A DNA stretch of 64,000 nt. Source: Rhodothermales bacterium. GTDB lineage: Bacteria > Bacteroidota > Rhodothermia > Rhodothermales > VXPQ01. Under the pieces are notes generated by a model, which worked only from the letters and a program-made list of their open reading frames with translations, ran no database searches and was not told the origin of the DNA. The stretch lies in assembly GCA_022825385.1 (NCBI GenBank), contig JAJDWX010000011.1, positions 1 through 64,000 of the forward strand, in the 5' to 3' direction. The stretch's first letter is position 1, and each line of letters begins with the position of its first letter. Position numbers and translations under genes: made by a program. This document shows, piece after piece, positions 1 to 64,000 of this stretch.

Positions 1-151
1 CGCGCCCTTCGGGAGGCTGCGAGGGGCACGCTGGCTGTGTCATTCCTCATTATGTGGGGCCTGCCACATCGCTTCGTCATTCCTTGCCAGCGCACCCCTC
101 GCATGCCTCTGAGCTTCGCGGATTTAATCAGAGTATCCTTACATATCGTTT
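1..151 (+). repeat. Dispersed palindromic intergenic repeat, copy A (cysS leader)
   Basis: This is a structured, non-coding repeat. Arms at 13-35 and 86-109 are imperfect inverted repeats of 23-24 bases. A perfect 6-bp hairpin (52-57 with 64-69) lies between them, flanked by two copies of GTCATTCC. The core at 88-140 ends in GGATTTAATCAG and recurs at about 20510-20563 (plus), 26276-26326 (minus) and, degenerate, at 35307-35335 (minus). It may extend left of the window. It ends about 40 bases before the cysS start. It resembles a REP- or MITE-like element; no transposase is nearby. Confidence 0.7.
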
Positions 152-187
152 TTCGCCGCACCCGAATCCAGGCCGCAGCCCCGTCCC

Positions 188-1717
188 ATGCCGGAAAAAA
201 TCTTCCGCATATATAATTCGATGACGCGAAGCACGGAAGTCGTCGAGCCGGCGCAACCCGGGCGCCTGCGGTTCTACGCATGCGGCCCGACGGTCTATTC
301 CTATGCGCATATCGGAAATTTCCGGTCCTTTCTGACGGCGGACCTCGTGCTTCGAACCGCGCAAGCCATCGGATGGGAAACCGCTTACGTAACCAACATT
401 ACGGACGTAGGCCATCTGACCGAGGACGACGCGGCGGACGCGGAGGGGGAAGATCGCATGGCCAAAGCGCTGCGATCCAAAGAAGGGGAGCGCTTTGCGA
501 ATATCTGGGACCTGGCGCGCTATTACGCGAATACCCTGCTCTCCGACTGGCAAGCGCTCAATCTCCGCGAACCCGACGCGCGCCCGCGCGCCACGGAACA
601 TGTCGCCCGGCAAATCCGGGACGTCGCCCGGCTCCTCGAAAAAGGCCATGCCTACGAAACGGCGCAGGGCGTGTATTTTTCGGTGGCGTCCTTCCCGGAT
701 TATGGCAAATTGTCCGGCAACGTGCTGGCGACAGGGCTGGACGAAGGCGTCCGGGACGTGGTGCAGGACCCGGAAAAACGGGACCCGCGCGACTTTGCCT
801 TGTGGAAGAAAGACCCCGACCACCTTATGGTATGGCATAGCCCGTGGGGCTGGGGCTTCCCGGGATGGCACATCGAATGCTCCACCATGGCGCAAGCCTA
901 TCTGGGCGAATCGTTCGATCTGCACACAGGGGGCGAAGACAACAAATTTCCCCATCACGAATGCGAAATCGCGCAAGCCGAAAGCCTTTCCGGCAAGCCT
1001 TTCGCGCGGTATTGGCTCCACACGCGCTTCCTGCAAGTGGAAGGAGAAAAAATGGCCAAGAGCGCGGGTAATTTCTTTACCGTGCGCGACCTCGTCGGGC
1101 CCGAATCGGAAGGGGGACGCGGCATACATCCCCTCGCGCTCCGCCTGGCCCTGATTTCAGGGCAATACCGCAAGCCGCTGAACTTCACGTTCGATCAACT
1201 GCTGGCGTGCGCCCGGCATATCCAGCGGTTCGAAGAGGCCGCAGACCTCGCGGCGCAGGGCGTCGCCCGCAACGACCCCGGAGAGGACGCGCTTGGCGAA
1301 CCGCTGGCGCGCTTGTACGAACAGGCGCTCGCCGCCATGCTGGACGACCTGAACACCCCGGAAGCCATCGCCGCCGCTATCGAAGGAGCGAAACGGGTCT
1401 TGCGAGACGGGAGAACCATGGGCGGCGCCACGGCGCGATCCGCGCAAAACTGGCTGGAAAAAATCAACGGCCTGCTGGGAATCGTGGCGCAGGAAACGCC
1501 GCGAACAGCCGCGAAAACCGCCGGTTCCGCCGCTGCGGAGGAGGCGTTCGCCCGGGAAGTGGAGGACTTGTTGCGCCAACGCGCCGAAGCCCGCGCGCAA
1601 CGGGATTTCCAGCGGGCCGACGCGATCCGGGACCAACTCGCCGGGATGCAGGTCGAAATTATGGACGCCCCGGAAGGTACGCGGTGGCGGCGGCAAATAA
1701 GCAATCCTGTTTCCTGA
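188..1717 (+). CDS. cysS: Cysteinyl-tRNA synthetase
   Basis: A class I aminoacyl-tRNA synthetase of 509 residues that charges tRNA-Cys with cysteine in the cytoplasm. The signature is complete: Cys32 in the ACGPTVY motif, the HIGN box at 41-44, a second zinc-ligand Cys at 231 (HIECSTM), the GGEDN and HHECE segments that complete the zinc site and active site, and the KMSKS loop as KMAKS at 288-292. The C-terminal helical anticodon-binding part follows, with a QRDFQRAD-type helix near 475. Length is normal to slightly long. The ATG at 188 places the N-terminus at the usual distance from the first motif. hemB follows after 33 bases on the same strand, so the two may be co-transcribed. The leader contains repeat copy A. 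Confidence 0.97.
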
Positions 1718-1750
1718 GGCATTTTTCGCGCCGCCCGGCGCCCGTATCCC

Positions 1751-2749
1751 ATGCGCATCCGCCCGCGACGATTGAGAGCAACCCCCGGCGTCCGCCGCCT
1801 GGTCCGGGAAACCCGCCTGGACGTGGATTGCCTGGTGGCCCCCCTGTTCGTCGTGGAAGGCGCCGGCATTCGGGAGGAAATTCCGTCCATGCCGGGACAA
1901 TGCCGGCTGAGCCTCGACGCGCTGGCCGAGGAAGTGCGCGAGCTGGCCGATCTGGGCATTCCGGGCGTTGCGCTGTTTCCGAAAATAGACGACGCGCTAA
2001 AAGACGCGCGCGGAAGCGCTTCGCTGGACCCGGAGGGCCTGGCGCCGCGCGCCATTCGGGCGGCCCGGGAAGCCGCGGAGCCTATGCTGATCATCGCCGA
2101 CGTGGCCCTGGACCCGTATTCTTCGGACGGGCACGACGGCGTCGTTCGGCAAGGCCGCGTAGAAAACGACGTCACGCTGGACATACTGGCCCGCATGGCG
2201 ACCGTGCTGGCGGGCGCAGGAGCGGATATCGTCGCCCCGTCGGATATGATGGACGGGCGCGTGGGTGCGATACGGGACGCGCTGGACGCCGCCGGGCATG
2301 CGGACGTCGCCATCCTGTCGTACGCAGCCAAGTACGCCTCCGCTTTCTACGGTCCTTTCCGGGATGCGCTCGATTCGGCGCCGCGGACGAACGAAAACGT
2401 CCCCGGCGACAAAAAGACGTACCAGATGGACCCCGCCAACGGCGAGGAAGCGCTTCGCGAACTCGACCTGGACCTTGCCGAAGGGGCGGATATCGTCATG
2501 GTGAAACCGGCCATCCCGTACCTTGACGTGATATACCGGGTGCGGCGGCGCTCGACGGTTCCCGTGGCGGCGTACCATGTAAGCGGAACATACGCCATGC
2601 TTTCCGCCGCCGCGCAAAACGGGTGGATCGACCGGGAAGAAGCCATGATGGAATCGCTTACCGCCATCCGCCGGGCCGGCGCCGACATTATCCTGACGTA
2701 TTTCGCCAAAGAAGCCGCCAAAAAATTGCGCCTTGCGCCGAACCCATGA
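1751..2749 (+). CDS. hemB: Delta-aminolevulinic acid dehydratase (porphobilinogen synthase), magnesium-type
   Basis: This cytoplasmic enzyme condenses two 5-aminolevulinate molecules to porphobilinogen in tetrapyrrole synthesis. It has 332 residues, the normal length. The two active-site lysines are visible: Lys194 in SYAAKYASAFYGPF and the Schiff-base Lys252 in VMVKPAIPYLD. The loop that carries three zinc-binding cysteines in the E. coli enzyme reads DVALDPYSSDGHDGVV here and has no cysteine, which is the Asp/Ala-type, magnesium-dependent variant known in several bacteria. The stop codon overlaps the next start by 4 bases (ATGA), so translation of the downstream gene is probably coupled. 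Confidence 0.96.
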   Translation: MRIRPRRLRATPGVRRLVRETRLDVDCLVAPLFVVEGAGIREEIPSMPGQCRLSLDALAEEVRELADLGIPGVALFPKIDDALKDARGSASLDPEGLAPRAIRAAREAAEPMLIIADVALDPYSSDGHDGVVRQGRVENDVTLDILARMATVLAGAGADIVAPSDMMDGRVGAIRDALDAAGHADVAILSYAAKYASAFYGPFRDALDSAPRTNENVPGDKKTYQMDPANGEEALRELDLDLAEGADIVMVKPAIPYLDVIYRVRRRSTVPVAAYHVSGTYAMLSAAAQNGWIDREEAMMESLTAIRRAGADIILTYFAKEAAKKLRLAPNP

Positions 2750-3273
2750 CCGAAACCCGCAAAACGATTCGCATTGTCCCCCTGGATTACAGCCATCTTG
2801 GGGGCGGACTGAGCCGCATGATGGACCGATTCCGCGACGAAGGCACGCTGACCGGCGAACCCGACGCGGACGATTTTTTGCGGAACAGCGCGGCGGGCGT
2901 ATTGCTCGGCCTGCTGTACGATCAACGCGTACGGGCCGAATATGCCTTTACCGGGCCCATCCGCCTGCACGACCGCCTGGGGCATCTGGATCTCGCCCGT
3001 ATTGCGGACATGGAGCCGGAGGCATTGCAATCCCTGTTCGCCGAAACGCCGGCGGTGCACCGCTTCACCAACAAGATGGCCGACTATACGCAGCAGGCGG
3101 CCCGCTTTGTGGCGGACCGGTACGACGGGGACGCCGCGCGTATCTGGAACGACGGCGCGCCCTTCCCCGAAATAGAAAAGCGGGTGCGCGCGCTGCCGGG
3201 ATTCGGGGCGCTGAAGGCCGCCAAAATGAAGTTCGTACTGCACTACTTCGGGTACCGCGACTTTTCGGGGTAA
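2746..3273 (+). CDS. HhH-GPD-type small protein of unknown function
   Basis: A 175-residue protein that resembles the uncharacterised HhH-GPD family of short proteins related to base-excision DNA glycosylases. What can be seen is a helical protein with a C-terminal helix-hairpin-helix-like segment: ALPGFGALKAAKM at about 149-161, the LPGxGxxxA pattern typical of DNA-binding HhH motifs. It lacks the iron-sulfur cysteines of Nth/MutY. The ATG at 2746 overlaps the hemB stop by 4 bases; an earlier in-frame start would lie inside hemB. DNA repair is a plausible role, but catalytic activity cannot be judged from sequence alone. Confidence 0.75.
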   Translation: MTETRKTIRIVPLDYSHLGGGLSRMMDRFRDEGTLTGEPDADDFLRNSAAGVLLGLLYDQRVRAEYAFTGPIRLHDRLGHLDLARIADMEPEALQSLFAETPAVHRFTNKMADYTQQAARFVADRYDGDAARIWNDGAPFPEIEKRVRALPGFGALKAAKMKFVLHYFGYRDFSG

Positions 3274-3363
3274 ACGCCGCCGCGAGGCGGGGTCGGCGTC
3301 CCGCTGCGCCCATAAAGCAGGAAGCGCCATGCGATGCGCTGGCGCAGGGACCGCGCGGCGCCC

Positions 3364-4875
3364 TTACCGCTTCCAGAACGCCGGCGCCAGCAGGATAAGG
3401 ACGGTGAACAACTCAAGCCTGCCGGCCATCATCAGGAAGGAAAGCGCCCACTTTCCAAGCGCCGGAATGTGCGCGTAATTACCGGCGGGGCCCACCGAGC
3501 CGAAAGCCGGCCCGATATTCCCGATACTCGCGACGGCGGCGCTGAACGCGCTTAAGAGGTCCAGGCCCAGCACGAACATGATCATCGTGCCCAATCCCAC
3601 GCCGCCCACATACAGCACCACGAACGAAAGCACATTGCTCATAATATCCCTCGGAACGACGTCGCCGCCAAGGCGCACGTGAATCACCGCCGAGGGATGC
3701 AGCAATTGCCGGATTTCGCGAAAGGAATTCCTGAACATCAGCATGTGGCGGATAATCTTGACCCCCCCGGACGTCGATCCCGCCATGCCCCCGCAAAAAA
3801 ACAGGAGAAAAACGATGCCTGCGGCGAGCGGAGCCCAAAGCTGGTAATCAGCCGTGGTGTATCCAGTGGTGGTCATGATGGAAACCACCTGAAACGCGGC
3901 GTGGCGCACGGCGTCGGACAACGAATCGTACCGTTGGAACGCGCCCGGCTCGCCCTCTACCCACGGCATGGCGTGGCCCGCCGCGCTCCACGCGCCTGCG
4001 GCGACGAGCGCAATCGCTGCAAGCGCGATCGCGGCGTACACCCGAAACTCGGCGTCTCGAAAAAGAATGCGCGGGCGCCCCTTGAGCAGGTGGTAATGCA
4101 GCACGAAATTCATGCCCCCGATAAACATGAACGCGATAATCACCCACTCCACGTACGCAGAACCATAGCCCCCGATCGAGGCGTCCTGCGTGGAAAACCC
4201 GGCGGTGGCCATGGTGGTGAACGCATGATTCACGCTGTCGAAAAGGGACATGGCCGGCAGCAGAAACAACACCTGGAGCGCGGTAAAACCGACGTAAATA
4301 AACCACAGGCGACGAGCGGTCTCGCGTACGCGGGGCGTAATCTTGTCGGCGGACGGCCCGGGCACTTCCGCCTTGAACAGCTGCATGCCGCCAATGCCCA
4401 GAATCGGGAGAATAGCGAGGGTTAGCACGATAATGCCCATGCCTCCCAGCCACTGCATGAGGCTGCGCCAGAATAAAAAAGCGTGGGGAAGCTCCGAAAT
4501 AGCGGGGTTGCCGCCGCCCCCGAGAATCGAGGCGCCGGTCGTGGTGAACCCGCTCATCGTTTCAAAAAAAGCGTCGGCCCAGGAATCCAGCGCCCCGCCA
4601 AGCACAAAGGGAACCGAACCGACCAGCGACAACGCAAGCCAGGAAAGCGCAACTACGGCGAACCCTTCCCGTATACCGAGATGCCCGGAGAAATCCCGCA
4701 GGCCGCGCCACAACGCAAACCCGAGGAGCAAGGAAAACGCCGCCGTCGCCCCGAAAGCGCGCCAGGCCGGCTCGGAATAATATATCCCGACGGCCATGGG
4801 CAAGAGCAGCGCGCCTCCCAGAAACATGAGCAGGGCGCCCAGCGTGGCGCAAACGGCTTTTATATGAAGTGGCAT
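3364..4875 (-). CDS. trkH: Potassium uptake protein TrkH, membrane subunit
   Basis: The ion-conducting subunit of the Trk potassium importer, 503 residues with about ten or more hydrophobic segments. The four pore-loop repeats of the SKT superfamily are visible: GFTTTGAS, ATAGFSTQD, TTTGYTTAD, and the last loop GSTSGGVKIIR. The ATG at 4875 is preferred over an in-frame TTG 15 bases upstream. The gene for the regulatory partner TrkA lies 61 bases upstream on the same strand, so the two form a trkA-trkH unit. The C-terminus ends in a hydrophobic segment and a short basic tail, as in other TrkH proteins. Confidence 0.96.
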   Translation of the reverse strand: MPLHIKAVCATLGALLMFLGGALLLPMAVGIYYSEPAWRAFGATAAFSLLLGFALWRGLRDFSGHLGIREGFAVVALSWLALSLVGSVPFVLGGALDSWADAFFETMSGFTTTGASILGGGGNPAISELPHAFLFWRSLMQWLGGMGIIVLTLAILPILGIGGMQLFKAEVPGPSADKITPRVRETARRLWFIYVGFTALQVLFLLPAMSLFDSVNHAFTTMATAGFSTQDASIGGYGSAYVEWVIIAFMFIGGMNFVLHYHLLKGRPRILFRDAEFRVYAAIALAAIALVAAGAWSAAGHAMPWVEGEPGAFQRYDSLSDAVRHAAFQVVSIMTTTGYTTADYQLWAPLAAGIVFLLFFCGGMAGSTSGGVKIIRHMLMFRNSFREIRQLLHPSAVIHVRLGGDVVPRDIMSNVLSFVVLYVGGVGLGTMIMFVLGLDLLSAFSAAVASIGNIGPAFGSVGPAGNYAHIPALGKWALSFLMMAGRLELFTVLILLAPAFWKR

Positions 4876-4936
4876 GACGCGGTTCGGCAACGGCGAGATG
4901 CAACGGGCGACAGGGCGCTAAATCGCTTGGAATACG

Positions 4937-6289
4937 CTATTTGGCGGCGAATTTCCGCTCAAGGTCATGGACGCGCGAGGGCGTGGCGAACACGATCGCC
5001 CGGTCTCCGGGAGCAATGTGCGTGTCGCCTGTGGCGATGCAGGCTTCGTCGTTATGCAATATAGCGCCGATCAGCGCGCCGGAGGGCAGTTGCAACTCCT
5101 TCAGCGGTTTTGCAGATATCCACGACCGGCGCTTGGCCTCGATTTCGAGTATCTGGGCGTCCAGGCCGTAGATGGTCGCGACGCTGCGCACATGCGTGCC
5201 GCGCAAATAGCGGTGAATTTCGCGCGAAACCGCCAGTTTTTTGCTGACCGCCGCGTCCAGGCCAATGCTCTGGCTGATCGGGATATACGTATTCTTGGAA
5301 AGCAGCGCCACCGTTTTGCGTACACGAAGGTGCTTGGCCATGAGACAGGTCACCAGATTCGATTCTTCGTCGTCCGTAACCGCCACAAAGGCGTCCATCT
5401 CGCCCAGCCCCTCCTGAATCAGCAAGTCGATATCGGTGGCGGCGCCGTGAATGACCAGCACATTCCGGAGCGTCTCCGCCAGTTTCGCCGCCCGTTCCCG
5501 ATCCGGTTCGATCAGTTTTACGGTCTTGTTCTTTTCGCGGCCGAACCGGGAAGCAACCCCCACGCCCACGGCGGTTCCCCCCAGAATCATGATATGATTG
5601 GCCCGGGTTTCCGCCTTGCCCATCATGGGCGAGATATACCCCATGTATTTCGGCAAGGCCAGCACAAACACCTGGTCGCCTGGCCGGAGCGTGTCGCGCC
5701 CCCCGGGAATAATCGTCCGGGCGCCCCGGCTTATGCCCATGACGCGAAACTGCACATGGCTGTTGGCCGTCGCTATTTCCTGGAGCGTTTTGCCCGCGAC
5801 GGCGGCGCCAGGATCGATTCGGAGACCCATCAACTGCAACCGGCCGTCCGCAAAATCAAGGATGTCCGTGGCGCTGGCGCGCCGGACGAGCGACACCACC
5901 TCGTTGGCGGCGCTTTCCTCCGGGCGAATCACCAGGTCGATCCCGAAATCGCTTGTCTTGAGGACGGACTCGTCCCGCGCGATTTCGTTGGACCGCACCC
6001 GGGCGATGGTGGTCACGTCGCCGAGCCGGTCCGCCAGCATGCAGGCGATAATGTTGACTTCGTCCACGGGCGTCACGGCGATCAGCATGTCCGCCCGGCC
6101 AATGCCCGCCTCGACCAGCGTTTCAGAGGAAGCGCCATTGCCCGAAATGGCCATCGCATCCAGCTTTTCGCGAACCTGCCGGATGGCGTCGGCGTCCTGA
6201 TCGACGACCACGACGTCATGCTCCTCGCGCGACAGCATGCGGGCCACGTCGTAGCCTACTTCACCTGCTCCTACGACAATAATGTGCAA
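4937..6289 (-). CDS. trkA: Trk system potassium transport regulatory protein TrkA
   Basis: The cytoplasmic gating subunit of the Trk potassium transporter, about 450 residues. Two RCK_N/RCK_C pairs are present. The first Rossmann loop is VVGAGEVGYDVA at residues 5-16 and the second, ILGGTAVGVGVA, begins the second half. Each half ends in a TrkA_C-like domain. The start is uncertain. The family usually begins directly at the first beta strand, which favours a TTG at 6289 (LHIIVVGAGEVG); an ATG at 6430 would add 47 basic, non-conserved residues. It lies immediately upstream of trkH. The gap to the sensor kinase upstream is about 170 bases. Confidence 0.93.
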   Translation of the reverse strand: MHIIVVGAGEVGYDVARMLSREEHDVVVVDQDADAIRQVREKLDAMAISGNGASSETLVEAGIGRADMLIAVTPVDEVNIIACMLADRLGDVTTIARVRSNEIARDESVLKTSDFGIDLVIRPEESAANEVVSLVRRASATDILDFADGRLQLMGLRIDPGAAVAGKTLQEIATANSHVQFRVMGISRGARTIIPGGRDTLRPGDQVFVLALPKYMGYISPMMGKAETRANHIMILGGTAVGVGVASRFGREKNKTVKLIEPDRERAAKLAETLRNVLVIHGAATDIDLLIQEGLGEMDAFVAVTDDEESNLVTCLMAKHLRVRKTVALLSKNTYIPISQSIGLDAAVSKKLAVSREIHRYLRGTHVRSVATIYGLDAQILEIEAKRRSWISAKPLKELQLPSGALIGAILHNDEACIATGDTHIAPGDRAIVFATPSRVHDLERKFAAK

Positions 6290-6460
6290 TGCTAATAGAC
6301 CAGTCTGTACATCCGCGTCCGCGGACAGGATCGAAAACTTCGTCGCGCGCCCTGAAAAAGCAGCCCGGTCAAGGGATCGGACCCCAAACGCGGAAACGAA
6401 AAGGGATCGGCGCGACAGCGGGTTTTTCATCGTATCGAACGCAAGATACGAAAGAAAGGT

Positions 6461-9400
6461 TCAGCGCGGCGGCGCGTCTTCGTCGAGCAAGGGAAGCCGT
6501 ATCCGGAAAACAGCCCCCTTGCCCGCCTCGCTTTCGAACCCGATCGTCCCGCGCATCTCTTCGACGCTCTTTTTCACGATAGCCAATCCCAGACCCGTGC
6601 CGGTTTTTCTGGTCGAAAAATGCGGCTCGAAAATTTTCCGGGCCGCCTCCTCCCCGATGCCCGACCCGTTATCGACCACGTAACTGCACGCCCACGCCTT
6701 TCCGTCCGCCTCTTCGCGCCGGGTACGCACCTCGACCTTGCCCTTTTCCGGCTCCGTGATCGCCTGGAACGCATTCTTGATCAGATTGATGTACGCCCGG
6801 CGCAACTCCGCCCGGTCCGCATCCACCCAGAGCGGCGCGTCGGACAATGCGGACCGAACAGCGATTTCGCTTTCTTCCTGCATCAGGGAAAGCGCTTCCC
6901 GGATCACGTCGTTCATATTCATGCGCTGCATCTCGCGGGAAGGCATCCGGGCAAACGCATGAAACTCGCTGGCGATGCGGGCCAGCGAATCGATCTGCTC
7001 GATCAGCGTCGCCGTAATCCGGTCGAAAACCTGGCCAAACGCGCTGCGGACGGCGGGTTCGTCCGCCCGGTCCGCAAAAGCCTGGCGCAAATGCTGCACG
7101 GACAATTTCATGGGCGTGAGCGGATTGCGTATTTCATGCGCGACCCGCCGCGCCATCTCCCGCCACGCCAGCTGCCGCTCCTGTCGGGCCAGTTTGATGC
7201 GGTTTTCGGCCAACTGCTGCTGCATTTCGTTGAAGGTTTCGACCAGTTCCCCGATCTCGTCGCGCGAATCCACGGGAAGCGTTTCGCCCAGGCGCCCCCC
7301 GGCGACCTCCTTCAGGCCGGACCGGAGGCGGGCAATGGGTTTCGAGAGGGCGTCGGCCAGCACGGCTCCCGTCAACGCAACCAGCAGCACAAGCAGCAAC
7401 AACGAACCGAAGAGGTACGCAACGGTGTCCGCGCGCTGCTCCTCGATAATTTCCTGTTCGGGCAAAATGGGGGTGGAAACGATATACCGGGGACGGCCCG
7501 CCGCGCCGGGAAGCGCCTTGAAACCCGCCATATAGGTAAAACTGCCCACGCGCTCGTCCGTAAACGCAACCCGTTCCGCATCCGCGTACAGCGCCTTGTA
7601 CGCTTCGATAGGCAATCGCCGATCCACAAGGCGGTCGCGAATCAATTGCGGACGGCTGAGGCGGGAAATGGTATGCCCCTCGTACAGGTTCAAATCAATG
7701 CCTACGCGGGCCGCCAGCGAATCGACCGGCATGCGGGCCAGCACGCTGGAAGGATGTTCGCCGAGACGGGCCTCTGCCGTCAGCACCTGTTCGACGCGAT
7801 CCAGGTGTCGGCGAAGCCACCGCTGCACGGATTGCCTGCTTCCAACCGTAACGGCTTGCTCGCCCACGACCCCCACAAGGCCGATGAGGATAATGCCAAT
7901 CCCGATCAGCGCGTTCAGCACCTTGTCCCGAAAACGAATATGGCGCGCCGGCAATACCCCTTTCCGGTAACGCGCCCAGACGCCCGCAAGGTAACACAGC
8001 AACCCGATCGCAAGCCCCCCCATGGTGAGGCGCAACAGGTAATACAAATGATCGAAAAGCGTAACGCGCGGGGCGCGCGCCGCGAACGCCTGCATCCCAT
8101 GCGGCGACGCAGCGCCCCGACGAACATAGCACGTCTGCCAGGATCCGCCTGCCGAGCGCTCGTTCTTCCAGACGACGGGTTGACGCAACAGGGCTTGCGC
8201 TACGTCTTCCGGAAGCCGGTATCGTTCAAAATCCCGCCCGGCGCTCCGCACCAGAAAGCCGCCCCGGAATTCTGCGGCGGAAAACGTATCGAACAAGGCG
8301 TCGTCCGACCCGGAAGGCAATAATACGCCGGATATGGGCATGCCGCCTTCGGCCATGGAAGCGCGGGCCCGCCCGCCCTCCGCGAACGCCTCCGCCGCCG
8401 CAAGCATGCGCGCGTCGCGGCGGGCGTCCAGCCCCTGATAAAACATGGGATACAGCAGGAACGTCACCAGAAAAACCAGCGGAAAGAGATTCTGGACCAG
8501 CACCAGGTCCATCCGCCGGATCGACCGCAGCAGAACCAGGCTGGCCAACCCGAAAACGACCGCAAGCATGTAACCGAGGATAGCAAGGGGCAGTACGCTC
8601 CCGATCGGAGTCAACCCGTACAGGAGCGCGACCGGCGCAGCCGCCGCGACGCCCCCGAAAATCGCGAGGCCCCAGGGGGACGACGTCAACGCGAATTGCC
8701 GCTGCGCTTCCGCAACCGCTACCCGCGCCACGCCCACGGCAAGCAGGATCACGGCGATCTGCATGAGCGCAAGGCTGCAAAAAACCGAAAGCAGGTGCAG
8801 GTCGGGAATGAGTCCGCCCTTGGCGAAAAAGTCGAAATCGCTATACAGCGCGACATGCCGCGTTACGAGCGCCGCCGCCAGCGACAGGCCGGTCAGGGCC
8901 GCCGTGCAGGATGCCGCCAGGCCGGCGAAAGCGGCTCGCGACGCGAGGCGGGGGCGGGCGAGGCGGGCGCGGGCGCGTTGAAGCGCGACGATCCATTCCA
9001 GAAACGCCCCGGCAAAGGCGGCCAGAAACAGAATCGCGATCAGGAATTCGCCCGTCGCGCCCAGGAGGCCGCCGAATAATTCGGACGAAAGATGCGCGGG
9101 GTCGAAAAGCGGCGCCAGCGGCGTTTTGCCTTGTTGCCAGCGAGACGGGACGCGCAGCGCAAGGAGGACAAAGCGAATCGCCCACCAGTACGCAGCGAGG
9201 AACGCGAAATACCCCAGCGCAACCCGCCATCGACCGGGCTCCGACGGCATGCGCCGGAGTTCCCGGCGATACAGGACCCATGCGCCCGCGACCGTCCAGA
9301 ACAAGAACAAGGTGGTCCAGAGCGCCATGAGATGATTCGGAAGCACGGCGGCCAGCTCGGCCATTTGCCGTACGGAAGGCGGGTCTATCGTAACCATGCC

Positions 9401-10099
9401 CAGCGCCGCGCCATCCGCGCCCGTCAACAACCGGGACGAAGAACCCGGCTCCTCCGGCGGCGCGTCAAAGGTCAATTCGACCGGCATTTTCGCCAATCTG
9501 CGCCATTTGGGCACCAGGCTCACATCCTTGATGTACTCGTTGTTCACCGGCGGGGCGTACCCCACCAGGCGCATGGCCCGGACCACCCCCAGCGTCTGGC
9601 CGTCGCGCAAAACGGGCCGCCAAATGACCACGGCCTGCCGAAACGCCCCGTCCCGCGCTATGCTCGCATGCAGTTCGCCAGGAAAGCCGGACGCCGCGGG
9701 CGCCGCGTCCATGGGCATGCTAAACCCGTTCCAGGCCGCCAGGCCCATGTCTGCGGCGTACAACTCCACCGAGGTCCCGTAGGGCGGCTTCAGGGTGGAA
9801 AAATACTGCGTGAGCGAGGTCGAATCGATTGGCTGCGCATCCAGCGCGGCGATGACCGCCGGCGCCGAGGCAATGCGCCCGGCGCGCTCGACAAGATCGC
9901 CTTGCAGCGCCCCGAAATCCTCCGCAATGCGGTCCAGCGCCGCCGCGAGCGTTTTTTGACGGTGCAAATCGGGGGCCTGCCGAATCTCAGCGAGGCGGGC
10001 CTCGCGAACCGCCCAGGTAAGCGGAATCAACGCAAGCAGCCCGACGGCGACCGCCATGAAGCGCAAGAAGCGCCCCCGAACCGAAAAGCGCTTTGTCAT
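6461..10099 (-). CDS. Large membrane sensor histidine kinase, NtrY-like
   Basis: A 1,212-residue two-component sensor kinase, well above the usual NtrY size of about 700-750. The N-terminal two thirds contain an initial membrane helix, an extracytoplasmic region, a block of several hydrophobic helices (about residues 270-560), a further extracytoplasmic portion and more helices. Then come a HAMP-like segment (PIARLRSGLKEVAGG), the H-box ARRVAHEIRNPLTP with His988, and a HATPase_c domain (DNGSGIGEEA; TGTGLGLAIVKK). The ATG at 10099 is chosen because a good promoter ends 27 bases upstream; the longer reading would run through it. No response regulator is adjacent, so the partner is unknown. It is divergent from susC. 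Confidence 0.92.
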   Translation of the reverse strand: MTKRFSVRGRFLRFMAVAVGLLALIPLTWAVREARLAEIRQAPDLHRQKTLAAALDRIAEDFGALQGDLVERAGRIASAPAVIAALDAQPIDSTSLTQYFSTLKPPYGTSVELYAADMGLAAWNGFSMPMDAAPAASGFPGELHASIARDGAFRQAVVIWRPVLRDGQTLGVVRAMRLVGYAPPVNNEYIKDVSLVPKWRRLAKMPVELTFDAPPEEPGSSSRLLTGADGAALGMVTIDPPSVRQMAELAAVLPNHLMALWTTLFLFWTVAGAWVLYRRELRRMPSEPGRWRVALGYFAFLAAYWWAIRFVLLALRVPSRWQQGKTPLAPLFDPAHLSSELFGGLLGATGEFLIAILFLAAFAGAFLEWIVALQRARARLARPRLASRAAFAGLAASCTAALTGLSLAAALVTRHVALYSDFDFFAKGGLIPDLHLLSVFCSLALMQIAVILLAVGVARVAVAEAQRQFALTSSPWGLAIFGGVAAAAPVALLYGLTPIGSVLPLAILGYMLAVVFGLASLVLLRSIRRMDLVLVQNLFPLVFLVTFLLYPMFYQGLDARRDARMLAAAEAFAEGGRARASMAEGGMPISGVLLPSGSDDALFDTFSAAEFRGGFLVRSAGRDFERYRLPEDVAQALLRQPVVWKNERSAGGSWQTCYVRRGAASPHGMQAFAARAPRVTLFDHLYYLLRLTMGGLAIGLLCYLAGVWARYRKGVLPARHIRFRDKVLNALIGIGIILIGLVGVVGEQAVTVGSRQSVQRWLRRHLDRVEQVLTAEARLGEHPSSVLARMPVDSLAARVGIDLNLYEGHTISRLSRPQLIRDRLVDRRLPIEAYKALYADAERVAFTDERVGSFTYMAGFKALPGAAGRPRYIVSTPILPEQEIIEEQRADTVAYLFGSLLLLVLLVALTGAVLADALSKPIARLRSGLKEVAGGRLGETLPVDSRDEIGELVETFNEMQQQLAENRIKLARQERQLAWREMARRVAHEIRNPLTPMKLSVQHLRQAFADRADEPAVRSAFGQVFDRITATLIEQIDSLARIASEFHAFARMPSREMQRMNMNDVIREALSLMQEESEIAVRSALSDAPLWVDADRAELRRAYINLIKNAFQAITEPEKGKVEVRTRREEADGKAWACSYVVDNGSGIGEEAARKIFEPHFSTRKTGTGLGLAIVKKSVEEMRGTIGFESEAGKGAVFRIRLPLLDEDAPPR

Positions 10100-10132
10100 G
10101 ATGGGCCTGGTCTGGTTGGGCACAATAAAAAC

Positions 10133-10161
10133 ATAATAACACTGGATATAAAACTTGACAA
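10133..10161 (-). promoter_or_regulatory. Sigma70-like promoter for the sensor kinase gene
   Basis: On the minus strand TTGTCA (10161-10156) and TATTAT (10138-10133) are separated by exactly 17 bases. The predicted transcription start, near 10126, gives a leader of about 27 bases before the kinase ATG at 10099. The -35 box overlaps the -35 box of the opposing susC promoter. Confidence 0.55.
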
Positions 10162-10184
10162 ATTTCTTTGCGCTCGCGTATACT
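10155..10184 (+). promoter_or_regulatory. Sigma70-like promoter for susC-susD
   Basis: TTGACA at 10155-10160 and TATACT at 10179-10184 are separated by 18 bases. The likely transcription start near 10191 leaves a leader of about 90 bases before the preferred susC ATG at 10284. The pattern is a classical sigma70 one rather than the TAnnTTTG type common in Bacteroidota. Confidence 0.55.
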
Positions 10185-10283
10185 TCAGGCCAGCGCGTAC
10201 ATGCGACGCATCGGATTGCGCAAGCAAGACGCAAAACGTCCGCCGCATCCCCCGATAGCGCGCCTCCCCATAGTACGGTTCAT

Positions 10284-13200
10284 ATGCTACTGCGAAAATA
10301 CCTGCGTCGCGCAGTCGCGGACGTCATGACACCATCGCGCATGGCGTGCCTGACCCTGTTGCTGGCGCTGCCGACGGCGGCGACCGCGCAACAGGTAACG
10401 ATATCCGGCGTCGTAACGGACGCAGCGGGAGAGGCGCTTATCGGCGCCAACGTATTCATAGCCGATTTGCTGCTTGGCGCGTCAACCGACGCCCAGGGCC
10501 GGTATTCGTTCGAAGTCCCATTGGAATATACGGCGCAATCGGTCGATCTCACGGTGCAATACATCGGATATTCGCCCGAGACCCGGCGCGTCGTCGTCGC
10601 GGCCCCGGAAACGACGGCGAATTTCGTGCTGGCGGAAGACCTTTTCAATCTGGACGAGGTCGTCGTAACGGGCGTCGCCGAAGCCACGCCCAGGAAGAAA
10701 CTTGCCTTCACGGTAGATCAGGTGGATAAGGACCTGGTGGCGCTTGCGCCGGCGCGCAGCCCGCTGCACGGCCTGCACGGCAAGGTGGCGGGCGCCAGCG
10801 TAATCGCCCAAAGCGGGCAGCCCGGCGACGGCGTTTCCGTACGGCTGCGCGGATCTACCAGCATTACGGGAAGCGCCCAGCCCCTCTATATCGTCGACGG
10901 GGTCGTGCTTGGAGCCAGCCAGATAGACATCGACGCGCTGGATATAGAAAACATAGAGATCGTGAAGGGGGCTTCCGCGTCGTCGCTGTACGGATCCCGC
11001 GCGCAGAATGGCGTCATCCGAATCGCCACCCGCCGGGGCGCCGGAATTCCTGTCCACGAGACCCGCGTGACAATTCGCAACGAGATGGGGATTAATTTCG
11101 GGGCGCAAAAACTCACGCCCAACAATTCGCACAATTACCGGCTGAACGCCGACGGAACGGCTTTCGTGGACGCCGACGGCAACGACATTCCCTACGGATC
11201 GGCGACCGTCGTCGATGGAAATACGGCGGTATCCTTTTTCGACAATCCCTATCCCGGACAAACCTATAACGCATTCGACGAATTCTTCGACCCCGGCAAC
11301 ACATGGACCCATTCCATTGCCATACGCCGCAATGGAGAAGCAACCAATTTCCTGTTTTCCTTCGCGAATCTGCGAGAAGAAGGCATTATCGCGGGCCAAA
11401 AAGGATACCATCGAAAAAGCGTTCGGTTTAATCTGGATCACTACATGAAACGCAACGTGGCCGCTTCGTTTTCAGGATTTTACGCAACGTCTACCCGCGA
11501 CGCGCCGAACAATGTGGGCATCAATCCCTTTTTCAGCATCATGTTTACGAGTCCTGCGGTGAGCCTTGCGGAGCGAGACGAAAAAGGCGAACTTAAAGTA
11601 CGCGCCGATCCCTTGTCGATGGAAAACAATCCGCTCTACGTACTCGAAAATATCGAGCAATATCAAAATCGGGCGCGCGCCTACGGCAATGTCCGAAACA
11701 GCTGGAAGCCCATACCCTGGTTCGACGTCGAAACGAATATAAGTTTTGACCGCTCGGACCGCGAGGGCTTTGAATTTTACGACAAGGGGTATCAGGAAAT
11801 CGACAGCAATAGCAGGGGAGCGGGAGAAATCAATCGGAACAACGCCGTATCCTCGGCCCTGAATACCGACGTCACGGCGTCTTTCCGAAGGCAATTCGAC
11901 CGCCTGGTCGCCCGAACCCAGTTTCGCTGGGCGACGGAAACCTTCAACGAACGGACAGATTTCGTCAGCGCGCGCGGATTGGCGGCCACGGGCATTTCAG
12001 ACCTCTCCAACGTAAACACAGACGACAAGCGCATTGGCTCCAGCAGCGCAACGATCCGTTCCGAGGGATTTTACGCCATAGCGGGAGCAGACTATGCCGA
12101 CCGCTACATTATGGACGCCCTGATCCGGCGCGACGGAAGTTCGCTTTTCGGCGCAGAAGAACGGTGGCAAACCTATTTCCGCGTCAGCGGAGCCTACCGT
12201 TTGTCCGAAGAAGCCTGGTGGCCCGCCGGCAACGCGCTTCCGGAATTCAAGGTGCGCGCCTCGTACGGGACCGCCGGCGCGCGACCCTGTTTTCAGTGCC
12301 AGTACGAAACCTTTTCGCTCTCCGGCGGCCAGTTGACGAAATCCACCCTCGGCAATAGCCTGCTAAAACCCGAATTGCAAAAAGAACGGGAAGCGGGGAT
12401 GGAATTTTCTGTCTGGAATAAGGCGTTTCTGGAACTGGTTTACGCGCATTCGAGGGTAGAAGATCAGTTGTTGCTCGTCCCCTTGTCTGCGGCAAGAGGA
12501 TATTCGGGACAATGGCGAAACGCAGGCGCCCTCGAATCCAATACGATAGAGGCCTCCCTGCGTATGTCGTTGTTCCGAAATGCTTCCAGCAGTCTGGATA
12601 TAGGCGTCGTTTTCGATCGCACCCGCCAGCGAATCACCGAATTCGAGCCGCCGGCGTTCCGGGGCGGCCCCAAGAACGCTTTTTATATCCGCGAGGGAGA
12701 ACGGCTGGGGGCCCTGTACGGGGACAAATTCCTCACGAATCTGGACGAATTGCCCGCAAGCGTCGCGCAAGATCAGTTTCAGGTCAACGACGAGGGCTAC
12801 GTGGTATGGGTCGGCGCAGGAAACACCTGGATGGACGGCATAACCGGAAACCTTTGGGGCGCCAAAAGCGAAACCATGACCACGCCCTGCGGGCAAAAAA
12901 CCTATGCGTGGGGCATGCCCATTCTGTTCGAAAACGAGGAATGCACCGCCTTCGCGCGCATCGGCAATACGCTTCCCGACTTCAATCTCGGACTGAACGC
13001 CACCATGCGCTGGCGAGGCCTCGCCGCGTATATGCTCTGGAGCGCGCAGATAGGCGGCGATATCTACAACGCAACCGCCCAATGGGCGCACCGGGACGAT
13101 CGGCACCAGGATCAGGACCAGGCGGGCAAATCCGACGCGCGCAAGAAAACCGCGAACTACATGCAGGCGCTCTACCACGCGAACGGAACGAACAATCACT

Positions 13201-13490
13201 TCGTCGAGTCCGGCGACTACCTGAAATTGCGCGAATTCACGGTGGAATATTCCCTCGAAAAGCAACAACTCGCGCGCATGTTCGGAAGCACCTTCGGGCT
13301 ACATCGCCTGCGCCTCGGAGTAACCGGACGCAATCTGCTCACGTTTACAAACTATTCGGGATTCGATCCCGAAACCGGCCGAACCAGCAGCAACGCTACG
13401 GTTGGCGGCGACGCCTCGCTGTTTCGCGTGGACCAGTTCCGCTACCCGAACTTCCGAACGGTTTCCGGCAGGATTATCCTTGATTTTTAA
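10284..13490 (+). CDS. SusC/RagA-family TonB-dependent outer-membrane receptor
   Basis: An outer-membrane TonB-dependent transporter of 1,068 residues that imports oligomeric nutrients with its SusD partner. After a signal peptide (LLLALPTAATAQQ) come a carboxypeptidase-regulatory-like domain (VTISGVVTDAAGEALIGANVFI begins it, about 20 residues), a plug with the SusC hallmark segments GKVAGASV, SVRLRGSTSI and PLYIVDGV, and SSLYGSRAQNGVI, then a long beta-barrel ending in an aromatic residue (LDF). The ATG at 10284 lies downstream of a good promoter; a second ATG at 10326 is also possible, while the longer reading starts inside the promoter. The stop overlaps the susD start by one base. Substrate is unknown; no polysaccharide-lyase or hydrolase cluster surrounds it. 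Confidence 0.95.
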   Translation: MLLRKYLRRAVADVMTPSRMACLTLLLALPTAATAQQVTISGVVTDAAGEALIGANVFIADLLLGASTDAQGRYSFEVPLEYTAQSVDLTVQYIGYSPETRRVVVAAPETTANFVLAEDLFNLDEVVVTGVAEATPRKKLAFTVDQVDKDLVALAPARSPLHGLHGKVAGASVIAQSGQPGDGVSVRLRGSTSITGSAQPLYIVDGVVLGASQIDIDALDIENIEIVKGASASSLYGSRAQNGVIRIATRRGAGIPVHETRVTIRNEMGINFGAQKLTPNNSHNYRLNADGTAFVDADGNDIPYGSATVVDGNTAVSFFDNPYPGQTYNAFDEFFDPGNTWTHSIAIRRNGEATNFLFSFANLREEGIIAGQKGYHRKSVRFNLDHYMKRNVAASFSGFYATSTRDAPNNVGINPFFSIMFTSPAVSLAERDEKGELKVRADPLSMENNPLYVLENIEQYQNRARAYGNVRNSWKPIPWFDVETNISFDRSDREGFEFYDKGYQEIDSNSRGAGEINRNNAVSSALNTDVTASFRRQFDRLVARTQFRWATETFNERTDFVSARGLAATGISDLSNVNTDDKRIGSSSATIRSEGFYAIAGADYADRYIMDALIRRDGSSLFGAEERWQTYFRVSGAYRLSEEAWWPAGNALPEFKVRASYGTAGARPCFQCQYETFSLSGGQLTKSTLGNSLLKPELQKEREAGMEFSVWNKAFLELVYAHSRVEDQLLLVPLSAARGYSGQWRNAGALESNTIEASLRMSLFRNASSSLDIGVVFDRTRQRITEFEPPAFRGGPKNAFYIREGERLGALYGDKFLTNLDELPASVAQDQFQVNDEGYVVWVGAGNTWMDGITGNLWGAKSETMTTPCGQKTYAWGMPILFENEECTAFARIGNTLPDFNLGLNATMRWRGLAAYMLWSAQIGGDIYNATAQWAHRDDRHQDQDQAGKSDARKKTANYMQALYHANGTNNHFVESGDYLKLREFTVEYSLEKQQLARMFGSTFGLHRLRLGVTGRNLLTFTNYSGFDPETGRTSSNATVGGDASLFRVDQFRYPNFRTVSGRIILDF

Positions 13491-15118
13491 TGCGCGACGG
13501 ATACGACATAAAGACCGGACGCCGGATGCGCCTGCCTGCGGCGATCGCCCTGCTGGCCTGCCTGTGGGCGGGATGCGTAGACCTGACGGTCGAGAACGAC
13601 AACAGCCCGGACAACAGCCAGGTGCTGGCCGACCCGAACGATGTGGTGAACCTGGTCGGGAGTTCGTTTCTCGACTTTTGGCGGGCCAATATAGGGGGCA
13701 ACGGCCAAATGCCCCTCTCGGCCATCGCAGACGAATTGTCCTACTCGTGGGCCAATTTCGCCGGGCGGCATCTCTCGTCGGAACCCCGCGTCGCGTTCGA
13801 CAACAGTCCGACTTTCCCGTACGCCGAAGCCATGAAAGGGCCGTGGGACAATAACTATCTGGCTATTTCGAACACGTCGGACGCATTGGCCATTATCGAC
13901 GAGGACGAATCGGCATTCGAAGACGCAGCCAAACTCAAGGCGTTCGCGCTGTTCGTGCAGGGGCTATGCCATGGCTACATTGCCCTGCGCTACGATCAGG
14001 GCTTTACGATAGACGAACATTCGGACCTGGCCAATCTGGCGCTGAAACCCTATCCGGAAGTCATGGCTTTCGCATTGCAAAAACTGGAGGCCTCGATTGC
14101 GATCGCAAACGAGCATTCGTTCTCCATTCCCGCCGGAGACGACTGGATATTTGGCCTTACGGTCGCCAATGAAGACCTTGCCCGCCTCGCCCATTCCTTC
14201 ATGGCGCGGTTTATCGCCTCTGTCGCGCGCTGGCCCGACGAGCGGGCGAACGCCGACTGGGCCGCGGTAATCCGGCACGCCGAACAGGGCATTACGGAGG
14301 ACTGGGCGCCCATAGGAAACGACTCCGGCGCGCCCGAATGGGATCCTGTCAAGGCATGGGGACAAGACGGACGCTCCTGGTCGCGCGCGGATTATCATAC
14401 GATAGGTCCTGCCGACGCCTCGGGAGGGTTCCAGCGTTGGCTCGATACGCCGGTCGGCGACCGAAACGTGTTCGACATTTATACTTCGGACCGGCGCATT
14501 GTGGGGCCGGAAGACGGGATGGAAACCATCGTGGCGGGCGACCACCGGGAGGAGGCCGGCGCGCATCCCGCAGGCACCGTACTGACCTACCCCCGCAATA
14601 GCGGAACCGACTTCGAATACTGGGGCATTCCGGGACCCTTTCCGTCCTCCCGAGGCACGTATCACTACTCGTCTCATACCCATAAACGCTATCGCGCCTA
14701 CCTGAAGGACGGCAACAACGGCCCCATGGTGCAATTCAAGGTAACGGAGCTGGATATGCTTGTTGCGGAAGGATTGTTGCGAACCGGGGGAAGCGCCGCC
14801 CGCGTAGCCGAACTCGTCAATAAAACGCGCGTGGCGCGGGGCCAAATGAATCCTGCCTCCGCTTCGGACCCCCTTGGCAGTCCCGACGACGCGCAGAGTC
14901 CGGCGGACGCCGCCAGCTTGTGGGCAAAACTCAAACACGAAAAAAATATAGAATGCTACCTGGCCGCCGCCGGCAGAGCGTACTTCGACAAGCGCGGCTG
15001 GGGAGACCTGACGCCCGGAACGCCCGTACATTTCGCCGTGCCGGGCGGCGAGCTGGAAGTGCTCGAAATGCCTGTGTACACCCTCGGCGGCGTGGGCGGT
15101 CAGGACGCCTCCAAATAA
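13490..15118 (+). CDS. SusD/RagB-family outer-membrane lipoprotein
   Basis: The surface-exposed substrate-binding lipoprotein that caps the SusC barrel, 542 residues. The signal peptide ends in a lipobox-like LWAGC (Cys at about residue 28). The C-terminal region carries the SusD signature: an EKNIECYLA-like helix, then DKRGWGDL and the GT-HF-VPGGELEVL segment. The helical middle is consistent with TPR-like units. It starts at the ATG that shares one base with the susC stop (TAATG); a second ATG at 13526, nearer the hydrophobic core, is also possible. The pair is clearly one operon. A possible weak terminator follows near 15170-15190. Confidence 0.93.
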   Translation: MRDGYDIKTGRRMRLPAAIALLACLWAGCVDLTVENDNSPDNSQVLADPNDVVNLVGSSFLDFWRANIGGNGQMPLSAIADELSYSWANFAGRHLSSEPRVAFDNSPTFPYAEAMKGPWDNNYLAISNTSDALAIIDEDESAFEDAAKLKAFALFVQGLCHGYIALRYDQGFTIDEHSDLANLALKPYPEVMAFALQKLEASIAIANEHSFSIPAGDDWIFGLTVANEDLARLAHSFMARFIASVARWPDERANADWAAVIRHAEQGITEDWAPIGNDSGAPEWDPVKAWGQDGRSWSRADYHTIGPADASGGFQRWLDTPVGDRNVFDIYTSDRRIVGPEDGMETIVAGDHREEAGAHPAGTVLTYPRNSGTDFEYWGIPGPFPSSRGTYHYSSHTHKRYRAYLKDGNNGPMVQFKVTELDMLVAEGLLRTGGSAARVAELVNKTRVARGQMNPASASDPLGSPDDAQSPADAASLWAKLKHEKNIECYLAAAGRAYFDKRGWGDLTPGTPVHFAVPGGELEVLEMPVYTLGGVGGQDASK

Positions 15119-15153
15119 GGAAACCTAAAGAAGTAAGGCGCGAAAAATCGGAC

Positions 15154-15190
15154 CCTAAATTATTTAGGCGACGCCTGCGGGCGCGTTTTT
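15154..15190 (+). terminator. Possible weak terminator after susD
   Basis: A small hairpin (CCTAAA/TTTAGG, 15154-15168) is followed by a short GC-rich fold (CGCC/GGCG) and a T run at 15186-15190. Each arm is short, so this is weak evidence. The region 15119-15291 otherwise shows nothing. Confidence 0.25.
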
Positions 15191-15291
15191 CAGGGCTGTT
15201 TTTACAGGACGCGGGCGGGCGGCCATCGCGTATTTTTCGCAAGCGGGCAAGGCGGTTTGCATGCCCGGATACGCTCGATAATCTCATCGAG

Positions 15292-18200
15292 TCAAGGGCG
15301 CGAAACGGTGAGCAGGTTCGTTCCCGGCTCGATAGTCCGCACCGTTTCCGCGCCGTCCGCCCAGCGCACCCACGCCTCCCCGGCGGAGCCGGGTCCCATC
15401 GTCAGCGTCGTCGAAGACTGGCCCAGGCGCCCCGACCCCGCCGATACGAGCCGGGACGGCCCCCAGGCCCCTTCCCCCTGTCGAAGCCGCGCAACCGCGC
15501 CGAGGGCGGGCCTGCCCGATTCGAGCAAGCGAAGGCGCAAGCCTGGCGCTGCACGCCTGTTCCGGAAAAGCCTGGCGGGGCCCCCATTCTGCGTAACCAG
15601 CAGGTCCAGCCGTCCATCCCGGTCGTAATCGCCCGCCGCTACGGCCCGCTGCGCTCCGTATACCGTGATCCCGGACGCCGCGCCGCCGACGGGCGCAAAT
15701 CCGCCGTTCCCGTCCCCCCGAAGCCAAAGCCCCCGCCCCGCATCGAGGCGAGGCTGGTCCGCAGGCAAGGCAGACAGGTTCTGGCCAATAAAAAGGTCCT
15801 CGTTGCCGTCGCCGTCCAGGTCGCCAACCGCTACGCCGAACCCGGCTGTCCGTTGCGCCTCGGCGGGAAGCGGATGCGCTTCCAAACCGGATTCCTTGTT
15901 CAGAAACACCGTGGAGGCAAGCCAGGTCGCCCGCTTGCGCGCCCCTCGAAGCAGCCGGGGGCCAATCGCTTCGTCCACCGTAGAAACCGCATACTGGGCA
16001 AACGTGCGCATGCGGCGGCGGACCAGCGGCAAGCCGGCGGAAAGCGCAACCAGCTGGCGCATCGGAACATACCCGCCCAGCGCCTCCTCATAGCGCGCCT
16101 CCACCATATCCATCCGGTTGTCCAGATCGTAATCTCCATAGTACAGCCGGACGTCGCGCCCGTCCCGTTCCGGGCGGCCATACGGCGTATTCCACCCCCG
16201 GTTCGTCGCAACAATGTCCAGGCGCCCGTCCCCGTCGAAATCCCCCAGCGCAACGCCTTGCCACCATCCCTCGTAGCGATCCAGCCCCCAGGCAGCCGTG
16301 ACCTCCTCGAACGCGCCCTGCCCCAGTCCGCGAAAGACCCGTACGGGACCCCATTCGGTCGCCAGGATCACGTCCTGGGCGCCATCCGCGTCGAGATCGC
16401 CGAGCGCCGCGGCGGCGACAAGGCCAGGGCGCCCGAAAACCTCTGATCGTTCGTCGTACGCAAAGCGACCGCCTTCATTCCAGTACGCCACGGACGAAGC
16501 GGCTTCGGGATACCGCCCGGGAACATGCCGGCCTCCGGCGAAAATATCCACATCGCCATCGCCGTCCAGGTCGCCGAGGGCCAGCGCCCCCACGCTCGAC
16601 GCGCCGAACGGAAGGCGCTGCATGCGCTCGAACGCGCCGTCCGGGCGTACGCGGTAGATATCGACGACGGAAGCGGCGGACAGGCCCGCTTCGTACCCCG
16701 ATACGCCCACCGCCACCAGGGCCCCTTCCCCGGCGCGTTCCAGAACAACCACCCCGGTTTGATCCCCGAAAGCCGCCTCGCCGACGGGCTTCGGGGAATC
16801 CAGGCGCCCCGCCCCGGCGTTGCGAAACCACGTCATGCGCCCGCCTCGCCCGCTCCCAATCAGCAGATCGTCGTCGCCGTCCCCGTCCAGGTCCGCCCAC
16901 GCCGAGGCGGGCCCCTCGCGGCTCAGTTTCCATGGCAACAGGGGTTGCAGGCGAAAATCGTCGAACGAAGGGTCTCGATGCGCATGCGCAAGAGGGATTT
17001 CTTCGAAATGCGGATCGGGGGCGGGGCGGGGCTGCCGGGGCGCAAGCCGGGCGGCGGCCGATTCGAAGAGTTCGTAATGCCGGTTCGCATGCGCGCCCTC
17101 GATCCGCGAATACCGCCCGCTGCGCCACAGCACTTCGATGCGCAGGCCCTCCGCGTTGCCCGCGGCGAACGAAACCAGCGCCTCGCTGGAAGAAAGGTAT
17201 TGTCCCCCGGCAATGATTTCTTTCTCCTGCGTCGGCAACCCCCCGCCCGAAAGGCGCACTTTCGCGCCGACGCCCCGGGTATTCGGAGCCAGCCCCCGCA
17301 AGCTCACCGCCACGCGGGAGGCCGACGAACGGTTGCGAAACAGGGCGGCGGGGCGGTCGAGGCGGGCAATCGCGACATCCAGGTCTCCGTCCCGGTCCAG
17401 ATCGCCCAACGCCAGGCCGTGCGACACGTCGGCTTCCCGCCCCAGTCCCCAGCCATCGTCCATGGCCTCGAAGGTCCCATCCCCGCGATTGCGAAACGCC
17501 ATGTTTTTCAGATCGAGCGGAGGAAACAGCAGCACTTCCTCGCGCCACGCCGCCCCCGAAGGCGTCGCCGCCGCAGCCATGCGCGCGTCGGCGTCCATCG
17601 CATCGTAGGCATGGCCCGTCGCCAGCAGCAAATCCTCCCAACCGTCCAGGTCCACGTCCAGAAAAGCGCTGCCCCAGGTCCATTCGGACGCATGCACCCC
17701 GGCCATATGCGCAACTTCGGCGAACGTGCCGTCCCCCCGGCCAAGAAAAAGCGTGTTCTGCATCTCCTGCGGACGGCCCTCCCCATTCCCCGGAGCGGGC
17801 AACGCGAAAGAGTGTACGCCGGACTGCTGCCGTTGCCGTCGCCGATGGTCGCGGCTGAGCATATCTGCCTGAAAAATATCCATATGGCCATCCCGGTCGA
17901 TATCCGAAATAGCCACAGACATCGTGGACTGGCTCGTCTTGCGGAAAGCCCGCCCGGGCGCAGCGCGGAACGTCCCCTGCCCGTCGCCGAACCAGAAATG
18001 GTCCGGACTCTCGAAATCGTTGCATACCAGCAAGTCCGGCGCCCCGTCCCCATTGATATCCTGAAACCGCGCCGTAAGGGCCCAGTCGCGCGGGGCCTCC
18101 TGCAACGGCTTGCCTTCTTCGTCCAGAAAGGCCCCCTCCGTAAACGCCTGAAGGGCGAAACGCCCGGTTCCGTCGTTGAGATAGTAGCCGTCCGCCTCGC

Positions 18201-18960
18201 CGATTTCGAAACGCATCATGCGATCCCCCTCCCTGCGAAGCACGTAATGCGCCTCGAACGGGGCGCGAACGCGATAGGCGCCGCCCGCTTGCTCCACCAC
18301 GCGGTCGAATGCGCGTTCCTGCGGCGAATACATATCCTTTACGGTCCGAACCTTGTAGTTGCCGACATACAAATCGAGGTCGCCGTCCCCGTCCGTATCC
18401 GCCAGCGCCATCGTGGCGCTCCCGCGAGGGGCAAGCGCGCCAAACGCATCGGGGGCTTCCTCGAAACGGCCTTGACCGTCATTCAAAAATACGGCGTTCG
18501 GGCCGCCCGTGGCCGTAACGAGGATGTCCAGATCGCCGTCCCCGTCTACGTCCGCCAGGGCGGCGCCGGTCGAAAACCGATCCGCCGCGCCGACGCCCGC
18601 GCGCTCCGTAACGTCTTCGAACCGCCACCCGCCCAAGTTGCGATACAGCACGTTCGGCGCGCCGAGGCGCGTCAGATAGATATCCGGCCATTCGTCCCCG
18701 TCCACGTCCCCTATGGCCACGCCGGACCCGTTCAAATAGTGCCGATTCTCCAGAAAAAGCCCCTCCCCGACCCTGTTGGCGGCGTCTACTCCGGTGCGCC
18801 GCGCCTTGGCCTGCGCAAACCCGCCCCCCGCCTCCCCGGAAACAGACAACGCCCGCCACCGGTGATTCGATTCTTCATGCCAGCGGCCCGAAGAATCGGC
18901 GCGACATCCCGAAAAACACAGGAGCGTCGCAACAGCGAAACAGCGTACAGACCGATTCAT
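15292..18960 (-). CDS. Long FG-GAP/VCBS-repeat lipoprotein with ASPIC/UnbV domain
   Basis: A 1,222-residue exported protein built from two beta-propeller-like lobes. The N-terminus (MNRSV... CFSGC) is a lipoprotein signal with the lipid-modified Cys at about residue 19. More than a dozen FG-GAP units carry calcium-binding loops of the D-x-D-x-D-G form (for example DVDGDGDLDILV, DTDGDGDLDLYV, DINGDGAPDLLV). An ASPIC/UnbV domain (about 575-660, with GVGAKVRL and EIIAGGQYLSS) sits between the lobes, and the C-terminus repeats a similar segment. It is convergent with susCD. In Rhodothermales and relatives such proteins often accompany SusC/SusD pairs. The ligand is unknown. Confidence 0.9.
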   Translation of the reverse strand: MNRSVRCFAVATLLCFSGCRADSSGRWHEESNHRWRALSVSGEAGGGFAQAKARRTGVDAANRVGEGLFLENRHYLNGSGVAIGDVDGDEWPDIYLTRLGAPNVLYRNLGGWRFEDVTERAGVGAADRFSTGAALADVDGDGDLDILVTATGGPNAVFLNDGQGRFEEAPDAFGALAPRGSATMALADTDGDGDLDLYVGNYKVRTVKDMYSPQERAFDRVVEQAGGAYRVRAPFEAHYVLRREGDRMMRFEIGEADGYYLNDGTGRFALQAFTEGAFLDEEGKPLQEAPRDWALTARFQDINGDGAPDLLVCNDFESPDHFWFGDGQGTFRAAPGRAFRKTSQSTMSVAISDIDRDGHMDIFQADMLSRDHRRRQRQQSGVHSFALPAPGNGEGRPQEMQNTLFLGRGDGTFAEVAHMAGVHASEWTWGSAFLDVDLDGWEDLLLATGHAYDAMDADARMAAAATPSGAAWREEVLLFPPLDLKNMAFRNRGDGTFEAMDDGWGLGREADVSHGLALGDLDRDGDLDVAIARLDRPAALFRNRSSASRVAVSLRGLAPNTRGVGAKVRLSGGGLPTQEKEIIAGGQYLSSSEALVSFAAGNAEGLRIEVLWRSGRYSRIEGAHANRHYELFESAAARLAPRQPRPAPDPHFEEIPLAHAHRDPSFDDFRLQPLLPWKLSREGPASAWADLDGDGDDDLLIGSGRGGRMTWFRNAGAGRLDSPKPVGEAAFGDQTGVVVLERAGEGALVAVGVSGYEAGLSAASVVDIYRVRPDGAFERMQRLPFGASSVGALALGDLDGDGDVDIFAGGRHVPGRYPEAASSVAYWNEGGRFAYDERSEVFGRPGLVAAAALGDLDADGAQDVILATEWGPVRVFRGLGQGAFEEVTAAWGLDRYEGWWQGVALGDFDGDGRLDIVATNRGWNTPYGRPERDGRDVRLYYGDYDLDNRMDMVEARYEEALGGYVPMRQLVALSAGLPLVRRRMRTFAQYAVSTVDEAIGPRLLRGARKRATWLASTVFLNKESGLEAHPLPAEAQRTAGFGVAVGDLDGDGNEDLFIGQNLSALPADQPRLDAGRGLWLRGDGNGGFAPVGGAASGITVYGAQRAVAAGDYDRDGRLDLLVTQNGGPARLFRNRRAAPGLRLRLLESGRPALGAVARLRQGEGAWGPSRLVSAGSGRLGQSSTTLTMGPGSAGEAWVRWADGAETVRTIEPGTNLLTVSRP

Positions 18961-19334
18961 GCGGCAGCGAAGGGCAGAATTTGGCGCGGAACAGGACGAT
19001 TCGGAACTCGTGAAGATCGGGAATACGGACGGAATGCATAGTACGGATTCGGGGGAATAGGTAAAAAATCTCTTTGTTTTTTTGTTTTTTCGCTGTACAA
19101 TATTGCCGTTCCTGGTGCCTCGCTAAGCCAGTACGCGACATCATGCGGAACGCCCGTCCGGGAAACCGGGTAGGCGAAACCGTCAAGAATTACGAAGTCC
19201 CCGTTATGCCACCCCAAACGCATGCCAAGCCCACGCAGGGCGAGGAACCGCGCTGGCCGGACATTCCCGATTGAAACACCCCCGCCCCTGAAGCGCGTAC
19301 AAGAAAGACAGACAGCCCGAAACAGGTCGAGAAC
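18961..19334. other. Intergenic region without a supported gene
   Basis: This 374-base gap separates divergent genes. It contains a T-rich stretch at 19071-19090 followed by TACAAT at 19096-19101, with a TTTG 19 bases upstream, which could be a plus-strand promoter. Short reading frames on both strands lack any family resemblance and were not called. The upstream region of the FG-GAP gene on the minus strand shows no clear promoter. Confidence 0.5.
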
Positions 19335-19769
19335 ATGGCACAGGATCCAGACCCCGGACAGGTTACACATGATTACGTCAACGCCGCAATAAACGGCGTA
19401 CGCGCCGATATTGCGAAGGGATTCTGGGAGGCGAACATCGCCATTGCGAAGGGATTCTGGGAGGCGAACACCGCCATTGCGAAGGGATTCGGGGAGGCGA
19501 ACACCGCCATTGCGAAGATAAGAACCGAAAACGCGGAGCGATACAGCGAAATCAGGGGAGAGATAGCAACCGACTGGAAGCGAATGATTACGATAATGCT
19601 AACGGCATTAGCTTTAGCAACAACCATTATAGGCTTCTTGATTCGTTTTCTACCGCAACCCTTGCCCGCAACATCCCCGCCTGTCATAGTCCACGCGCCC
19701 CCGGCCCCTGCGGTTATGGAAACCCCCGCCGCCGATCCGCCTGCGCCGCTTCCCCTCAATACGGAGTAA
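19335..19769 (+). CDS. Small coiled-coil protein with 11-residue repeats and a membrane helix
   Basis: A 144-residue protein of no recognised family. Three near-identical 33-base units at 19410-19508 encode an 11-residue (hendecad) repeat of the form IAKGFWEANTA, followed by a fourth degenerate unit; this predicts a coiled coil at about residues 25-75. A single membrane helix (about 77-97, ITIMLTALALATTIIGFLI) follows, then a Pro/Ala-rich tail. The order, coiled coil then membrane anchor, recalls Bdr-like and DUF1640/CCDC90-like proteins. It converges on a second such gene at 19845-20090. The DNA repeat is prone to length change. Confidence 0.7.
   Translation: MAQDPDPGQVTHDYVNAAINGVRADIAKGFWEANIAIAKGFWEANTAIAKGFGEANTAIAKIRTENAERYSEIRGEIATDWKRMITIMLTALALATTIIGFLIRFLPQPLPATSPPVIVHAPPAPAVMETPAADPPAPLPLNTE
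19410..19508 (+). repeat. Tandem 33-base repeat inside the coiled-coil gene
   Basis: Three units of 33 bases differ at only a few positions (CTGGG/CGGGG; ATC/ACC). The period is a multiple of three, so copy-number change would keep the frame and add or remove 11 residues. Confidence 0.85.
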
Positions 19770-19844
19770 CCCGCCCATGCCCGCTCCCTCTCGCGGCGTA
19801 AATACTGGAAAAGGGAATTTATATACTGTACGGGGCCAGCTGCG

Positions 19845-20090
19845 CTACGACGAAAACGTGAAGCGGATTACGGCAAAAAAGAAGCCAGTATAAACGACGC
19901 CTGCCCCGATTATCCAGCGCACAAGGCGGACTTCAAGGGCGTTTATTTCGCCGCGTACAAATTCTTTCGAAGCGGCTTCCCCGTGCTTTTGCTCGACGGC
20001 GTTCGCAATGGCTTCGGCTTGTGCTTCGGCCTGTTTCTGGTCAAAGCCTGCGGCGGCGAGGTTCCGGGCAATGGAAAGGGTATCAATCAT
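19845..20090 (-). CDS. DUF1640-like small tail-anchored coiled-coil protein
   Basis: An 81-residue protein with an N-terminal segment on the DUF1640/CCDC90 pattern (LAAAGFDQKQAEAQAEAIA), a short coiled coil, an FVRGEINALEVRLVRW stretch and a C-terminal membrane helix at about 58-76. Such proteins occur in bacteria and phages; their function is not established. Start at the ATG at 20090. It is convergent with the hendecad-repeat gene, 75 bases away, and the two are alike in architecture, so they may be related or work together. Whether the pair is of mobile origin cannot be decided; no integrase is nearby. Confidence 0.65.
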   Translation of the reverse strand: MIDTLSIARNLAAAGFDQKQAEAQAEAIANAVEQKHGEAASKEFVRGEINALEVRLVRWIIGAGVVYTGFFFAVIRFTFSS

Positions 20091-20560
20091 TGTCTTGCCG
20101 CGGGTTTAGGGTGCAGGGTATACGTTCGCTGCCCTGCGCAGTGTTCCCCTGCGCTTGCCCGTAGCGTCGCGCAACTGCTCCCCGACCTGCGGCGGCGTTG
20201 CGAGCTTCAATAGCTTGTTACCTTGCGAGGGATAAAGGGTTTCCGGCTGGTACGTTATCCGTTAAGGTAAAGTTACGCAATTTTCTGGATGCCCTCCCCC
20301 GGATACGCCGATCACAACCCCTTCGCCCGCCGCGTCGCAATCCCCTCCACCCCGCCACGCGCGCCTCGTTGCAATCCGCAGAAACCACTGCGGATTCGGC
20401 GCGTTGTGCACGTGACGCGCCCTTCGGAGGCTGCTGAGGCACGCCCGCTGCGTCATTCCTCATTATATTATTGCGGGGCCGCCACGCTGCCCGCTTCGTC
20501 ATTCCCGGCCGGCGCCCGCCTCGCAAGCCCCACAGCTTCGTGGACTTAATCACCATACCC
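20091..20560. other. Intergenic region with repeats upstream of cysD
   Basis: This 470-base gap holds no supported gene. It contains a perfect 9-bp hairpin at 20373-20396 that recurs, inverted and with a mismatch, at about 62197-62232, and then repeat copy B at about 20416-20563. The left half (20091-20300) would contain the promoter of the minus-strand 81-residue gene, but none is obvious. Confidence 0.6.
20373..20396. repeat. Short hairpin repeat, copy 1
   Basis: AATCCGCAG and CTGCGGATT are perfect 9-base inverted arms around a 6-base loop. The hairpin and its flank (ATTCGGCG) match the reverse complement of 62197-62232, so it belongs to a dispersed repeat. It lies about 20 bases left of repeat copy B. 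Confidence 0.6.
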
Positions 20561-20563
20561 TTG
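20416..20563 (+). repeat. Dispersed palindromic intergenic repeat, copy B (cysD leader)
   Basis: This aligns along its length with copy A at 1-151: CGCGCCCTTCGG, AGGCTG, GTCATTCCTCATTAT, GCTTCGTCATTCC and CAGCTTCGTGGA-TTAATCA all occur in the same order. The arms are more diverged than in copy A. The right end runs into the proposed TTG start of cysD. Confidence 0.7.
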
Positions 20564-21457
20564 CGTAACATTCATCTCGAACGGCTGGAATCCGAAGCCA
20601 TCTACATCATGCGGGAAACGGCTGCGCAATTCGAGCGGCCCTGCTTGATGTTTTCCGGCGGGAAGGATTCGCTCGTCATGGTGCGCCTTGCCCAAAAGGC
20701 GTTCTGGCCCGCGCCCATTCCATTTCCCCTCTTGCATGTAGACACCGGGCACAATTTCCCGGAAACGATCGCGCTGCGGGACCGCCTGACCCGGGAAATC
20801 GGCGCGCGATTGATTGTCCGAACCGTCCAGGATTCCATAGACCAGGGGCGCGTCAAGGAAGAAAAGGGGCCGAACGCAAGCCGCAACCTGCTGCAAATCA
20901 CTACGCTGCTCGACGCCCTCGGCGAACTCAAGACGGACGCCGCGCTGGGCGGCGCGCGCCGCGACGAGGAAAAGGCCCGCGCCAAGGAACGTTTCTTCTC
21001 GCACCGGGACCGTTTCGGGCAATGGGACCCCAAGAACCAGCGCCCGGAATTGTGGCACATTTTCAATGGACGGAAACGGCCCGGAGAGCATTTTCGCATT
21101 TTCCCGTTAAGCAACTGGACGGAACTGGACGTATGGGAATATATTCTCATGCAGGATATCGAAATTCCCTCCATCTACTTCGCCCATGAACGCGAGATCG
21201 TGGAACGGGACGGCGTGTTGCTTGCAAAATGCGATTACGTCTCGTTGGCGAACGGCGAAGCGTGGACGCGCGAAACGGTCCGGTTCCGAACCGTAGGAGA
21301 CATGACCTGCACCGGCGCCATCCGGTCCCCCGCCGCCACGCTGGAAGAAATCATCGAAGAAGTGGCCTCGGCCCGCGTCACCGAGCGCGGCGCCCGCGCC
21401 GACGACCTGCGCTCGGAAGCCGCCATGGAGGACCGCAAAAGACAAGGGTATTTTTAA
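20561..21457 (+). CDS. cysD: Sulfate adenylyltransferase subunit 2
   Basis: The catalytic small subunit of ATP sulfurylase, which with the GTPase CysN makes adenosine 5'-phosphosulfate (APS) from sulfate and ATP. It has 298 residues, near the usual 302. The ATP-PPase loop FSGGKDSLVM is at about 32-41, and the protein ends in the family's MEDRKRQGYF tail. The start is inferred: the family begins HL-x-LE-x-E(A/S)I, which fits a TTG at 20561 (LRNIHLERLESEAIYI). An upstream ATG at 20471 would add 30 residues encoded by repeat copy B. The cysN-cysC fusion follows after 44 bases. Confidence 0.94.
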   Translation: MRNIHLERLESEAIYIMRETAAQFERPCLMFSGGKDSLVMVRLAQKAFWPAPIPFPLLHVDTGHNFPETIALRDRLTREIGARLIVRTVQDSIDQGRVKEEKGPNASRNLLQITTLLDALGELKTDAALGGARRDEEKARAKERFFSHRDRFGQWDPKNQRPELWHIFNGRKRPGEHFRIFPLSNWTELDVWEYILMQDIEIPSIYFAHEREIVERDGVLLAKCDYVSLANGEAWTRETVRFRTVGDMTCTGAIRSPAATLEEIIEEVASARVTERGARADDLRSEAAMEDRKRQGYF

Positions 21458-21501
21458 CGATAATCTGATCCAGACCGCTGCGCGCGGCGCGGCTTCCTTC
21501 A

Positions 21502-23385
21502 ATGGATATACTCCGCTTCACCACGGCAGGCCACGTAGACGACGGCAAATCGACGCTGATCGGCCGCCTGCTCTACGACTCGAAAGCCATCCACCAGGAT
21601 CAATACCAGTCTATCGAGCGCGCCAGCCTCGGACAAGGCGACGGCGCCGTCAATCTGGCCTTGCTCACGGACGGGCTGCGCGCGGAACGCGAACAGGGCA
21701 TCACCATCGACGTCGCCTACCGCTATTTTTCCACCTCGCGACGCAAGTTCATCATTGCCGATACGCCGGGACACATCCAGTATACGCGCAATATGGTGAC
21801 CGGCGCGTCGACCGCCGAACTGGCTATTATTCTGATCGACGCGCGCAACGGCGTACTGCAGCAATCGAGACGGCACGGATTCATCGCTTCGCTGCTTCAG
21901 ATTCCCCACGTCCTCGTGGCGATCAACAAGATGGACCTTGTCGAATATTCCGAAGAAGCCTACCGGAAAATCGTCGGCGACTATCGGGAATTCGCCGAGC
22001 GGCTGGATATTGACGACGTCGTTTTCATTCCCATTTCCGCCCTGAAAGGGGACAACGTCGTCGAGCCCAGCAAACGAATGAATTGGTACCGCGGACCGAC
22101 GATCCTGCACCATCTGGAAACCGTCAAGGTGGGCGCGGGACGAAACGTGGTCGATTTCCGCTTTCCGGTGCAATACGTAATCCGGCCGCATCAGCGTTTT
22201 CGCGGCTACGCGGGCCGCGTGGCGTCGGGATCCATTGCTCCGGGCGAAGACATCGTGGCGCTGCCGTCCGGGCAGGAAAGCCGCATACGCTCCATCGTGT
22301 GCATGGAGCAAGACGTTCAGCGGGCCCGCGCCGGCGATTCGGTCGTGATTACGGTGGAGGACGACATCGATATCGGGCGGGGCGACATGATTGTCCGCCG
22401 ACGCAACAAGCCCCTGGTGACGCGCAGCATCGACGCCGATATATGCTGGATGAGCGAGGAACCGATGAATACGAACCGCCGCTGGATTCTCCAGCATACC
22501 ACCCGCAACGTGCAGGCGGCGGTAGGCAACGTGATTTACCGCATGAATATCGACACGCTGCATCGGGAAACGGCGGACGCCCTGGGCCTGAACGATATCG
22601 GACGCATTGAATTCGAACTGGCGGACCCGCTTTTCGTGGACGCCTACCGGGTCAACCGGGAAACCGGAAGTTTCATCCTGATCGACCCGGACGCCAACAA
22701 CACCGTGGCCGCCGGGATGATTCGCGGCGCGGCGCAACACGTTCCGCCGGTCGGGCGGACGCCCGCCATGGAGCGCCTCGTTTCCCCCGGCGTCGTGTGG
22801 GACGAACTGTTCATTGCGCGCGAGGCCCGCGAACGGCGGCAGGGGCACCAGGCCGCCGTACTCTGGATGACGGGACTGTCCGGCTCGGGCAAATCGACGA
22901 TCGCCCGGGCCCTCGAAAAACGCCTCTTCGAACAAGGGGTCCGCACCATGTCCATCGACGGCGACTACGTGCGGCACGGCTTGTGCGGCGACCTGAGTTT
23001 CTCCGAGGCGGATCGGGCCGAAAACATTCGCCGCGTCGGCGAAACGGCGCGGCTGTGTTTCGAACAAGGCAACATTACCCTTTGCGCCCTTGTATCGCCC
23101 CGCCGCCGGGATCGCGCATACCCCCGGCACGTCATTCCGGAAGATCGTTTCTTCGAAGTGCATGTGGATTGCGACCTGGAAACGTGCAAGCGGCGCGATC
23201 CGAAAGGACTGTACAAAAAAGCCCTCGACAACGAGATTCGCAATTTTACGGGCATTTCAGCCCCGTACGAGCCGCCGGAATACCCGGAACTCCGGCTCCA
23301 GACCGACGCCTTGTCTGTCCAGGAATGCGTGGACCGGATCGTCGCCATGCTTTCGGCGCAAGGCATTATTCCATCCACTGCGTAG
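21502..23385 (+). CDS. cysNC: Bifunctional sulfate adenylyltransferase subunit 1 / adenylylsulfate kinase
   Basis: A 627-residue fusion. The N-terminal part (about 1-420) is the CysN GTPase of the EF-Tu family, with G1 GHVDDGKST (about 10-18), DTPGH (G3) and NKMD (G4), followed by beta-barrel domains. The C-terminal part (about 450-627) is APS kinase, with the Walker A loop GLSGSGKST at about 457-465, DGDYVRHGL and the SPRRRDR segment. It therefore makes APS and then phosphorylates it to PAPS. CysN-CysC fusions are known in other bacteria. It lies between cysD and a transporter in one operon. No PAPS or APS reductase gene is found in the window. Confidence 0.95.
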   Translation: MDILRFTTAGHVDDGKSTLIGRLLYDSKAIHQDQYQSIERASLGQGDGAVNLALLTDGLRAEREQGITIDVAYRYFSTSRRKFIIADTPGHIQYTRNMVTGASTAELAIILIDARNGVLQQSRRHGFIASLLQIPHVLVAINKMDLVEYSEEAYRKIVGDYREFAERLDIDDVVFIPISALKGDNVVEPSKRMNWYRGPTILHHLETVKVGAGRNVVDFRFPVQYVIRPHQRFRGYAGRVASGSIAPGEDIVALPSGQESRIRSIVCMEQDVQRARAGDSVVITVEDDIDIGRGDMIVRRRNKPLVTRSIDADICWMSEEPMNTNRRWILQHTTRNVQAAVGNVIYRMNIDTLHRETADALGLNDIGRIEFELADPLFVDAYRVNRETGSFILIDPDANNTVAAGMIRGAAQHVPPVGRTPAMERLVSPGVVWDELFIAREARERRQGHQAAVLWMTGLSGSGKSTIARALEKRLFEQGVRTMSIDGDYVRHGLCGDLSFSEADRAENIRRVGETARLCFEQGNITLCALVSPRRRDRAYPRHVIPEDRFFEVHVDCDLETCKRRDPKGLYKKALDNEIRNFTGISAPYEPPEYPELRLQTDALSVQECVDRIVAMLSAQGIIPSTA

Positions 23386-23461
23386 CGATCTGGCCCAAGC
23401 CGCAGCCCCGGATTCAACGCGCCGCCCCTGCCTGCTCGCTCCGCCAACCCTCCAGACGCCG

Positions 23462-25228
23462 ATGCCCTGGCAAGCCTGGTTTACCCTTGCAACCGTGCTG
23501 TGCATGATCGTCGCGCTCGCGCGGGAATGGGCGCGGGTGGACGTAACCATTCTGTCGGCGCTGGGCATTCTGCTCATCGCAGGCGTACTCCATCCCGTAG
23601 AGGCGTTTTCGGGCGTCGCATGGGAAACCGTCATTACGATCGCTTCCCTGTACGTAGTGGCCGCAGGCATTCATCAAACCGGCATGCTCGTCTGGATAGA
23701 CCGATGGATGGCCTACCCGGGCGCCGGCGTAACCTCGCTGCTTTTCCGCGTCCTGCCGCCCACGGCCATCTTGTCCGCCTGTCTGAACAACACCCCCGTG
23801 GTGGCCATGCTTATACCCCGGATGCAGGCGATAGCCCGAAAAACCGGCGTGGCGGCGTCGAAACTCCTCATGCCGCTTTCGTTCGCAGCGATCGCGGGCG
23901 GCATGATCACGCTGGTCGGCACCTCGACGAACATTATTGCTTCGGGCCTTATCCGGGAAGCCGGCATGCAGGAATTCGGGCTGTTCGAATTTGCCTGGAT
24001 CGGCTTGCCGGTAACCGCCCTGGCGGTTTTGTACCTGTCGCTTGCGGGACACCGGCTTATGCCAAAGACAACCCCTGCCGAGCGGGACAAAACCGACACG
24101 CTGGATTACCGATTCCGGTTGCGCGTCCCGCACGGCTCGCCCCTCGCAGGCATGTCGATTCAAAAAGCGAATTTGCGGTCGCTGGGCGACGCGTACCTCG
24201 TCTATATTCGTCGCAACCAGCGGGTGATCGGACCGGTCGCGCCAGAAGAAATCCTTCGGGAAGCCGACGTGCTTACCTTTATCGGGCGCATGGACGCGAG
24301 AGAACGCCTCTGCGAGCAGACCGGTTTTGCCATAGACCCTCCCGACGCGGGAACGCATCGCCGGGAAGCGGAGCCGCCGCTTTTTCAGGCCGTGGTTTCG
24401 ACAAATTCGATGCTGGCCGGAAAAACGCTGAAAGAAGTCAACTTCCGGGAGAAATACGATGGGGTGGTCCTGGCCATTCATCGCCGCAACGAATCGATCC
24501 GCGGCGCGCTCGGCAATGTTCCGCTCAAGCCGGGCGACCTCCTTGTCATGGACGCCAAAAAAGGATTCGACCAGCGCTGGCGCCAAAGCCAGGAAGATTT
24601 TTACCTCGTTACGCAAGAAATCCGGGAGCCGCAGCGCATTACCCGAAAAACGGGGGCGCTCCTTGCGATCCTCGGCCTGTTGATCCTGTTCCACATCGTG
24701 GGCCTGCTGCCCCTGGCCGCAGCCGCCTTCGCCGGCGCACTGGTCACGATTCTGATGGGCTTTTTGCGCGGGCCCGCATTGCGCCAGTCGGTGGATATAA
24801 CCGTGGTCCTGACCATTACCGGCGCGCTCGGCATAGGCCACGCGGTCCAGGTAAGCGGGCTGGCGACCGGGCTGGGCCATGCCATCGCCGCCATCCTGCC
24901 GGGCCAGCACCCGATTGCGGCGCTGCTTTTCCTGTACCTCGGCACGATGATCGTCACGGAAATCATTACGAACAGCGCAGCCGTCGTCATCATGATTCCC
25001 GTGGCCCTGGCGACCGCCATCGATATCGGCCTGGAGCCCCGCGCCGTAGCCATGGCCGTAACCATCGCTTCCTCCGCCAGTTTCCTCTCTCCGCTCGGCT
25101 ATCAAACGAACCTGATGGTGATGGGCGCGGGAGGATACCGTTTCCGGGATTATTTCCGGGCCGGCCTGCCGGTCAGCATCGGCGTTATGGCCATCACCCT
25201 CGTCGGCGTATACATGAAATGGCTCTGA
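23462..25228 (+). CDS. SLC13/DASS-family transporter with two RCK_C domains, probable sulfate permease
   Basis: A 588-residue inner-membrane carrier. Hydrophobic helices at both ends enclose a soluble middle with two TrkA_C-type (RCK_C) domains: about 205-285 (SPLAGMSIQKANL... PEEILREADVLTFIG) and about 300-375 (NSMLAGKTLKEVNF... LKPGDLLVMD). The signature segments SLYVVAAGI, NNTPVVAMLIP and a second ITNSAAVVIMIP match the SLC13 and SAC1-like permease layout. Position directly after cysD and cysNC (76 bases) suggests sulfate as substrate; in the same family dicarboxylates are the other main option. The ATG at 23462 fits the first membrane helix; the longer reading overlaps cysNC. Confidence 0.85.
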   Translation: MPWQAWFTLATVLCMIVALAREWARVDVTILSALGILLIAGVLHPVEAFSGVAWETVITIASLYVVAAGIHQTGMLVWIDRWMAYPGAGVTSLLFRVLPPTAILSACLNNTPVVAMLIPRMQAIARKTGVAASKLLMPLSFAAIAGGMITLVGTSTNIIASGLIREAGMQEFGLFEFAWIGLPVTALAVLYLSLAGHRLMPKTTPAERDKTDTLDYRFRLRVPHGSPLAGMSIQKANLRSLGDAYLVYIRRNQRVIGPVAPEEILREADVLTFIGRMDARERLCEQTGFAIDPPDAGTHRREAEPPLFQAVVSTNSMLAGKTLKEVNFREKYDGVVLAIHRRNESIRGALGNVPLKPGDLLVMDAKKGFDQRWRQSQEDFYLVTQEIREPQRITRKTGALLAILGLLILFHIVGLLPLAAAAFAGALVTILMGFLRGPALRQSVDITVVLTITGALGIGHAVQVSGLATGLGHAIAAILPGQHPIAALLFLYLGTMIVTEIITNSAAVVIMIPVALATAIDIGLEPRAVAMAVTIASSASFLSPLGYQTNLMVMGAGGYRFRDYFRAGLPVSIGVMAITLVGVYMKWL

Positions 25229-25257
25229 CGCCTGGCCTGCCCGCCGGCCGCCGCAGG

Positions 25258-26214
25258 CTACGCAACCCGATACGGAATACGCCGGGCGCCCTCGAGTACG
25301 GCCCGCACCGCTTCGGCGCACATTTCCGCCATCTTCAAACGCGTGGCGCGCGTGGCGCTGCCAAGGTGCGGCGCCAGCACAACATTGTCGAGGTCAAGCA
25401 ACCCCGGATGCACCGCCGGTTCCCGCTCGAAAACGTCCAGGCCCGCCGCGCGAATCGTACGGTTGCGCAGCGCCTCCGCAAGCGCTTCCTCGTCCACCAC
25501 GGCGCCGCGCGCCGTATTGACCAGGATGGCCGAGGGTTTCATGCGCGCAAACGCCTCGCGCCCGATGAGGCCCCGACTGGACGCATTCAGATTGCAATGC
25601 AAGGAAATCACGTCGCTCGTCTCCAGAAGCGCGTCAAGCGAAAGGAACCGGGCGCCCAGTTTCTGCTCTACGGACGGATTGGCGCGGGACCGGTTGCAAT
25701 AGCATACGCGCATCCCGAACCCGATAGCCCGCCGCGCCATGGCGGCGCCTATCCTGCCGAGCCCCACGATCCCTATCGCGCCGCCGTTCAGTTCGGCGCC
25801 CAGCATAAGGTCCGCTTCCCATCTCGAAAATTTCCCGTCGCGCACATACCGGTCCGCCGGCGCAATCTGCCGGGCCGCCGCCAGGAGCAACGCAAACGCC
25901 ATATCCGCGGTGGCCTCCGTAAGTACGCCCGGCGTGTTCGTCACCACGACGCCCCGCGCCCGCGCCGCCGCCACGTCAATGTTGTCGTACCCCACCGCAT
26001 ACTGCGCAACCACCTTCACGTCGGGACAAGCGCGCAACACCCGGTCGGTAACCGGATCCGACAAGAGCGTGATCAGGGCGTCGGCCCCTTGCGCAATATC
26101 GATCAGCTGATCCTCCTCCGGCGCTCCGGGAGAAAAACGATGCTGGACGACCTCGTAGCCATCCAGCGGAAACAGCCCTTCGAGCGGCAACGGGCGCGTT
26201 ACGACGATACGCAT
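25258..26214 (-). CDS. D-2-hydroxyacid dehydrogenase, glyoxylate/hydroxypyruvate reductase type
   Basis: An NAD(P)-dependent D-isomer-specific 2-hydroxyacid dehydrogenase of 318 residues. The Rossmann loop is GIVGLGRIGAAMARR (about 150-164), the catalytic Arg lies in VNTARGAVVDEEAL, and the catalytic His in the VLAPHLGSAT segment. The N-terminus (MRIVVTRPL... PLDGYEV) resembles glyoxylate reductase/D-glycerate dehydrogenase; phosphoglycerate dehydrogenase-like activity cannot be excluded, though the ACT domain of SerA is absent. The ATG at 26214 is preferred over an upstream start. It converges with the sulfate operon across a 29-base gap. Repeat copy C lies about 62-112 bases upstream on the same strand. 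Confidence 0.88.
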   Translation of the reverse strand: MRIVVTRPLPLEGLFPLDGYEVVQHRFSPGAPEEDQLIDIAQGADALITLLSDPVTDRVLRACPDVKVVAQYAVGYDNIDVAAARARGVVVTNTPGVLTEATADMAFALLLAAARQIAPADRYVRDGKFSRWEADLMLGAELNGGAIGIVGLGRIGAAMARRAIGFGMRVCYCNRSRANPSVEQKLGARFLSLDALLETSDVISLHCNLNASSRGLIGREAFARMKPSAILVNTARGAVVDEEALAEALRNRTIRAAGLDVFEREPAVHPGLLDLDNVVLAPHLGSATRATRLKMAEMCAEAVRAVLEGARRIPYRVA

Positions 26215-26275
26215 GGTTCGCAAAAGAATCGGGGAAATAACGTGCACAAGAAAACCAAAAGCGGACAAAAAATAC

Positions 26276-26326
26276 AGGATACGCTGATTAAATCCACGAA
26301 GATCAGAGGCTGCGAGGGGCGCGCTG
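26276..26326 (-). repeat. Dispersed intergenic repeat, copy C (hydroxyacid dehydrogenase leader)
   Basis: On the minus strand this 51-base segment matches the right half of copy A, including the CCCCTCGCA, GCCTCTGA and GGATTTAATCAG blocks, with only a few changes. The left half of the element is missing or too diverged to see. It lies in the same orientation relative to the downstream gene as copies A and B. Confidence 0.7.
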
Positions 26327-26417
26327 CGGATACGTTGGGGAAACCGGCAAGGGAAGAGCGGGGTATTGAGGGGCTTGATTATGGCTTCAGGCGATTCCGG
26401 GCGGCAACGCCACTGAA

Positions 26418-27533
26418 ATGAAAATCCTGTTCATCGTGCAGGGGGAAGGGCGCGGGCATCTCACCCAGGCGCTTGCCCTGCAAACCATGCTGCGCAAAGC
26501 CGGGCACGAACTGGTCGGCGTACTTGCCGGAAAGGTAAGCAATCGGGAAATTCCCGCCGTATTCGCCCAGCGGCTTCCCTCTCCGATCCATCGGTTCAGT
26601 TCCCCGGGGTTCAGCATTGGCAAGGAGCAGCGCGCAATCCATTCGCTGGACACGCTCATCGAAAACGTCGGGCGCATCCCTGCCTTTCGGCGCAGCCTGC
26701 AACGTATCCATCAGACGCTCGAAGACGCGCAGCCAGACCTGGCGCTCGCCTTCTACGAACCGATGGCGGGCGTGTACCAGGCGCTCTATCGCCCGGACGT
26801 CCCCTTTGTGGCGGTCGGACATCAGTACATGTTCGACCACCCGATTTACGACTTCGCGCCGGGGCGGACCGTGGACCGCTCGGCCATGCGGCTGTTCACG
26901 CGCCTGACGAGTTTCCGGGCCACATGGAAACTCGCGCTCTCCCTGTATCCGGCGAAGGACCTTCCGGGCGCCCGGCTCTCCGTGATCCCCCCGCTTTTAC
27001 GCGAAGAAGCCCTGAGCCTGCCCGCCACGGTTTCCGACGACCGGTTTTTCCTCATCTACCTCCTCAATCGCGGCTACGCGGAGCAGGTGATCGCATGGAA
27101 CGCAAAACACCCGGCGCAGCGCCTGGAATGCTTCTGGGACAATCCGGACGCCGACGAAGTCGTGCAGCACAGCGACACGCTGCGCTTCAACCAGTTGCAC
27201 GACACCCGATTTCTCGAATTGATGAGCCAGTGCGCGGGCCTGGTGTGCACCGCCGGATTCGAATCGGTTTCCGAAGCGCTCTTCCTCGGCAAACCGATAC
27301 TGGCCGTTCCAGTGGAGGGACACTACGAACAGCTGTGCAATGCGTACGAAGTAGAAAAACTGGGGTGCGGGGTCCGCAGCGAACGATTCGACATGAACCT
27401 CCTGACGCAATTCGTAGCGCGGTACGACCCCGCGCAGAACAACTTTCGGGCCTGGGCGCTCGAAGCGGAAGCGCGCGCGCTCCCTGTTATCGAGGCCGTA
27501 GGCGCCCGGCGCCTTCCCCCGACGAGCGGGTAA
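26418..27533 (+). CDS. Glycosyltransferase of the MJ1255/MurG-like (GT28-type) family
   Basis: A 371-residue protein with a GT-B-like fold. The N-terminus ILFIVQGEGRGHLTQALAL is the glycine-rich first loop of UDP-sugar glycosyltransferases of the MJ1255 type, with GRGH in place of the MurG GTGGH. The C-terminal half has the donor-binding pattern CAGLVCTAGFESVSEALFLGK, then PILAVPVEGHYEQ, typical of the family. No signal peptide. It converges on a sugar nucleotidyltransferase gene with only 2 bases between them. Acceptor and product are unknown; a role in surface glycan or glycolipid synthesis is inferred from neighbours. Confidence 0.8.
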   Translation: MKILFIVQGEGRGHLTQALALQTMLRKAGHELVGVLAGKVSNREIPAVFAQRLPSPIHRFSSPGFSIGKEQRAIHSLDTLIENVGRIPAFRRSLQRIHQTLEDAQPDLALAFYEPMAGVYQALYRPDVPFVAVGHQYMFDHPIYDFAPGRTVDRSAMRLFTRLTSFRATWKLALSLYPAKDLPGARLSVIPPLLREEALSLPATVSDDRFFLIYLLNRGYAEQVIAWNAKHPAQRLECFWDNPDADEVVQHSDTLRFNQLHDTRFLELMSQCAGLVCTAGFESVSEALFLGKPILAVPVEGHYEQLCNAYEVEKLGCGVRSERFDMNLLTQFVARYDPAQNNFRAWALEAEARALPVIEAVGARRLPPTSG

Positions 27534-27535
27534 GG

Positions 27536-28555
27536 TCAGAACCCGTCCGGGAGCGCCAACCCGATCTCCGCGTGATCGCCGACGTTCACCCTGCGCGCGC
27601 CCGGACGCACCTGGGCGTGGCTGCCGATCAGCGAATCGGCCAGTACCGCGCCATGCACCGTGGCGCCGGGAAAAACAATGGACCGCTCCAGCACGGCGCG
27701 GCGTACGTCGGCGCCCGCCTCGATAGAAACGTACGGCCCCACGACCGAATCCGCGACGCGCGCCCCCGGCCCGACGTAGACCGGCGGAACGACCATGCTG
27801 TTTTCCACCTCTCCCAGGCAGGCGCCAGTATCTTCTTTCTCCAGAAGCCGCCGGGTCGTTTCCATCAGGGCGGGAATGGTGCCGCAATCAAGCCATTCCG
27901 AAACGGGCGCGGTCGTAAACGCGTCGCCGCGCTTGATCATACGGTCGAACGCGTCGGTGAGCTGAAATTCCCCGCCCTTCCCCCGCAGGTCGTCGGCGAT
28001 AATCCCCTCGATGGCGCCCCGGAGTTCCCCAAGCTCGCGGACGTAATAAATGCCGACCAGGGCTTCCGTAGAAATGGGTTCGGACGGTTTTTCAACCAGT
28101 TCCACGACCCGGTCCCCCTCCCGCACCGCAACCCCGAACCGGCTGGGATCCTCGATATGCTTCACCATGGCCACCACGTCGGCGCCCCGAAAATCCAGTC
28201 CCGCCTCCATATCGAACACCGTATCCGCAAAAGCCACGACGCCGGGGCCTTGCAGGTAGTCCCGGGCCGCGTCTACGGCATGGGCCGTGCCCTGCGCCGT
28301 TTGCTGTACGGCGAACCGGGGGCGCAGGGCGTGCCGGGCGCATATTTCCCGCAGCATGTCATACGCATTTTCGCCAAAATCCGGCCCCAGCACGAAAACG
28401 CCTTCCTCCAGAGGCGCGGGCAATACGCGCTGGAACGTATCCACGATCCGCTCCACCATGCTGCGTCCGCGAACGGGCAGCAGGGGCTTGGGCGTAACAT
28501 GGGAATGGGGCCGAACGCGCGTACCGCGACCAGCCATGGGAATGACGAGTTTCAT
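27536..28555 (-). CDS. Sugar-phosphate nucleotidyltransferase with C-terminal left-handed beta-helix
   Basis: A 339-residue cytoplasmic enzyme that would form an NDP-sugar from a sugar 1-phosphate. The N-terminus IPMAGRGTRVRPHSHVTPKP is the nucleotidyltransferase signature GxGTRxRP...PKP. VEKPSEP at about 158 and VGIYYVRE match the sugar-binding and metal regions of RmlA/GlmU-like enzymes. The C-terminal ~80 residues are hexapeptide repeats (VADSVVGPYVSIEAGADV). The nearest named types are glucose-1-phosphate thymidylyltransferase and archaeal-type bifunctional UDP-GlcNAc synthases; the sugar cannot be assigned. The stem-loop at 28657-28695 lies upstream but serves the preceding gene. Confidence 0.85.
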   Translation of the reverse strand: MKLVIPMAGRGTRVRPHSHVTPKPLLPVRGRSMVERIVDTFQRVLPAPLEEGVFVLGPDFGENAYDMLREICARHALRPRFAVQQTAQGTAHAVDAARDYLQGPGVVAFADTVFDMEAGLDFRGADVVAMVKHIEDPSRFGVAVREGDRVVELVEKPSEPISTEALVGIYYVRELGELRGAIEGIIADDLRGKGGEFQLTDAFDRMIKRGDAFTTAPVSEWLDCGTIPALMETTRRLLEKEDTGACLGEVENSMVVPPVYVGPGARVADSVVGPYVSIEAGADVRRAVLERSIVFPGATVHGAVLADSLIGSHAQVRPGARRVNVGDHAEIGLALPDGF

Positions 28556-28656
28556 AAATCCGATTCGCTACAGGGCGCGCCGACGAGGCGACGAATGCGC
28601 GCATAATACAGATTTCAGGGGATACGGTTCTTGGAAAATCGCAGAGGCACCCCAGA

Positions 28657-28695
28657 CCCCTCCTCCCGCTTCTCCTGACGAAACGGGAGGAGGGG
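28657..28695 (-). terminator. Stem-loop after the T9SS Calx-beta protein gene
   Basis: CCCCTCCTCCCG (28657-28668) and CGGGAGGAGGGG (28684-28695) are perfect 12-base inverted arms around a 15-base loop, 30 bases downstream of the stop of the minus-strand gene at 28725-31994. There is no T tract after it, so termination may be factor-assisted, or the hairpin may only stabilise the 3' end. Confidence 0.5.
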
Positions 28696-28724
28696 GCATT
28701 CCCCGCAGTCCGCTGGAGAAGCGG

Positions 28725-31700
28725 TTACTTCAGCAGCGCCATCGTCTTGACGGCCACCTGCTCTTCGGTCCGCAGAACATAGAGATACGTCCCGCTGGCG
28801 AGGTTCGAAGCGTCGAACGGAACGCGGTAGCGCGCCGCCGGGCGGACGCCGTCCACGAGGACCTGCACTTCCTGGCCAAGCAGGTCGTACACCGCCAGCG
28901 TGACGTGCTGCGTCCTGTCCAGCGCAAACGCGATGGTTGTCGTCGGGTTGAAGGGATTCGGATAGTTCTGCTCCAGGGCGAAGGCGGTCGGTATTTCGCC
29001 GTCCGGGGATTCTATCGACGTTACGCGGGCTTCCGTAATCGTAACTTCGACGGACGCCTCTGCGCCCGCCTCGAGACCCGAGATAAGGGTTCCTAAGGCT
29101 ACGGTGAATGTTTCGTCCTGCAGGTCGTCGTCCGCCGTCGTGGAGATCACGCCCGTTGCGTTCGGCTCGTTCGCGTCGATAGCGATGGAGGCCAGCGCGC
29201 CATAGTCCCCTGATTCGGCGTCGCCCGGGGTCAGGATAATGGGAATGTCGATGTCGCTGGAGACCAACCGGGAAAGGCCGACCGTTACGGTGATGTCCTC
29301 GCCCTCCATTACGGGGTTTGGAGAAACGGACAGCGTAACCCGGGATACGTTGTCGCCGCCAACCGTATTGCCGCCGCCTACGGCTGTATTTCCGCCGCCG
29401 TCAGCGATGCTTCCAACCGTATTGCCGCCGCCGTCGTTATCGCCGTCGTTATCGCCGTCGTTGTCGCCGTCGTTGTCGCCGTCGTTATCGCCGTCGTTGT
29501 CGCCGTCGTTGTCGCCGTCGTTATCGCCGTCGTTGTCGCCGTCCTTGTCGCCGTCGTTGTCGCCGTCGTTGTCGCCGTCGTTGTCGCCGTCGTTGTCGCC
29601 GTCGTCGTTGTCCGTGATGGTCAGGGTAAATACCGAGGCGCCGCCCACGTCGTAGCCCGTCCCGCTCGTCAGCGTCAGAATAACCGTCTCGCTCGATTCG
29701 TCCGCGCTGTCGTCCGCAATGGCGACAGGGATGTTCACGGACGCATCGCCGCCGCTGACGCTCGCCGTGCCGCTATTGCTCGTAACCCCGCTGATCGAAT
29801 AGTCCGCATCCCGCGTCGCGGTGCCGGACAAAGTATAATTCAGCGTGATATTCGCAGGCGGCACCGGGTTCAGGTTGACCGTCACGTTCTGCGTTCCTGC
29901 GCTTTCCGCCGCGCTGGCCGAAGCCGAGGCGAAACTCGCCACCGGCGTGGCGGGCGGCGGGGGCGGGGGCGGCGGCGCCGTTCCGTCGTCGTCCGCGATC
30001 GTAATGGTCGTCTGCGGGGTTGCGCCGAGGTCGTAGTCCGCGCCATCCGTAAGGTCCAGAATCAGGGTCTCCGCCCCTTCGTCCAGCGCGTCGTCCGTGA
30101 TGGTAACCGTGATATTGCCGGAGGTCTGGCCCTGGGCGATATTCAGGCTGCCGCTCAGACTGCCGTAGTCGCCGGAGCCGGCCGTGCTCGAACTGTTTAC
30201 TGCGTACGCCACGCTCAGCCCGCCCGACGGCGCGGCCGGCGAGACGTTCACCTGCGCGTTCACCGTACGGCTGCCCGCCGCCTCCCCGCCGGAATAGGCC
30301 GCGGAAGCGAACGTGGCCACCGGCGCCGGGTCGGGCGCCACGTCGATGGTCGCCGTGCCCGCAAGGTCGTCGAACTGCTGAACGTTGCCGTTCCCGTCGT
30401 CATACAGGGGCGTGATCGTGACCGTGAGGGTCATCGCTTCCGCCGCGTCGTGCTGAAAGGTCCAGCTCGTTTGCGTCCAGCCGTCCGCTAAGCCCTGGAC
30501 ATAGTTTTGTTGATCCACCAAGGCGCTGGTGGTCTCGTACTCGACCAGGTAGGAGGTGGCGTGGGGCACGGCGTCCCAGGTCGCCGTCGCCGAAGCGTCG
30601 TCGTCGGCCGTCACCGCCACGTTGCCCACCGCCGCCGTCGGCTGCAACGGCACCACCACGTTGTCCTTGTCGCTACCCTGACCCAGGGGCAGCTCGTCAT
30701 GTTCGCTATCCTGCCCCAGCGGCTCGTCACGTTCCACCACGCCGATCCGCATGACGTCGCTGACGCCACCGTAGCCGCCGTCCGAGGCCGTGTGCACCAG
30801 CGAGAAGCGGTCGTTTTCCTTGTCGGCGTCGCTTGACGAAAAAACGTCGATCCCCTGCGGCACGTGCCAGTTGTCCGTGGTGAAGGTCAGGCTCGTGCGG
30901 CTTAGCCTGACGTTGTTCCAGTTGCCGTCGCCGTCCCCATCGTTGCGCCGCGTAATCGAAACGCTCACGTTGCCATTGGGCGGGGCTGCGAGCCGCACCG
31001 TGTAGCCCCCCCCGCCGCCCTCGGGCATGGTCAGCCCGCCGAACATCGGGGTGCTGGACGTGAGGATCAGGCCCCGGGAATGGTCGTCGTCGGCCACTTC
31101 CACCGTCGCCTGATAGTGGCCCGGATCCACCGTGTAGTTGCTCGTGGGCGCCAGCGTCACCGTGACGGCGCCGTCCGACCCAGCATTGTTGTCAGTCTGC
31201 GGTAAGACCTGGAATATCTTCGCCGCGCCGTCCTGCCAGGGATTGATGGTTATCGTCTTCGTGCCCTCGTTGGTGGACGACACGAAATCCTGACCCTCGC
31301 TCGCGTCCTCCGAGACTTTGAGGGTGACGGTCAGTGGCGCGGGCGAGACCCAGTCCGTGCTTACCGTCAGCGTGAAGCTCGCCGCCGTCCCCTCGACCAC
31401 CGGGGCGTAGCCGGTCCCCGCCTGCCCGGACACGAAGTTGCCGTAGCGGCTGATCTGGAGCTGCGGAATGCTCCCCGCGTCCTGGTCGTCGTCCTGGATG
31501 TGCACGATGGCGGCGGACAAGCCGCGGAGTACGCCAGCGGGCAGCCCGGTCGAAAGGATTTCCACCCGAAAACTTTCCGTACTCTCCTCCCGGTCATCCT
31601 CCACGGTGCGAACCGTTAGCGTGGCGCGGGGGTGGCCCGCCGGTATCGTGACCGTGTAGGGTTCAATGTAATCAATGCTGGTTCCCGTCGCGCTGATCGG

Positions 31701-31994
31701 GATAGTGAAGAATGTCACCGTCGTGGCTGCGGTGCGGGGCGCGGACAGCACCACATCCAACTTCGCCGCATCGCCCTCCCACACAGGGTAGTCTGGCGAC
31801 GAGAAAGAGAGGGTCTGCGCGGCGGCCGGGGCGGCGAGGGCAAGTAGTAACGAGAGGCACAGCAGGCCCGGCCACAGGCTGAAAATAAATCGGGCGGAGG
31901 CCCGACGGAGAAAGACGAAAACCGAGCCCGGGACTTCAGATGCGGAATGCAGGCGGGGGCGCGACAAAAGCGACGGAAACATTGCCGTTCTCAT
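28725..31994 (-). CDS. Secreted multi-domain Calx-beta protein with T9SS C-terminal sorting domain
   Basis: A 1,089-residue exported protein. The order is: basic N-terminus with a hydrophobic signal (about 40-60, LLALAAPAAAQ); several Calx-beta-like repeats with EDDREESTESF- and DDALDEGAETL-type acidic motifs; a fibronectin-like domain near 480-560; a run of eight prolines; another Calx-beta repeat; a DGDN tetrapeptide tract; a further beta domain; and a type A T9SS sorting domain in the last ~80 residues (QNYPNPFNP, YDLLGQEV, GTYLYVL). The last domain is known to direct secretion through T9SS. Adhesion or surface binding of calcium is likely. It is divergent from the TPR-lipid region gene at 32236. 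Confidence 0.9.
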   Translation of the reverse strand: MRTAMFPSLLSRPRLHSASEVPGSVFVFLRRASARFIFSLWPGLLCLSLLLALAAPAAAQTLSFSSPDYPVWEGDAAKLDVVLSAPRTAATTVTFFTIPISATGTSIDYIEPYTVTIPAGHPRATLTVRTVEDDREESTESFRVEILSTGLPAGVLRGLSAAIVHIQDDDQDAGSIPQLQISRYGNFVSGQAGTGYAPVVEGTAASFTLTVSTDWVSPAPLTVTLKVSEDASEGQDFVSSTNEGTKTITINPWQDGAAKIFQVLPQTDNNAGSDGAVTVTLAPTSNYTVDPGHYQATVEVADDDHSRGLILTSSTPMFGGLTMPEGGGGGYTVRLAAPPNGNVSVSITRRNDGDGDGNWNNVRLSRTSLTFTTDNWHVPQGIDVFSSSDADKENDRFSLVHTASDGGYGGVSDVMRIGVVERDEPLGQDSEHDELPLGQGSDKDNVVVPLQPTAAVGNVAVTADDDASATATWDAVPHATSYLVEYETTSALVDQQNYVQGLADGWTQTSWTFQHDAAEAMTLTVTITPLYDDGNGNVQQFDDLAGTATIDVAPDPAPVATFASAAYSGGEAAGSRTVNAQVNVSPAAPSGGLSVAYAVNSSSTAGSGDYGSLSGSLNIAQGQTSGNITVTITDDALDEGAETLILDLTDGADYDLGATPQTTITIADDDGTAPPPPPPPPATPVASFASASASAAESAGTQNVTVNLNPVPPANITLNYTLSGTATRDADYSISGVTSNSGTASVSGGDASVNIPVAIADDSADESSETVILTLTSGTGYDVGGASVFTLTITDNDDGDNDGDNDGDNDGDNDGDKDGDNDGDNDGDNDGDNDGDNDGDNDGDNDGDNDGDNDGGGNTVGSIADGGGNTAVGGGNTVGGDNVSRVTLSVSPNPVMEGEDITVTVGLSRLVSSDIDIPIILTPGDAESGDYGALASIAIDANEPNATGVISTTADDDLQDETFTVALGTLISGLEAGAEASVEVTITEARVTSIESPDGEIPTAFALEQNYPNPFNPTTTIAFALDRTQHVTLAVYDLLGQEVQVLVDGVRPAARYRVPFDASNLASGTYLYVLRTEEQVAVKTMALLK
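29431..29606 (-). repeat. 12-base tandem repeat encoding the DGDN tract
   Basis: About 13 tandem 12-base units encode the tetrapeptide DGDN, one of them DGDK. Silent differences (GTT/GTT, ATC/GTC) are scattered among units. The period is a multiple of three, so slippage would change tract length without breaking the frame. It is coding, not a CRISPR array. Confidence 0.9.
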
Positions 31995-32235
31995 GAGTTC
32001 GATGCCGTTCAGGGAGGTAAACAGGATGTGTCGTTATATACTCGCGCAGGCATAGCTTGCGCACGTCAAACAAAAAGATAAGAAAAAAAAAGTGCAAGAA
32101 TATGAAAAAAAGAAAGAGACCGTAAATCCGCTTTTTTTCGCCGCATGGGGAACACCGGGTCCGGGTTACAGGTATTTCCTTGTTGATTCGCTGTTTTTCC
32201 GTCCTGCTTAAACCATACGTAATACATAACGCGCC
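31995..32235. promoter_or_regulatory. Divergent intergenic region between the T9SS protein and TPR genes
   Basis: This region is A-rich on the plus strand (32070-32125). A near-perfect 8-bp hairpin (GCGCAGGC/GCTTGCGC) lies at about 32044-32062. On the minus strand a TTTGACG and a TATATA flank it, but their spacing (about 23) is too long for a standard promoter. On the plus strand TAATACATAAC at 32220-32230 lies 5 bases before the TPR gene ATG. Confidence 0.35.
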
Positions 32236-33066
32236 ATGACGATGGGTACCTTCAAGCCGCTTGCAGTCCTCGCGCTGCTTTTCTGTTTCCTGACGTCTCC
32301 GGCCCAGGCTCAGGAGTACAAAGAGGCCTTCAACGCCGCCATTGAAGCGGCCCAGGCCAAGGATTATCCCGCCGCCCGGGACGCGTTCGCGCGCGCCGCC
32401 GATCTGGCGCGACAGGAAGGCGATATGGAAATCGCCAACAAATCCGCCAGCAACGCGGCCAAGATCGACTACAATCTGGGCAACGCGCTCGTCAAGCAGG
32501 AGAATTTCGAGGGCGCCCTCGAACGATTCAACGGCGGCATTGCGATTTATCCGAGTTACGCAAAAAACTACCTGGGCAAAGTGGTGGCCCTCAAAAAACT
32601 GGATCGGACCGACGAAGCCATCCAGGCCTACGAGGACCTGATCGCCTTTGGAGAAGAGCACGGGGATAGCCAGGCGTTGCGCGCAGGCGAAGACGGCATT
32701 AGGAGCCACTTTAACGCCCTTGCTTCTTCCGCCCTCGGGCGCCGCTCCGAGCCCTCCGCCTCCGACGCCCGCGAAGCGATCGCCACGCTTGAAGAACTTC
32801 AGCAGCGGGTGGACCCGGATGCAAACACCTACTATTACCTTGCCGTAGCGCACAATACGCTGGGCGACTACGAACAAGCCGTAGCGCATGCCGACCAGGC
32901 GCTCGGCATGCATCGGGGCAGCCGGACGGACGCAGCGAAAATCCACTTCGTCCGGGGGGAAGCGCTCATGTACGACGGGAATATCGCCGCCGCCAAGGAA
33001 TCGTTCCAGAATGCCGCCTACGGTCAATACAAGGCCCCGGCCGAGCATTACATCGAAACCCTTTGA
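32236..33066 (+). CDS. Exported TPR-repeat protein
   Basis: A 276-residue protein with a cleavable signal peptide (LALLFCFLTSPAQAQ, about 11-25) followed by tetratricopeptide-like helices: about 30-60, 75-110 (LGNALVKQENFEGALERFN), 190-225 (YYLAVAHNTLGDYEQAVAHADQA) and 235-265. No lipobox and no enzyme domain. Periplasmic protein-protein scaffold is the likely role; the partner is not identified. The ATG at 32236 sits close to a candidate promoter element. A strong terminator follows at 33150-33187, so the gene is probably monocistronic. Confidence 0.8.
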   Translation: MTMGTFKPLAVLALLFCFLTSPAQAQEYKEAFNAAIEAAQAKDYPAARDAFARAADLARQEGDMEIANKSASNAAKIDYNLGNALVKQENFEGALERFNGGIAIYPSYAKNYLGKVVALKKLDRTDEAIQAYEDLIAFGEEHGDSQALRAGEDGIRSHFNALASSALGRRSEPSASDAREAIATLEELQQRVDPDANTYYYLAVAHNTLGDYEQAVAHADQALGMHRGSRTDAAKIHFVRGEALMYDGNIAAAKESFQNAAYGQYKAPAEHYIETL

Positions 33067-33149
33067 GGCCGCCGCGCGCCGTATGCGATCCGCGCCCCGC
33101 GCGCGGACGTAACGGATAGCGCGCATGCGCCGCCTGGCGCCCTCGACAG

Positions 33150-33187
33150 AAAGCCCTGTACCCGGTCGAGTACAGGGCTTTTTCTTT
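33150..33187 (+). terminator. Rho-independent terminator after the TPR gene
   Basis: AAAGCCCTGTAC (33150-33161) and GTACAGGGCTTT (33170-33181) are perfect 12-base arms around an 8-base loop, followed by TTCTTT. This is a textbook intrinsic terminator, about 85 bases after the stop. Confidence 0.9.
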
Positions 33188-33228
33188 GGAAGCAAACGAC
33201 CGCCTCGCACCCGCACGAAAGCAAAGCC

Positions 33229-34080
33229 ATGACCCATCCAGCAGGCCAGACGATCCAAGCCCGGGGATCCTATACGTGTATCGACGATACGGTTTCCGCG
33301 GGGGAGCAGGTGGCTGTCGGGAACCATGTCGTGGTGGAATCCGGCGTCCATATCGGCGCGCGTACGCGCATAGGGCATCATACCGTGATCGCCCGCAACG
33401 CGCGCATCGGCGCGGAATGCCAAATCGGAGCAGGCGTGGTCCTGCACGAAGGCGTGGAAATAGGCGACGGCGTCCGCATCGACGACGGCGCGGTGATCGG
33501 CAAACAGCCCTTCTCCGCATCGAACAGCGCCCTGCCCCGAAAAAGCGCGTATCCCCCCGCCCGGATCGGGTCCGGATGCTTGCTTGGAACAGGCGTAATC
33601 GTGTATGCGGGATGCGTCCTCGGCAACCATGTGCTGGCGGCGGACCTGGCGACCCTGCGCGAAGAAGCGACCATCGGAGACCATACCATCGCAGGACGCG
33701 GCGTCGCAATCGAAAACGCATGCGTCATTGGGCGGTACTGCAAAATCGAAACGAACGCCTACGTCGCCGCGTACTCCGTGATCGAGGATCGCGCCTTCGT
33801 AGCTCCCGGCGTACTCACAAGCAACGACAATTTCCTGGGCCGTACGAAAGAACGTTTCCGGCATTTCAAGGGGGCCGTCGTGCGGCGGGGCGCGCGCCTC
33901 GGCGTCGGGGCGGTTATTCTGCCCGGCATGGAAATCGAGCCGGACGCCGTCGTGGCCGCAGGCGCGGTGCTGACCAAAAAGGCCTCGGCGCGCACCATCC
34001 ACGCAGGGCTTCCCGCGCGCGCGCATCGCGCCGTTCCGGAAGAACAGTTGCTCGAAAACCAGGGATGGGACAACCTGTAA
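33229..34080 (+). CDS. wbpD: WbpD-like hexapeptide-repeat N-acetyltransferase, extended form
   Basis: A left-handed beta-helix acyltransferase of 283 residues. Hexapeptide repeats start at about residue 20 and run to the end of the helix. The C-terminal part has the WbpD/WlbB pattern: EDRAFVAPGVLTSNDNF, then KGAVVRRGARLGVGAVILPG and AVVAAGAVLTK, ending in HAGLPAR. In Pseudomonas WbpD acetylates the 3-amino group of the UDP-GlcNAc3NA intermediate with acetyl-CoA. The wbpE-like aminotransferase follows after 78 bases. WbpD is about 190 residues; the extra ~90 here are further hexapeptide turns at the N-terminus. The ATG at 33229 follows a terminator at 33187. Confidence 0.75.
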   Translation: MTHPAGQTIQARGSYTCIDDTVSAGEQVAVGNHVVVESGVHIGARTRIGHHTVIARNARIGAECQIGAGVVLHEGVEIGDGVRIDDGAVIGKQPFSASNSALPRKSAYPPARIGSGCLLGTGVIVYAGCVLGNHVLAADLATLREEATIGDHTIAGRGVAIENACVIGRYCKIETNAYVAAYSVIEDRAFVAPGVLTSNDNFLGRTKERFRHFKGAVVRRGARLGVGAVILPGMEIEPDAVVAAGAVLTKKASARTIHAGLPARAHRAVPEEQLLENQGWDNL

Positions 34081-34158
34081 AAAGCGCGGCGCCTGCCCGT
34101 ACGCTGCGTTGAAGGCGCCGGAAAACGAACCATACCAGGCGGACCTCGCCCCGTTGCC

Positions 34159-35304
34159 ATGAACGTCAAGATGGCGGACCTGCGCGGTCAATACGAAGAG
34201 ATCGCGCCCGAGATCGACGAGGCCATCCGGTCGGTCCTCAGCCATGCGGCCTTCATCCGGGGCCGCGAAGTCGAGGAATTCGAATCCGCGCTGGCCGACT
34301 ACCTGAACGTACCGCATGTCCTTGGGGTCGCCAACGGAACCGACGCGCTGCAAATCGCCATGATGGCGCTCGGCGTCGGGCCCGGCGACGAAATTATTAC
34401 CTCCGCCTTTACGTTCATCGCCACAGCCGAGGCGGCGGCCCTGCTGGGGGCCACGCCCGTCTTTGCGGACATCGACCCCCGAACCTTCAACATCGATCCC
34501 GCCTGCATCGAGGCCCTGATCACGCCCCGCACCCGGGCGATCATTCCGGTGCACCTCTTTGGACAGCCTGCGGATATGGCGCCCATTATGGAACTGGCCC
34601 AGCGGCGCGGATTGCCCGTCATCGAAGACAATGCGCAGGCTATCGGCGCCAAGTACCAGGGAGCCCCGACCGGAAGCATAGGGCACGTCGGGTGCCTTTC
34701 CTTTTTTCCCACCAAAAACCTCGGGTGCTACGGGGACGGCGGCGCCCTCTCGACCCGCGACGCCGCCTTGAACAAAAAGGTCCGCATGGTGTCGAATCAT
34801 GGCGGGGAGCGAAAATATTACAACGAAATCGTGGGCGTAAACAGTCGGCTCGACACCATCCAGGCCGCCATTCTGCAAGTCAAACTCCGCCGGCTCGACG
34901 AAAACCACGCCCGTCGCAGGCGCGCTGCCGAACGATACGACGCGCTGTTCGCAGACCATCCCTGCATCGCCATCCCGCATCGCGCCCCCGACCGGACGCA
35001 TGTATACCACCAGTACGCGCTGCGCATCTCCGAGGACCTGCCCGGCAAGCGGGACGGATTGGCCGCCTACCTCAAAACGCGCCGGATTCCGCACGCGATA
35101 TACTATCCCGCGCCCCTGCATCGGCTGCCTGTTTTTGCAGGAAGCGGCTGCCGGCGCGGCCCCCTCGACGAAACCGAGAAAGCATCCCGCGAAGCGTTGT
35201 CCCTCCCCATGCACCCCTTGCTTACGGAACGCGAACAGGAGTTTCTTGCAAGCGAAATCCTGGGCTACTGCGACCGCGTCCTGCGCGACGGGGATACGGG
35301 CTGA
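34159..35304 (+). CDS. wbpE: WbpE-like DegT/DnrJ/EryC1 sugar aminotransferase
   Basis: A PLP-dependent aminotransferase of 381 residues. It matches UDP-2-acetamido-2-deoxy-3-keto-glucuronate 3-aminotransferase (WbpE), which uses glutamate as amino donor. Evidence includes DGANGTDALQIAMMALGVGPGDEI-type core (here ANGTDALQIAMMALGVGPGD), TSFTFIATAEAAALLGATPV-like stretch, the PLP lysine Lys186 in FFPTKNLGCYGDGG, and the VNSRLDTIQAAIL segment. Porphyromonas PorR belongs to the same family. Start ATG at 34159; a second ATG at 34171 is possible. It forms an operon with wbpD. The repeat copy D overlaps its 3' flank. Confidence 0.93.
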   Translation: MNVKMADLRGQYEEIAPEIDEAIRSVLSHAAFIRGREVEEFESALADYLNVPHVLGVANGTDALQIAMMALGVGPGDEIITSAFTFIATAEAAALLGATPVFADIDPRTFNIDPACIEALITPRTRAIIPVHLFGQPADMAPIMELAQRRGLPVIEDNAQAIGAKYQGAPTGSIGHVGCLSFFPTKNLGCYGDGGALSTRDAALNKKVRMVSNHGGERKYYNEIVGVNSRLDTIQAAILQVKLRRLDENHARRRRAAERYDALFADHPCIAIPHRAPDRTHVYHQYALRISEDLPGKRDGLAAYLKTRRIPHAIYYPAPLHRLPVFAGSGCRRGPLDETEKASREALSLPMHPLLTEREQEFLASEILGYCDRVLRDGDTG

Positions 35305-35306
35305 GC

Positions 35307-35335
35307 AAGGATGCGCTGATTGCGTCCGCGAAGCT
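35307..35335 (-). repeat. Dispersed repeat, degenerate copy D
   Basis: On the minus strand this 29-base segment matches the last part of copy A: AGCTTCGCGGA, AATCAG and ATCCTT are conserved, with a CGC in place of TTT. It begins at the stop codon of the gene at 35334-37535. It is short, so chance resemblance is not excluded. Confidence 0.45.
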
Positions 35336-37535
35336 ACCGAAGCGCCATCACGCGCCAGGCCCGGAATTTTTCGTCGTATTTCAAGCGAATAACGTACAGG
35401 CCGGGCGCAACGCCTTGCCCCGTGGCCGCGCACCCGTCCCATTCGAACGTGGACTGCTCCAGGCGCGTACGGAATACCCGCCGCCCCAGCATATCGAAAA
35501 CCTCTGCTTCCGTGCCGGGAGACAGCGCAGGAATCCGCACGATATCGCTACAGGCGTAAAACGGATTGGGATACGGCGGCGACGGATCCGCATTCGGATC
35601 GGGCGTTTCGGGGGGCATAACGGCGGGTGGGCGCTCCCGAACCGGAATCCGGTTGCGATCCCGGTCGATCAGGGTGGCGTACCGGGGCGAATCCACCGGA
35701 CCCGACAACGTAATCTCCAGCGCGCCGGGCGCCAGCGCCTCCCCGTCCGCAACATACCCCACAATACGGACCTCGCGCCGCGCCGCGTCGTAGCCGCTCC
35801 CCAGCGTCACCCGGGGATCCTCCGAGGCAGCCGCCGAGACGCCCGGCGACAAGGCCGGCGCAATAATCTGAAAACCCCGAATCGCGTCGTCGTACTCCAG
35901 CCGCAACGCATACCGGGCTTCCCCCCGCTCGATCCGCTGCACATGCGCCACGGCGCCTCCCGCCTTCCCCGCAGACGCGGTTTCGGGCGGCAACAGGACG
36001 CCATCCGGCCACTGCCCCCGCATAACGGCTTGCGACAGGACGGTCAGGTCCCGTACGTCCAGCGTATCGTCTCCGGCAGGAAACGGAAAGAGGTCCGCGG
36101 CGGTCGTCTGCGCCGGCGTGGCCAGGCGCCGCGCCAGCACAAAGTCGATGGCATGCACAATATCCATGACATCTACGGCGCCATCACCCTCGGCGTCGCC
36201 GCGCCCGCCGCGCCCCTTTCCGGTTATCCATACTATCCTTGGGGAATGATCCCCGTTATGCTCGAAGTACACCCGCGCTTCCTGTTGCCCGAAAACCGTC
36301 GGCGACGGCGTAAACATCACATACACTTCCATGCTGTCGCCGGGCGCCACCCTGCCCGAACGCGGATTTACGGTAAAAAGCGGATGCGCGCTCGCAATGT
36401 CCGTCACATGCAGGTCGGCCTGGTCGGCGGCATTTCTCACAGGCACCCGTACGCTGTCCGCCTCGCCTACATGCACGTTGCCCACATCGAAAATCGACGC
36501 GGGGACGCTGAATTCGGGCAGCGGCGGCCGAACCCTAAGCGCATATTCCGCAAGGCCGACGCCAAGACCCGCGTCCGCCCCGTCCGATACCGCCTGCGAC
36601 CCCACTACGTTCGACAAGACCAGCGTGTCGTTTCGGGCAACCGGCACCGGATCGGCGCGAAATTGCAGCGTAACGAACGGATCGTATTGCCCCGAAGGCA
36701 AGGAGGCCGCGCCCTGGCCCAGCAATACCGCTTTCAGGGCGCCTTCCGACGCCTCGTATTGCAGCGTCCAGGACCCTTCCTCGGACACCGCGTCTCCCCG
36801 CGCGATACGCTGAAGACGCACCGCGCCCATTTCCCATCCTACTTCGAACTGAACGCCCGTTACGCCGGGAAGCGCCGTCAGGTTAAGGACAAGAGGCACA
36901 TCGATTTCTTCGCCTCCGGATACGAGGCTTCCCCTTGCTTCGCTGAATTGCATGGCGCCGCGGACAACGCCCGCCGTAGCGTAGGAAGTCACCCGAATAT
37001 CGTCGATGCGCAGATTCCCCGACGCGCTTGCCCCAAGCCCCTCGAAACGCAGTTGTACGACAGGCCGGTCAAGCAGCGCGGACGGCAACGGAACCGTGAC
37101 GTCCTGGTACCGGGACGTGGCTTCGGGCGCCGCCGCTCCCGCCCCCAACACCACGACGGAGAACGTAGCCCCGCCGTCGGCGGACGCCGTAACGCGCAAA
37201 TTGGCGCGATCATAGGCGCCGGTCCGGCGCACGGAATACTTGAGCAGGGCAAACCCGGCGCCGGTCAGGCTGAAGCGGGGCGTCGCGGCGTTTGCGACGC
37301 GGGCGGCGGCATGCTCCAGATTATTCCCTCCGGAACCGGAAGAAGGCGTGGTCGCGCCGATAGCCCATCCCGGCTCCAGCGTCCACCCGTCCGGCGGCGA
37401 TTCGGTAAAATCTTCTTCGAAAACGACCGTCTGCGCATAGCCGACGGCTACGGGCAGCAGCAACCAGAGCAAGGCGAACGATGCAAGCGGAGCGGACATG
37501 GCGAGTAGTCCAGTATAAGGGGTGGAACGAAGCAT
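35334..37535 (-). CDS. Secreted cohesin-like/dockerin-like protein with T9SS sorting domain
   Basis: A 733-residue exported protein. After a signal peptide (LLWLLLPVAVGYAQ) come: a jelly-roll beta domain at about 40-190 (FEEDFTESPPDGW start); a cohesin-like domain, about 205-340 (EEIDVPLVLNLTALPGVTG; a family of protein-protein modules); an ASH/HYDIN-type beta domain at about 355-440 (IFDVGNVHVGEADSVRVPV); a dockerin-like segment at about 445-505 (GDAEGDGAVDVMDIVHAID); another beta domain; and a T9SS type A-like sorting domain in the last ~65 residues (YPNPFYACSD, VFDMLGRRVFR, APGLYVIRL). The ATG at 37535 is preferred, with 37499 as alternative. Carrying both partner-type modules in one chain is notable. 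Confidence 0.88.
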   Translation of the reverse strand: MLRSTPYTGLLAMSAPLASFALLWLLLPVAVGYAQTVVFEEDFTESPPDGWTLEPGWAIGATTPSSGSGGNNLEHAAARVANAATPRFSLTGAGFALLKYSVRRTGAYDRANLRVTASADGGATFSVVVLGAGAAAPEATSRYQDVTVPLPSALLDRPVVQLRFEGLGASASGNLRIDDIRVTSYATAGVVRGAMQFSEARGSLVSGGEEIDVPLVLNLTALPGVTGVQFEVGWEMGAVRLQRIARGDAVSEEGSWTLQYEASEGALKAVLLGQGAASLPSGQYDPFVTLQFRADPVPVARNDTLVLSNVVGSQAVSDGADAGLGVGLAEYALRVRPPLPEFSVPASIFDVGNVHVGEADSVRVPVRNAADQADLHVTDIASAHPLFTVNPRSGRVAPGDSMEVYVMFTPSPTVFGQQEARVYFEHNGDHSPRIVWITGKGRGGRGDAEGDGAVDVMDIVHAIDFVLARRLATPAQTTAADLFPFPAGDDTLDVRDLTVLSQAVMRGQWPDGVLLPPETASAGKAGGAVAHVQRIERGEARYALRLEYDDAIRGFQIIAPALSPGVSAAASEDPRVTLGSGYDAARREVRIVGYVADGEALAPGALEITLSGPVDSPRYATLIDRDRNRIPVRERPPAVMPPETPDPNADPSPPYPNPFYACSDIVRIPALSPGTEAEVFDMLGRRVFRTRLEQSTFEWDGCAATGQGVAPGLYVIRLKYDEKFRAWRVMALR

Positions 37536-37676
37536 CCGGGACGGCCCGCGCGGAACAAGCCGTTCAATTGCCCCCATAGACACGCAAACGCCGCAGATAT
37601 AACCCCCTCCGCAAAATTTATTTTTGGCGCGCCGGGATCGCGCCCGCAAGAGGACAAGACACAGGCGCAAAAAAGA

Positions 37677-37785
37677 GGGGTTCTGCGAAGCGCCTTTTCG
37701 CGAATACATAAGGGTGCGCAGGCCCATGGGTTGGCATGCATATTCGGGGCCCAATGTTTCGCGAAAAGGCGCTTCACAGAACCCC
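37677..37785. repeat. 28-bp inverted repeat with 53-base spacer
   Basis: The arms 37677-37704 (GGGGTTCTGCGAAGCGCCTT...) and 37758-37785 are reverse complements with a single mismatch over 28 bases. The spacer is 53 bases. Inverted repeats of this kind flank invertible promoter switches in Bacteroidota and also bound MITEs. No recombinase lies nearby. The spacer contains no clear promoter on either strand. Confidence 0.85.
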
Positions 37786-37928
37786 AAAACCGCCCCGCCT
37801 TAATTATTTAACCTCGAAATTTGCGCGCCTTATTATTTTAACCAGGCATTTCCAGAAGCCTTGCGCACGCTGATTCCTGAAGCCGGGGCGGCTTCCTGGA
37901 TACGAATCCCGTCGCGAACTATGCAATT

Positions 37929-37954
37929 CGCCAGAATCTCTGGAGATTTTGGCG
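37929..37954. other. Strong 12-bp hairpin upstream of the sulfotransferase gene
   Basis: CGCCAGAATCTC and GAGATTTTGGCG pair over 12 bases with one G-T wobble and a 2-base tip. It has no T tract and lies about 90 bases before the ATG. It could be the 3' end of an upstream transcript or an operator-like structure. Confidence 0.5.
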
Positions 37955-38044
37955 TCGATCGGAAATCTTTGCGTATCTTGATCTGGCTCTTTCGGTGGTT
38001 TTCGGTTCGGGCGTCGCTAATACATAACAAAGGTAACTGACGAC

Positions 38045-39112
38045 ATGCTGGCTCCCGTTCTCGTGCTCAGCACCGGGCGGTGCGGTTCGACGATGGTATC
38101 CGACATCCTGAACCGGCATCCCGGGATACTCAGCATGTCGGAGTTCTTCTCGTTTGTGGGCCCGCGCGCTTTCGTCGGCCGCCGACCCGGCGGCGAGCAC
38201 ATGTGGCGCCTTTACAGTCGTCCCGGAAACCGGATCCGCTACCTCGAGCGCTTCGGCGTCCCCAGTGAGTTCCTCTACCCGCTGGACGACCCGTCGGCGC
38301 GTTTCTCCCTAACCGATCTGCCGCCAATCCTGGCCATCGCGCTACCGCATCTCACGAACGAATATCACGAACTGTTCGACGAGTGCGCCCCCGTCGTGCG
38401 GAGACAGCCGCGGCAATCGCCCGCCGAACACCATCGGCGCTTCTTTGAATGGCTGTGCCATCGGCTCGACCGGAGGGTATGGGTGGAGCGTTCGGGCGGC
38501 TCGCTCCTGTGGGGCCAGCAGCTACTGCGCGCTTTCCCCGATGCGCGCGTGATCCACGTATTTCGGGACGGGCGCGACACGGCCCTCTCGATGAATCGTC
38601 ATACCCCTTTTCGGATTATGCTCGCGATCAGGAATCAACTCAAACCGCTGGGGCTTGACCCAATGTCCTGGATGAATTCGGCGTCGGGCTCGGTTGTCGC
38701 GTTGCGCAATGAACTGGCGGGGCAGCTCATTCGACCGACGCGCCTGCGGTTGGACGAAGTATCGCTTTCGGATTTCGGCTGGTTCTGGTCCCGAATGATC
38801 GAAATGGGGCACGATCTGTTCGGTCATTTTCCCTCGGACCGACTGCTGAATGTCGCATTCGAGGACGTTCAGTCTTCGCCCGAGTCCGAGATTCGACGAA
38901 TCATCCGATTCATTTCTCCAGAGCTCGAAGACGACGCCTGTCTGCGCGCGATGTCGTCAATCCCGCGCAAGACGACATCCCGGTTCTCGCAGCTTGGCGA
39001 CGACGAGCAGGCCGCCATAACCGAAGCGTGTCGTCCGGGCCTTGAGCGACTCGGCTACGCGGTCAAGGGGCCGCGGACCCACTCGAAGCCGGGGGGTGGG
39101 GGTGACGCGTGA
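38045..39112 (+). CDS. PAPS-dependent sulfotransferase
   Basis: A 355-residue enzyme of the Sulfotransfer family that would transfer a sulfonate group from PAPS. The 5'-phosphosulfate-binding loop is LSTGRCGSTMVSDIL at about 8-22. The 3'-phosphate-binding segment is VFRDGRDTALSMNRH at about 173-187. The middle is helical and variable, so the acceptor is not predictable; in this context a polysaccharide or lipid-linked sugar is plausible. No signal peptide or membrane helix, so it would act in the cytoplasm. The stop shares 4 bases with the GTG start of the next gene. Codon choice seems somewhat different from the flanking glycan genes. Confidence 0.85.
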   Translation: MLAPVLVLSTGRCGSTMVSDILNRHPGILSMSEFFSFVGPRAFVGRRPGGEHMWRLYSRPGNRIRYLERFGVPSEFLYPLDDPSARFSLTDLPPILAIALPHLTNEYHELFDECAPVVRRQPRQSPAEHHRRFFEWLCHRLDRRVWVERSGGSLLWGQQLLRAFPDARVIHVFRDGRDTALSMNRHTPFRIMLAIRNQLKPLGLDPMSWMNSASGSVVALRNELAGQLIRPTRLRLDEVSLSDFGWFWSRMIEMGHDLFGHFPSDRLLNVAFEDVQSSPESEIRRIIRFISPELEDDACLRAMSSIPRKTTSRFSQLGDDEQAAITEACRPGLERLGYAVKGPRTHSKPGGGGDA

Positions 39113-40461
39113 ATGTCGTGGTCATCGGGGCCGGTGCGGCGGGCCTCTCCGCCGCCTACGCACTACGCAAGCGAGGCGTGGACTTCCTGGCGCTGGAGGC
39201 AGCCGACCACGCCGGCGGGCGCATCGCCGCCGAAGCAGTGGACGGATGCCAGATCGACACGGGCGCGCAGGTATTCACGGAGGCGTACGGCGCCGCGCTC
39301 GAACTTTGCGACGAACTCGGCGTGCCGGTGCGTACATTCAGCCGTCGAGCCGGTATCTGGAGCCGCGGCGGATTTCGGATCGTGGACCAGCGTAATCCAT
39401 GGAGCACGCTGCGAACGTTGCTCGGCTTCCAACTGTTGTCGCCGAAGGCGTTGTGGCAGTTCGTCCGGCTCGCATTACGGCTGCGGCGCCACGCCGCCGA
39501 TCTGGGCTTCGCCGACCCGTCCCGCGCGCTGAGGTTTGACGCGGACGCGAGTATCGCCGACTGGATCCGAACCCATGGCGGGCCGGAGATGATCGAAGGG
39601 CTGCCGGGAGCGAGCATACGGACCCTGACCCTCGCCGAACCGGAAGAGGTCGGTGCCGCCTACGGCATGGCCCTGCTCTGGGGATTCGTCTTCGAACCGG
39701 TCTCCTTGCTGACTCCGGAAGGCGGAATGGGTCAGTTCACGCAGGCGCTCGTGGACGCCGTCGCCGACCGAATCCGCGTTTCCACCAGCGTGGAGCGCAT
39801 CGTCATCCGGGACGGCGCCGTCGTCGGAGTGCAGACCGGCAACGGCTTCGTCGCCGCCGACGCGGTAATCTGCGCCACCACCGCCACCGAAGCCCGCCGC
39901 CTTCTGCCGGACCTGCCCAGCGATATCGACCGCGCGCTCGCGTCGGTGACATACTCGTCCATCTGTCGCATGGTGTTCGGCGTTGATCGGCCGGTCTTGC
40001 CTGATCGGTGCTACTTCGCAGCCCTGCCGCGGCGCGAGGGGTCGTTCCTCGCGGACTACAGCGACGCGGTCGTCAAGTCTCCGCAAGTGGCTTCCGCCCT
40101 CCCTGGAAGGAGATTGATCCATGCAGAATCGATAAGCGACGGAACGGGGTCTCTCTCGGCGCTTCCAGACAAGGAGCTCCGCCAGCGCTTTCTCGCCGAG
40201 ATCCGCCGCTACTCGCCCGACATGCCGGAACCGCAGTTTGCGCGGGTATACCGCTGGAACGAGGCGGTGTGCCTCATGCCGGGCGGCGCCATGAAAGCGA
40301 TAGACAAGGCTCGGCGCAGCCTGCCGGCACATGTTCGGGGACTCGCGCTCGCAGGCGATTACACGCACATCCCCTCGGTGAACGGCGCGGTGGCCAGCGG
40401 TATCGCGGCGGTGGAAGACCTGCTGGAAAAAAGCGCCCCGCAAGCCCCGCCAACCCCCTAA
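39109..40461 (+). CDS. FAD-dependent amine-oxidase/protoporphyrinogen-oxidase-like protein
   Basis: A 450-residue flavoprotein. The N-terminal Rossmann motif VIGAGAAGLSAAYAL (about 4-18) is followed by an EAADHAGGR-type GG motif, and the C-terminus has an FAD-binding segment GLALAGDYTHIPSVNGAVASG. This is the layout of monoamine-oxidase/protoporphyrinogen-oxidase/squalene-desaturase-type oxidoreductases. The substrate is not identifiable. It begins at GTG 39109, overlapping the sulfotransferase stop by 4 bases, so the two are co-translated. It converges with the wbpA-like gene, overlapping by 4 bases at the 3' ends. Confidence 0.8.
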   Translation: MNVVVIGAGAAGLSAAYALRKRGVDFLALEAADHAGGRIAAEAVDGCQIDTGAQVFTEAYGAALELCDELGVPVRTFSRRAGIWSRGGFRIVDQRNPWSTLRTLLGFQLLSPKALWQFVRLALRLRRHAADLGFADPSRALRFDADASIADWIRTHGGPEMIEGLPGASIRTLTLAEPEEVGAAYGMALLWGFVFEPVSLLTPEGGMGQFTQALVDAVADRIRVSTSVERIVIRDGAVVGVQTGNGFVAADAVICATTATEARRLLPDLPSDIDRALASVTYSSICRMVFGVDRPVLPDRCYFAALPRREGSFLADYSDAVVKSPQVASALPGRRLIHAESISDGTGSLSALPDKELRQRFLAEIRRYSPDMPEPQFARVYRWNEAVCLMPGGAMKAIDKARRSLPAHVRGLALAGDYTHIPSVNGAVASGIAAVEDLLEKSAPQAPPTP

Positions 40462-41876
40462 AAATCCCCGCCTCCCAGCAGCATAATGTGCTCCCGGTCC
40501 CCCGCAATATCTTTCAGCGCGTTCCGCGTGTCCACAATGCAGCGAACATGTTCGGCGATCTCCGCATACGGAAAAGCGCTATGGTCCGTAACGACCACCG
40601 CCACGTCGAACGAGCGAAGCGCCTCCGGAGAAAGCGGAACAGACGCCAGCGAAAGCCCGCCGGGCGTCTCGATCTCGGGAACATGCGGATCGCTATAGGC
40701 CAAATGCTGGACCCCGCGCCGCGTCAGCAATTCCATAATGCTGAGCGCCGGAGATTGCCTGGTGTCCGCAACATCCCGCTTGAACGCCACGCCCAGCACA
40801 AGCACCCGCGCTTCGGACAAAGCCACCGGCAATCCCGCAATGGCCCGCATGACGGCCTCCGTCACGTAATGCGGCATCGTCTCGTTAATCCTTGCCGAAA
40901 GCGTAATGAACGCCGTCTCGAAATCGTACCGCCTGGCCATCCAGGACAGGTAATACGGATCCACGGGAATGCAATGGCCGCCCAGTCCGGGGCCCGGCAA
41001 AAAAGGCATGAAGCCAAACGGCTTGGTGGCCGCCGCCTCCACCACTTCCCAAATAGAAATATCGCCCATCCGGTCGCATAACTGCGCCAATTCGTTCAGG
41101 AGCGCGATATTGACCGAACGAAAAATATTCTCCAGCAATTTTTCCATTTCCGCCACGCGAGGGGACGAAACGGGATGCACCTGTTCGCATACCTGCTGCA
41201 TGGCCAGCGTCGCCAGGCGCGTACAGGTCGGCGTAACGCCCCCGACCACCACCGGCGTGTTGGACGTAGTGAACGTTCGGTTGCCCGGATCGATGCGCTC
41301 GGGAGAAAAGGCCAGAAAATAATCCCGGCCCGCCGCAAAACCCGCCGCGTCCGCCTCGCCCGACCGCTCCAGCAAGGGCTGCGCCAGTTCCTGCGTGGTT
41401 CCAGGCCAGGTCGTGCTTTTTAGCACAATCAATTGACCCTCGCGTAAATGCTCCGCCAGCGCGTTCGCCGCCGCCTCGATATATTTCGTTTCAGGATTTT
41501 TCGCCGTAGTAACCGGCGTAGGCACGCAGATAAAGACAATATCCGCTTCCCCGGCGCGGGCGAAATCGGCGTGCGCTTCCAGCAGGCCCTCCCGAACGAC
41601 CCGGTGCAATACGTCCCCGGAAACCCCGTCCATCGAACGGTCCCCGGCGGCGACGCGGCGGACGCGCTCTGCGTCGGGATCGAAACCGATGGTCCGGAAT
41701 CCGCGCGCGGCGAACTCGACGGCGAGCGGAAGCCCTACGTACCCCAGCCCCGCCACGCCCACGACCGCTTGCCCGGAAGAGATTTTGTCCGCCAGTTTGC
41801 GCGCGGCGCCCGTAGCGAACGAAGCGCACGAAGCGCCCAGAGAAGACGCCTGCGGATGTATCGCCTGATTATCCAT
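40458..41876 (-). CDS. wbpA: UDP-N-acetylglucosamine 6-dehydrogenase, WbpA-like
   Basis: A nucleotide-sugar dehydrogenase of 472 residues that would oxidise UDP-GlcNAc to UDP-N-acetylglucosaminuronate with NAD, twice. The NAD loop GVAGLGYVGLPLAVEF and the catalytic Cys302 in PGLGGHCIPVDP are intact, and the SPERIDPGN segment is typical of the WbpA/WecC branch. The N-terminus is ~35 residues longer than WbpA and lacks a second Met. UDP-ManNAc dehydrogenase (WecC) is the alternative; the presence of WbpB and WbpE partners favours WbpA. It is the last gene of a minus-strand cluster that starts near 48353. Confidence 0.88.
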   Translation of the reverse strand: MDNQAIHPQASSLGASCASFATGAARKLADKISSGQAVVGVAGLGYVGLPLAVEFAARGFRTIGFDPDAERVRRVAAGDRSMDGVSGDVLHRVVREGLLEAHADFARAGEADIVFICVPTPVTTAKNPETKYIEAAANALAEHLREGQLIVLKSTTWPGTTQELAQPLLERSGEADAAGFAAGRDYFLAFSPERIDPGNRTFTTSNTPVVVGGVTPTCTRLATLAMQQVCEQVHPVSSPRVAEMEKLLENIFRSVNIALLNELAQLCDRMGDISIWEVVEAAATKPFGFMPFLPGPGLGGHCIPVDPYYLSWMARRYDFETAFITLSARINETMPHYVTEAVMRAIAGLPVALSEARVLVLGVAFKRDVADTRQSPALSIMELLTRRGVQHLAYSDPHVPEIETPGGLSLASVPLSPEALRSFDVAVVVTDHSAFPYAEIAEHVRCIVDTRNALKDIAGDREHIMLLGGGDF

Positions 41877-41946
41877 ATCTGAATATAGCCCGTGTAAGCC
41901 AGGAAAGAACGCTCAATAGCCTGTTATGCGCATCTCTTCGCAAAAG

Positions 41947-42924
41947 CTAATCCAGCCGAATGGTCCGGGCCCAGTCGCGATGCTCCATATACCATGCGGC
42001 CAAACGCCGCGCCCCTTCCGCAAAATCAATCTGCGGCGACCATCCGAGCAGGGCTTTCGCCTTGGAAATATTCGCCCAGGTTCCGGGCACGTCCGCCTTG
42101 TGCCGATCCGCGAAAACAAGCCGGGCTTTCTTGCCCAGCAATTCCTCTAACGTACGGATCGCGTCCAGCAGCACGACCGGACGATCAGAACCCAGATTGA
42201 ACACGTCGCATCCGCGCGCGGCCAGCGCCCGCACCGTGCCGCGGGCGATATCGTCAATGTACGTAAAATCCCTCGACTGGCTGCCGTCTCCGTACACGGT
42301 CAGGGGCTGCCCTTCCGCAATCCAGCGCACAAAACGCAGGAGCGACATGTCCGGTCGGCCCGCAGGGCCGTACACCGTAAAATACCGCAAGATCGCAATG
42401 TCCATCCCGTGCAGGCAATGGTAACTGCGGCACAGCACCTCCGCAGCCTTTTTCGAAGCGGCGTAGGGGGACAATACCCGATCCGTCTCCTGATTTTCGC
42501 GGCAAGGCTCCGTAATTCCTTCGCCATACACGGCGGACGTAGAGACCTGCACGAATTTCTGGACCCCGAATTTCCGACAACATTCCAGCGCCGTCAGCGC
42601 GCCCTCGACATTCGCTCGTATGTACGCATGGGGGTCCGCGACGGACGGGCGAACGCCTGCGCGGGCCGCCAGGTTAATCGCCGCGTCGAAGGACGCCCCC
42701 TCGAACGCCTGTTCCCGCAACGCATCCTGGTCGCATATATCCAGTCGCCGGAAAACAAATCCGGGCGTCTCCTGCAAACGCTTTAGCCGCCAGTGTTTCA
42801 AACGGACATCGTACGCCTCGTTGAGGTTATCGACCCCCACCACCGAATGCCCGTCGGCAAGCAACAATTCCGCCACCTTGGATCCAATGAATCCGGCGGC
42901 GCCGGTTACGAGATAATGACCCAT
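41947..42924 (-). CDS. NAD-dependent nucleotide-sugar epimerase, UDP-glucuronate 4-epimerase type
   Basis: A short-chain dehydrogenase/reductase of 325 residues. The NAD loop is VTGAAGFIGSKVAELLL at 5-21, the catalytic Tyr/Lys are in SPYAASKKAAE (YxxxK), and YFTVYGPAGRPDM is the typical continuation of UDP-glucuronate 4-epimerases. With the UDP-glucose dehydrogenase encoded two genes upstream it would supply UDP-galacturonate; UDP-glucose 4-epimerase or a related enzyme is possible. The start is the ATG at 42924 rather than a TTG 12 bases upstream. Same-strand neighbours are gmd and the wbpA-like gene. Confidence 0.82.
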   Translation of the reverse strand: MGHYLVTGAAGFIGSKVAELLLADGHSVVGVDNLNEAYDVRLKHWRLKRLQETPGFVFRRLDICDQDALREQAFEGASFDAAINLAARAGVRPSVADPHAYIRANVEGALTALECCRKFGVQKFVQVSTSAVYGEGITEPCRENQETDRVLSPYAASKKAAEVLCRSYHCLHGMDIAILRYFTVYGPAGRPDMSLLRFVRWIAEGQPLTVYGDGSQSRDFTYIDDIARGTVRALAARGCDVFNLGSDRPVVLLDAIRTLEELLGKKARLVFADRHKADVPGTWANISKAKALLGWSPQIDFAEGARRLAAWYMEHRDWARTIRLD

Positions 42925-42969
42925 GATTTGATTCAATGCATGAAAATCCGGTTGCCGGAAGCCGCGCTC

Positions 42970-44034
42970 CTATCCGTTCTGCTCCGCGACGCGCTCCTGC
43001 TCCTTCCGCGCCAGCGCAAGGTCGTGCTCCATCATCTCCTCGATCATTTCCTGCACCGAGTAACGCGGGGTCCACCCCAGCTTTTCGTTCGCCTTCGAGG
43101 CGTCCCCTTGCAACAAATGCACTTCGGCGGGACGGAAAAAACGCGGATCGACTTCGACGAGCAAATCCCCCGTCTTGCGGTCGTACCCTTTTTCCTCAAG
43201 CCCTTCCCCTTCCCAGCGCAGCTCCGCGCCCGTATAGCCAAAGGCCATATCGCACACTTGCCGCACGGTATGGATCTTGCCCGTGGCCACGACGAAATCT
43301 TCCGGCTCGTCCTGCTGAAGAATACGCCATATGGCGTCCACGTAATCCCTGGCGTGCCCCCAATCCCGGCGCGCATCCAGGTTGCCCAGATACAAGCGAT
43401 TCTCGACGCCAAGCGCAATGCGCGCCGCGGCGCGCGTAACCTTGCGCGTAACGAACATGCCGCCGCGGCGCGGGCTTTCGTGGTTAAACAACACGCCGTT
43501 GCACGCATACATCCCGTACGCCTCCCGGTAATTCACGGTGATCCAGTAGGCGTACAACTTGGATACCCCGTACGGACTGCGCGGATAAAACGGGGTGCGC
43601 TCGTTCTGCGGAACTTCGGCGACCTTGCCGAACAATTCAGAAGTAGACGCCTGATAGAACCGGACGCGATCGGCCATGCCAAGCAAGCGAATCGCTTCAA
43701 GCAAGCGCAACGTGCCCAGCGCATCCACGTCTGTGGTGTATTCCGGGGTTTCGAAACTGACCTGCACATGGCTTTGGGCGGCCAGGTTATACACCTCGTC
43801 CGGCTGCACCATGCGCAGGACATGGGTTAGCCGCGTCGAATCCGCCATATCGCCATAGTGCAACGCCACCCCCCCGGACGCGCCGATCAAGTGGTCGATC
43901 CGCTGCGTATTGGGACGGCTTAAACGACGATGCAGGCCATGCACCTCGTATCCTTTTTCAAGAAGCAATTCGGCCAGGTACGATCCGTCCTGTCCGGTAA
44001 TACCCGTGATGAGCGCTTTTTTTGCGGTAGACAT
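42970..44034 (-). CDS. gmd: GDP-mannose 4,6-dehydratase
   Basis: An NADP-dependent SDR enzyme of 354 residues, the first step from GDP-mannose to GDP-fucose. The nucleotide loop is [17 protein letters not shown] and the catalytic Tyr/Lys pair lies in [12 protein letters not shown]. The [17 protein letters not shown] segment, [11 protein letters not shown] and the [14 protein letters not shown] stretch are characteristic of Gmd. The partner GDP-L-fucose synthase and the mannose-1-phosphate guanylyltransferase are encoded nearby at 47388-48353 and 48560-49636. Start ATG at 44034. Confidence 0.96.
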
Positions 44035-44096
44035 ATATGTGTTTTCCGACTACTGGTAATAGAAAGCGGGCCAAAGCCCCTGGTTACGAAAACAGG

Positions 44097-45491
44097 TTAC
44101 GAAGCGTGTTGCGGGACCCTGTCGCGGACCGGGACGCGCGGCCTCCCGACGCTGAAATAATCGAATCCGATTTCGGCCATCCGTTTCGGGTCGTACACGT
44201 TGCGCCCGTCGAAAATAACCGGACGCTTCATGTATTGCTTCATTCGTTCGAAATCCGGCCGTCGGAATTCGTGCCATTCCGTGCATACGACCAGCGCGTC
44301 GGCGTCGCGAAGCGCCTCGTACATATCCCGCGCATACCCGATGCGGTCGCCGAGGGTTTGCCGCATCGCGTCGATCGCTTCCGGGTCGAAGGCCCGAACC
44401 TGCGCGCCGTCCGCAAGCAAACGCTGAATCACCACATGGGACGGCGCCTCGCGCACGTCGTCGGTATTCGGCTTGAACGAAAGCCCCCAGACTGCAATGG
44501 TCCGGCCCGCCAGCGGCTGCCCGGAGGCAAGCAGCACCGGATCGTCTTGCGTAAAATACGCGCGCGCTCGGTCCGCCGGAATGCTGCGCTGCCGCTCGTT
44601 CACCTCTGTTACGGCGGACAATATCCGAAAATCGTACGCATATTCTTCCGCCGTATGCTTGAGCGCATGAATGTCCTTGGGAAAGCAGCTTCCCCCAAAC
44701 CCGACGCCGGCGTACAAAAAGTGCTTCCCGATGCGGTGATCCGTTCCAATCCCCGTGCGAATATGGTCCACGTTGGCGCCCACCCGCTCGCACAAGTTTG
44801 CGATTTCGTTCATAAAGGTGATCTTGGTCGCCAGGAAGGCGTTGGCGGCGTACTTCGTAAGTTCCGCCGAGCGTTCGTCCATCACCATAATGGGATTGCC
44901 CTGCCGCACGAAGGGTTCGTAAATCAGAACCATCGTTTCGGCGGCTTTGGCGGACGACGTCCCGATCACCACGCGATCCGGCTTCATAAAATCCTCCACC
45001 GCCGCGCCTTCGCGCAAAAATTCCGGGTTCGACACCACGTCGAAATCCGTGCCCGGAACCAGCCCGCCCGCCATCAGGGTCTCGCGTACGCGATCCGCCG
45101 TGCCCACCGGCACCGTGCTCTTCGTAACCAGAATCTTGTAGGCGGGCGACGGGGCGTCGCGAAGCAACGCAGCGATCTCGTCGGCCACGCCAAGCACATA
45201 GGAAAGGTCCGCGGAACCGTCTTCGCGCGGCGGCGTCGGGAGCGCCAGAAAGATCACGTTGCATCCCAGCGCCGCTTCTTTCAGGTCCAGCGTAAAACGA
45301 AGGCGTCCCTCGCGGATATTGCGTTCGAAAAAGATTTCCAGGCCCGGTTCGAAGATCGGAACGCGCCCTGCGCGAAGCTGGGCCACCTTTTCCGCATCGA
45401 CGTCGACGCACACCACGTCGTTGCCCATCTCCGCGAAACACGTGCCCGTCACCAGGCCCACGTACCCTGTACCGATTACGCCAAGTTTCAC
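44097..45491 (-). CDS. ugd: UDP-glucose 6-dehydrogenase
   Basis: An NAD-dependent enzyme of 464 residues that oxidises UDP-glucose to UDP-glucuronate. It has the Rossmann loop VIGTGYVGLVTGTCFAEMG at 4-22, NPEFLREGAAVEDFMKPDRV, and the catalytic Cys in VGFGGSCFPKDIHAL. The GTG at 45491 gives the usual N-terminus (VKLGVIGTGY); the longer reading would run into the upstream gene. It lies 40 bases after the wbpB-like gene and precedes gmd. Together with the epimerase at 41947-42924 it supplies uronic-acid donors. Confidence 0.95.
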   Translation of the reverse strand: MKLGVIGTGYVGLVTGTCFAEMGNDVVCVDVDAEKVAQLRAGRVPIFEPGLEIFFERNIREGRLRFTLDLKEAALGCNVIFLALPTPPREDGSADLSYVLGVADEIAALLRDAPSPAYKILVTKSTVPVGTADRVRETLMAGGLVPGTDFDVVSNPEFLREGAAVEDFMKPDRVVIGTSSAKAAETMVLIYEPFVRQGNPIMVMDERSAELTKYAANAFLATKITFMNEIANLCERVGANVDHIRTGIGTDHRIGKHFLYAGVGFGGSCFPKDIHALKHTAEEYAYDFRILSAVTEVNERQRSIPADRARAYFTQDDPVLLASGQPLAGRTIAVWGLSFKPNTDDVREAPSHVVIQRLLADGAQVRAFDPEAIDAMRQTLGDRIGYARDMYEALRDADALVVCTEWHEFRRPDFERMKQYMKRPVIFDGRNVYDPKRMAEIGFDYFSVGRPRVPVRDRVPQHAS

Positions 45492-45531
45492 AATGCTTAC
45501 CGCGTATGGTTGTATAACCGTCGTATGATTT

Positions 45532-46500
45532 TTATGTCCGCTGCCGCGAAACCGCGGATTTGAAACCGAGCGACATCGGATGCGCGTCGCCCATCGGCCG
45601 TACCGGATCGACCAGCCGCATCTTGTGCACCAGTTCGATGGCGGGCCGAATGTCCGCAATCCGAAAACCGTGTCCGAAAAGCGTCTCCTCGTACACCCGC
45701 GTATGCAAATCGTCGAACCGGTTGGAAAACTCGATCTCGTCGCCATCCACCTGAATGGACCGATAGGTTCGTTGCCCGTCCCGGACCTCTTCCGGCATAT
45801 CGCGTTCGTCTATCGACAAAAACCATTGCACGTCCGCGCGTTTCAGCGCCAGCAGGCCGCCGGCCCGCTTCGTTTCCATCACATGAATGCGATGCCCTTC
45901 GACGCCGCCGAACAGCCACAAAAGCAGATCGAAAAAATGAATCCCGATATTCATGGCAATCCCGCCGGACTTTTCGGTATCCCCTTTCCAGGAATAACCG
46001 TACCAGACGCCGCGCGAAGTCACATACGTCAAACGGACGCTGTAGCGCCGCTCTGGATCCTCTTGCAACCGCGCGCGCAAGGACAAAATATCCGGGTGCA
46101 TACGCAATTGCAGCACGGTATACACCGCGCCGGGGTGTTCTTCTTCCAGTTTCTGCAAATAGTCCAGGTTGCCCGGTTTCAGCACCAGCGGCTTTTCGCA
46201 GATCGCGTTGGCGCCCAGCCGCAGCGCCAGCCGAATATGCGCGTCGTGCAGATGATTCGGCGAGCATACGGAAAGGTAATGCAGTTGGCGGGGAGACCTT
46301 TGCCGCCGAAGTTTTTCGAGGTGGCGATCAAAGCGCTCTATCTCGGTGAAAAACGCGGCGGACGGAAAATATCGATCCAGAATGCCCACGGAATCGTGCG
46401 GATCGACGGCGGCCAGCAACTGATTGCCCGTATCCTTTATGGCTTGCAAATGCCGGGGGGCGATATAGCCGGCTACGCCGGTGATGGCAAAGTTTCGCAT
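45532..46500 (-). CDS. wbpB: WbpB-like UDP-GlcNAc-uronate 3-dehydrogenase (Gfo/Idh/MocA family)
   Basis: A 322-residue oxidoreductase that matches WbpB along its length as I recall that family: ITGVAGYIAPRHLQAIKDTG at the N-terminus, FFTEIERFDRH, SVCSPNHLHDAHI, the CEKPLV motif with the catalytic-site Lys, SWKGDTEKSGGIAMNIGIHFFD and RTYRSIQVDGDEIEFS. WbpB oxidises C3 of UDP-GlcNAcA with a bound nicotinamide cofactor that is recycled by 2-oxoglutarate. It works with WbpA, WbpE and WbpD, all present in this window. Start ATG at 46500. It lies between the GH16 lipoprotein gene and ugd. Confidence 0.93.
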   Translation of the reverse strand: MRNFAITGVAGYIAPRHLQAIKDTGNQLLAAVDPHDSVGILDRYFPSAAFFTEIERFDRHLEKLRRQRSPRQLHYLSVCSPNHLHDAHIRLALRLGANAICEKPLVLKPGNLDYLQKLEEEHPGAVYTVLQLRMHPDILSLRARLQEDPERRYSVRLTYVTSRGVWYGYSWKGDTEKSGGIAMNIGIHFFDLLLWLFGGVEGHRIHVMETKRAGGLLALKRADVQWFLSIDERDMPEEVRDGQRTYRSIQVDGDEIEFSNRFDDLHTRVYEETLFGHGFRIADIRPAIELVHKMRLVDPVRPMGDAHPMSLGFKSAVSRQRT

Positions 46501-46539
46501 AAAAAAACACGGAAGCCTGTAAAAGCGGATCGCGCACAG

Positions 46540-47391
46540 TCAGGAATCGCACCCGTATACGCGCACGTAATCTACCTGCATGCGCTGAGGCCAAATGTCG
46601 GGATCGACGCCCCGTTGTCCGCCCCAGGACCCGCCCACTGCAATGTTGAAAATCAAATGGAACGGGTGGTCGAAAGGCCACTGCCTGTCGTCCGCCTCCG
46701 GGTTGGTCAACCGCTCGTTCCTGAAAGTAAAATACTGCGTTTCGTTGACATAGCCGCGTATCTCCGACGGCGTCCATTCCACCGCGTACACATTGAACTC
46801 CGAACGCGCCGACGGCACCGCGATGGAAGCGCCTCGTTGCGTGCCTTTCGTATGATTGTACGCATCCGTATGCACGGTAGAATGCACCTGGTCCGGATCG
46901 AACCCTACGTGCTCCATAATGTCGATCTCGCCCGCCCGGGGCCATCCTCCGTATTGGTCCAGATCGGGAAGCATCCAGATGGCGGGCCAGGTGCCCCTGC
47001 CGGAGGGCAAAATGGCGCGCGCCTCGAACCGGCCGTAGGTCCACTCCTGTCTGGAAAGCAGCCGGGTGGACGTGTAGTCGCGGCCTTGCCAGGATTCGCG
47101 GTGCGCCTCGATGATCAATCGCCCGTCTTCGACCCGAACGTTCTTCGCCCGGGCTACGGTGTAAAACTGCAATTCCTGGTTGCCCCACCCATGGCCTCCC
47201 GTGTCGTAGCGCCATCTTGAAGCGTTTGGCGGGCCGTCCTCGTCGAATTCGTCGCTCCACACCAGATCGCCCGGTTCGCAAACGAGCAAGTCGGGCGCAG
47301 GATCCGGCGGTTCCTCCGACATGCCGCAGGCGGCAGCCAGGCACGCCAGGGGCGGGAACCACAAATATCGGATGGACCAGGTACGGATCAT
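46540..47391 (-). CDS. GH16-family glycoside hydrolase lipoprotein
   Basis: A 283-residue exported lipoprotein. The N-terminal signal ends in LAAAC, with Cys22 as the lipidated residue. The domain is a GH16 beta-jelly roll with the catalytic motif GEIDIMEHVG (Glu155, Asp157, Glu160), and the flanking WPAIWMLP and FHLIFNIAVGGSWGG segments are typical of laminarinase/licheninase-type beta-glucanases. Its ATG overlaps the stop of the GDP-fucose synthase gene by 4 bases, so it is translated with a biosynthetic gene. It may trim or remodel a surface polysaccharide; digestion of external beta-glucan is the alternative. Confidence 0.93.
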   Translation of the reverse strand: MIRTWSIRYLWFPPLACLAAACGMSEEPPDPAPDLLVCEPGDLVWSDEFDEDGPPNASRWRYDTGGHGWGNQELQFYTVARAKNVRVEDGRLIIEAHRESWQGRDYTSTRLLSRQEWTYGRFEARAILPSGRGTWPAIWMLPDLDQYGGWPRAGEIDIMEHVGFDPDQVHSTVHTDAYNHTKGTQRGASIAVPSARSEFNVYAVEWTPSEIRGYVNETQYFTFRNERLTNPEADDRQWPFDHPFHLIFNIAVGGSWGGQRGVDPDIWPQRMQVDYVRVYGCDS

Positions 47392-48353
47392 GCTCCCGCC
47401 GCGTTTGCCCTGTGCTCCAGATACCAGGCGTAGGTCTTTGCAAACCCTTCCCGCAAGGAGGTCCGGGCGCGCCAGCCAAGCGCTTGCATCCGGGAAACAT
47501 CCATGAGTTTGCGCGGGGTTCCGTCCGGCCGGGTCGTATCGTAGCGGATGGCGCTTTCGCTCCCGGTAACGTCCCGGATGATTTCCGCGAGTTCCGCAAT
47601 GGAGATGTCCTCCCCGACGCCCACGTTGAGCATGCCGTCGGGGGCCGCTTCGTACAACGGCCCGGCAGGCAAGTTCAATACGAATACGATGGCGTCCGCA
47701 AGGTCGTCTACGTACAGGAATTCCCGGCGAGGCGTCCCGGTCCCCCAGAGCGTCACCGGGGCGTCCGGCCCCCCGGAACGCTTCGCTTCGTGAAACCTTC
47801 GCAACAAGGCGGCGGGCACATGGGAGGTTTCCGGATCGAAATTGTCGTTCGGGCCGTACAAGTTCGTGGGCATCAACGTCACGAAATCGTCCCCGCATTG
47901 CCTTCGATAGGCCTCGCAGGTTCTGGCCCCGGCGATTTTCGCCACCGCGTACCACTGGTTCGTCGGCTCCAGCGGCCCGGTCAGCATGCACGCCTCGGGC
48001 ATGGGCTGCGGCGCATGCTTCGGATAAATGCACGAACTTCCCAGAAAAATCAGCCTTTGCACCCCGTATTCGTGCGCCGCCCGAATAACATTCGACTGAA
48101 TAGCCACGTTGTCGGAGATGAAATCCGCCGGATACCGGTCATTGGCCAGAATGCCCCCGACCACCGCCGCGGCAAGCACCACGAACCCCGGACGCTCCTC
48201 GTCGAAAAACGCATGGACCGCCGCCTGATCAAGCAAGTCGAGCTCGTCGCGCGCGCGCAACAGCAACCGGCGACCGCCCTCGGCTTGCAAGCGGCGGACG
48301 ACCGCCGAGCCCACCAGGCCGCGGTGGCCTGCGACGAAAACAGAAGATTCCAT
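47388..48353 (-). CDS. fcl: GDP-L-fucose synthase
   Basis: An NADPH-dependent SDR epimerase/reductase of 321 residues that converts GDP-4-keto-6-deoxymannose to GDP-L-fucose. The nucleotide loop is VAGHRGLVGSAVVRRL at about 6-21 and the catalytic YxxxK is YAVAKIAG; FLGSSCIYPKHAPQPM and NLYGPNDNFDPETSHV are family signatures. The ATG at 48353 is preferred over a GTG 15 bases upstream. It is the first gene of the minus-strand run down to 40458, and its stop overlaps the GH16 gene. It faces manC across about 200 bases. Confidence 0.95.
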   Translation of the reverse strand: MESSVFVAGHRGLVGSAVVRRLQAEGGRRLLLRARDELDLLDQAAVHAFFDEERPGFVVLAAAVVGGILANDRYPADFISDNVAIQSNVIRAAHEYGVQRLIFLGSSCIYPKHAPQPMPEACMLTGPLEPTNQWYAVAKIAGARTCEAYRRQCGDDFVTLMPTNLYGPNDNFDPETSHVPAALLRRFHEAKRSGGPDAPVTLWGTGTPRREFLYVDDLADAIVFVLNLPAGPLYEAAPDGMLNVGVGEDISIAELAEIIRDVTGSESAIRYDTTRPDGTPRKLMDVSRMQALGWRARTSLREGFAKTYAWYLEHRANAAGA

Positions 48354-48559
48354 GTCGTTCGAAGACACGCTACAAAAAATGGATGGCGCCCGTAACCAGC
48401 GTATTCCGTTGGATATTCCGGCCCCCGGAACATCGTTCGGGGCAGGTATTATGCGCAGACGCCCGACTTGCTCCCGGAAACCCGTAATAAAATGCGGAAC
48501 CCCCGCAAGATACGGCGTTTCGATTCTTTTCCGATCATAGCCCTTTGTTTATCCGGATT
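48354..48559. promoter_or_regulatory. Divergent gap between fcl and manC
   Basis: Both genes must have promoters in this gap, but no convincing motif on either strand was found. The string ACCAGCGTATTCC at about 48396-48408 recurs at 62293-62305; its meaning is unknown. Confidence 0.3.
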
Positions 48560-49636
48560 ATGGTATACGCCGTCATCATGGCTGGCGGAATCGGCAGTCG
48601 ATTCTGGCCGCAAAGCCGCGAAAGCAACCCCAAGCAATTTCTGGCGATTCACGACGAAAACACGTTGATCCGAAACACCTTGTCCCGTTTGCAAGGCGTC
48701 GTTCCGGACGAACAGGTCTTCGTCGTTACGCACCGCCGGTATGTGGATCGGACCCGGGAGCAGCTTCCGTCCGTCCCGGAGGAGAATATTCTGGCCGAGC
48801 CGGTCGGACGCAACACGGCGCCGTGCATCGCGCTGGCGGCCCTCCAGTTGCTTGCGCGGGATCCCGACGCCGTCATGATCGCCTTGCCCGCGGACCATGT
48901 CGTCCGCAACGTGGGCCGGTTTCACAAGGCGCTCCAGGCCGCCGTCAGGAAGGCAGAGGAGAAAGACACGCTCGTTACGATCGGCATAGAACCCACCCAC
49001 CCCGAAACAGGCTACGGCTACGTCCAATACGACAGCCAGGCCGACCGGAACGGCGACGACATGGAAGCCTTGCCGGTGCGAACCTTTGCCGAAAAGCCCG
49101 ACGCCGAAACCGCCGAACGCTTTCTGGATTCCGGGGACTTTCTCTGGAACAGCGGGATTTTCGTATGGCGCGCCGACGCAATCCTGCGCGCCGTGCAACG
49201 CCACTTGCCCAAAGTCTTTCGGGCCTTCAAGCCGCTGCGCAACGCCCTCGGCGGCCCGCAGGAAACCGAAGCCATCGCAGAAGCCTACGCCAAAAGTCCT
49301 TCCATCTCGATCGACTACGGCGTCATGGAGCGCGCGGAAAAGGTATTCGTCGTGCCTGCTTCGTTCGGCTGGAGCGACGTCGGCGACTGGACGGCGGTGT
49401 ACGCGCTGCGCAAGAAGGACAAACAGGGCAATACGCTCAAGGGAAACGCCATCCTGAACGATTCGAGCCGATGCCTGGTCGATGCGAACCAGCGGCTTGT
49501 CGTGCTGATCGGCATGCACGACACGGTGGTGGTCGATACCGAGGACGCGCTGCTCGTCTGCAACCGGGAAAGCGCCCAGCAGGTCAAGAACGTCGTGGAT
49601 TACCTGCGGGCGCACCAGCTGGAAGAGTATTTTTGA
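48560..49636 (+). CDS. manC: Mannose-1-phosphate guanylyltransferase
   Basis: A 358-residue nucleotidyltransferase that makes GDP-mannose from mannose 1-phosphate and GTP. The pyrophosphorylase signature GGIGSRFWPQSRESNPKQF is at about 8-26 and FAEKPD at about 173. The C-terminal mannose-6-phosphate isomerase domain of bifunctional enzymes is absent, so it is monofunctional. The start is the ATG at 48560 rather than a TTG 15 bases upstream. It feeds gmd and fcl encoded on the opposite strand. Confidence 0.95.
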   Translation: MVYAVIMAGGIGSRFWPQSRESNPKQFLAIHDENTLIRNTLSRLQGVVPDEQVFVVTHRRYVDRTREQLPSVPEENILAEPVGRNTAPCIALAALQLLARDPDAVMIALPADHVVRNVGRFHKALQAAVRKAEEKDTLVTIGIEPTHPETGYGYVQYDSQADRNGDDMEALPVRTFAEKPDAETAERFLDSGDFLWNSGIFVWRADAILRAVQRHLPKVFRAFKPLRNALGGPQETEAIAEAYAKSPSISIDYGVMERAEKVFVVPASFGWSDVGDWTAVYALRKKDKQGNTLKGNAILNDSSRCLVDANQRLVVLIGMHDTVVVDTEDALLVCNRESAQQVKNVVDYLRAHQLEEYF

Positions 49637-49734
49637 TCCATAATCGCGAAAAAAAGGCCGTTTTTCAGGGAATCTTGGCTTTTTCTTCATCTTTTTCTGA
49701 ATCCCGTAACGCAATCGGTACGTATTCTTTTCGG

Positions 49735-49763
49735 TTGGGCTTGTTTTTTTGTCCTTACCTTTG
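49735..49763 (+). promoter_or_regulatory. Bacteroidota-type promoter candidate for the tolC operon
   Basis: TTG at 49735-49737 and TACCTTTG at 49756-49763 fit the TTG/TAnnTTTG pattern with 18 bases between. The transcription start would be near 49770, 60 bases before the tolC ATG. It contrasts with the classical boxes at 10155-10184. Confidence 0.4.
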
Positions 49764-49829
49764 TCCCGCCGTCCCCATTTTGATACGCTGGGCCGACCCG
49801 GCAGCGACCCGCCGCAACCCCTGTCCACA

Positions 49830-51437
49830 ATGAGACGCTCCGTTCTGATCGCAAGTGCGCTGTTCGCCGCCGCCTTGGCGCTCGCCCCGCTCTCCGCCGC
49901 CCAAACCATGCTCCCGGACGCCGGGGAACCGAGGGAGCCGCTCACATTGACGCTGGACGAGGCCCTGCAGATTGCGCTCGTCCGAAACTATGCGATACGG
50001 GTCGAACGCATGAACGTCGAGCAGGCTTCCGCGCAGGTTCGCGAAGCCTGGGGAGACGCATGGCCGCTCGTCGATCTGACCTCGAGCTACACGCGGAACC
50101 TGAAAAGCGCCAACCCCTTCGCAGGCTCGGAGGCGGGCGGATTGTTCAGTTCGTTCGGCTTCACCGACTGGCTGTCCTTCAACGAACGGGCGCGCACGGA
50201 CGACGACGCCGCGACGGTTCCCATCGACTTCGACGAATTCTCGGATCGGCAAGAGGACGGACTGGACGCGGTCGGGGCCAGTTTCGGGGGAGACGCAAAC
50301 CCCTTCGCCGTTCCCAACGAATTTCTGAACAGCGTCTCGATAACGCAGAAGCTTTTTTCCGCCAGCCTTTTTGTTGGCATCCGGGGAAGCCAGTATTACA
50401 AGGACCTGACCGACGAAACCCTGAAACGGCAACGGCAACTCGTGCTCCACGAAGTGCGGCGGGCGTTCTATCAAGCGCTGTTGTCGCTGAAACAGGCGGA
50501 GGTCGCGCGCTTGAGCGTGGAGCGGACGCGGGCTACGCTCGACGAAACCGTGCAACGGGTAGCCCAGGGCCTGGCGCCGAAATTCCAGCGCCTGACGGCG
50601 GAAGTCGAACTGGCCAACCTCGAAACGGAACAGGTAGAAATCGCCGGCGCGGCGGCGGAAGCGCTGGACAACCTCAAGATGCAAATAGGGATTCCGGTGG
50701 AGCAACCGATCCGTCTTCGGGGCGACCTGGAAACCGAGGAGCGGGGCCGTTTCCTGACCGTCTCGACGGAAAGCGCCGTAGACCTTGCGCTGCGGCATCG
50801 ACCGGACCTGGAGCAGGCGCGCATCGCGGTCACGTTGCAACGGGTGAACCGCCGCCTGGCCCAAATGGAGTATATGCCGGCGGTAGACGCCGTCGCCAAC
50901 ATCAGTTACATCGGGCGGGTGCCGGACGATCGCACACGGATTATTACGGAGGACCGGGACAATTTCACCTACCGCAGCGAATCCGTCGATTTCTTCTCGC
51001 AGAGTTACTGGAATCCCGCGGTCAGCGCAGGCGTCCGGCTCACCTGGAACATCTTCAACGGATTTCGGACCGGCGCCCAGGTGCAGCAGCGCAGCGTGGC
51101 GCTGCATCAGGCCGAACTGCAATACGATCAGACCCTGCAACAGATTCGCATGAACGTGCAGGGCGCGTTGCGGGACCTGGACGCCGCGCAGCGACGCATT
51201 CTGGCGCAAGATCAGAATGTCCGCCGCGCAGAGCTGAATTACGAATATGCGCGGGCGCGGCTCGCCGAAGGCGTGGCCTCGCCCGTCGAGGAGCGCACCG
51301 CGTCCGAGCAACTGGACCAGAGCCGCCTCAACCGGCTTCGCGCCCTGTACGACTATCTCGTAGCCCAGAGCGCGCTCGAAACCTCCCTCGGCATGACGCA
51401 CTGGAACGCCGAGGAGCCCCGGCTTACGAACAAATAA
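49830..51437 (+). CDS. TolC-family outer-membrane efflux protein
   Basis: A 535-residue outer-membrane factor that forms the exit duct of a tripartite pump. A signal peptide (IASALFAAALALAPLSAAQ) is followed by two outer-membrane efflux repeats rich in heptad helices: LTLDEALQIALVRNYAIR near 45-62 begins the first, and the second (DLALRHRPDLEQARIAV) the second half. The FNGFRTGAQVQQRS segment near 410 is typical. The ATG at 49830 lies at the signal peptide; the longer reading is not supported. It precedes the adaptor gene by 23 bases and probably forms a three-gene operon. Confidence 0.92.
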   Translation: MRRSVLIASALFAAALALAPLSAAQTMLPDAGEPREPLTLTLDEALQIALVRNYAIRVERMNVEQASAQVREAWGDAWPLVDLTSSYTRNLKSANPFAGSEAGGLFSSFGFTDWLSFNERARTDDDAATVPIDFDEFSDRQEDGLDAVGASFGGDANPFAVPNEFLNSVSITQKLFSASLFVGIRGSQYYKDLTDETLKRQRQLVLHEVRRAFYQALLSLKQAEVARLSVERTRATLDETVQRVAQGLAPKFQRLTAEVELANLETEQVEIAGAAAEALDNLKMQIGIPVEQPIRLRGDLETEERGRFLTVSTESAVDLALRHRPDLEQARIAVTLQRVNRRLAQMEYMPAVDAVANISYIGRVPDDRTRIITEDRDNFTYRSESVDFFSQSYWNPAVSAGVRLTWNIFNGFRTGAQVQQRSVALHQAELQYDQTLQQIRMNVQGALRDLDAAQRRILAQDQNVRRAELNYEYARARLAEGVASPVEERTASEQLDQSRLNRLRALYDYLVAQSALETSLGMTHWNAEEPRLTNK

Positions 51438-51460
51438 CCCTTTCCTTTTTGGCGTATCTC

Positions 51461-52666
51461 ATGCTTTTCGAAGATCGACTCCGGATGCGTAGCCGTCGCA
51501 GCCTTGCGCGAAATATCCTTATGGCCGGACTGCTTCCGCTTTGCGCCGCTGCGCTTCTCGCCGGGTGCGGAAGCGAACCGCCGAACGGCGCCCGCAGCGC
51601 GCCCGCCGACATGGACGACGCGCAGGTTATCCAGGTCGAAACCCTGGTGCTCGAACCCACCGTATTTCAGGACGTCATTCAGTTGACCGGGGCGGTCGAG
51701 GCCTTCGACGACGCCCGCCTGTCCGCGCAAACAAGCGGCACAGTCATCATGATCGAACCCCTCGGCGCCTTCGTCCGCAACGAAGGGGCCGTCGCGCAAA
51801 TCAATCCTTCGGTGTCGGAAGCCGCCGTTTCGCAGGCCAGCGCTATCGTCGAAGCCGCCGACGCGCAGTTCGGGCTGGCGCGGGAGAACCTCACCCGCAA
51901 CGAACCGCTTTTCGCCGACTCGGTGATCAGCGCCATCGAGTGGGAAAGCGTACAGGCGCAATACAATCAGGCGAAGGCGAACCTTGCGCAAGCCGAAGCC
52001 GCGCTTGACCAGGCCCGCACGACGCTGGCGCAAACCCGCGTGGAGGCACCCTTCTCCGGTACGGTCGAGGAGCACTTCGTGGAGCCCGGCGAGCAAGTTA
52101 CGCCCGGCATGGCGGTGGCCCGCCTCATCAACACCCGCCGCGTCAAGGTCGTTTCGGGCGTGCCCGAACGGTACGCCGCGGATATTGTCCGCGGGACGCC
52201 CGTTCGCATCGGTTTCGAAGCGTACCGGGGCGACCGCATCAACGGACAAGTTTCGTTCGTCGGACGCGCCGTCGATCCGCTCAACCGCACCTTCCCGATC
52301 GAAATCGTCATCAACAACCCGGACGGAACCGTCAAGCCGGAAATGGTGGCGCGCGTAGAGGTCACCCGCGAAATTATCGAGGACGCCCTGGTATTGCCGC
52401 GCGCCGCGGTCATCCGCACCGAAAACGGACACATCGCCTACCTGGTCGAAACGAGGGACGGCGCGCTGACCGCCGTACAACGCAATGTCATACCGGGGCC
52501 GGACTTCGGAGCCTACGTCGTGGCGACGAACCTTGCGCCCGGCGACGAAGTGATCGTGCTCGGACAATCGAAGGTGATCGACGGGGACCGGGTCGAAATA
52601 GCCATGCGCCACGCCGCGTCCGGCACAATGTCCCCGGAACAGCCGGAAATTCCGACGGACGGATAA
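51461..52666 (+). CDS. RND efflux periplasmic adaptor lipoprotein (MFP/HlyD)
   Basis: A 401-residue membrane-fusion protein linking the RND pump to the TolC-like duct. The lipobox is LLAGC (Cys at about 34-36). It has a lipoyl-like half-motif around SGTVIMIEPLGAFV, a coiled-coil hairpin (about 115-185, ALDQARTTLAQTRVEAPFSGTV), a beta-barrel and a membrane-proximal domain. Start ATG at 51461; an ATG at 51485 is also possible. It lies between the tolC-like and permease genes. Confidence 0.92.
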   Translation: MLFEDRLRMRSRRSLARNILMAGLLPLCAAALLAGCGSEPPNGARSAPADMDDAQVIQVETLVLEPTVFQDVIQLTGAVEAFDDARLSAQTSGTVIMIEPLGAFVRNEGAVAQINPSVSEAAVSQASAIVEAADAQFGLARENLTRNEPLFADSVISAIEWESVQAQYNQAKANLAQAEAALDQARTTLAQTRVEAPFSGTVEEHFVEPGEQVTPGMAVARLINTRRVKVVSGVPERYAADIVRGTPVRIGFEAYRGDRINGQVSFVGRAVDPLNRTFPIEIVINNPDGTVKPEMVARVEVTREIIEDALVLPRAAVIRTENGHIAYLVETRDGALTAVQRNVIPGPDFGAYVVATNLAPGDEVIVLGQSKVIDGDRVEIAMRHAASGTMSPEQPEIPTDG

Positions 52667-52726
52667 ACGCCCGCCTTGCGCCTGGCCGCCGGGCCGGCGA
52701 CCTCCACTCTGCTACCCTGTCGCGTT

Positions 52727-55700
52727 ATGAAAATCACCGACGTCTCGATCAAGTATCGCACGAGCATTGTCGTCCTGACAGCGATACTCGCCATAGGCGG
52801 GCTGTATAGCTACAGAACCATTCCGAAGGAATCCAATCCCTCTATCGAGATTCCGCAAATCGTCGTTACCCTGTTGTATCCCGGCGCAAGCCCCGACGAC
52901 GTGGAATCCCTGATCACGCAGCCCGTCGAGCGGGAAATACAGGCCATCAACGGCATCAAGGAAATTCGCTCCACGTCTGTGCAGGGCGTATCGACCATCG
53001 TCGTGGAGTTCGAGCCGGACATCTCCATAGACGACGCCTACCAGAAGGTGCGCGACAAGGTGGACGTAGCCCGGCCTGCCCTGCCCGGCGAAGTCGAGGA
53101 ACCCATCGTGAGCGAGATCGACTTCTCGGAATTTCCCATCATGACCGTCAACCTGGCGGCGAATTACTCGCTGTCGCAACTCAAGGAGGTGGCGGAAGAA
53201 CTGGAAGAAGAGATCGAGACGGTGCAGGGCGTACTGGAGGTGGACGTAATAGGCGGACTGGAGCGCGAAGTGCAAATCGACGTGGACCTGAATGCGCTCC
53301 AGGGATACAACCTTGCGTTCATGGATATCGTGGACGCCATTCGCGCGGAAAATACGAACATGCCGGGCGGCTCCGTGGACGTGGACCGCCTGAACTACCT
53401 GGTGCGCGTGGACGGCGCCTTCGACGTCCCCGACGAAATAGAAAACATCGTGATCGAGGCGCCGGGCGGACAACCCGTCTACGTACGCGACGTGGCCCGC
53501 GTCGATTTCGGCTACAAGGACCGATCTACGTACGCCCGCCTGCAGCGCTTCCGCACCGAAACGGAGGACGGCGAACTCGTGCGGACGGACGACCAGGATA
53601 TTCTGCAAGTCATCAGCCTCAACGTCAAGAAACGATCCGGCGAAAACATCATCCTCACGGCGCGCGCCGTACAGGAAAAGGTGGACGCCTTCGCATTTCC
53701 GCACGGCACCCGCATCCTTGTCACCGGGGACCAGAGCGAGGATGTGCAGAACATGATCGACGACCTCGAGAACAACATCATCAGCGGACTCATTTTCGTG
53801 GTGGCGGTGCTCTTGTTCTTTCTCGGCGTGCGTACGGCCACGCTGGTCGGCGTCGCCATTCCCCTGTCCATGTTTCTGTCGTTCATCATTTTCCAGGCGT
53901 TCGGCTACACGCTGAACTTCATTATCCTGTTCAGCCTGATCATCGCCCTCGGCATGCTGGTGGACAACGCCGTGGTCATCGTGGAAAATATCTATCGATA
54001 CCGGGAGATGGGGTATTCCCGGTTCGAGGCGGCGCGGCGCGGCACCGCCGAAGTCGGCGGGCCGGTCGTCGCCTCGACGGCCACCACGGTGGCGGCGTTC
54101 GCGCCGATGCTCTTCTGGCCCGGCATCATCGGCGAATTCATGCGCAACATGCCGCTTACGCTCATTGTTACGCTGTCCGCCTCGCTCTTCGTGGCGCTGA
54201 TCATCAACCCGGTCATCACGGGCATTTTCGTGCGGCTCGAATCGGAAGAACGCACAAGGGCGCGCGGCGCCGCGCGCATCGCCCGGGTCCTGATTTTCGT
54301 CCTGCTTGCGGTGTTGATGGGGCTTGCCAACTACCGAATGCTGGTGGTGCTGGCCGTCGCCATCCCGGCGCTGATCTGGATTCACAAGAAATTCTTCAAG
54401 CCGGTCGGGGATTATTTCGTGGAAACGTTGCTGCCGCGCACCGTAGCGATGTACCGGTTGCTCCTTGCCTGGATGCTTCAGCGCGATTACAGCGTCCGCC
54501 GGGCATGGTTGCGCAACACCGGCGCGCTGGCTTCCCTGACCGTCGGATTCGTGCTGCTGATCGGAGGCGCCCTGCTTGCGGGCGTCGGGCCGCCTGTAGC
54601 GGGCGGCATGTCGGGCGCGGGCCTGCTCCTCGTCGTACCGGGCTTCCTCCTCTTTTTGCTGGGCGTGCTGGGCGTCCTGCTGCACTGCGCCGAAAGCCTC
54701 TACCTCGGCGGCTGGAAAACCGTTCGCGCCGGCCTCGTCTTCGGCGGCGCCATGCTGGCGATCCTGTCTCTCATCTGGCTGGGGCCGCAGGAAATCCCCT
54801 TCTTCGTCATTGTCAATCTGATGGGATTGCCCGCCGTGATTTGCGCGCTGGGCCTGCTTGGCGCCCTCCTCAACCGGCAGAAACGGACGACGCTCGTGCT
54901 GACGGACAACCGGGCGCGTTTGCTGACCGGCGCAATGGGGGCCTTGATCAGCATAATAATGGTGTTTCAGACGGCGCCCACCGGGGTGGAGTTCTTCCCG
55001 GAAAACGACCCCCGGCAGGTATGGGTCACGCTCGAAGGCGCGCTGGGCACCAATGTAGACGCCAGCGACAACATAGCGACCACGGCGCACGACCGCATTC
55101 TGAACCTGCTGAGCAACGCGCCCGAATCGGAAGCGAACCTGAAAAGCGTACTGGTGAACGTCGGCGTAGGCGGCGACGTCATGTTCGGGGGCGGATCGGA
55201 AAGCGCGGAAGTGTCCCGCGTCACCCTGAACCTGGCGGATTATGCGGACCGCAAGGAACCGAGCCCGGAAACCTTGTCCAAGATCCGGGCGCGACTGCAA
55301 GGCATTCCCGGAACAGACATCACCGTGGAGCAAAGCCAGCTGGGCCCCCCGACCGGCTTGCCCGTCAATATTGAAATTTCCGGGGAAGAGTTCGCCACGA
55401 TCCGCCGGATTACCCGCGAAGTGCGCCAGATGCTGACGGAAGGCGCGGAAAACGGCGACATCCCGGGCCTGGTGGACGTGGCGGACGACCTGAACGAGGG
55501 CCGCCCGGAAATGCACGTGGAGATCGACCGGGAACGGGCGGGGCGCTTCGGATTGAACACGAATCAGATCGCCACCACGATCCGCGCCGCCATCAACGGC
55601 GTCGAAGCCGGTAAATTCCGCACGGGCGAGGACGAATACGACATCACCATACGGCTCCGGGAGGCGGATCGGTCCAGCCTCGAAAGCATCAAAAACCTTA

Positions 55701-56575
55701 CGGTCCTGCACGAAGGCGCCCAGATCCCCGTAACCGCCGTGGCGGATTTCGACGTGGGGAGCGGCCTCGGGTCCGTCACGCGCCTCGATTTGCAGCGCGT
55801 CTCGACGGTTACGGGGAGCGCCGCGCCCGGCGTACCCGGCCCCCAGGTACTTTCCAGCGTGCAAACCTATCTGGCCGACTACGAAGCGAACCTGCCGCCC
55901 GGATACGTCATGACCTATACCGGCGAAAGCGAAGACCAGGAAGAATCCTTTGCCTTCCTGACCACCGTGCTGCTGATCGCGGTGTCGCTCATTTTCATGA
56001 TCATGGTGGCCCAGTTCAATAAAGTGACGGCGCCCTTCATCATCATGCTGGCCGTAGGCTTTTCGCTGATCGGCGTACTCCTGGGCCTCATCCTTACGCG
56101 CACGCCCTTTGGACTCTTCACGTTCATCGGCATTATTTCGCTGGCGGGCATTGTGGTGAACAACAATATCGTGCTGATCGATTACATCATGCAGCTGCGG
56201 GACCGGGGCATGGAAAAACACGCCGCCATCATCGAAGGCGGCGCCACGCGCTTGCGCCCGGTGCTCCTGACGGCGCTCACGACGGTCCTCGGCCTGATTC
56301 CGCTCACGTTCGGCATCAACATAGACTTCGTAGGCCTGTTGACGGAATGGCGGCCCAATTTCCAGCTCGGCTCCGAAAACACGCAGTTCTGGGGTCCGAT
56401 GGGCACGGCCATCATTAGCGGGCTGGTCTTCGCCACCTTCCTGACGCTGGTCATCGTGCCTGTGATGTATTCGACGTTCGATTCGCTTGCGAACCGGTTG
56501 CGCAGCCTTGTCGGACGCAAAAAGGACGCCGCCGCAGGCGACGAACCTGAGGAAACAGGCCCGGCCGACCGGTAG
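52727..56575 (+). CDS. RND efflux permease with an extra transmembrane insertion
   Basis: A 1,282-residue inner-membrane proton-driven pump of the AcrB/MexF type; normal length is about 1,030. The usual features are present: porter segments, the GMLVDNAVVIVENI helix at about 408-421 with the key Asp residues, and the C-terminal copy with GIVVNNNIVLIDYI. Between helix 6 and the segment ALISIIMVFQTAPTGVEFFP (about residues 510-735) there is an insertion with roughly six hydrophobic segments and glycine-rich loops. The start at 52727 gives the standard N-terminus (MKITDVSIKYR). Substrate unknown. Confidence 0.92.
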   Translation: MKITDVSIKYRTSIVVLTAILAIGGLYSYRTIPKESNPSIEIPQIVVTLLYPGASPDDVESLITQPVEREIQAINGIKEIRSTSVQGVSTIVVEFEPDISIDDAYQKVRDKVDVARPALPGEVEEPIVSEIDFSEFPIMTVNLAANYSLSQLKEVAEELEEEIETVQGVLEVDVIGGLEREVQIDVDLNALQGYNLAFMDIVDAIRAENTNMPGGSVDVDRLNYLVRVDGAFDVPDEIENIVIEAPGGQPVYVRDVARVDFGYKDRSTYARLQRFRTETEDGELVRTDDQDILQVISLNVKKRSGENIILTARAVQEKVDAFAFPHGTRILVTGDQSEDVQNMIDDLENNIISGLIFVVAVLLFFLGVRTATLVGVAIPLSMFLSFIIFQAFGYTLNFIILFSLIIALGMLVDNAVVIVENIYRYREMGYSRFEAARRGTAEVGGPVVASTATTVAAFAPMLFWPGIIGEFMRNMPLTLIVTLSASLFVALIINPVITGIFVRLESEERTRARGAARIARVLIFVLLAVLMGLANYRMLVVLAVAIPALIWIHKKFFKPVGDYFVETLLPRTVAMYRLLLAWMLQRDYSVRRAWLRNTGALASLTVGFVLLIGGALLAGVGPPVAGGMSGAGLLLVVPGFLLFLLGVLGVLLHCAESLYLGGWKTVRAGLVFGGAMLAILSLIWLGPQEIPFFVIVNLMGLPAVICALGLLGALLNRQKRTTLVLTDNRARLLTGAMGALISIIMVFQTAPTGVEFFPENDPRQVWVTLEGALGTNVDASDNIATTAHDRILNLLSNAPESEANLKSVLVNVGVGGDVMFGGGSESAEVSRVTLNLADYADRKEPSPETLSKIRARLQGIPGTDITVEQSQLGPPTGLPVNIEISGEEFATIRRITREVRQMLTEGAENGDIPGLVDVADDLNEGRPEMHVEIDRERAGRFGLNTNQIATTIRAAINGVEAGKFRTGEDEYDITIRLREADRSSLESIKNLTVLHEGAQIPVTAVADFDVGSGLGSVTRLDLQRVSTVTGSAAPGVPGPQVLSSVQTYLADYEANLPPGYVMTYTGESEDQEESFAFLTTVLLIAVSLIFMIMVAQFNKVTAPFIIMLAVGFSLIGVLLGLILTRTPFGLFTFIGIISLAGIVVNNNIVLIDYIMQLRDRGMEKHAAIIEGGATRLRPVLLTALTTVLGLIPLTFGINIDFVGLLTEWRPNFQLGSENTQFWGPMGTAIISGLVFATFLTLVIVPVMYSTFDSLANRLRSLVGRKKDAAAGDEPEETGPADR

Positions 56576-56605
56576 CGTACGCCCCGAAGCAGCCGGTAGC
56601 GAGAC

Positions 56606-58099
56606 ATGAAAAGGTTGCGCGATTTCGCCGACGCCCATTTGCGCATATTCGATCGGCCCGCGCCGCCTGCGCCCGACGCCGTACAAAGCGTACACCTCAT
56701 CGGGATTTGCGGGGCGGGCATGGGCGCCCTCGCCGAACTCTTGCAGGAATCCGGGTACGCCGTGCAAGGGTCCGACGCGCACTATTACCCGCCCATGAGC
56801 ACGCGGATCGCCGAGGCGGGCATTACCCTGCTCCAGGGGTACGACGCCCGTCGCCTGGACCCGCCCCCGGACATGACGATCGTGGGCAACGCCTGTACGC
56901 CAACCCACCCGGAGGCGGCGTACGCCAGAGAACAAGGCCTTCCGCAGTTGTCGCTGCCCGAGGCCCTTGCCCATTTCTTTCTGCGCGACCGGAAGCCGCT
57001 GGTCGTGGCGGGGACGCACGGAAAAACGACGAGCGCCGGCATGCTGGTCCACGCGCTGCAGCGGGCCGGACGGGATCCGGGATTTCTCGTGGGCGGCTTG
57101 CCTGCGGGCGGCGGCGCCTCGTGCGCGGCAGGCTCCGGGCCGCATTTTGTCGTGGAAGGCGACGAATACGACAGCGCCTATTTCGACAAGCGCCCAAAAA
57201 TGATGCACTACCGGCCCGCCTCGGCCGTCGTTACGTCGCTGGAGTTCGACCATGCGGACATTTACGATTCCTGGGAAGAGTACCGCGACGCTTTTCGGGA
57301 ATTCGCGGCCCTCGTCGATCCCGAAGGGCTGCTTGCGCTGCACGGCGGCGACCCCCATGTGCTGGCGCTGGCGGAGCATACCCGGGCGCGCGTGGCGACC
57401 GTCGGGCTGGAGGACGAGGATATCGTCGCCCGGAACGCGCGCGCCGCGCCGGGCGGCCAACGCTTTACGCTGCGGGCGTACGGACGGGAGCAAACAGAAA
57501 TTTTCTTGCCCATGAGCGGGCGGCACAACCTGCTTAACGCCCTCGGCGTATGCGCCATCGCGCTGGAAGAAGGCGTAACGCCCGCGCAAATCGCAGACGG
57601 ATTCGCTTCCTTCGCCGGGATGAAACGGCGCCAGGAAGTGCTCGGCGAGGCGAACGGCGTACTGGTCGTGGACGACTTTGCGCACCATCCTACGGCGGTC
57701 CGCGAAACGGTGCGGGCGATCGCCGAACGCTGGCCCGACCGCCGCCTTGTGGCCATTTTCGAGCCGCGCTCCAACTCGAGCCGGCGGAAAATCTTCGAAG
57801 AACCGTACGGAGAGGCGTTCGACCAGGCCGATATGGCGTTTATCAGCGCGCCGCCCATTCGGCATAACGACCAGGCCAGCGACCTGCTGGATGCGGACCG
57901 GGTGGGCGAACGGCTCCGAAGGCGCGGCGTATCGGCAAGCATCTGGCCCCATGCAGAGGCCCTGCTTCCGCCGCTGCTGGAGGCGTTGCAGCCGGGAGAC
58001 GTCGCGCTCGTCATGAGCAACGGGAGCTTCGACGGGCTGCATGGCCGCCTGATCCAAGCGCTTGCCGGGCGCGAACCGGCCCCGTCCAGACCGGCGTAA
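56606..58099 (+). CDS. mpl: Mpl-type UDP-N-acetylmuramate:tripeptide ligase
   Basis: A Mur ligase of 497 residues. It would attach a recycled L-Ala-gamma-D-Glu-meso-DAP tripeptide to UDP-MurNAc in murein recycling. The N-terminal domain has HLIGICGAGMGALAELL, the ATP loop is GTHGKTTSAG near 136, and the EGDEYDSAYFDKRPK and DFAHHPTAVRETV segments are characteristic. MurC is the alternative, but the N-terminal pattern fits Mpl better. The dipeptidase gene downstream would suit the same process of wall peptide use, though that is inference. Confidence 0.88.
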   Translation: MKRLRDFADAHLRIFDRPAPPAPDAVQSVHLIGICGAGMGALAELLQESGYAVQGSDAHYYPPMSTRIAEAGITLLQGYDARRLDPPPDMTIVGNACTPTHPEAAYAREQGLPQLSLPEALAHFFLRDRKPLVVAGTHGKTTSAGMLVHALQRAGRDPGFLVGGLPAGGGASCAAGSGPHFVVEGDEYDSAYFDKRPKMMHYRPASAVVTSLEFDHADIYDSWEEYRDAFREFAALVDPEGLLALHGGDPHVLALAEHTRARVATVGLEDEDIVARNARAAPGGQRFTLRAYGREQTEIFLPMSGRHNLLNALGVCAIALEEGVTPAQIADGFASFAGMKRRQEVLGEANGVLVVDDFAHHPTAVRETVRAIAERWPDRRLVAIFEPRSNSSRRKIFEEPYGEAFDQADMAFISAPPIRHNDQASDLLDADRVGERLRRRGVSASIWPHAEALLPPLLEALQPGDVALVMSNGSFDGLHGRLIQALAGREPAPSRPA

Positions 58100-58230
58100 C
58101 GCCGCCGCCGTGCGCACCCCGGGCGCCTGCGCCGCGACGCAATGCGATACAAACCTGAAATGCATTATTCGGAAGGGCGGCGTATTATGGTACGAATACT
58201 GCAACCGATTCTGGCTATCCGGATACTTCC

Positions 58231-59466
58231 ATGCGCCGTTTTCTCCTCCCCTGCTGCCTCCTGTTCGCCGCCATGAACCTGTCTTGCGGATCTGCCCCCG
58301 CTCCCGCCCCGCCCGAATCCGACGAAGCCCTGCGCGCCCGAGCCGACTCGCTGGCGCGCGCGTTCATTATCGTGGACGGCCACATCGACGTTCCGTACCG
58401 GCTCGACGCCTTCCACGAAGACATTTCCCGGGAAACCTTCGGCGGAGACTTCGACTACCCTAAAGCCGCGGCGGGCGGACTGGACGCGCCGTTTATGTCC
58501 ATCTACATCCCGGCGTCCTATCAGGAAACGGGCGGCGCAAAGGAAAAAGCGGATTCGCTGATCGACATGGTGGACGGATTCGTGGCGCAATGGCCCGACA
58601 AGTTTGCCCACGCGGGAACCGTAGCCGACGTCCGGGCCCATTTCGAGGCCGGGCGCATCTCGCTGCCCATGGGCATGGAAAACGGCGCGCCCATAGGCGA
58701 CGATCTTTCCCTCCTGCGCTATTTTTACGAACGGGGCATCCGATACGTCACGCTTGCGCACTCCCGCGTCAACCAGCTCAGCGACTCGTCCTACGATTCG
58801 ACCCGGGTCCACAACGGGTTAAGCGCGCTCGGCAAGGAGGCGGTGCGCGAAATGAACCGCCTGGGGATCATCGTGGATGTTTCGCATATCTCGGACGAAG
58901 CGTTCTACGACGTAATGGACGTCGCGCAAGCCCCCGCGTTCGCCAGCCACTCCTCCGCCCGGCATTTTACGCCGGGATGGGAACGCAACATGGGCGACGC
59001 CATGATCCAGCGACTTGCCGAAAACGGCGGCGTCGTCATGGTCGTTTTCGGATCGACCTTTCTTCGGTCCGAATACGGCCCGGAGGGCAATGCAATCCGG
59101 GACAGCCTCGATTCCGCCTTGCGCGCCGCCGGACACCCCGAAAATTCGGAGGCGTACGTCCGCGCGTACGAGGCGCACCGCAAGGCGCATCCGGTCGGCG
59201 GCGTCGAGGATATTGTGGCGCATATCAACCACATCGTTGCGCTAACGAGCGTCGATCACGTGGGACTGGGGTCGGATTTCGACGGCGTTTTCGCGCTCCC
59301 GGAGGGAATGCAAGACGCATCCATGTATCCGAACCTGATTTACCACTTGCTCAAGGAAGGGTATAGCGACGAAGATATCCGGAAGATTCTCGGCGAAAAC
59401 GCGCTGCGCGTGTGGTCCGGCGTGGAAGAAACGGCCCGCGCCATGCAGGACGCCGGCGAAGAATAA
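58231..59466 (+). CDS. M19 membrane-dipeptidase-family lipoprotein
   Basis: A 411-residue exported zinc-dependent dipeptidase. The signal has the lipobox MNLSC (Cys19). The N-terminal metal site is IVDGHIDVPYRL (HxD at about 51-53). VDVSHISDEAFYDV and ASHSSARHF provide further ligands, and DHVGLGSDFDGVF is the family's C-terminal segment. It would hydrolyse short dipeptides at the cell surface or periplasm. Start ATG at 58231. It follows mpl after 131 bases. Confidence 0.93.
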   Translation: MRRFLLPCCLLFAAMNLSCGSAPAPAPPESDEALRARADSLARAFIIVDGHIDVPYRLDAFHEDISRETFGGDFDYPKAAAGGLDAPFMSIYIPASYQETGGAKEKADSLIDMVDGFVAQWPDKFAHAGTVADVRAHFEAGRISLPMGMENGAPIGDDLSLLRYFYERGIRYVTLAHSRVNQLSDSSYDSTRVHNGLSALGKEAVREMNRLGIIVDVSHISDEAFYDVMDVAQAPAFASHSSARHFTPGWERNMGDAMIQRLAENGGVVMVVFGSTFLRSEYGPEGNAIRDSLDSALRAAGHPENSEAYVRAYEAHRKAHPVGGVEDIVAHINHIVALTSVDHVGLGSDFDGVFALPEGMQDASMYPNLIYHLLKEGYSDEDIRKILGENALRVWSGVEETARAMQDAGEE

Positions 59467-59512
59467 ACGCCGCGCGGAGAGCAGGAACTTGCGCCCGGTA
59501 TCCGGTTTTCGT

Positions 59513-59536
59513 ATTGTACATATCGAAATGTACAAT
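59513..59536. promoter_or_regulatory. Operator-like palindrome upstream of the antitoxin gene
   Basis: ATTGTACAT (59513-59521) and ATGTACAAT (59528-59536) are perfect 9-base arms around a 6-base centre. It lies about 47 bases before the antitoxin ATG, the usual place for autorepression by Phd/YefM-type proteins. Confidence 0.65.
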
Positions 59537-59582
59537 TCAAGAATACGCGGATCAAAACCACAGGAAGGAAACGACGAACGCC

Positions 59583-59819
59583 ATGAAAACAATAGCCGTT
59601 TCCGCCTTCAGGGCGGCCTGCCTGCGCCTGATCGGGCAAATGCACAAGGATCGGGAGCCAATCACGATCACCAAACGCGGCGAACCCGTAGCCGTGCTTT
59701 CCCCCTTGCCCCCGCCAGCGGACGAAGCCCCATTGATCATAGGAGCGATGAAAGGTTCGGTGCTCCGCTACGACGAGCCTTTTGAACCGGCTTGCGAGCC
59801 AATCGACGTTTCAGCGTAA
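59583..59819 (+). CDS. Orphan Phd/YefM-family antitoxin
   Basis: A 78-residue protein of the type II antitoxin family: an N-terminal DNA-binding part (KTIAVSAFRAACLRLIGQM, then ITITKRGEPVAVLSPL) and a short C-terminal toxin-binding tail (IIGAMKGSVLRYDEP) that is like those normally paired with PIN-domain toxins. No toxin gene follows: a bidirectional terminator and an opposing gene come next. It is preceded by an operator-like palindrome. Start ATG at 59583. Confidence 0.85.
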   Translation: MKTIAVSAFRAACLRLIGQMHKDREPITITKRGEPVAVLSPLPPPADEAPLIIGAMKGSVLRYDEPFEPACEPIDVSA

Positions 59820-59864
59820 ATCGGCGAAATCTGGATTCTGTACGTCTTTGCAGGACCACTACAA

Positions 59865-59900
59865 GAAACCCCCGTCCAGTCAGAGCCGAACGGGGGTTTC
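59865..59900. terminator. Bidirectional stem-loop terminator
   Basis: GAAACCCCCGT (59865-59875) and ACGGGGGTTTC (59890-59900) are perfect 11-base arms around a 14-base loop, between the antitoxin gene and a convergent lipoprotein gene. The short T runs on both strands support use in either direction. Confidence 0.7.
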
Positions 59901-59918
59901 TGTTCGTGCTATGACAAT

Positions 59919-60491
59919 TTAGGCACAATTAGAATACGTATGATATTCATCCTGAATTTTTATCGTAGTAGCACCTTCTGGACATTCCAGTACCACTTCG
60001 AAGGTACATTCATAATACTCCCTATTCTTTACATTTGAAGCAAGAGCATCTCCACGACAATCGGGATTATTAGGAACCATTGTCTTACCAGCAAATGGAT
60101 TCCAATTCGTTGCTTCTATCCATATATCAGTTGCATGATCACCGACAAGAAACATATATTCTATGCCACTTTCTGTTTTGCCAACAAAACGGTAATCAGG
60201 GTATTGTTCAAAGTCCTCTGGCGTAGGGCTAATAAGCAGCGCTACGTCAAGTTCTCTTCCTTTTTCATTCCGAGGAGGATTATCAGTATCAAGATATGCA
60301 CTGACAATCTCACGCAATTCTTGTATATTGCTATCACTAACTTTCGGCGAAATAGCCGCTGGGTTAGAGAGATCAAGGCTTATATCGCTGACATTTCCAC
60401 TTGGCTCCACCAAGCCGCCTTCCTGGCAACCGACGAGCGCGGTCATCAGGCAGGCGAGGGCGATTGGGAATAAGAAAAAATGATTGGTCAT
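59919..60491 (-). CDS. AT-rich lipoprotein of unknown function
   Basis: A 190-residue protein of no recognised family. A lipoprotein signal (FLFPIALACLMTALVGC, Cys about 22) leads it to the envelope. The mature part has no visible motif beyond a likely disulfide pair region near 150-190. The DNA is clearly more AT-rich than the flanking genes (codons ending in A/T are frequent), which suggests recent acquisition. Start ATG at 60491. A sigma70-like promoter candidate lies at 60566-60593. Confidence 0.65.
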   Translation of the reverse strand: MTNHFFLFPIALACLMTALVGCQEGGLVEPSGNVSDISLDLSNPAAISPKVSDSNIQELREIVSAYLDTDNPPRNEKGRELDVALLISPTPEDFEQYPDYRFVGKTESGIEYMFLVGDHATDIWIEATNWNPFAGKTMVPNNPDCRGDALASNVKNREYYECTFEVVLECPEGATTIKIQDEYHTYSNCA

Positions 60492-60734
60492 GGCTTTCGC
60501 TTGTCCTTCAGTGTGTTTGTTGTACGAATTAAGGCGAAATCGATTTCCGATCCGCCTTCATGCGTTTTATAGTATGGGCTGGCCTTGAGCAAAGCAAGCA
60601 ACCGCTGGGTATTTCACGGTAAATCTATAATTTTATTTATCATAAGTAATTCATTTACAATATCTTGGACACGTACATGCCTCTTTGCTTCGTGTTCCCC
60701 GGCAGCCATCCCCGCAGCCCCGCATCCCCCCGCC
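60492..60734. other. AT-rich gap between the lipoprotein gene and truA
   Basis: No gene in 243 bases. A minus-strand promoter candidate is TTTG (60593-60590) and TATAAA (60571-60566), 18 bases apart. A 6-bp stem (AAGGCG/CGCCTT, about 60532-60558) encloses a GAAATCGATTTC palindrome. Confidence 0.4.
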
Positions 60735-61469
60735 CTAATACCGCACCTCTTCAAGCACCAGGCCGCGGGCGGGGGCCGCGGATCCGGCGGCGCGGCGGTC
60801 CTTGCAGGCAAGGAGGCGGGCCATATCTTCGACGGGACGCTGGCCGCGCCCTGTTTCCAGAAGGGTTCCCACGACGGCGCGCACCATGCCGTGCAGAAAC
60901 CGGTTGCCTGCCATGTCGAAACAGGCGTCTTCGTCCGACTCGCGAAGCCAGCGCGCTTCGTACACCGTGCACACGCGGTTCTTCGTCTCTGATTGCGTAC
61001 GGCAGAACGAATCGAAATCGTGCTGGCCGACAAGCAGATCGGCGGCGGCCTGCATGCGCTCGAAATCCGGGGCCGGACGAACCGGTACGCGCCAATGCCG
61101 GTCCAGCGCGCGAAACCCGGTGGTGACGTAATAGCGGTAGCGCCGCACACGGGCGTCGTAGCGGGCATGAAAACCGTCCGGCGCCTCGGAGAGGTCGCGG
61201 ACCGCTACGGCGTCCGGGAGCAAACCGCCCAGCGAAGCCAAAAGGCGGCGAACAGGCATCCGAAGGTCGTCCGCAACGAAATGCGCCACTTGCCCTCGGG
61301 CATGTACGCCCGCGTCGGTGCGTCCCGCCCCCACGACGGCGACCGGCCTGCGCAAGGCGGTGGCGAGCGCGGCTTCAAGCGCGCCTTGCACCGTGGGCCT
61401 GCCCGGCTGGATTTGCCACCCGGAAAAAGGCGTCCCGTCGTATTCTATGGTCATGCGGTATACAGGCAT
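60735..61469 (-). CDS. truA: tRNA pseudouridine synthase A
   Basis: This enzyme modifies uridines 38-40 in the anticodon arm of tRNA. It has 244 residues. The catalytic aspartate is Asp52 in GAGRTDAGVHARGQV. The N-terminal MTIEYDGTPFSGWQ and the second-half HNFDSFC-like region (here QHDFDSFC) and FLHGMVR segments are typical. The ATG at 61469 is preferred; an ATG at 61454 is possible. It is divergent from aroK, with a ~135-base gap. Confidence 0.96.
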   Translation of the reverse strand: MPVYRMTIEYDGTPFSGWQIQPGRPTVQGALEAALATALRRPVAVVGAGRTDAGVHARGQVAHFVADDLRMPVRRLLASLGGLLPDAVAVRDLSEAPDGFHARYDARVRRYRYYVTTGFRALDRHWRVPVRPAPDFERMQAAADLLVGQHDFDSFCRTQSETKNRVCTVYEARWLRESDEDACFDMAGNRFLHGMVRAVVGTLLETGRGQRPVEDMARLLACKDRRAAGSAAPARGLVLEEVRY

Positions 61470-61603
61470 CGCTTGCGCGCCGCATCGGCGGATATCGTAT
61501 TTTGGGATATGCTGCGCTTTGCGGCGTTCGTCAGCGTATCCATTGCGCCGCGAGCGACCGTCCGATTTCCGCAGCCTTCCTATTTTTTTCCAGGCTTTTT
61601 TCA

Positions 61604-62164
61604 ATGACCGTTCCTACGCGCATCTACCTGACGGGTTTTATGGGAAGCGGCAAGAGCGCCCTCGGACCTGGCCTCGCAGCGCGGCTTGGATACGATTTCG
61701 TCGATCTGGACCGCCATATCGAGCGCGAGGCGGGTTGCGCGATTCAGACCCTGTTCGCCGAGCGGGGCGAAGAAGCCTTTCGCAGGCTCGAAACCGCCGC
61801 GCTGCGCGGCCTTTCGGACCGGGAGCGGCTGGTTACGGCCCTTGGAGGCGGCGCGGTGGCCCGGAAGGAGAACTTGCGGCTCGTTCGGTCGCGGGGATGC
61901 CTGATCTACCTGCGCATGACACCCGCGCGGCTGGCGGAGCGCCTTGCGCAGGGCGCCGCATCGCGTCCCATGCTGCACGAACAGGGACAGCCCCTCGCCG
62001 GCGCCGCCTTGCGCAAGCGCATCGAGGCCCTGCTGGCAGAGCGCGAATCGTGCTATGCGCAAGCGGATATCGCGCTGGACGCGGACGCGGAAACGGTGGA
62101 AACCCTCGTTTCGCGGGCGGCGGAAGCGCTGGAGGGCTTTGCCGCGCAGGCGAATAAGGAATAA
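61604..62164 (+). CDS. aroK: Shikimate kinase
   Basis: A cytoplasmic kinase of 186 residues in the aromatic amino acid pathway. The Walker A loop is GFMGSGKSALG at 11-21. The shikimate-binding Asp (FVDLDRHIE), the GGGAV loop and the adenine/lid region LAERLAQGAASRPML are present. Start ATG at 61604. The downstream gap contains the second copy of the hairpin repeat. Confidence 0.95.
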   Translation: MTVPTRIYLTGFMGSGKSALGPGLAARLGYDFVDLDRHIEREAGCAIQTLFAERGEEAFRRLETAALRGLSDRERLVTALGGGAVARKENLRLVRSRGCLIYLRMTPARLAERLAQGAASRPMLHEQGQPLAGAALRKRIEALLAERESCYAQADIALDADAETVETLVSRAAEALEGFAAQANKE

Positions 62165-62196
62165 AGGCCTGCCGAAGGGCTCGTCACGTTCCCTAT

Positions 62197-62232
62197 ACGC
62201 CGAATCTGCGTGGTTTCTGCGGATTTCAACGC
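62197..62232. repeat. Short hairpin repeat, copy 2 (inverted)
   Basis: The reverse complement of this stretch (AATCCGCAGAAACCAC and ATTCGGCG blocks) matches 20373-20399. One base mismatch weakens the hairpin. It lies between aroK and rnhB, which converge. Confidence 0.5.
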
Positions 62233-62308
62233 GGGAATCATACCTTGCCTGTACGGGCGCCGCACCGGTCGAAATGAATTGGGCGAAAGGTTTTGACCAG
62301 CGTATTCC

Positions 62309-62920
62309 TTACGACAAACGGAACGAACGACGGTGATGCGGGCTGGGGCCGTGCCGGGCCAGCGCCGCGTAATGCTTTTTGACGGGATACCCTGCGTTCG
62401 CATTCCACGCATACGCAGGATACGCTTCGTGTAGTTGGCGCATCATACGGTCTCGCTCCACCTTGGCGATAACAGACGCCGCCGCAATAGAACGGCACCG
62501 GCGGTCGCCCTGCACGAGCGTTTCGGCAGGGCACGGCGGATCCGGAAAGCACCGATTCCCGTCGATCAGCAAATAATCCGGCGCAGCGGCCAAGTCCTGG
62601 ACGGCCCGCCGCATGGCCTCCATCGCGGCATGAAGAATATTCAGCCGGTCTATTTCCTGCGGCGAACACAAGCCCACGCCGACCATGGACGCGCTGGCCC
62701 GAATCGCTTCGGCCACTTGTTCGCGCAAAGGCCGCGAAAGCAATTTGCTGTCGGCCAGTTCCGGAAGACGCGCATCGGGCGCCAGCATGACCGCGGCGGC
62801 GACCACGGGGCCCGCCAGGCATCCCCGCCCCGCTTCGTCTACGCCGGCAATGCGCTCGTAGCCCTGCGCGCGAAGCGCCTCTTCAAAACGCCGCGAAGGA
62901 AGTCGGGACCGGGAAGCCAT
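62309..62920 (-). CDS. rnhB: Ribonuclease HII
   Basis: This endonuclease removes RNA and misincorporated ribonucleotides from DNA:RNA hybrids. It has 203 residues. The motif GVDEAGRGCLAGPV near 22 supplies two acidic active-site residues; IDGNR and the KVERDR segment carry the others. The start is the ATG at 62920; the long upstream reading would run into murF. It ends beyond 62309 and follows murF on the same strand after 13 bases, so co-transcription is likely. Confidence 0.95.
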   Translation of the reverse strand: MASRSRLPSRRFEEALRAQGYERIAGVDEAGRGCLAGPVVAAAVMLAPDARLPELADSKLLSRPLREQVAEAIRASASMVGVGLCSPQEIDRLNILHAAMEAMRRAVQDLAAAPDYLLIDGNRCFPDPPCPAETLVQGDRRCRSIAAASVIAKVERDRMMRQLHEAYPAYAWNANAGYPVKKHYAALARHGPSPHHRRSFRLS

Positions 62921-62933
62921 AGCGCGAAGGCAG

Positions 62934-64000
62934 TTATTCGTCGTACTGATCCGGCAGGTCGTTCTCGTACAGCACCACGTCTCCTTTCCGAAGAAACGTC
63001 GCCAGGAAGGCCTGCGCATCCCGCAAGGCATCGAAAACATGCAGATTTTCCTCGGGAAATCCTTTGCCGCGCAGCCCTTCCCGGATGGGCGCGGTTTGCT
63101 TGCGCCCCACCAGCAGCGCCACATCCGCATGGTCGGCGATATGTTCTCCCAGCACGCGATTTTCTTCCGCTTGCCGCTCGCCCAGCTCGATCATGCCGGG
63201 CGTTACGACAATGCGCCGCCCCGAACGGAACGCGCCCAGGATTTCCACCGCGTTCCGGGCGCCCACGGGATTGGCGTTGAACGCGTCGTCGATGACGGTT
63301 ACCGGGCCTTCTTGCCGCAACTGAAGCCGATGCGGCACGGGCGCAAGCCGCTCCACGGCATGTCTCATCTGGCGCAAACGCAATCCCGTCTCGCATCCGA
63401 CCGCCAGGGCAAGCAGGATGTTGGTTACGTTGTGCGCGCCCAGAAGCCGCGTCTGAAAACGCTGCTCCGCTGCGTTTTCGCCGCGGACGACAAAGGACGT
63501 TCCGCGATGGTCGTACCGGATATCGAAGGCGGCAAGGTCGGCCTCCGGGTTGCCCTTGGCGGAAACGCGCCATACCCGCCCGGGGGCCTGCGCCTGCATC
63601 GCCGCCACCCGCTCGTCGTCCAGATTCAGCACGGCCACGCCGCCGGCGTCCATGCGGGCGATCATGCGGCCTTTCTCTTCCGCAATGCGGTCTATCGTGC
63701 CCATGCTCTCCAGATGCGCAATCCCTATCGTCGTCACGACGCCGATATGCGGGCAGACGATATCGCACAATTCGTCCATGTCGCCCGGATGCCGGATGCC
63801 CATTTCCAGCACCAGCGCCTGATGCTCCGCCCGCAACATGGTATTGATCGCCAGGCAAAGGCCCATGGGCGTATTGTAGGAGCCGGGCGTAATCAGGGTT
63901 TGGCGGCGCAGGCCAAGCAGGTCTCCCAGAATGGCCTTGACGCTCGTTTTTCCGTAGGAACCCGTAACGGCGACGATTTTCAGGTCTGCACGGCGGGCAA
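62934..64000 (-). CDS. murF: UDP-N-acetylmuramoyl-tripeptide--D-alanyl-D-alanine ligase, 5' end beyond the window
   Basis: A Mur ligase that adds D-Ala-D-Ala to UDP-MurNAc-tripeptide; about 355 C-terminal residues are seen and the start lies outside the window. The ATP loop reads VTGSYGKTSVKAIL near the right edge, a variant of the usual TGSNGKT. LEMGIRHPGDMDEL, the HNVTNILLA segment, the ATP-contact IDDAFNANPVG and the C-terminal Rossmann domain (VTPGMIELG) are all typical of MurF. It is followed by rnhB. Confidence 0.93.
   Translation of the reverse strand, partial: ARRADLKIVAVTGSYGKTSVKAILGDLLGLRRQTLITPGSYNTPMGLCLAINTMLRAEHQALVLEMGIRHPGDMDELCDIVCPHIGVVTTIGIAHLESMGTIDRIAEEKGRMIARMDAGGVAVLNLDDERVAAMQAQAPGRVWRVSAKGNPEADLAAFDIRYDHRGTSFVVRGENAAEQRFQTRLLGAHNVTNILLALAVGCETGLRLRQMRHAVERLAPVPHRLQLRQEGPVTVIDDAFNANPVGARNAVEILGAFRSGRRIVVTPGMIELGERQAEENRVLGEHIADHADVALLVGRKQTAPIREGLRGKGFPEENLHVFDALRDAQAFLATFLRKGDVVLYENDLPDQYDE

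Follow-up and report, generated by a model that had tools for sequence, protein, structure and literature searches.

A dispersed, genus-restricted MITE with an IS5-family link lies upstream of cysS and cysD in a Rhodothermales genome

The palindromic repeat that precedes cysS, cysD and a 2-hydroxyacid dehydrogenase gene in the window, i.e. the opening 64 kb of contig C17 of the source genome G000 (3.02 Mb, 49 contigs), is an ordinary though undescribed mobile repeat, a genus-specific MITE. We are highly confident that it represents a dispersed family, restricted to one genus and linked to the IS5 family, whose copies at these three genes are chance members. As its copies lie beside these genes by chance, the repeat does not represent an RNA switch that senses cysteine. 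The original prediction had offered a REP/MITE family as the simplest reading, which proved right and is sharpened here to a MITE with a link to IS5, and a leader RNA with a regulatory role as an alternative, which is refuted below. A literature search for this repeat family retrieved no description of it.

The full element, as deduced from the consensus of its copies, is about 254 bp long (GGATACTCTGATYAAANCCRCTTCGCTCAGCGCGTCAC ... GACGCGCCCTTCGGGAGGCTGCGAGGGGCACGCTGGCTGTGTCATTCCTCATTATGTGGGGCCTGCCACATTGCTTCGTCATTCCTTGCCAGCGCACCCCTCGCAGCCTCTGAGCTTCGCGGATTTAATCAGAGTATCC). Both ends of full copies carry related terminal inverted repeats (TIRs), GGATACTCTGATYAAANCC, which start with GGATACTCTGAT. 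The element is short and devoid of a coded protein, and the aligned copies differ by single bases as well as by longer length differences. The sequence GGATTTAATCAG, previously regarded as a conserved end, indeed occurs twice as an exact match in the window, compared with 0.17 matches expected at one mismatch or less; it represents, however, the inner part of the right TIR and not the core.

All three copies that had been noticed upstream of genes (A, B and C) were recovered by sequence match, and their orientation relative to the following gene is as originally described (Table 1). Extents had to be revised: the end of copy A had been placed at position 151 and thus about 13 bp too far, and only the right part of the full-length copy B had been recognised. 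A fourth copy, D, was taken to be the decayed left half near the end of the window. The contig starts within the repeat, which is why copy A is cut off at base 1. Its left half forms the end of another contig of the same genome, C13, the last 118 bases of which are identical to the first 118 bases of C17. Further contigs of G000 start or stop in the element as well, including C3, C6, C18, C20, C21, C23 and C41. The draft assembly thus breaks inside the element, which in turn allows contigs such as C13 and C17 to be joined. The family explains the repeats in the window and many of the points at which contigs break off in these Rhodothermales assemblies.

Table 1. Copies of the element and adjacent features in the window, and mini-forms in two sister genomes
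Feature	Position	Strand	Description
Copy A	1..138	+	right 138 bp of the MITE: hairpin region and right TIR ...GGATTTAATCAGAGTATCC
TSD TTAC of copy A	139..142	.	the counterpart TTAC lies ahead of the left TIR on C13
Imperfect long hairpin	9..112	+	arms GAGGCTGCGAGGGGCACGCTGGC / GCCAGCGCACCCCTCGC(AT)GCCTC, apical stem TGTGG/CCACA
cysS	221..1717	+	downstream of copy A; PF01406; ATG at 188 is an alternative start
Copy B	20301..20560	+	full-length, diverged, ~77% identical; right end adjoins the 5' end of cysD or extends into it
cysD (PAPS_reduct domain)	20540..21457	+	downstream of copy B
D-isomer-specific 2-hydroxyacid dehydrogenase	25258..26214	-	downstream of copy C
Copy C	26277..~26328	-	right end only, truncated; 52 bp with ~90% identity; divergent intergenic region
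Empty target site	45528..45535	.	G002 has a full-length copy there (locus L099), the window none
Copy D	~62182..62308	-	decayed left half; downstream of the preceding + strand gene
Mini-forms	G4 offsets 152801, 468986, 671899; G5 offsets 163773, 169608, 250390 from base 300001		

Two in-frame candidate starts of cysD lie near the right end of copy B, namely GTG at 20540 inside the end of the element and TTG at 20561 one base past it. The MITE may therefore have supplied or displaced the start codon of cysD, the genes having been called with a home-made dicodon model that is adequate for context and not for exact starts.

A genome-wide search, as proposed with the original prediction, revealed 46 matches in the source genome (best E 3e-74), together with 152 TIR ends compared with none for a reversed-pattern control. 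In the complete genomes G005 (2,817,622 bp) and G004 (2,686,407 bp), 78 and 127 core-bearing copies were found, respectively, with no control matches in either, so that a genome contains on the order of 100 sites. In one Rhodothermales genus 6/6 genomes contain the element, compared with 0/54 other genomes of the order; likewise, a search of viral contigs and plasmids gave no match.

The copies bear the marks of insertion. When GGATAC...GTATCC is taken as the boundary of the element, the agreement between the two flanks of 64 copies peaks at exactly 4 bp, with a mean identity of 0.73 compared with about 0.25 at 7-9 bp. The target duplication (TSD) thus has a fixed length of 4 bp; it is AT-rich with the consensus TWWA, and it is perfect in 24 of the 64 copies. 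Moreover, filled and empty sites were found between species, the latter with a single copy of the target and with otherwise collinear flanking DNA: L103 is filled and L030 empty (TAAA), and the same holds for L106 and L011 (TTAAA), for L067 and L029, and for G4 and G5. Correspondingly, the G002 insertion L099 has its matching empty site in the window at ~45531. For copy A, a clean empty site with the target TTAC lies upstream of the 97% identical cysS gene of G002, reading cttcctcgccgttttttcg-TTAC-atatcgc, whereas the source genome has TTAC on each side of the copy. Copy A is likewise absent upstream of cysS in G001, G003, G004 and G005, hence in all five sister genomes, and so is copy C at its locus (5/5). 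Copy B is common to G002 only; it is absent from G001, G003 and G005, and G004 contains short, independent-looking remnants. When we looked for occupation of the same loci throughout the genus without empty sites, the opposite, i.e. insertion polymorphism, was observed. These empty sites in sister species, including the one for copy A, prove insertion.

In search of the protein that could have moved the element, a DDE_Tnp_1 search identified three degraded transposase genes in G005 that end with GGATACTCTGATYWAATCC-like repeats. One remnant (L155/L159; 666 bp, internally deleted) keeps both ends, GGATACTCTGATTTAATCC ... GGATTGATCAGAGTATCC, and is flanked by TTAT/TTAA; the two further remnants share the same right end. 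The G005 fragments match the NCBIfam model NF033581 (IS5_4) with E values of 9e-27 for the C-terminal and 3e-12 for the N-terminal part, and also PF01609; as the queries were fragments, the IS5_4 scores stay below the full-length cut-off. By sequence, the transposase of the remnants is thus assigned to the IS5 family, and IS5-group elements make 4-bp duplications. PF01609 matches in G000, G002 and G004 (L149-L151, L153, L154, L156) were rejected as cognate transposase, as they are devoid of matching ends.

An intact cognate transposase was sought in the six genomes; apart from the G005 fragments, only a 29-aa remnant in G004, which adjoins a decayed element end, and a weak match in G002 were obtained. 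The IS5 link consequently rests on the shared ends, the TSD-like flanks and the remnants. Likewise, a search of 1.2 Mb for an autonomous partner in the form of paired ends confirmed no clean pair spaced 1-2 kb apart, a self-comparison for multicopy genes yielded no obvious IS, and a comparison of the MITE with the remnant IS showed no internal similarity beyond the ends. The shared ends establish the relationship to the transposase at the sequence level, and the MITE was probably mobilised by an IS5-type transposase, which we infer to have acted in trans on the ends common to both. Such an enzyme would excise or copy the element and join it to a staggered, AT-rich 4-bp target such as TTAA. Confined to one genus and recently mobile, with an IS5-family partner in decay, the MITE offers an instructive example of a non-autonomous family that may outlive its transposase.

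In the G004 and G005 stretches we also observed mini-forms of about 37 bp, GGATACTCTGATTAAGTCCGCGAAGTTCAGAGTATCC, that consist of the two joined ends and hardly anything else. TTAA flanks at least one of them, at G4 152801, on either side; the mini-forms might have arisen by deletion or represent the smallest form that is still mobile. In the same stretches many solo ends pass into unique sequence after 20-60 bp, which suggests frequent internal truncation of copies. Furthermore, an array of adjacent elements of about 517 bp is present in G004 (C1, 563.5-564.0 kb and 565.4-566.0 kb) as an inverted duplicate, with 92% identity and about 1.4 kb apart.

The element resembles several known repeat families. 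Like the Correia/NEMIS elements of Neisseria, it is short and non-coding, carries TIRs and a TSD, reaches more than 120 copies per genome, often lies just upstream of genes and can be folded (PMC10969869, PMC2229807). However, the sequence is another one, the Correia elements have a 5'-TA terminal motif in place of the 4-bp TWWA duplications seen here, and their promoters have been shown experimentally, whereas only some species of the present genus contain a consensus-like string. With ERIC/IRU of enterobacteria, the orientation of which can affect mRNA stability, it shares an imperfect palindrome, intergenic location and tens to hundreds of copies (PMC2229807, PMC10969869). ERIC/IRU are, however, 127 bp long with a 7-bp TIR and 5'-TA termini, whereas the present element is about 254 bp long and asymmetric, with a hairpin in the right half only. 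MITECca01 of the symbiont Cardinium (Amoebophilaceae) is likewise lineage-specific, mostly intergenic, present in 169 copies and derived from an identifiable IS (PMC9769881), but its parent is IS982 with intact copies, while the candidate parent here belongs to the IS5 family and persists as remnants only. The IS5 family itself (NF033581, IS5_4) agrees in the G005 remnants that match it, in ends beginning with GG and in AT-rich 4-bp flanks; in contrast to its members, the MITE contains no transposase sequence and has an internal hairpin of its own.

With respect to gene context, 107 of the 109 copies of at least 100 bp in the G004 and G005 stretches (2.0 Mb) are intergenic, compared with 13% non-coding sequence by our own gene calls. 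Selection would remove intragenic insertions. The copies occupy tandem, divergent and convergent gaps in a ratio of 58:36:13, compared with 64:31:12 expected from gap length (chi-square p 0.46-0.54). The original prediction had stated that copies in random position and orientation, also downstream of unrelated genes, would refute a leader RNA. Divergent and convergent gaps are indeed filled in proportion to their length, although a modest sense bias remains.

This bias is seen in tandem genes, where 48 copies are sense and 19 antisense (four species pooled, p 0.0005), and it is one of two points, besides the conservation of the right-half hairpin, that a plain MITE does not require. It raises the possibility that MITE copies were co-opted as portable promoters or leaders, with the sense orientation kept by selection, as reported for Correia elements. 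In line with this, the left half of many copies in the source genome contains the promoter-like string TTGAAA-N16-TAGATT, and several right ends lie 2-30 bp ahead of a start codon. However, the bias is weaker in the two complete genomes (37:21, p 0.048), and the -10-like box is lost from the G4/G5 consensus, so that the promoter string is not conserved between species; nor are copies enriched in promoter-containing gaps. Moreover, strand statistics drawn from the core list of G005 and the G004/G005 stretches indicate that 66/109 copies are co-oriented with the leading strand as given by GC skew. The same preference holds for divergent and convergent copies (31/49), which lack a single gene orientation, and sense copies amount to just 9/16 for genes on the lagging strand. 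As the sense bias also tracks the leading strand, the expectation of sense orientation is borne out as a real bias that cannot be assigned to gene regulation, and co-option as promoters or leaders appears rather unlikely. Target choice may contribute to the bias. Many copies have a stop codon at a distance of 10 bp or less, and targets such as TTAA or TAAA can include a TAA stop codon, which would fit these stop-abutting copies.

The ~23-base inverted arms and the internal hairpin of the original prediction are correct. Folding yields z scores of -3.8 (sense strand) and -4.8 (antisense strand). Moreover, the hairpin is as conserved as the TIRs: the mean pairwise identity of the right hairpin body is 0.883, compared with 0.689 for the left body, even though the cysS, cysD and dehydrogenase genes of G000 are only 80-84% identical to those of G001, G003, G004 and G005. 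Double changes, for instance from C-G to A-T between species (outer stem) or from T-A to C-G between copies (apical stem), occur at 14-15 stem pairs, compared with 5-7 in shuffles; the count of 15, out of 28 pairs in the two stems, contrasts with 7.2 expected and was reached in 0/200 shuffles. As the shuffles take no account of relatedness and compensation can be mimicked by quasi-palindrome correction, these counts suggest, without proving, that selection acts on the hairpin structure.

Pairing is retained in 96.0% of cells on the antisense strand compared with 88.9% on the sense strand. Together with the excess of double changes and the conservation across species, this could point to an expressed, structured small RNA encoded antisense with respect to most of the downstream genes. 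However, the better pairing of the antisense strand is chiefly due to a fixed tandem C-A/A-C mismatch that becomes two G-U pairs there, so that two fixed pairs account for most of the asymmetry. The compensatory changes could also stem from quasi-palindrome correction, and an Rfam search of the element matched no family. We consequently hold such a small RNA to be distinctly improbable. A further extension, in which the hairpin would be a selected structured RNA, probably antisense, and the MITE would spread about 100 functional RNA or RNase-processed copies as a genome-wide post-transcriptional regulator, we regard as very improbable, and a host role for the hairpin is unlikely. Within the MITE, the right-half hairpin would most likely serve the element itself, by folding or recognition in transposition, or represent a tolerated structure at transcript ends. 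The covarying hairpin conserved between species is nevertheless the one feature of the element beyond a plain MITE that is worth attention.

A cis-acting leader RNA, riboswitch-like or an attenuator, for cysteine, sulfur or serine genes had been suggested by the sense orientation of copies A, B and C upstream of their genes, and the fold of the right half would be compatible with it. This reading is refuted by the empty sites, by the miscellaneous nature of the downstream genes and by the filling of gaps in proportion to their length, and its residual probability is close to nil. Copies A and C are missing at the same genes in every sister genome and copy B recurs only in G002, thus the position is not conserved across species. 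Nor are copies restricted to 5' regions, as they also fill convergent gaps, in which a leader is impossible. The anticipated enrichment upstream of cysteine or serine genes was not borne out: cysS and cysD account for two of the roughly 27 downstream genes scanned, which form no coherent regulon; of the others, almost none is related to sulfur. In the source genome the downstream genes comprise purE, tsaD, hemH, adk (adenylate kinase), thiD and genes for an ECF sigma factor, CdaA, a DivIVA protein, an L,D-transpeptidase, SDR epimerases and a class IV aminotransferase. The better fold on the strand antisense to the genes and the Rfam result likewise argue against a leader. The identification as a MITE guards against wrongly annotating a riboswitch ahead of cysS and cysD.

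A REP/BIME-like family of palindromes, spread by a RAYT (Y1) transposase that acts on single-stranded DNA, can scarcely be entertained, for although the element is palindromic, intergenic and of high copy number with some leading-strand bias, it carries the TIRs and the 4-bp TSD that such a family lacks, and DDE transposase remnants have the same ends. TIRs together with a 4-bp TSD are not known as products of single-stranded Y1 transposition.

Three further repeats were observed in the window. A separate inverted repeat at 37677-37785, with 28-nt arms that are 96% complementary and 53 nt apart, lies outside the MITE family. Three copies of a 33-bp tandem repeat are located at 19405-19517 inside a weakly scoring ORF. 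Finally, a 12-bp tandem repeat array of about 17 overlapping units at 29381-29656, within the minus-strand gene 28725-31982, apparently codes for an Asp/Asn/Gly-rich stretch.
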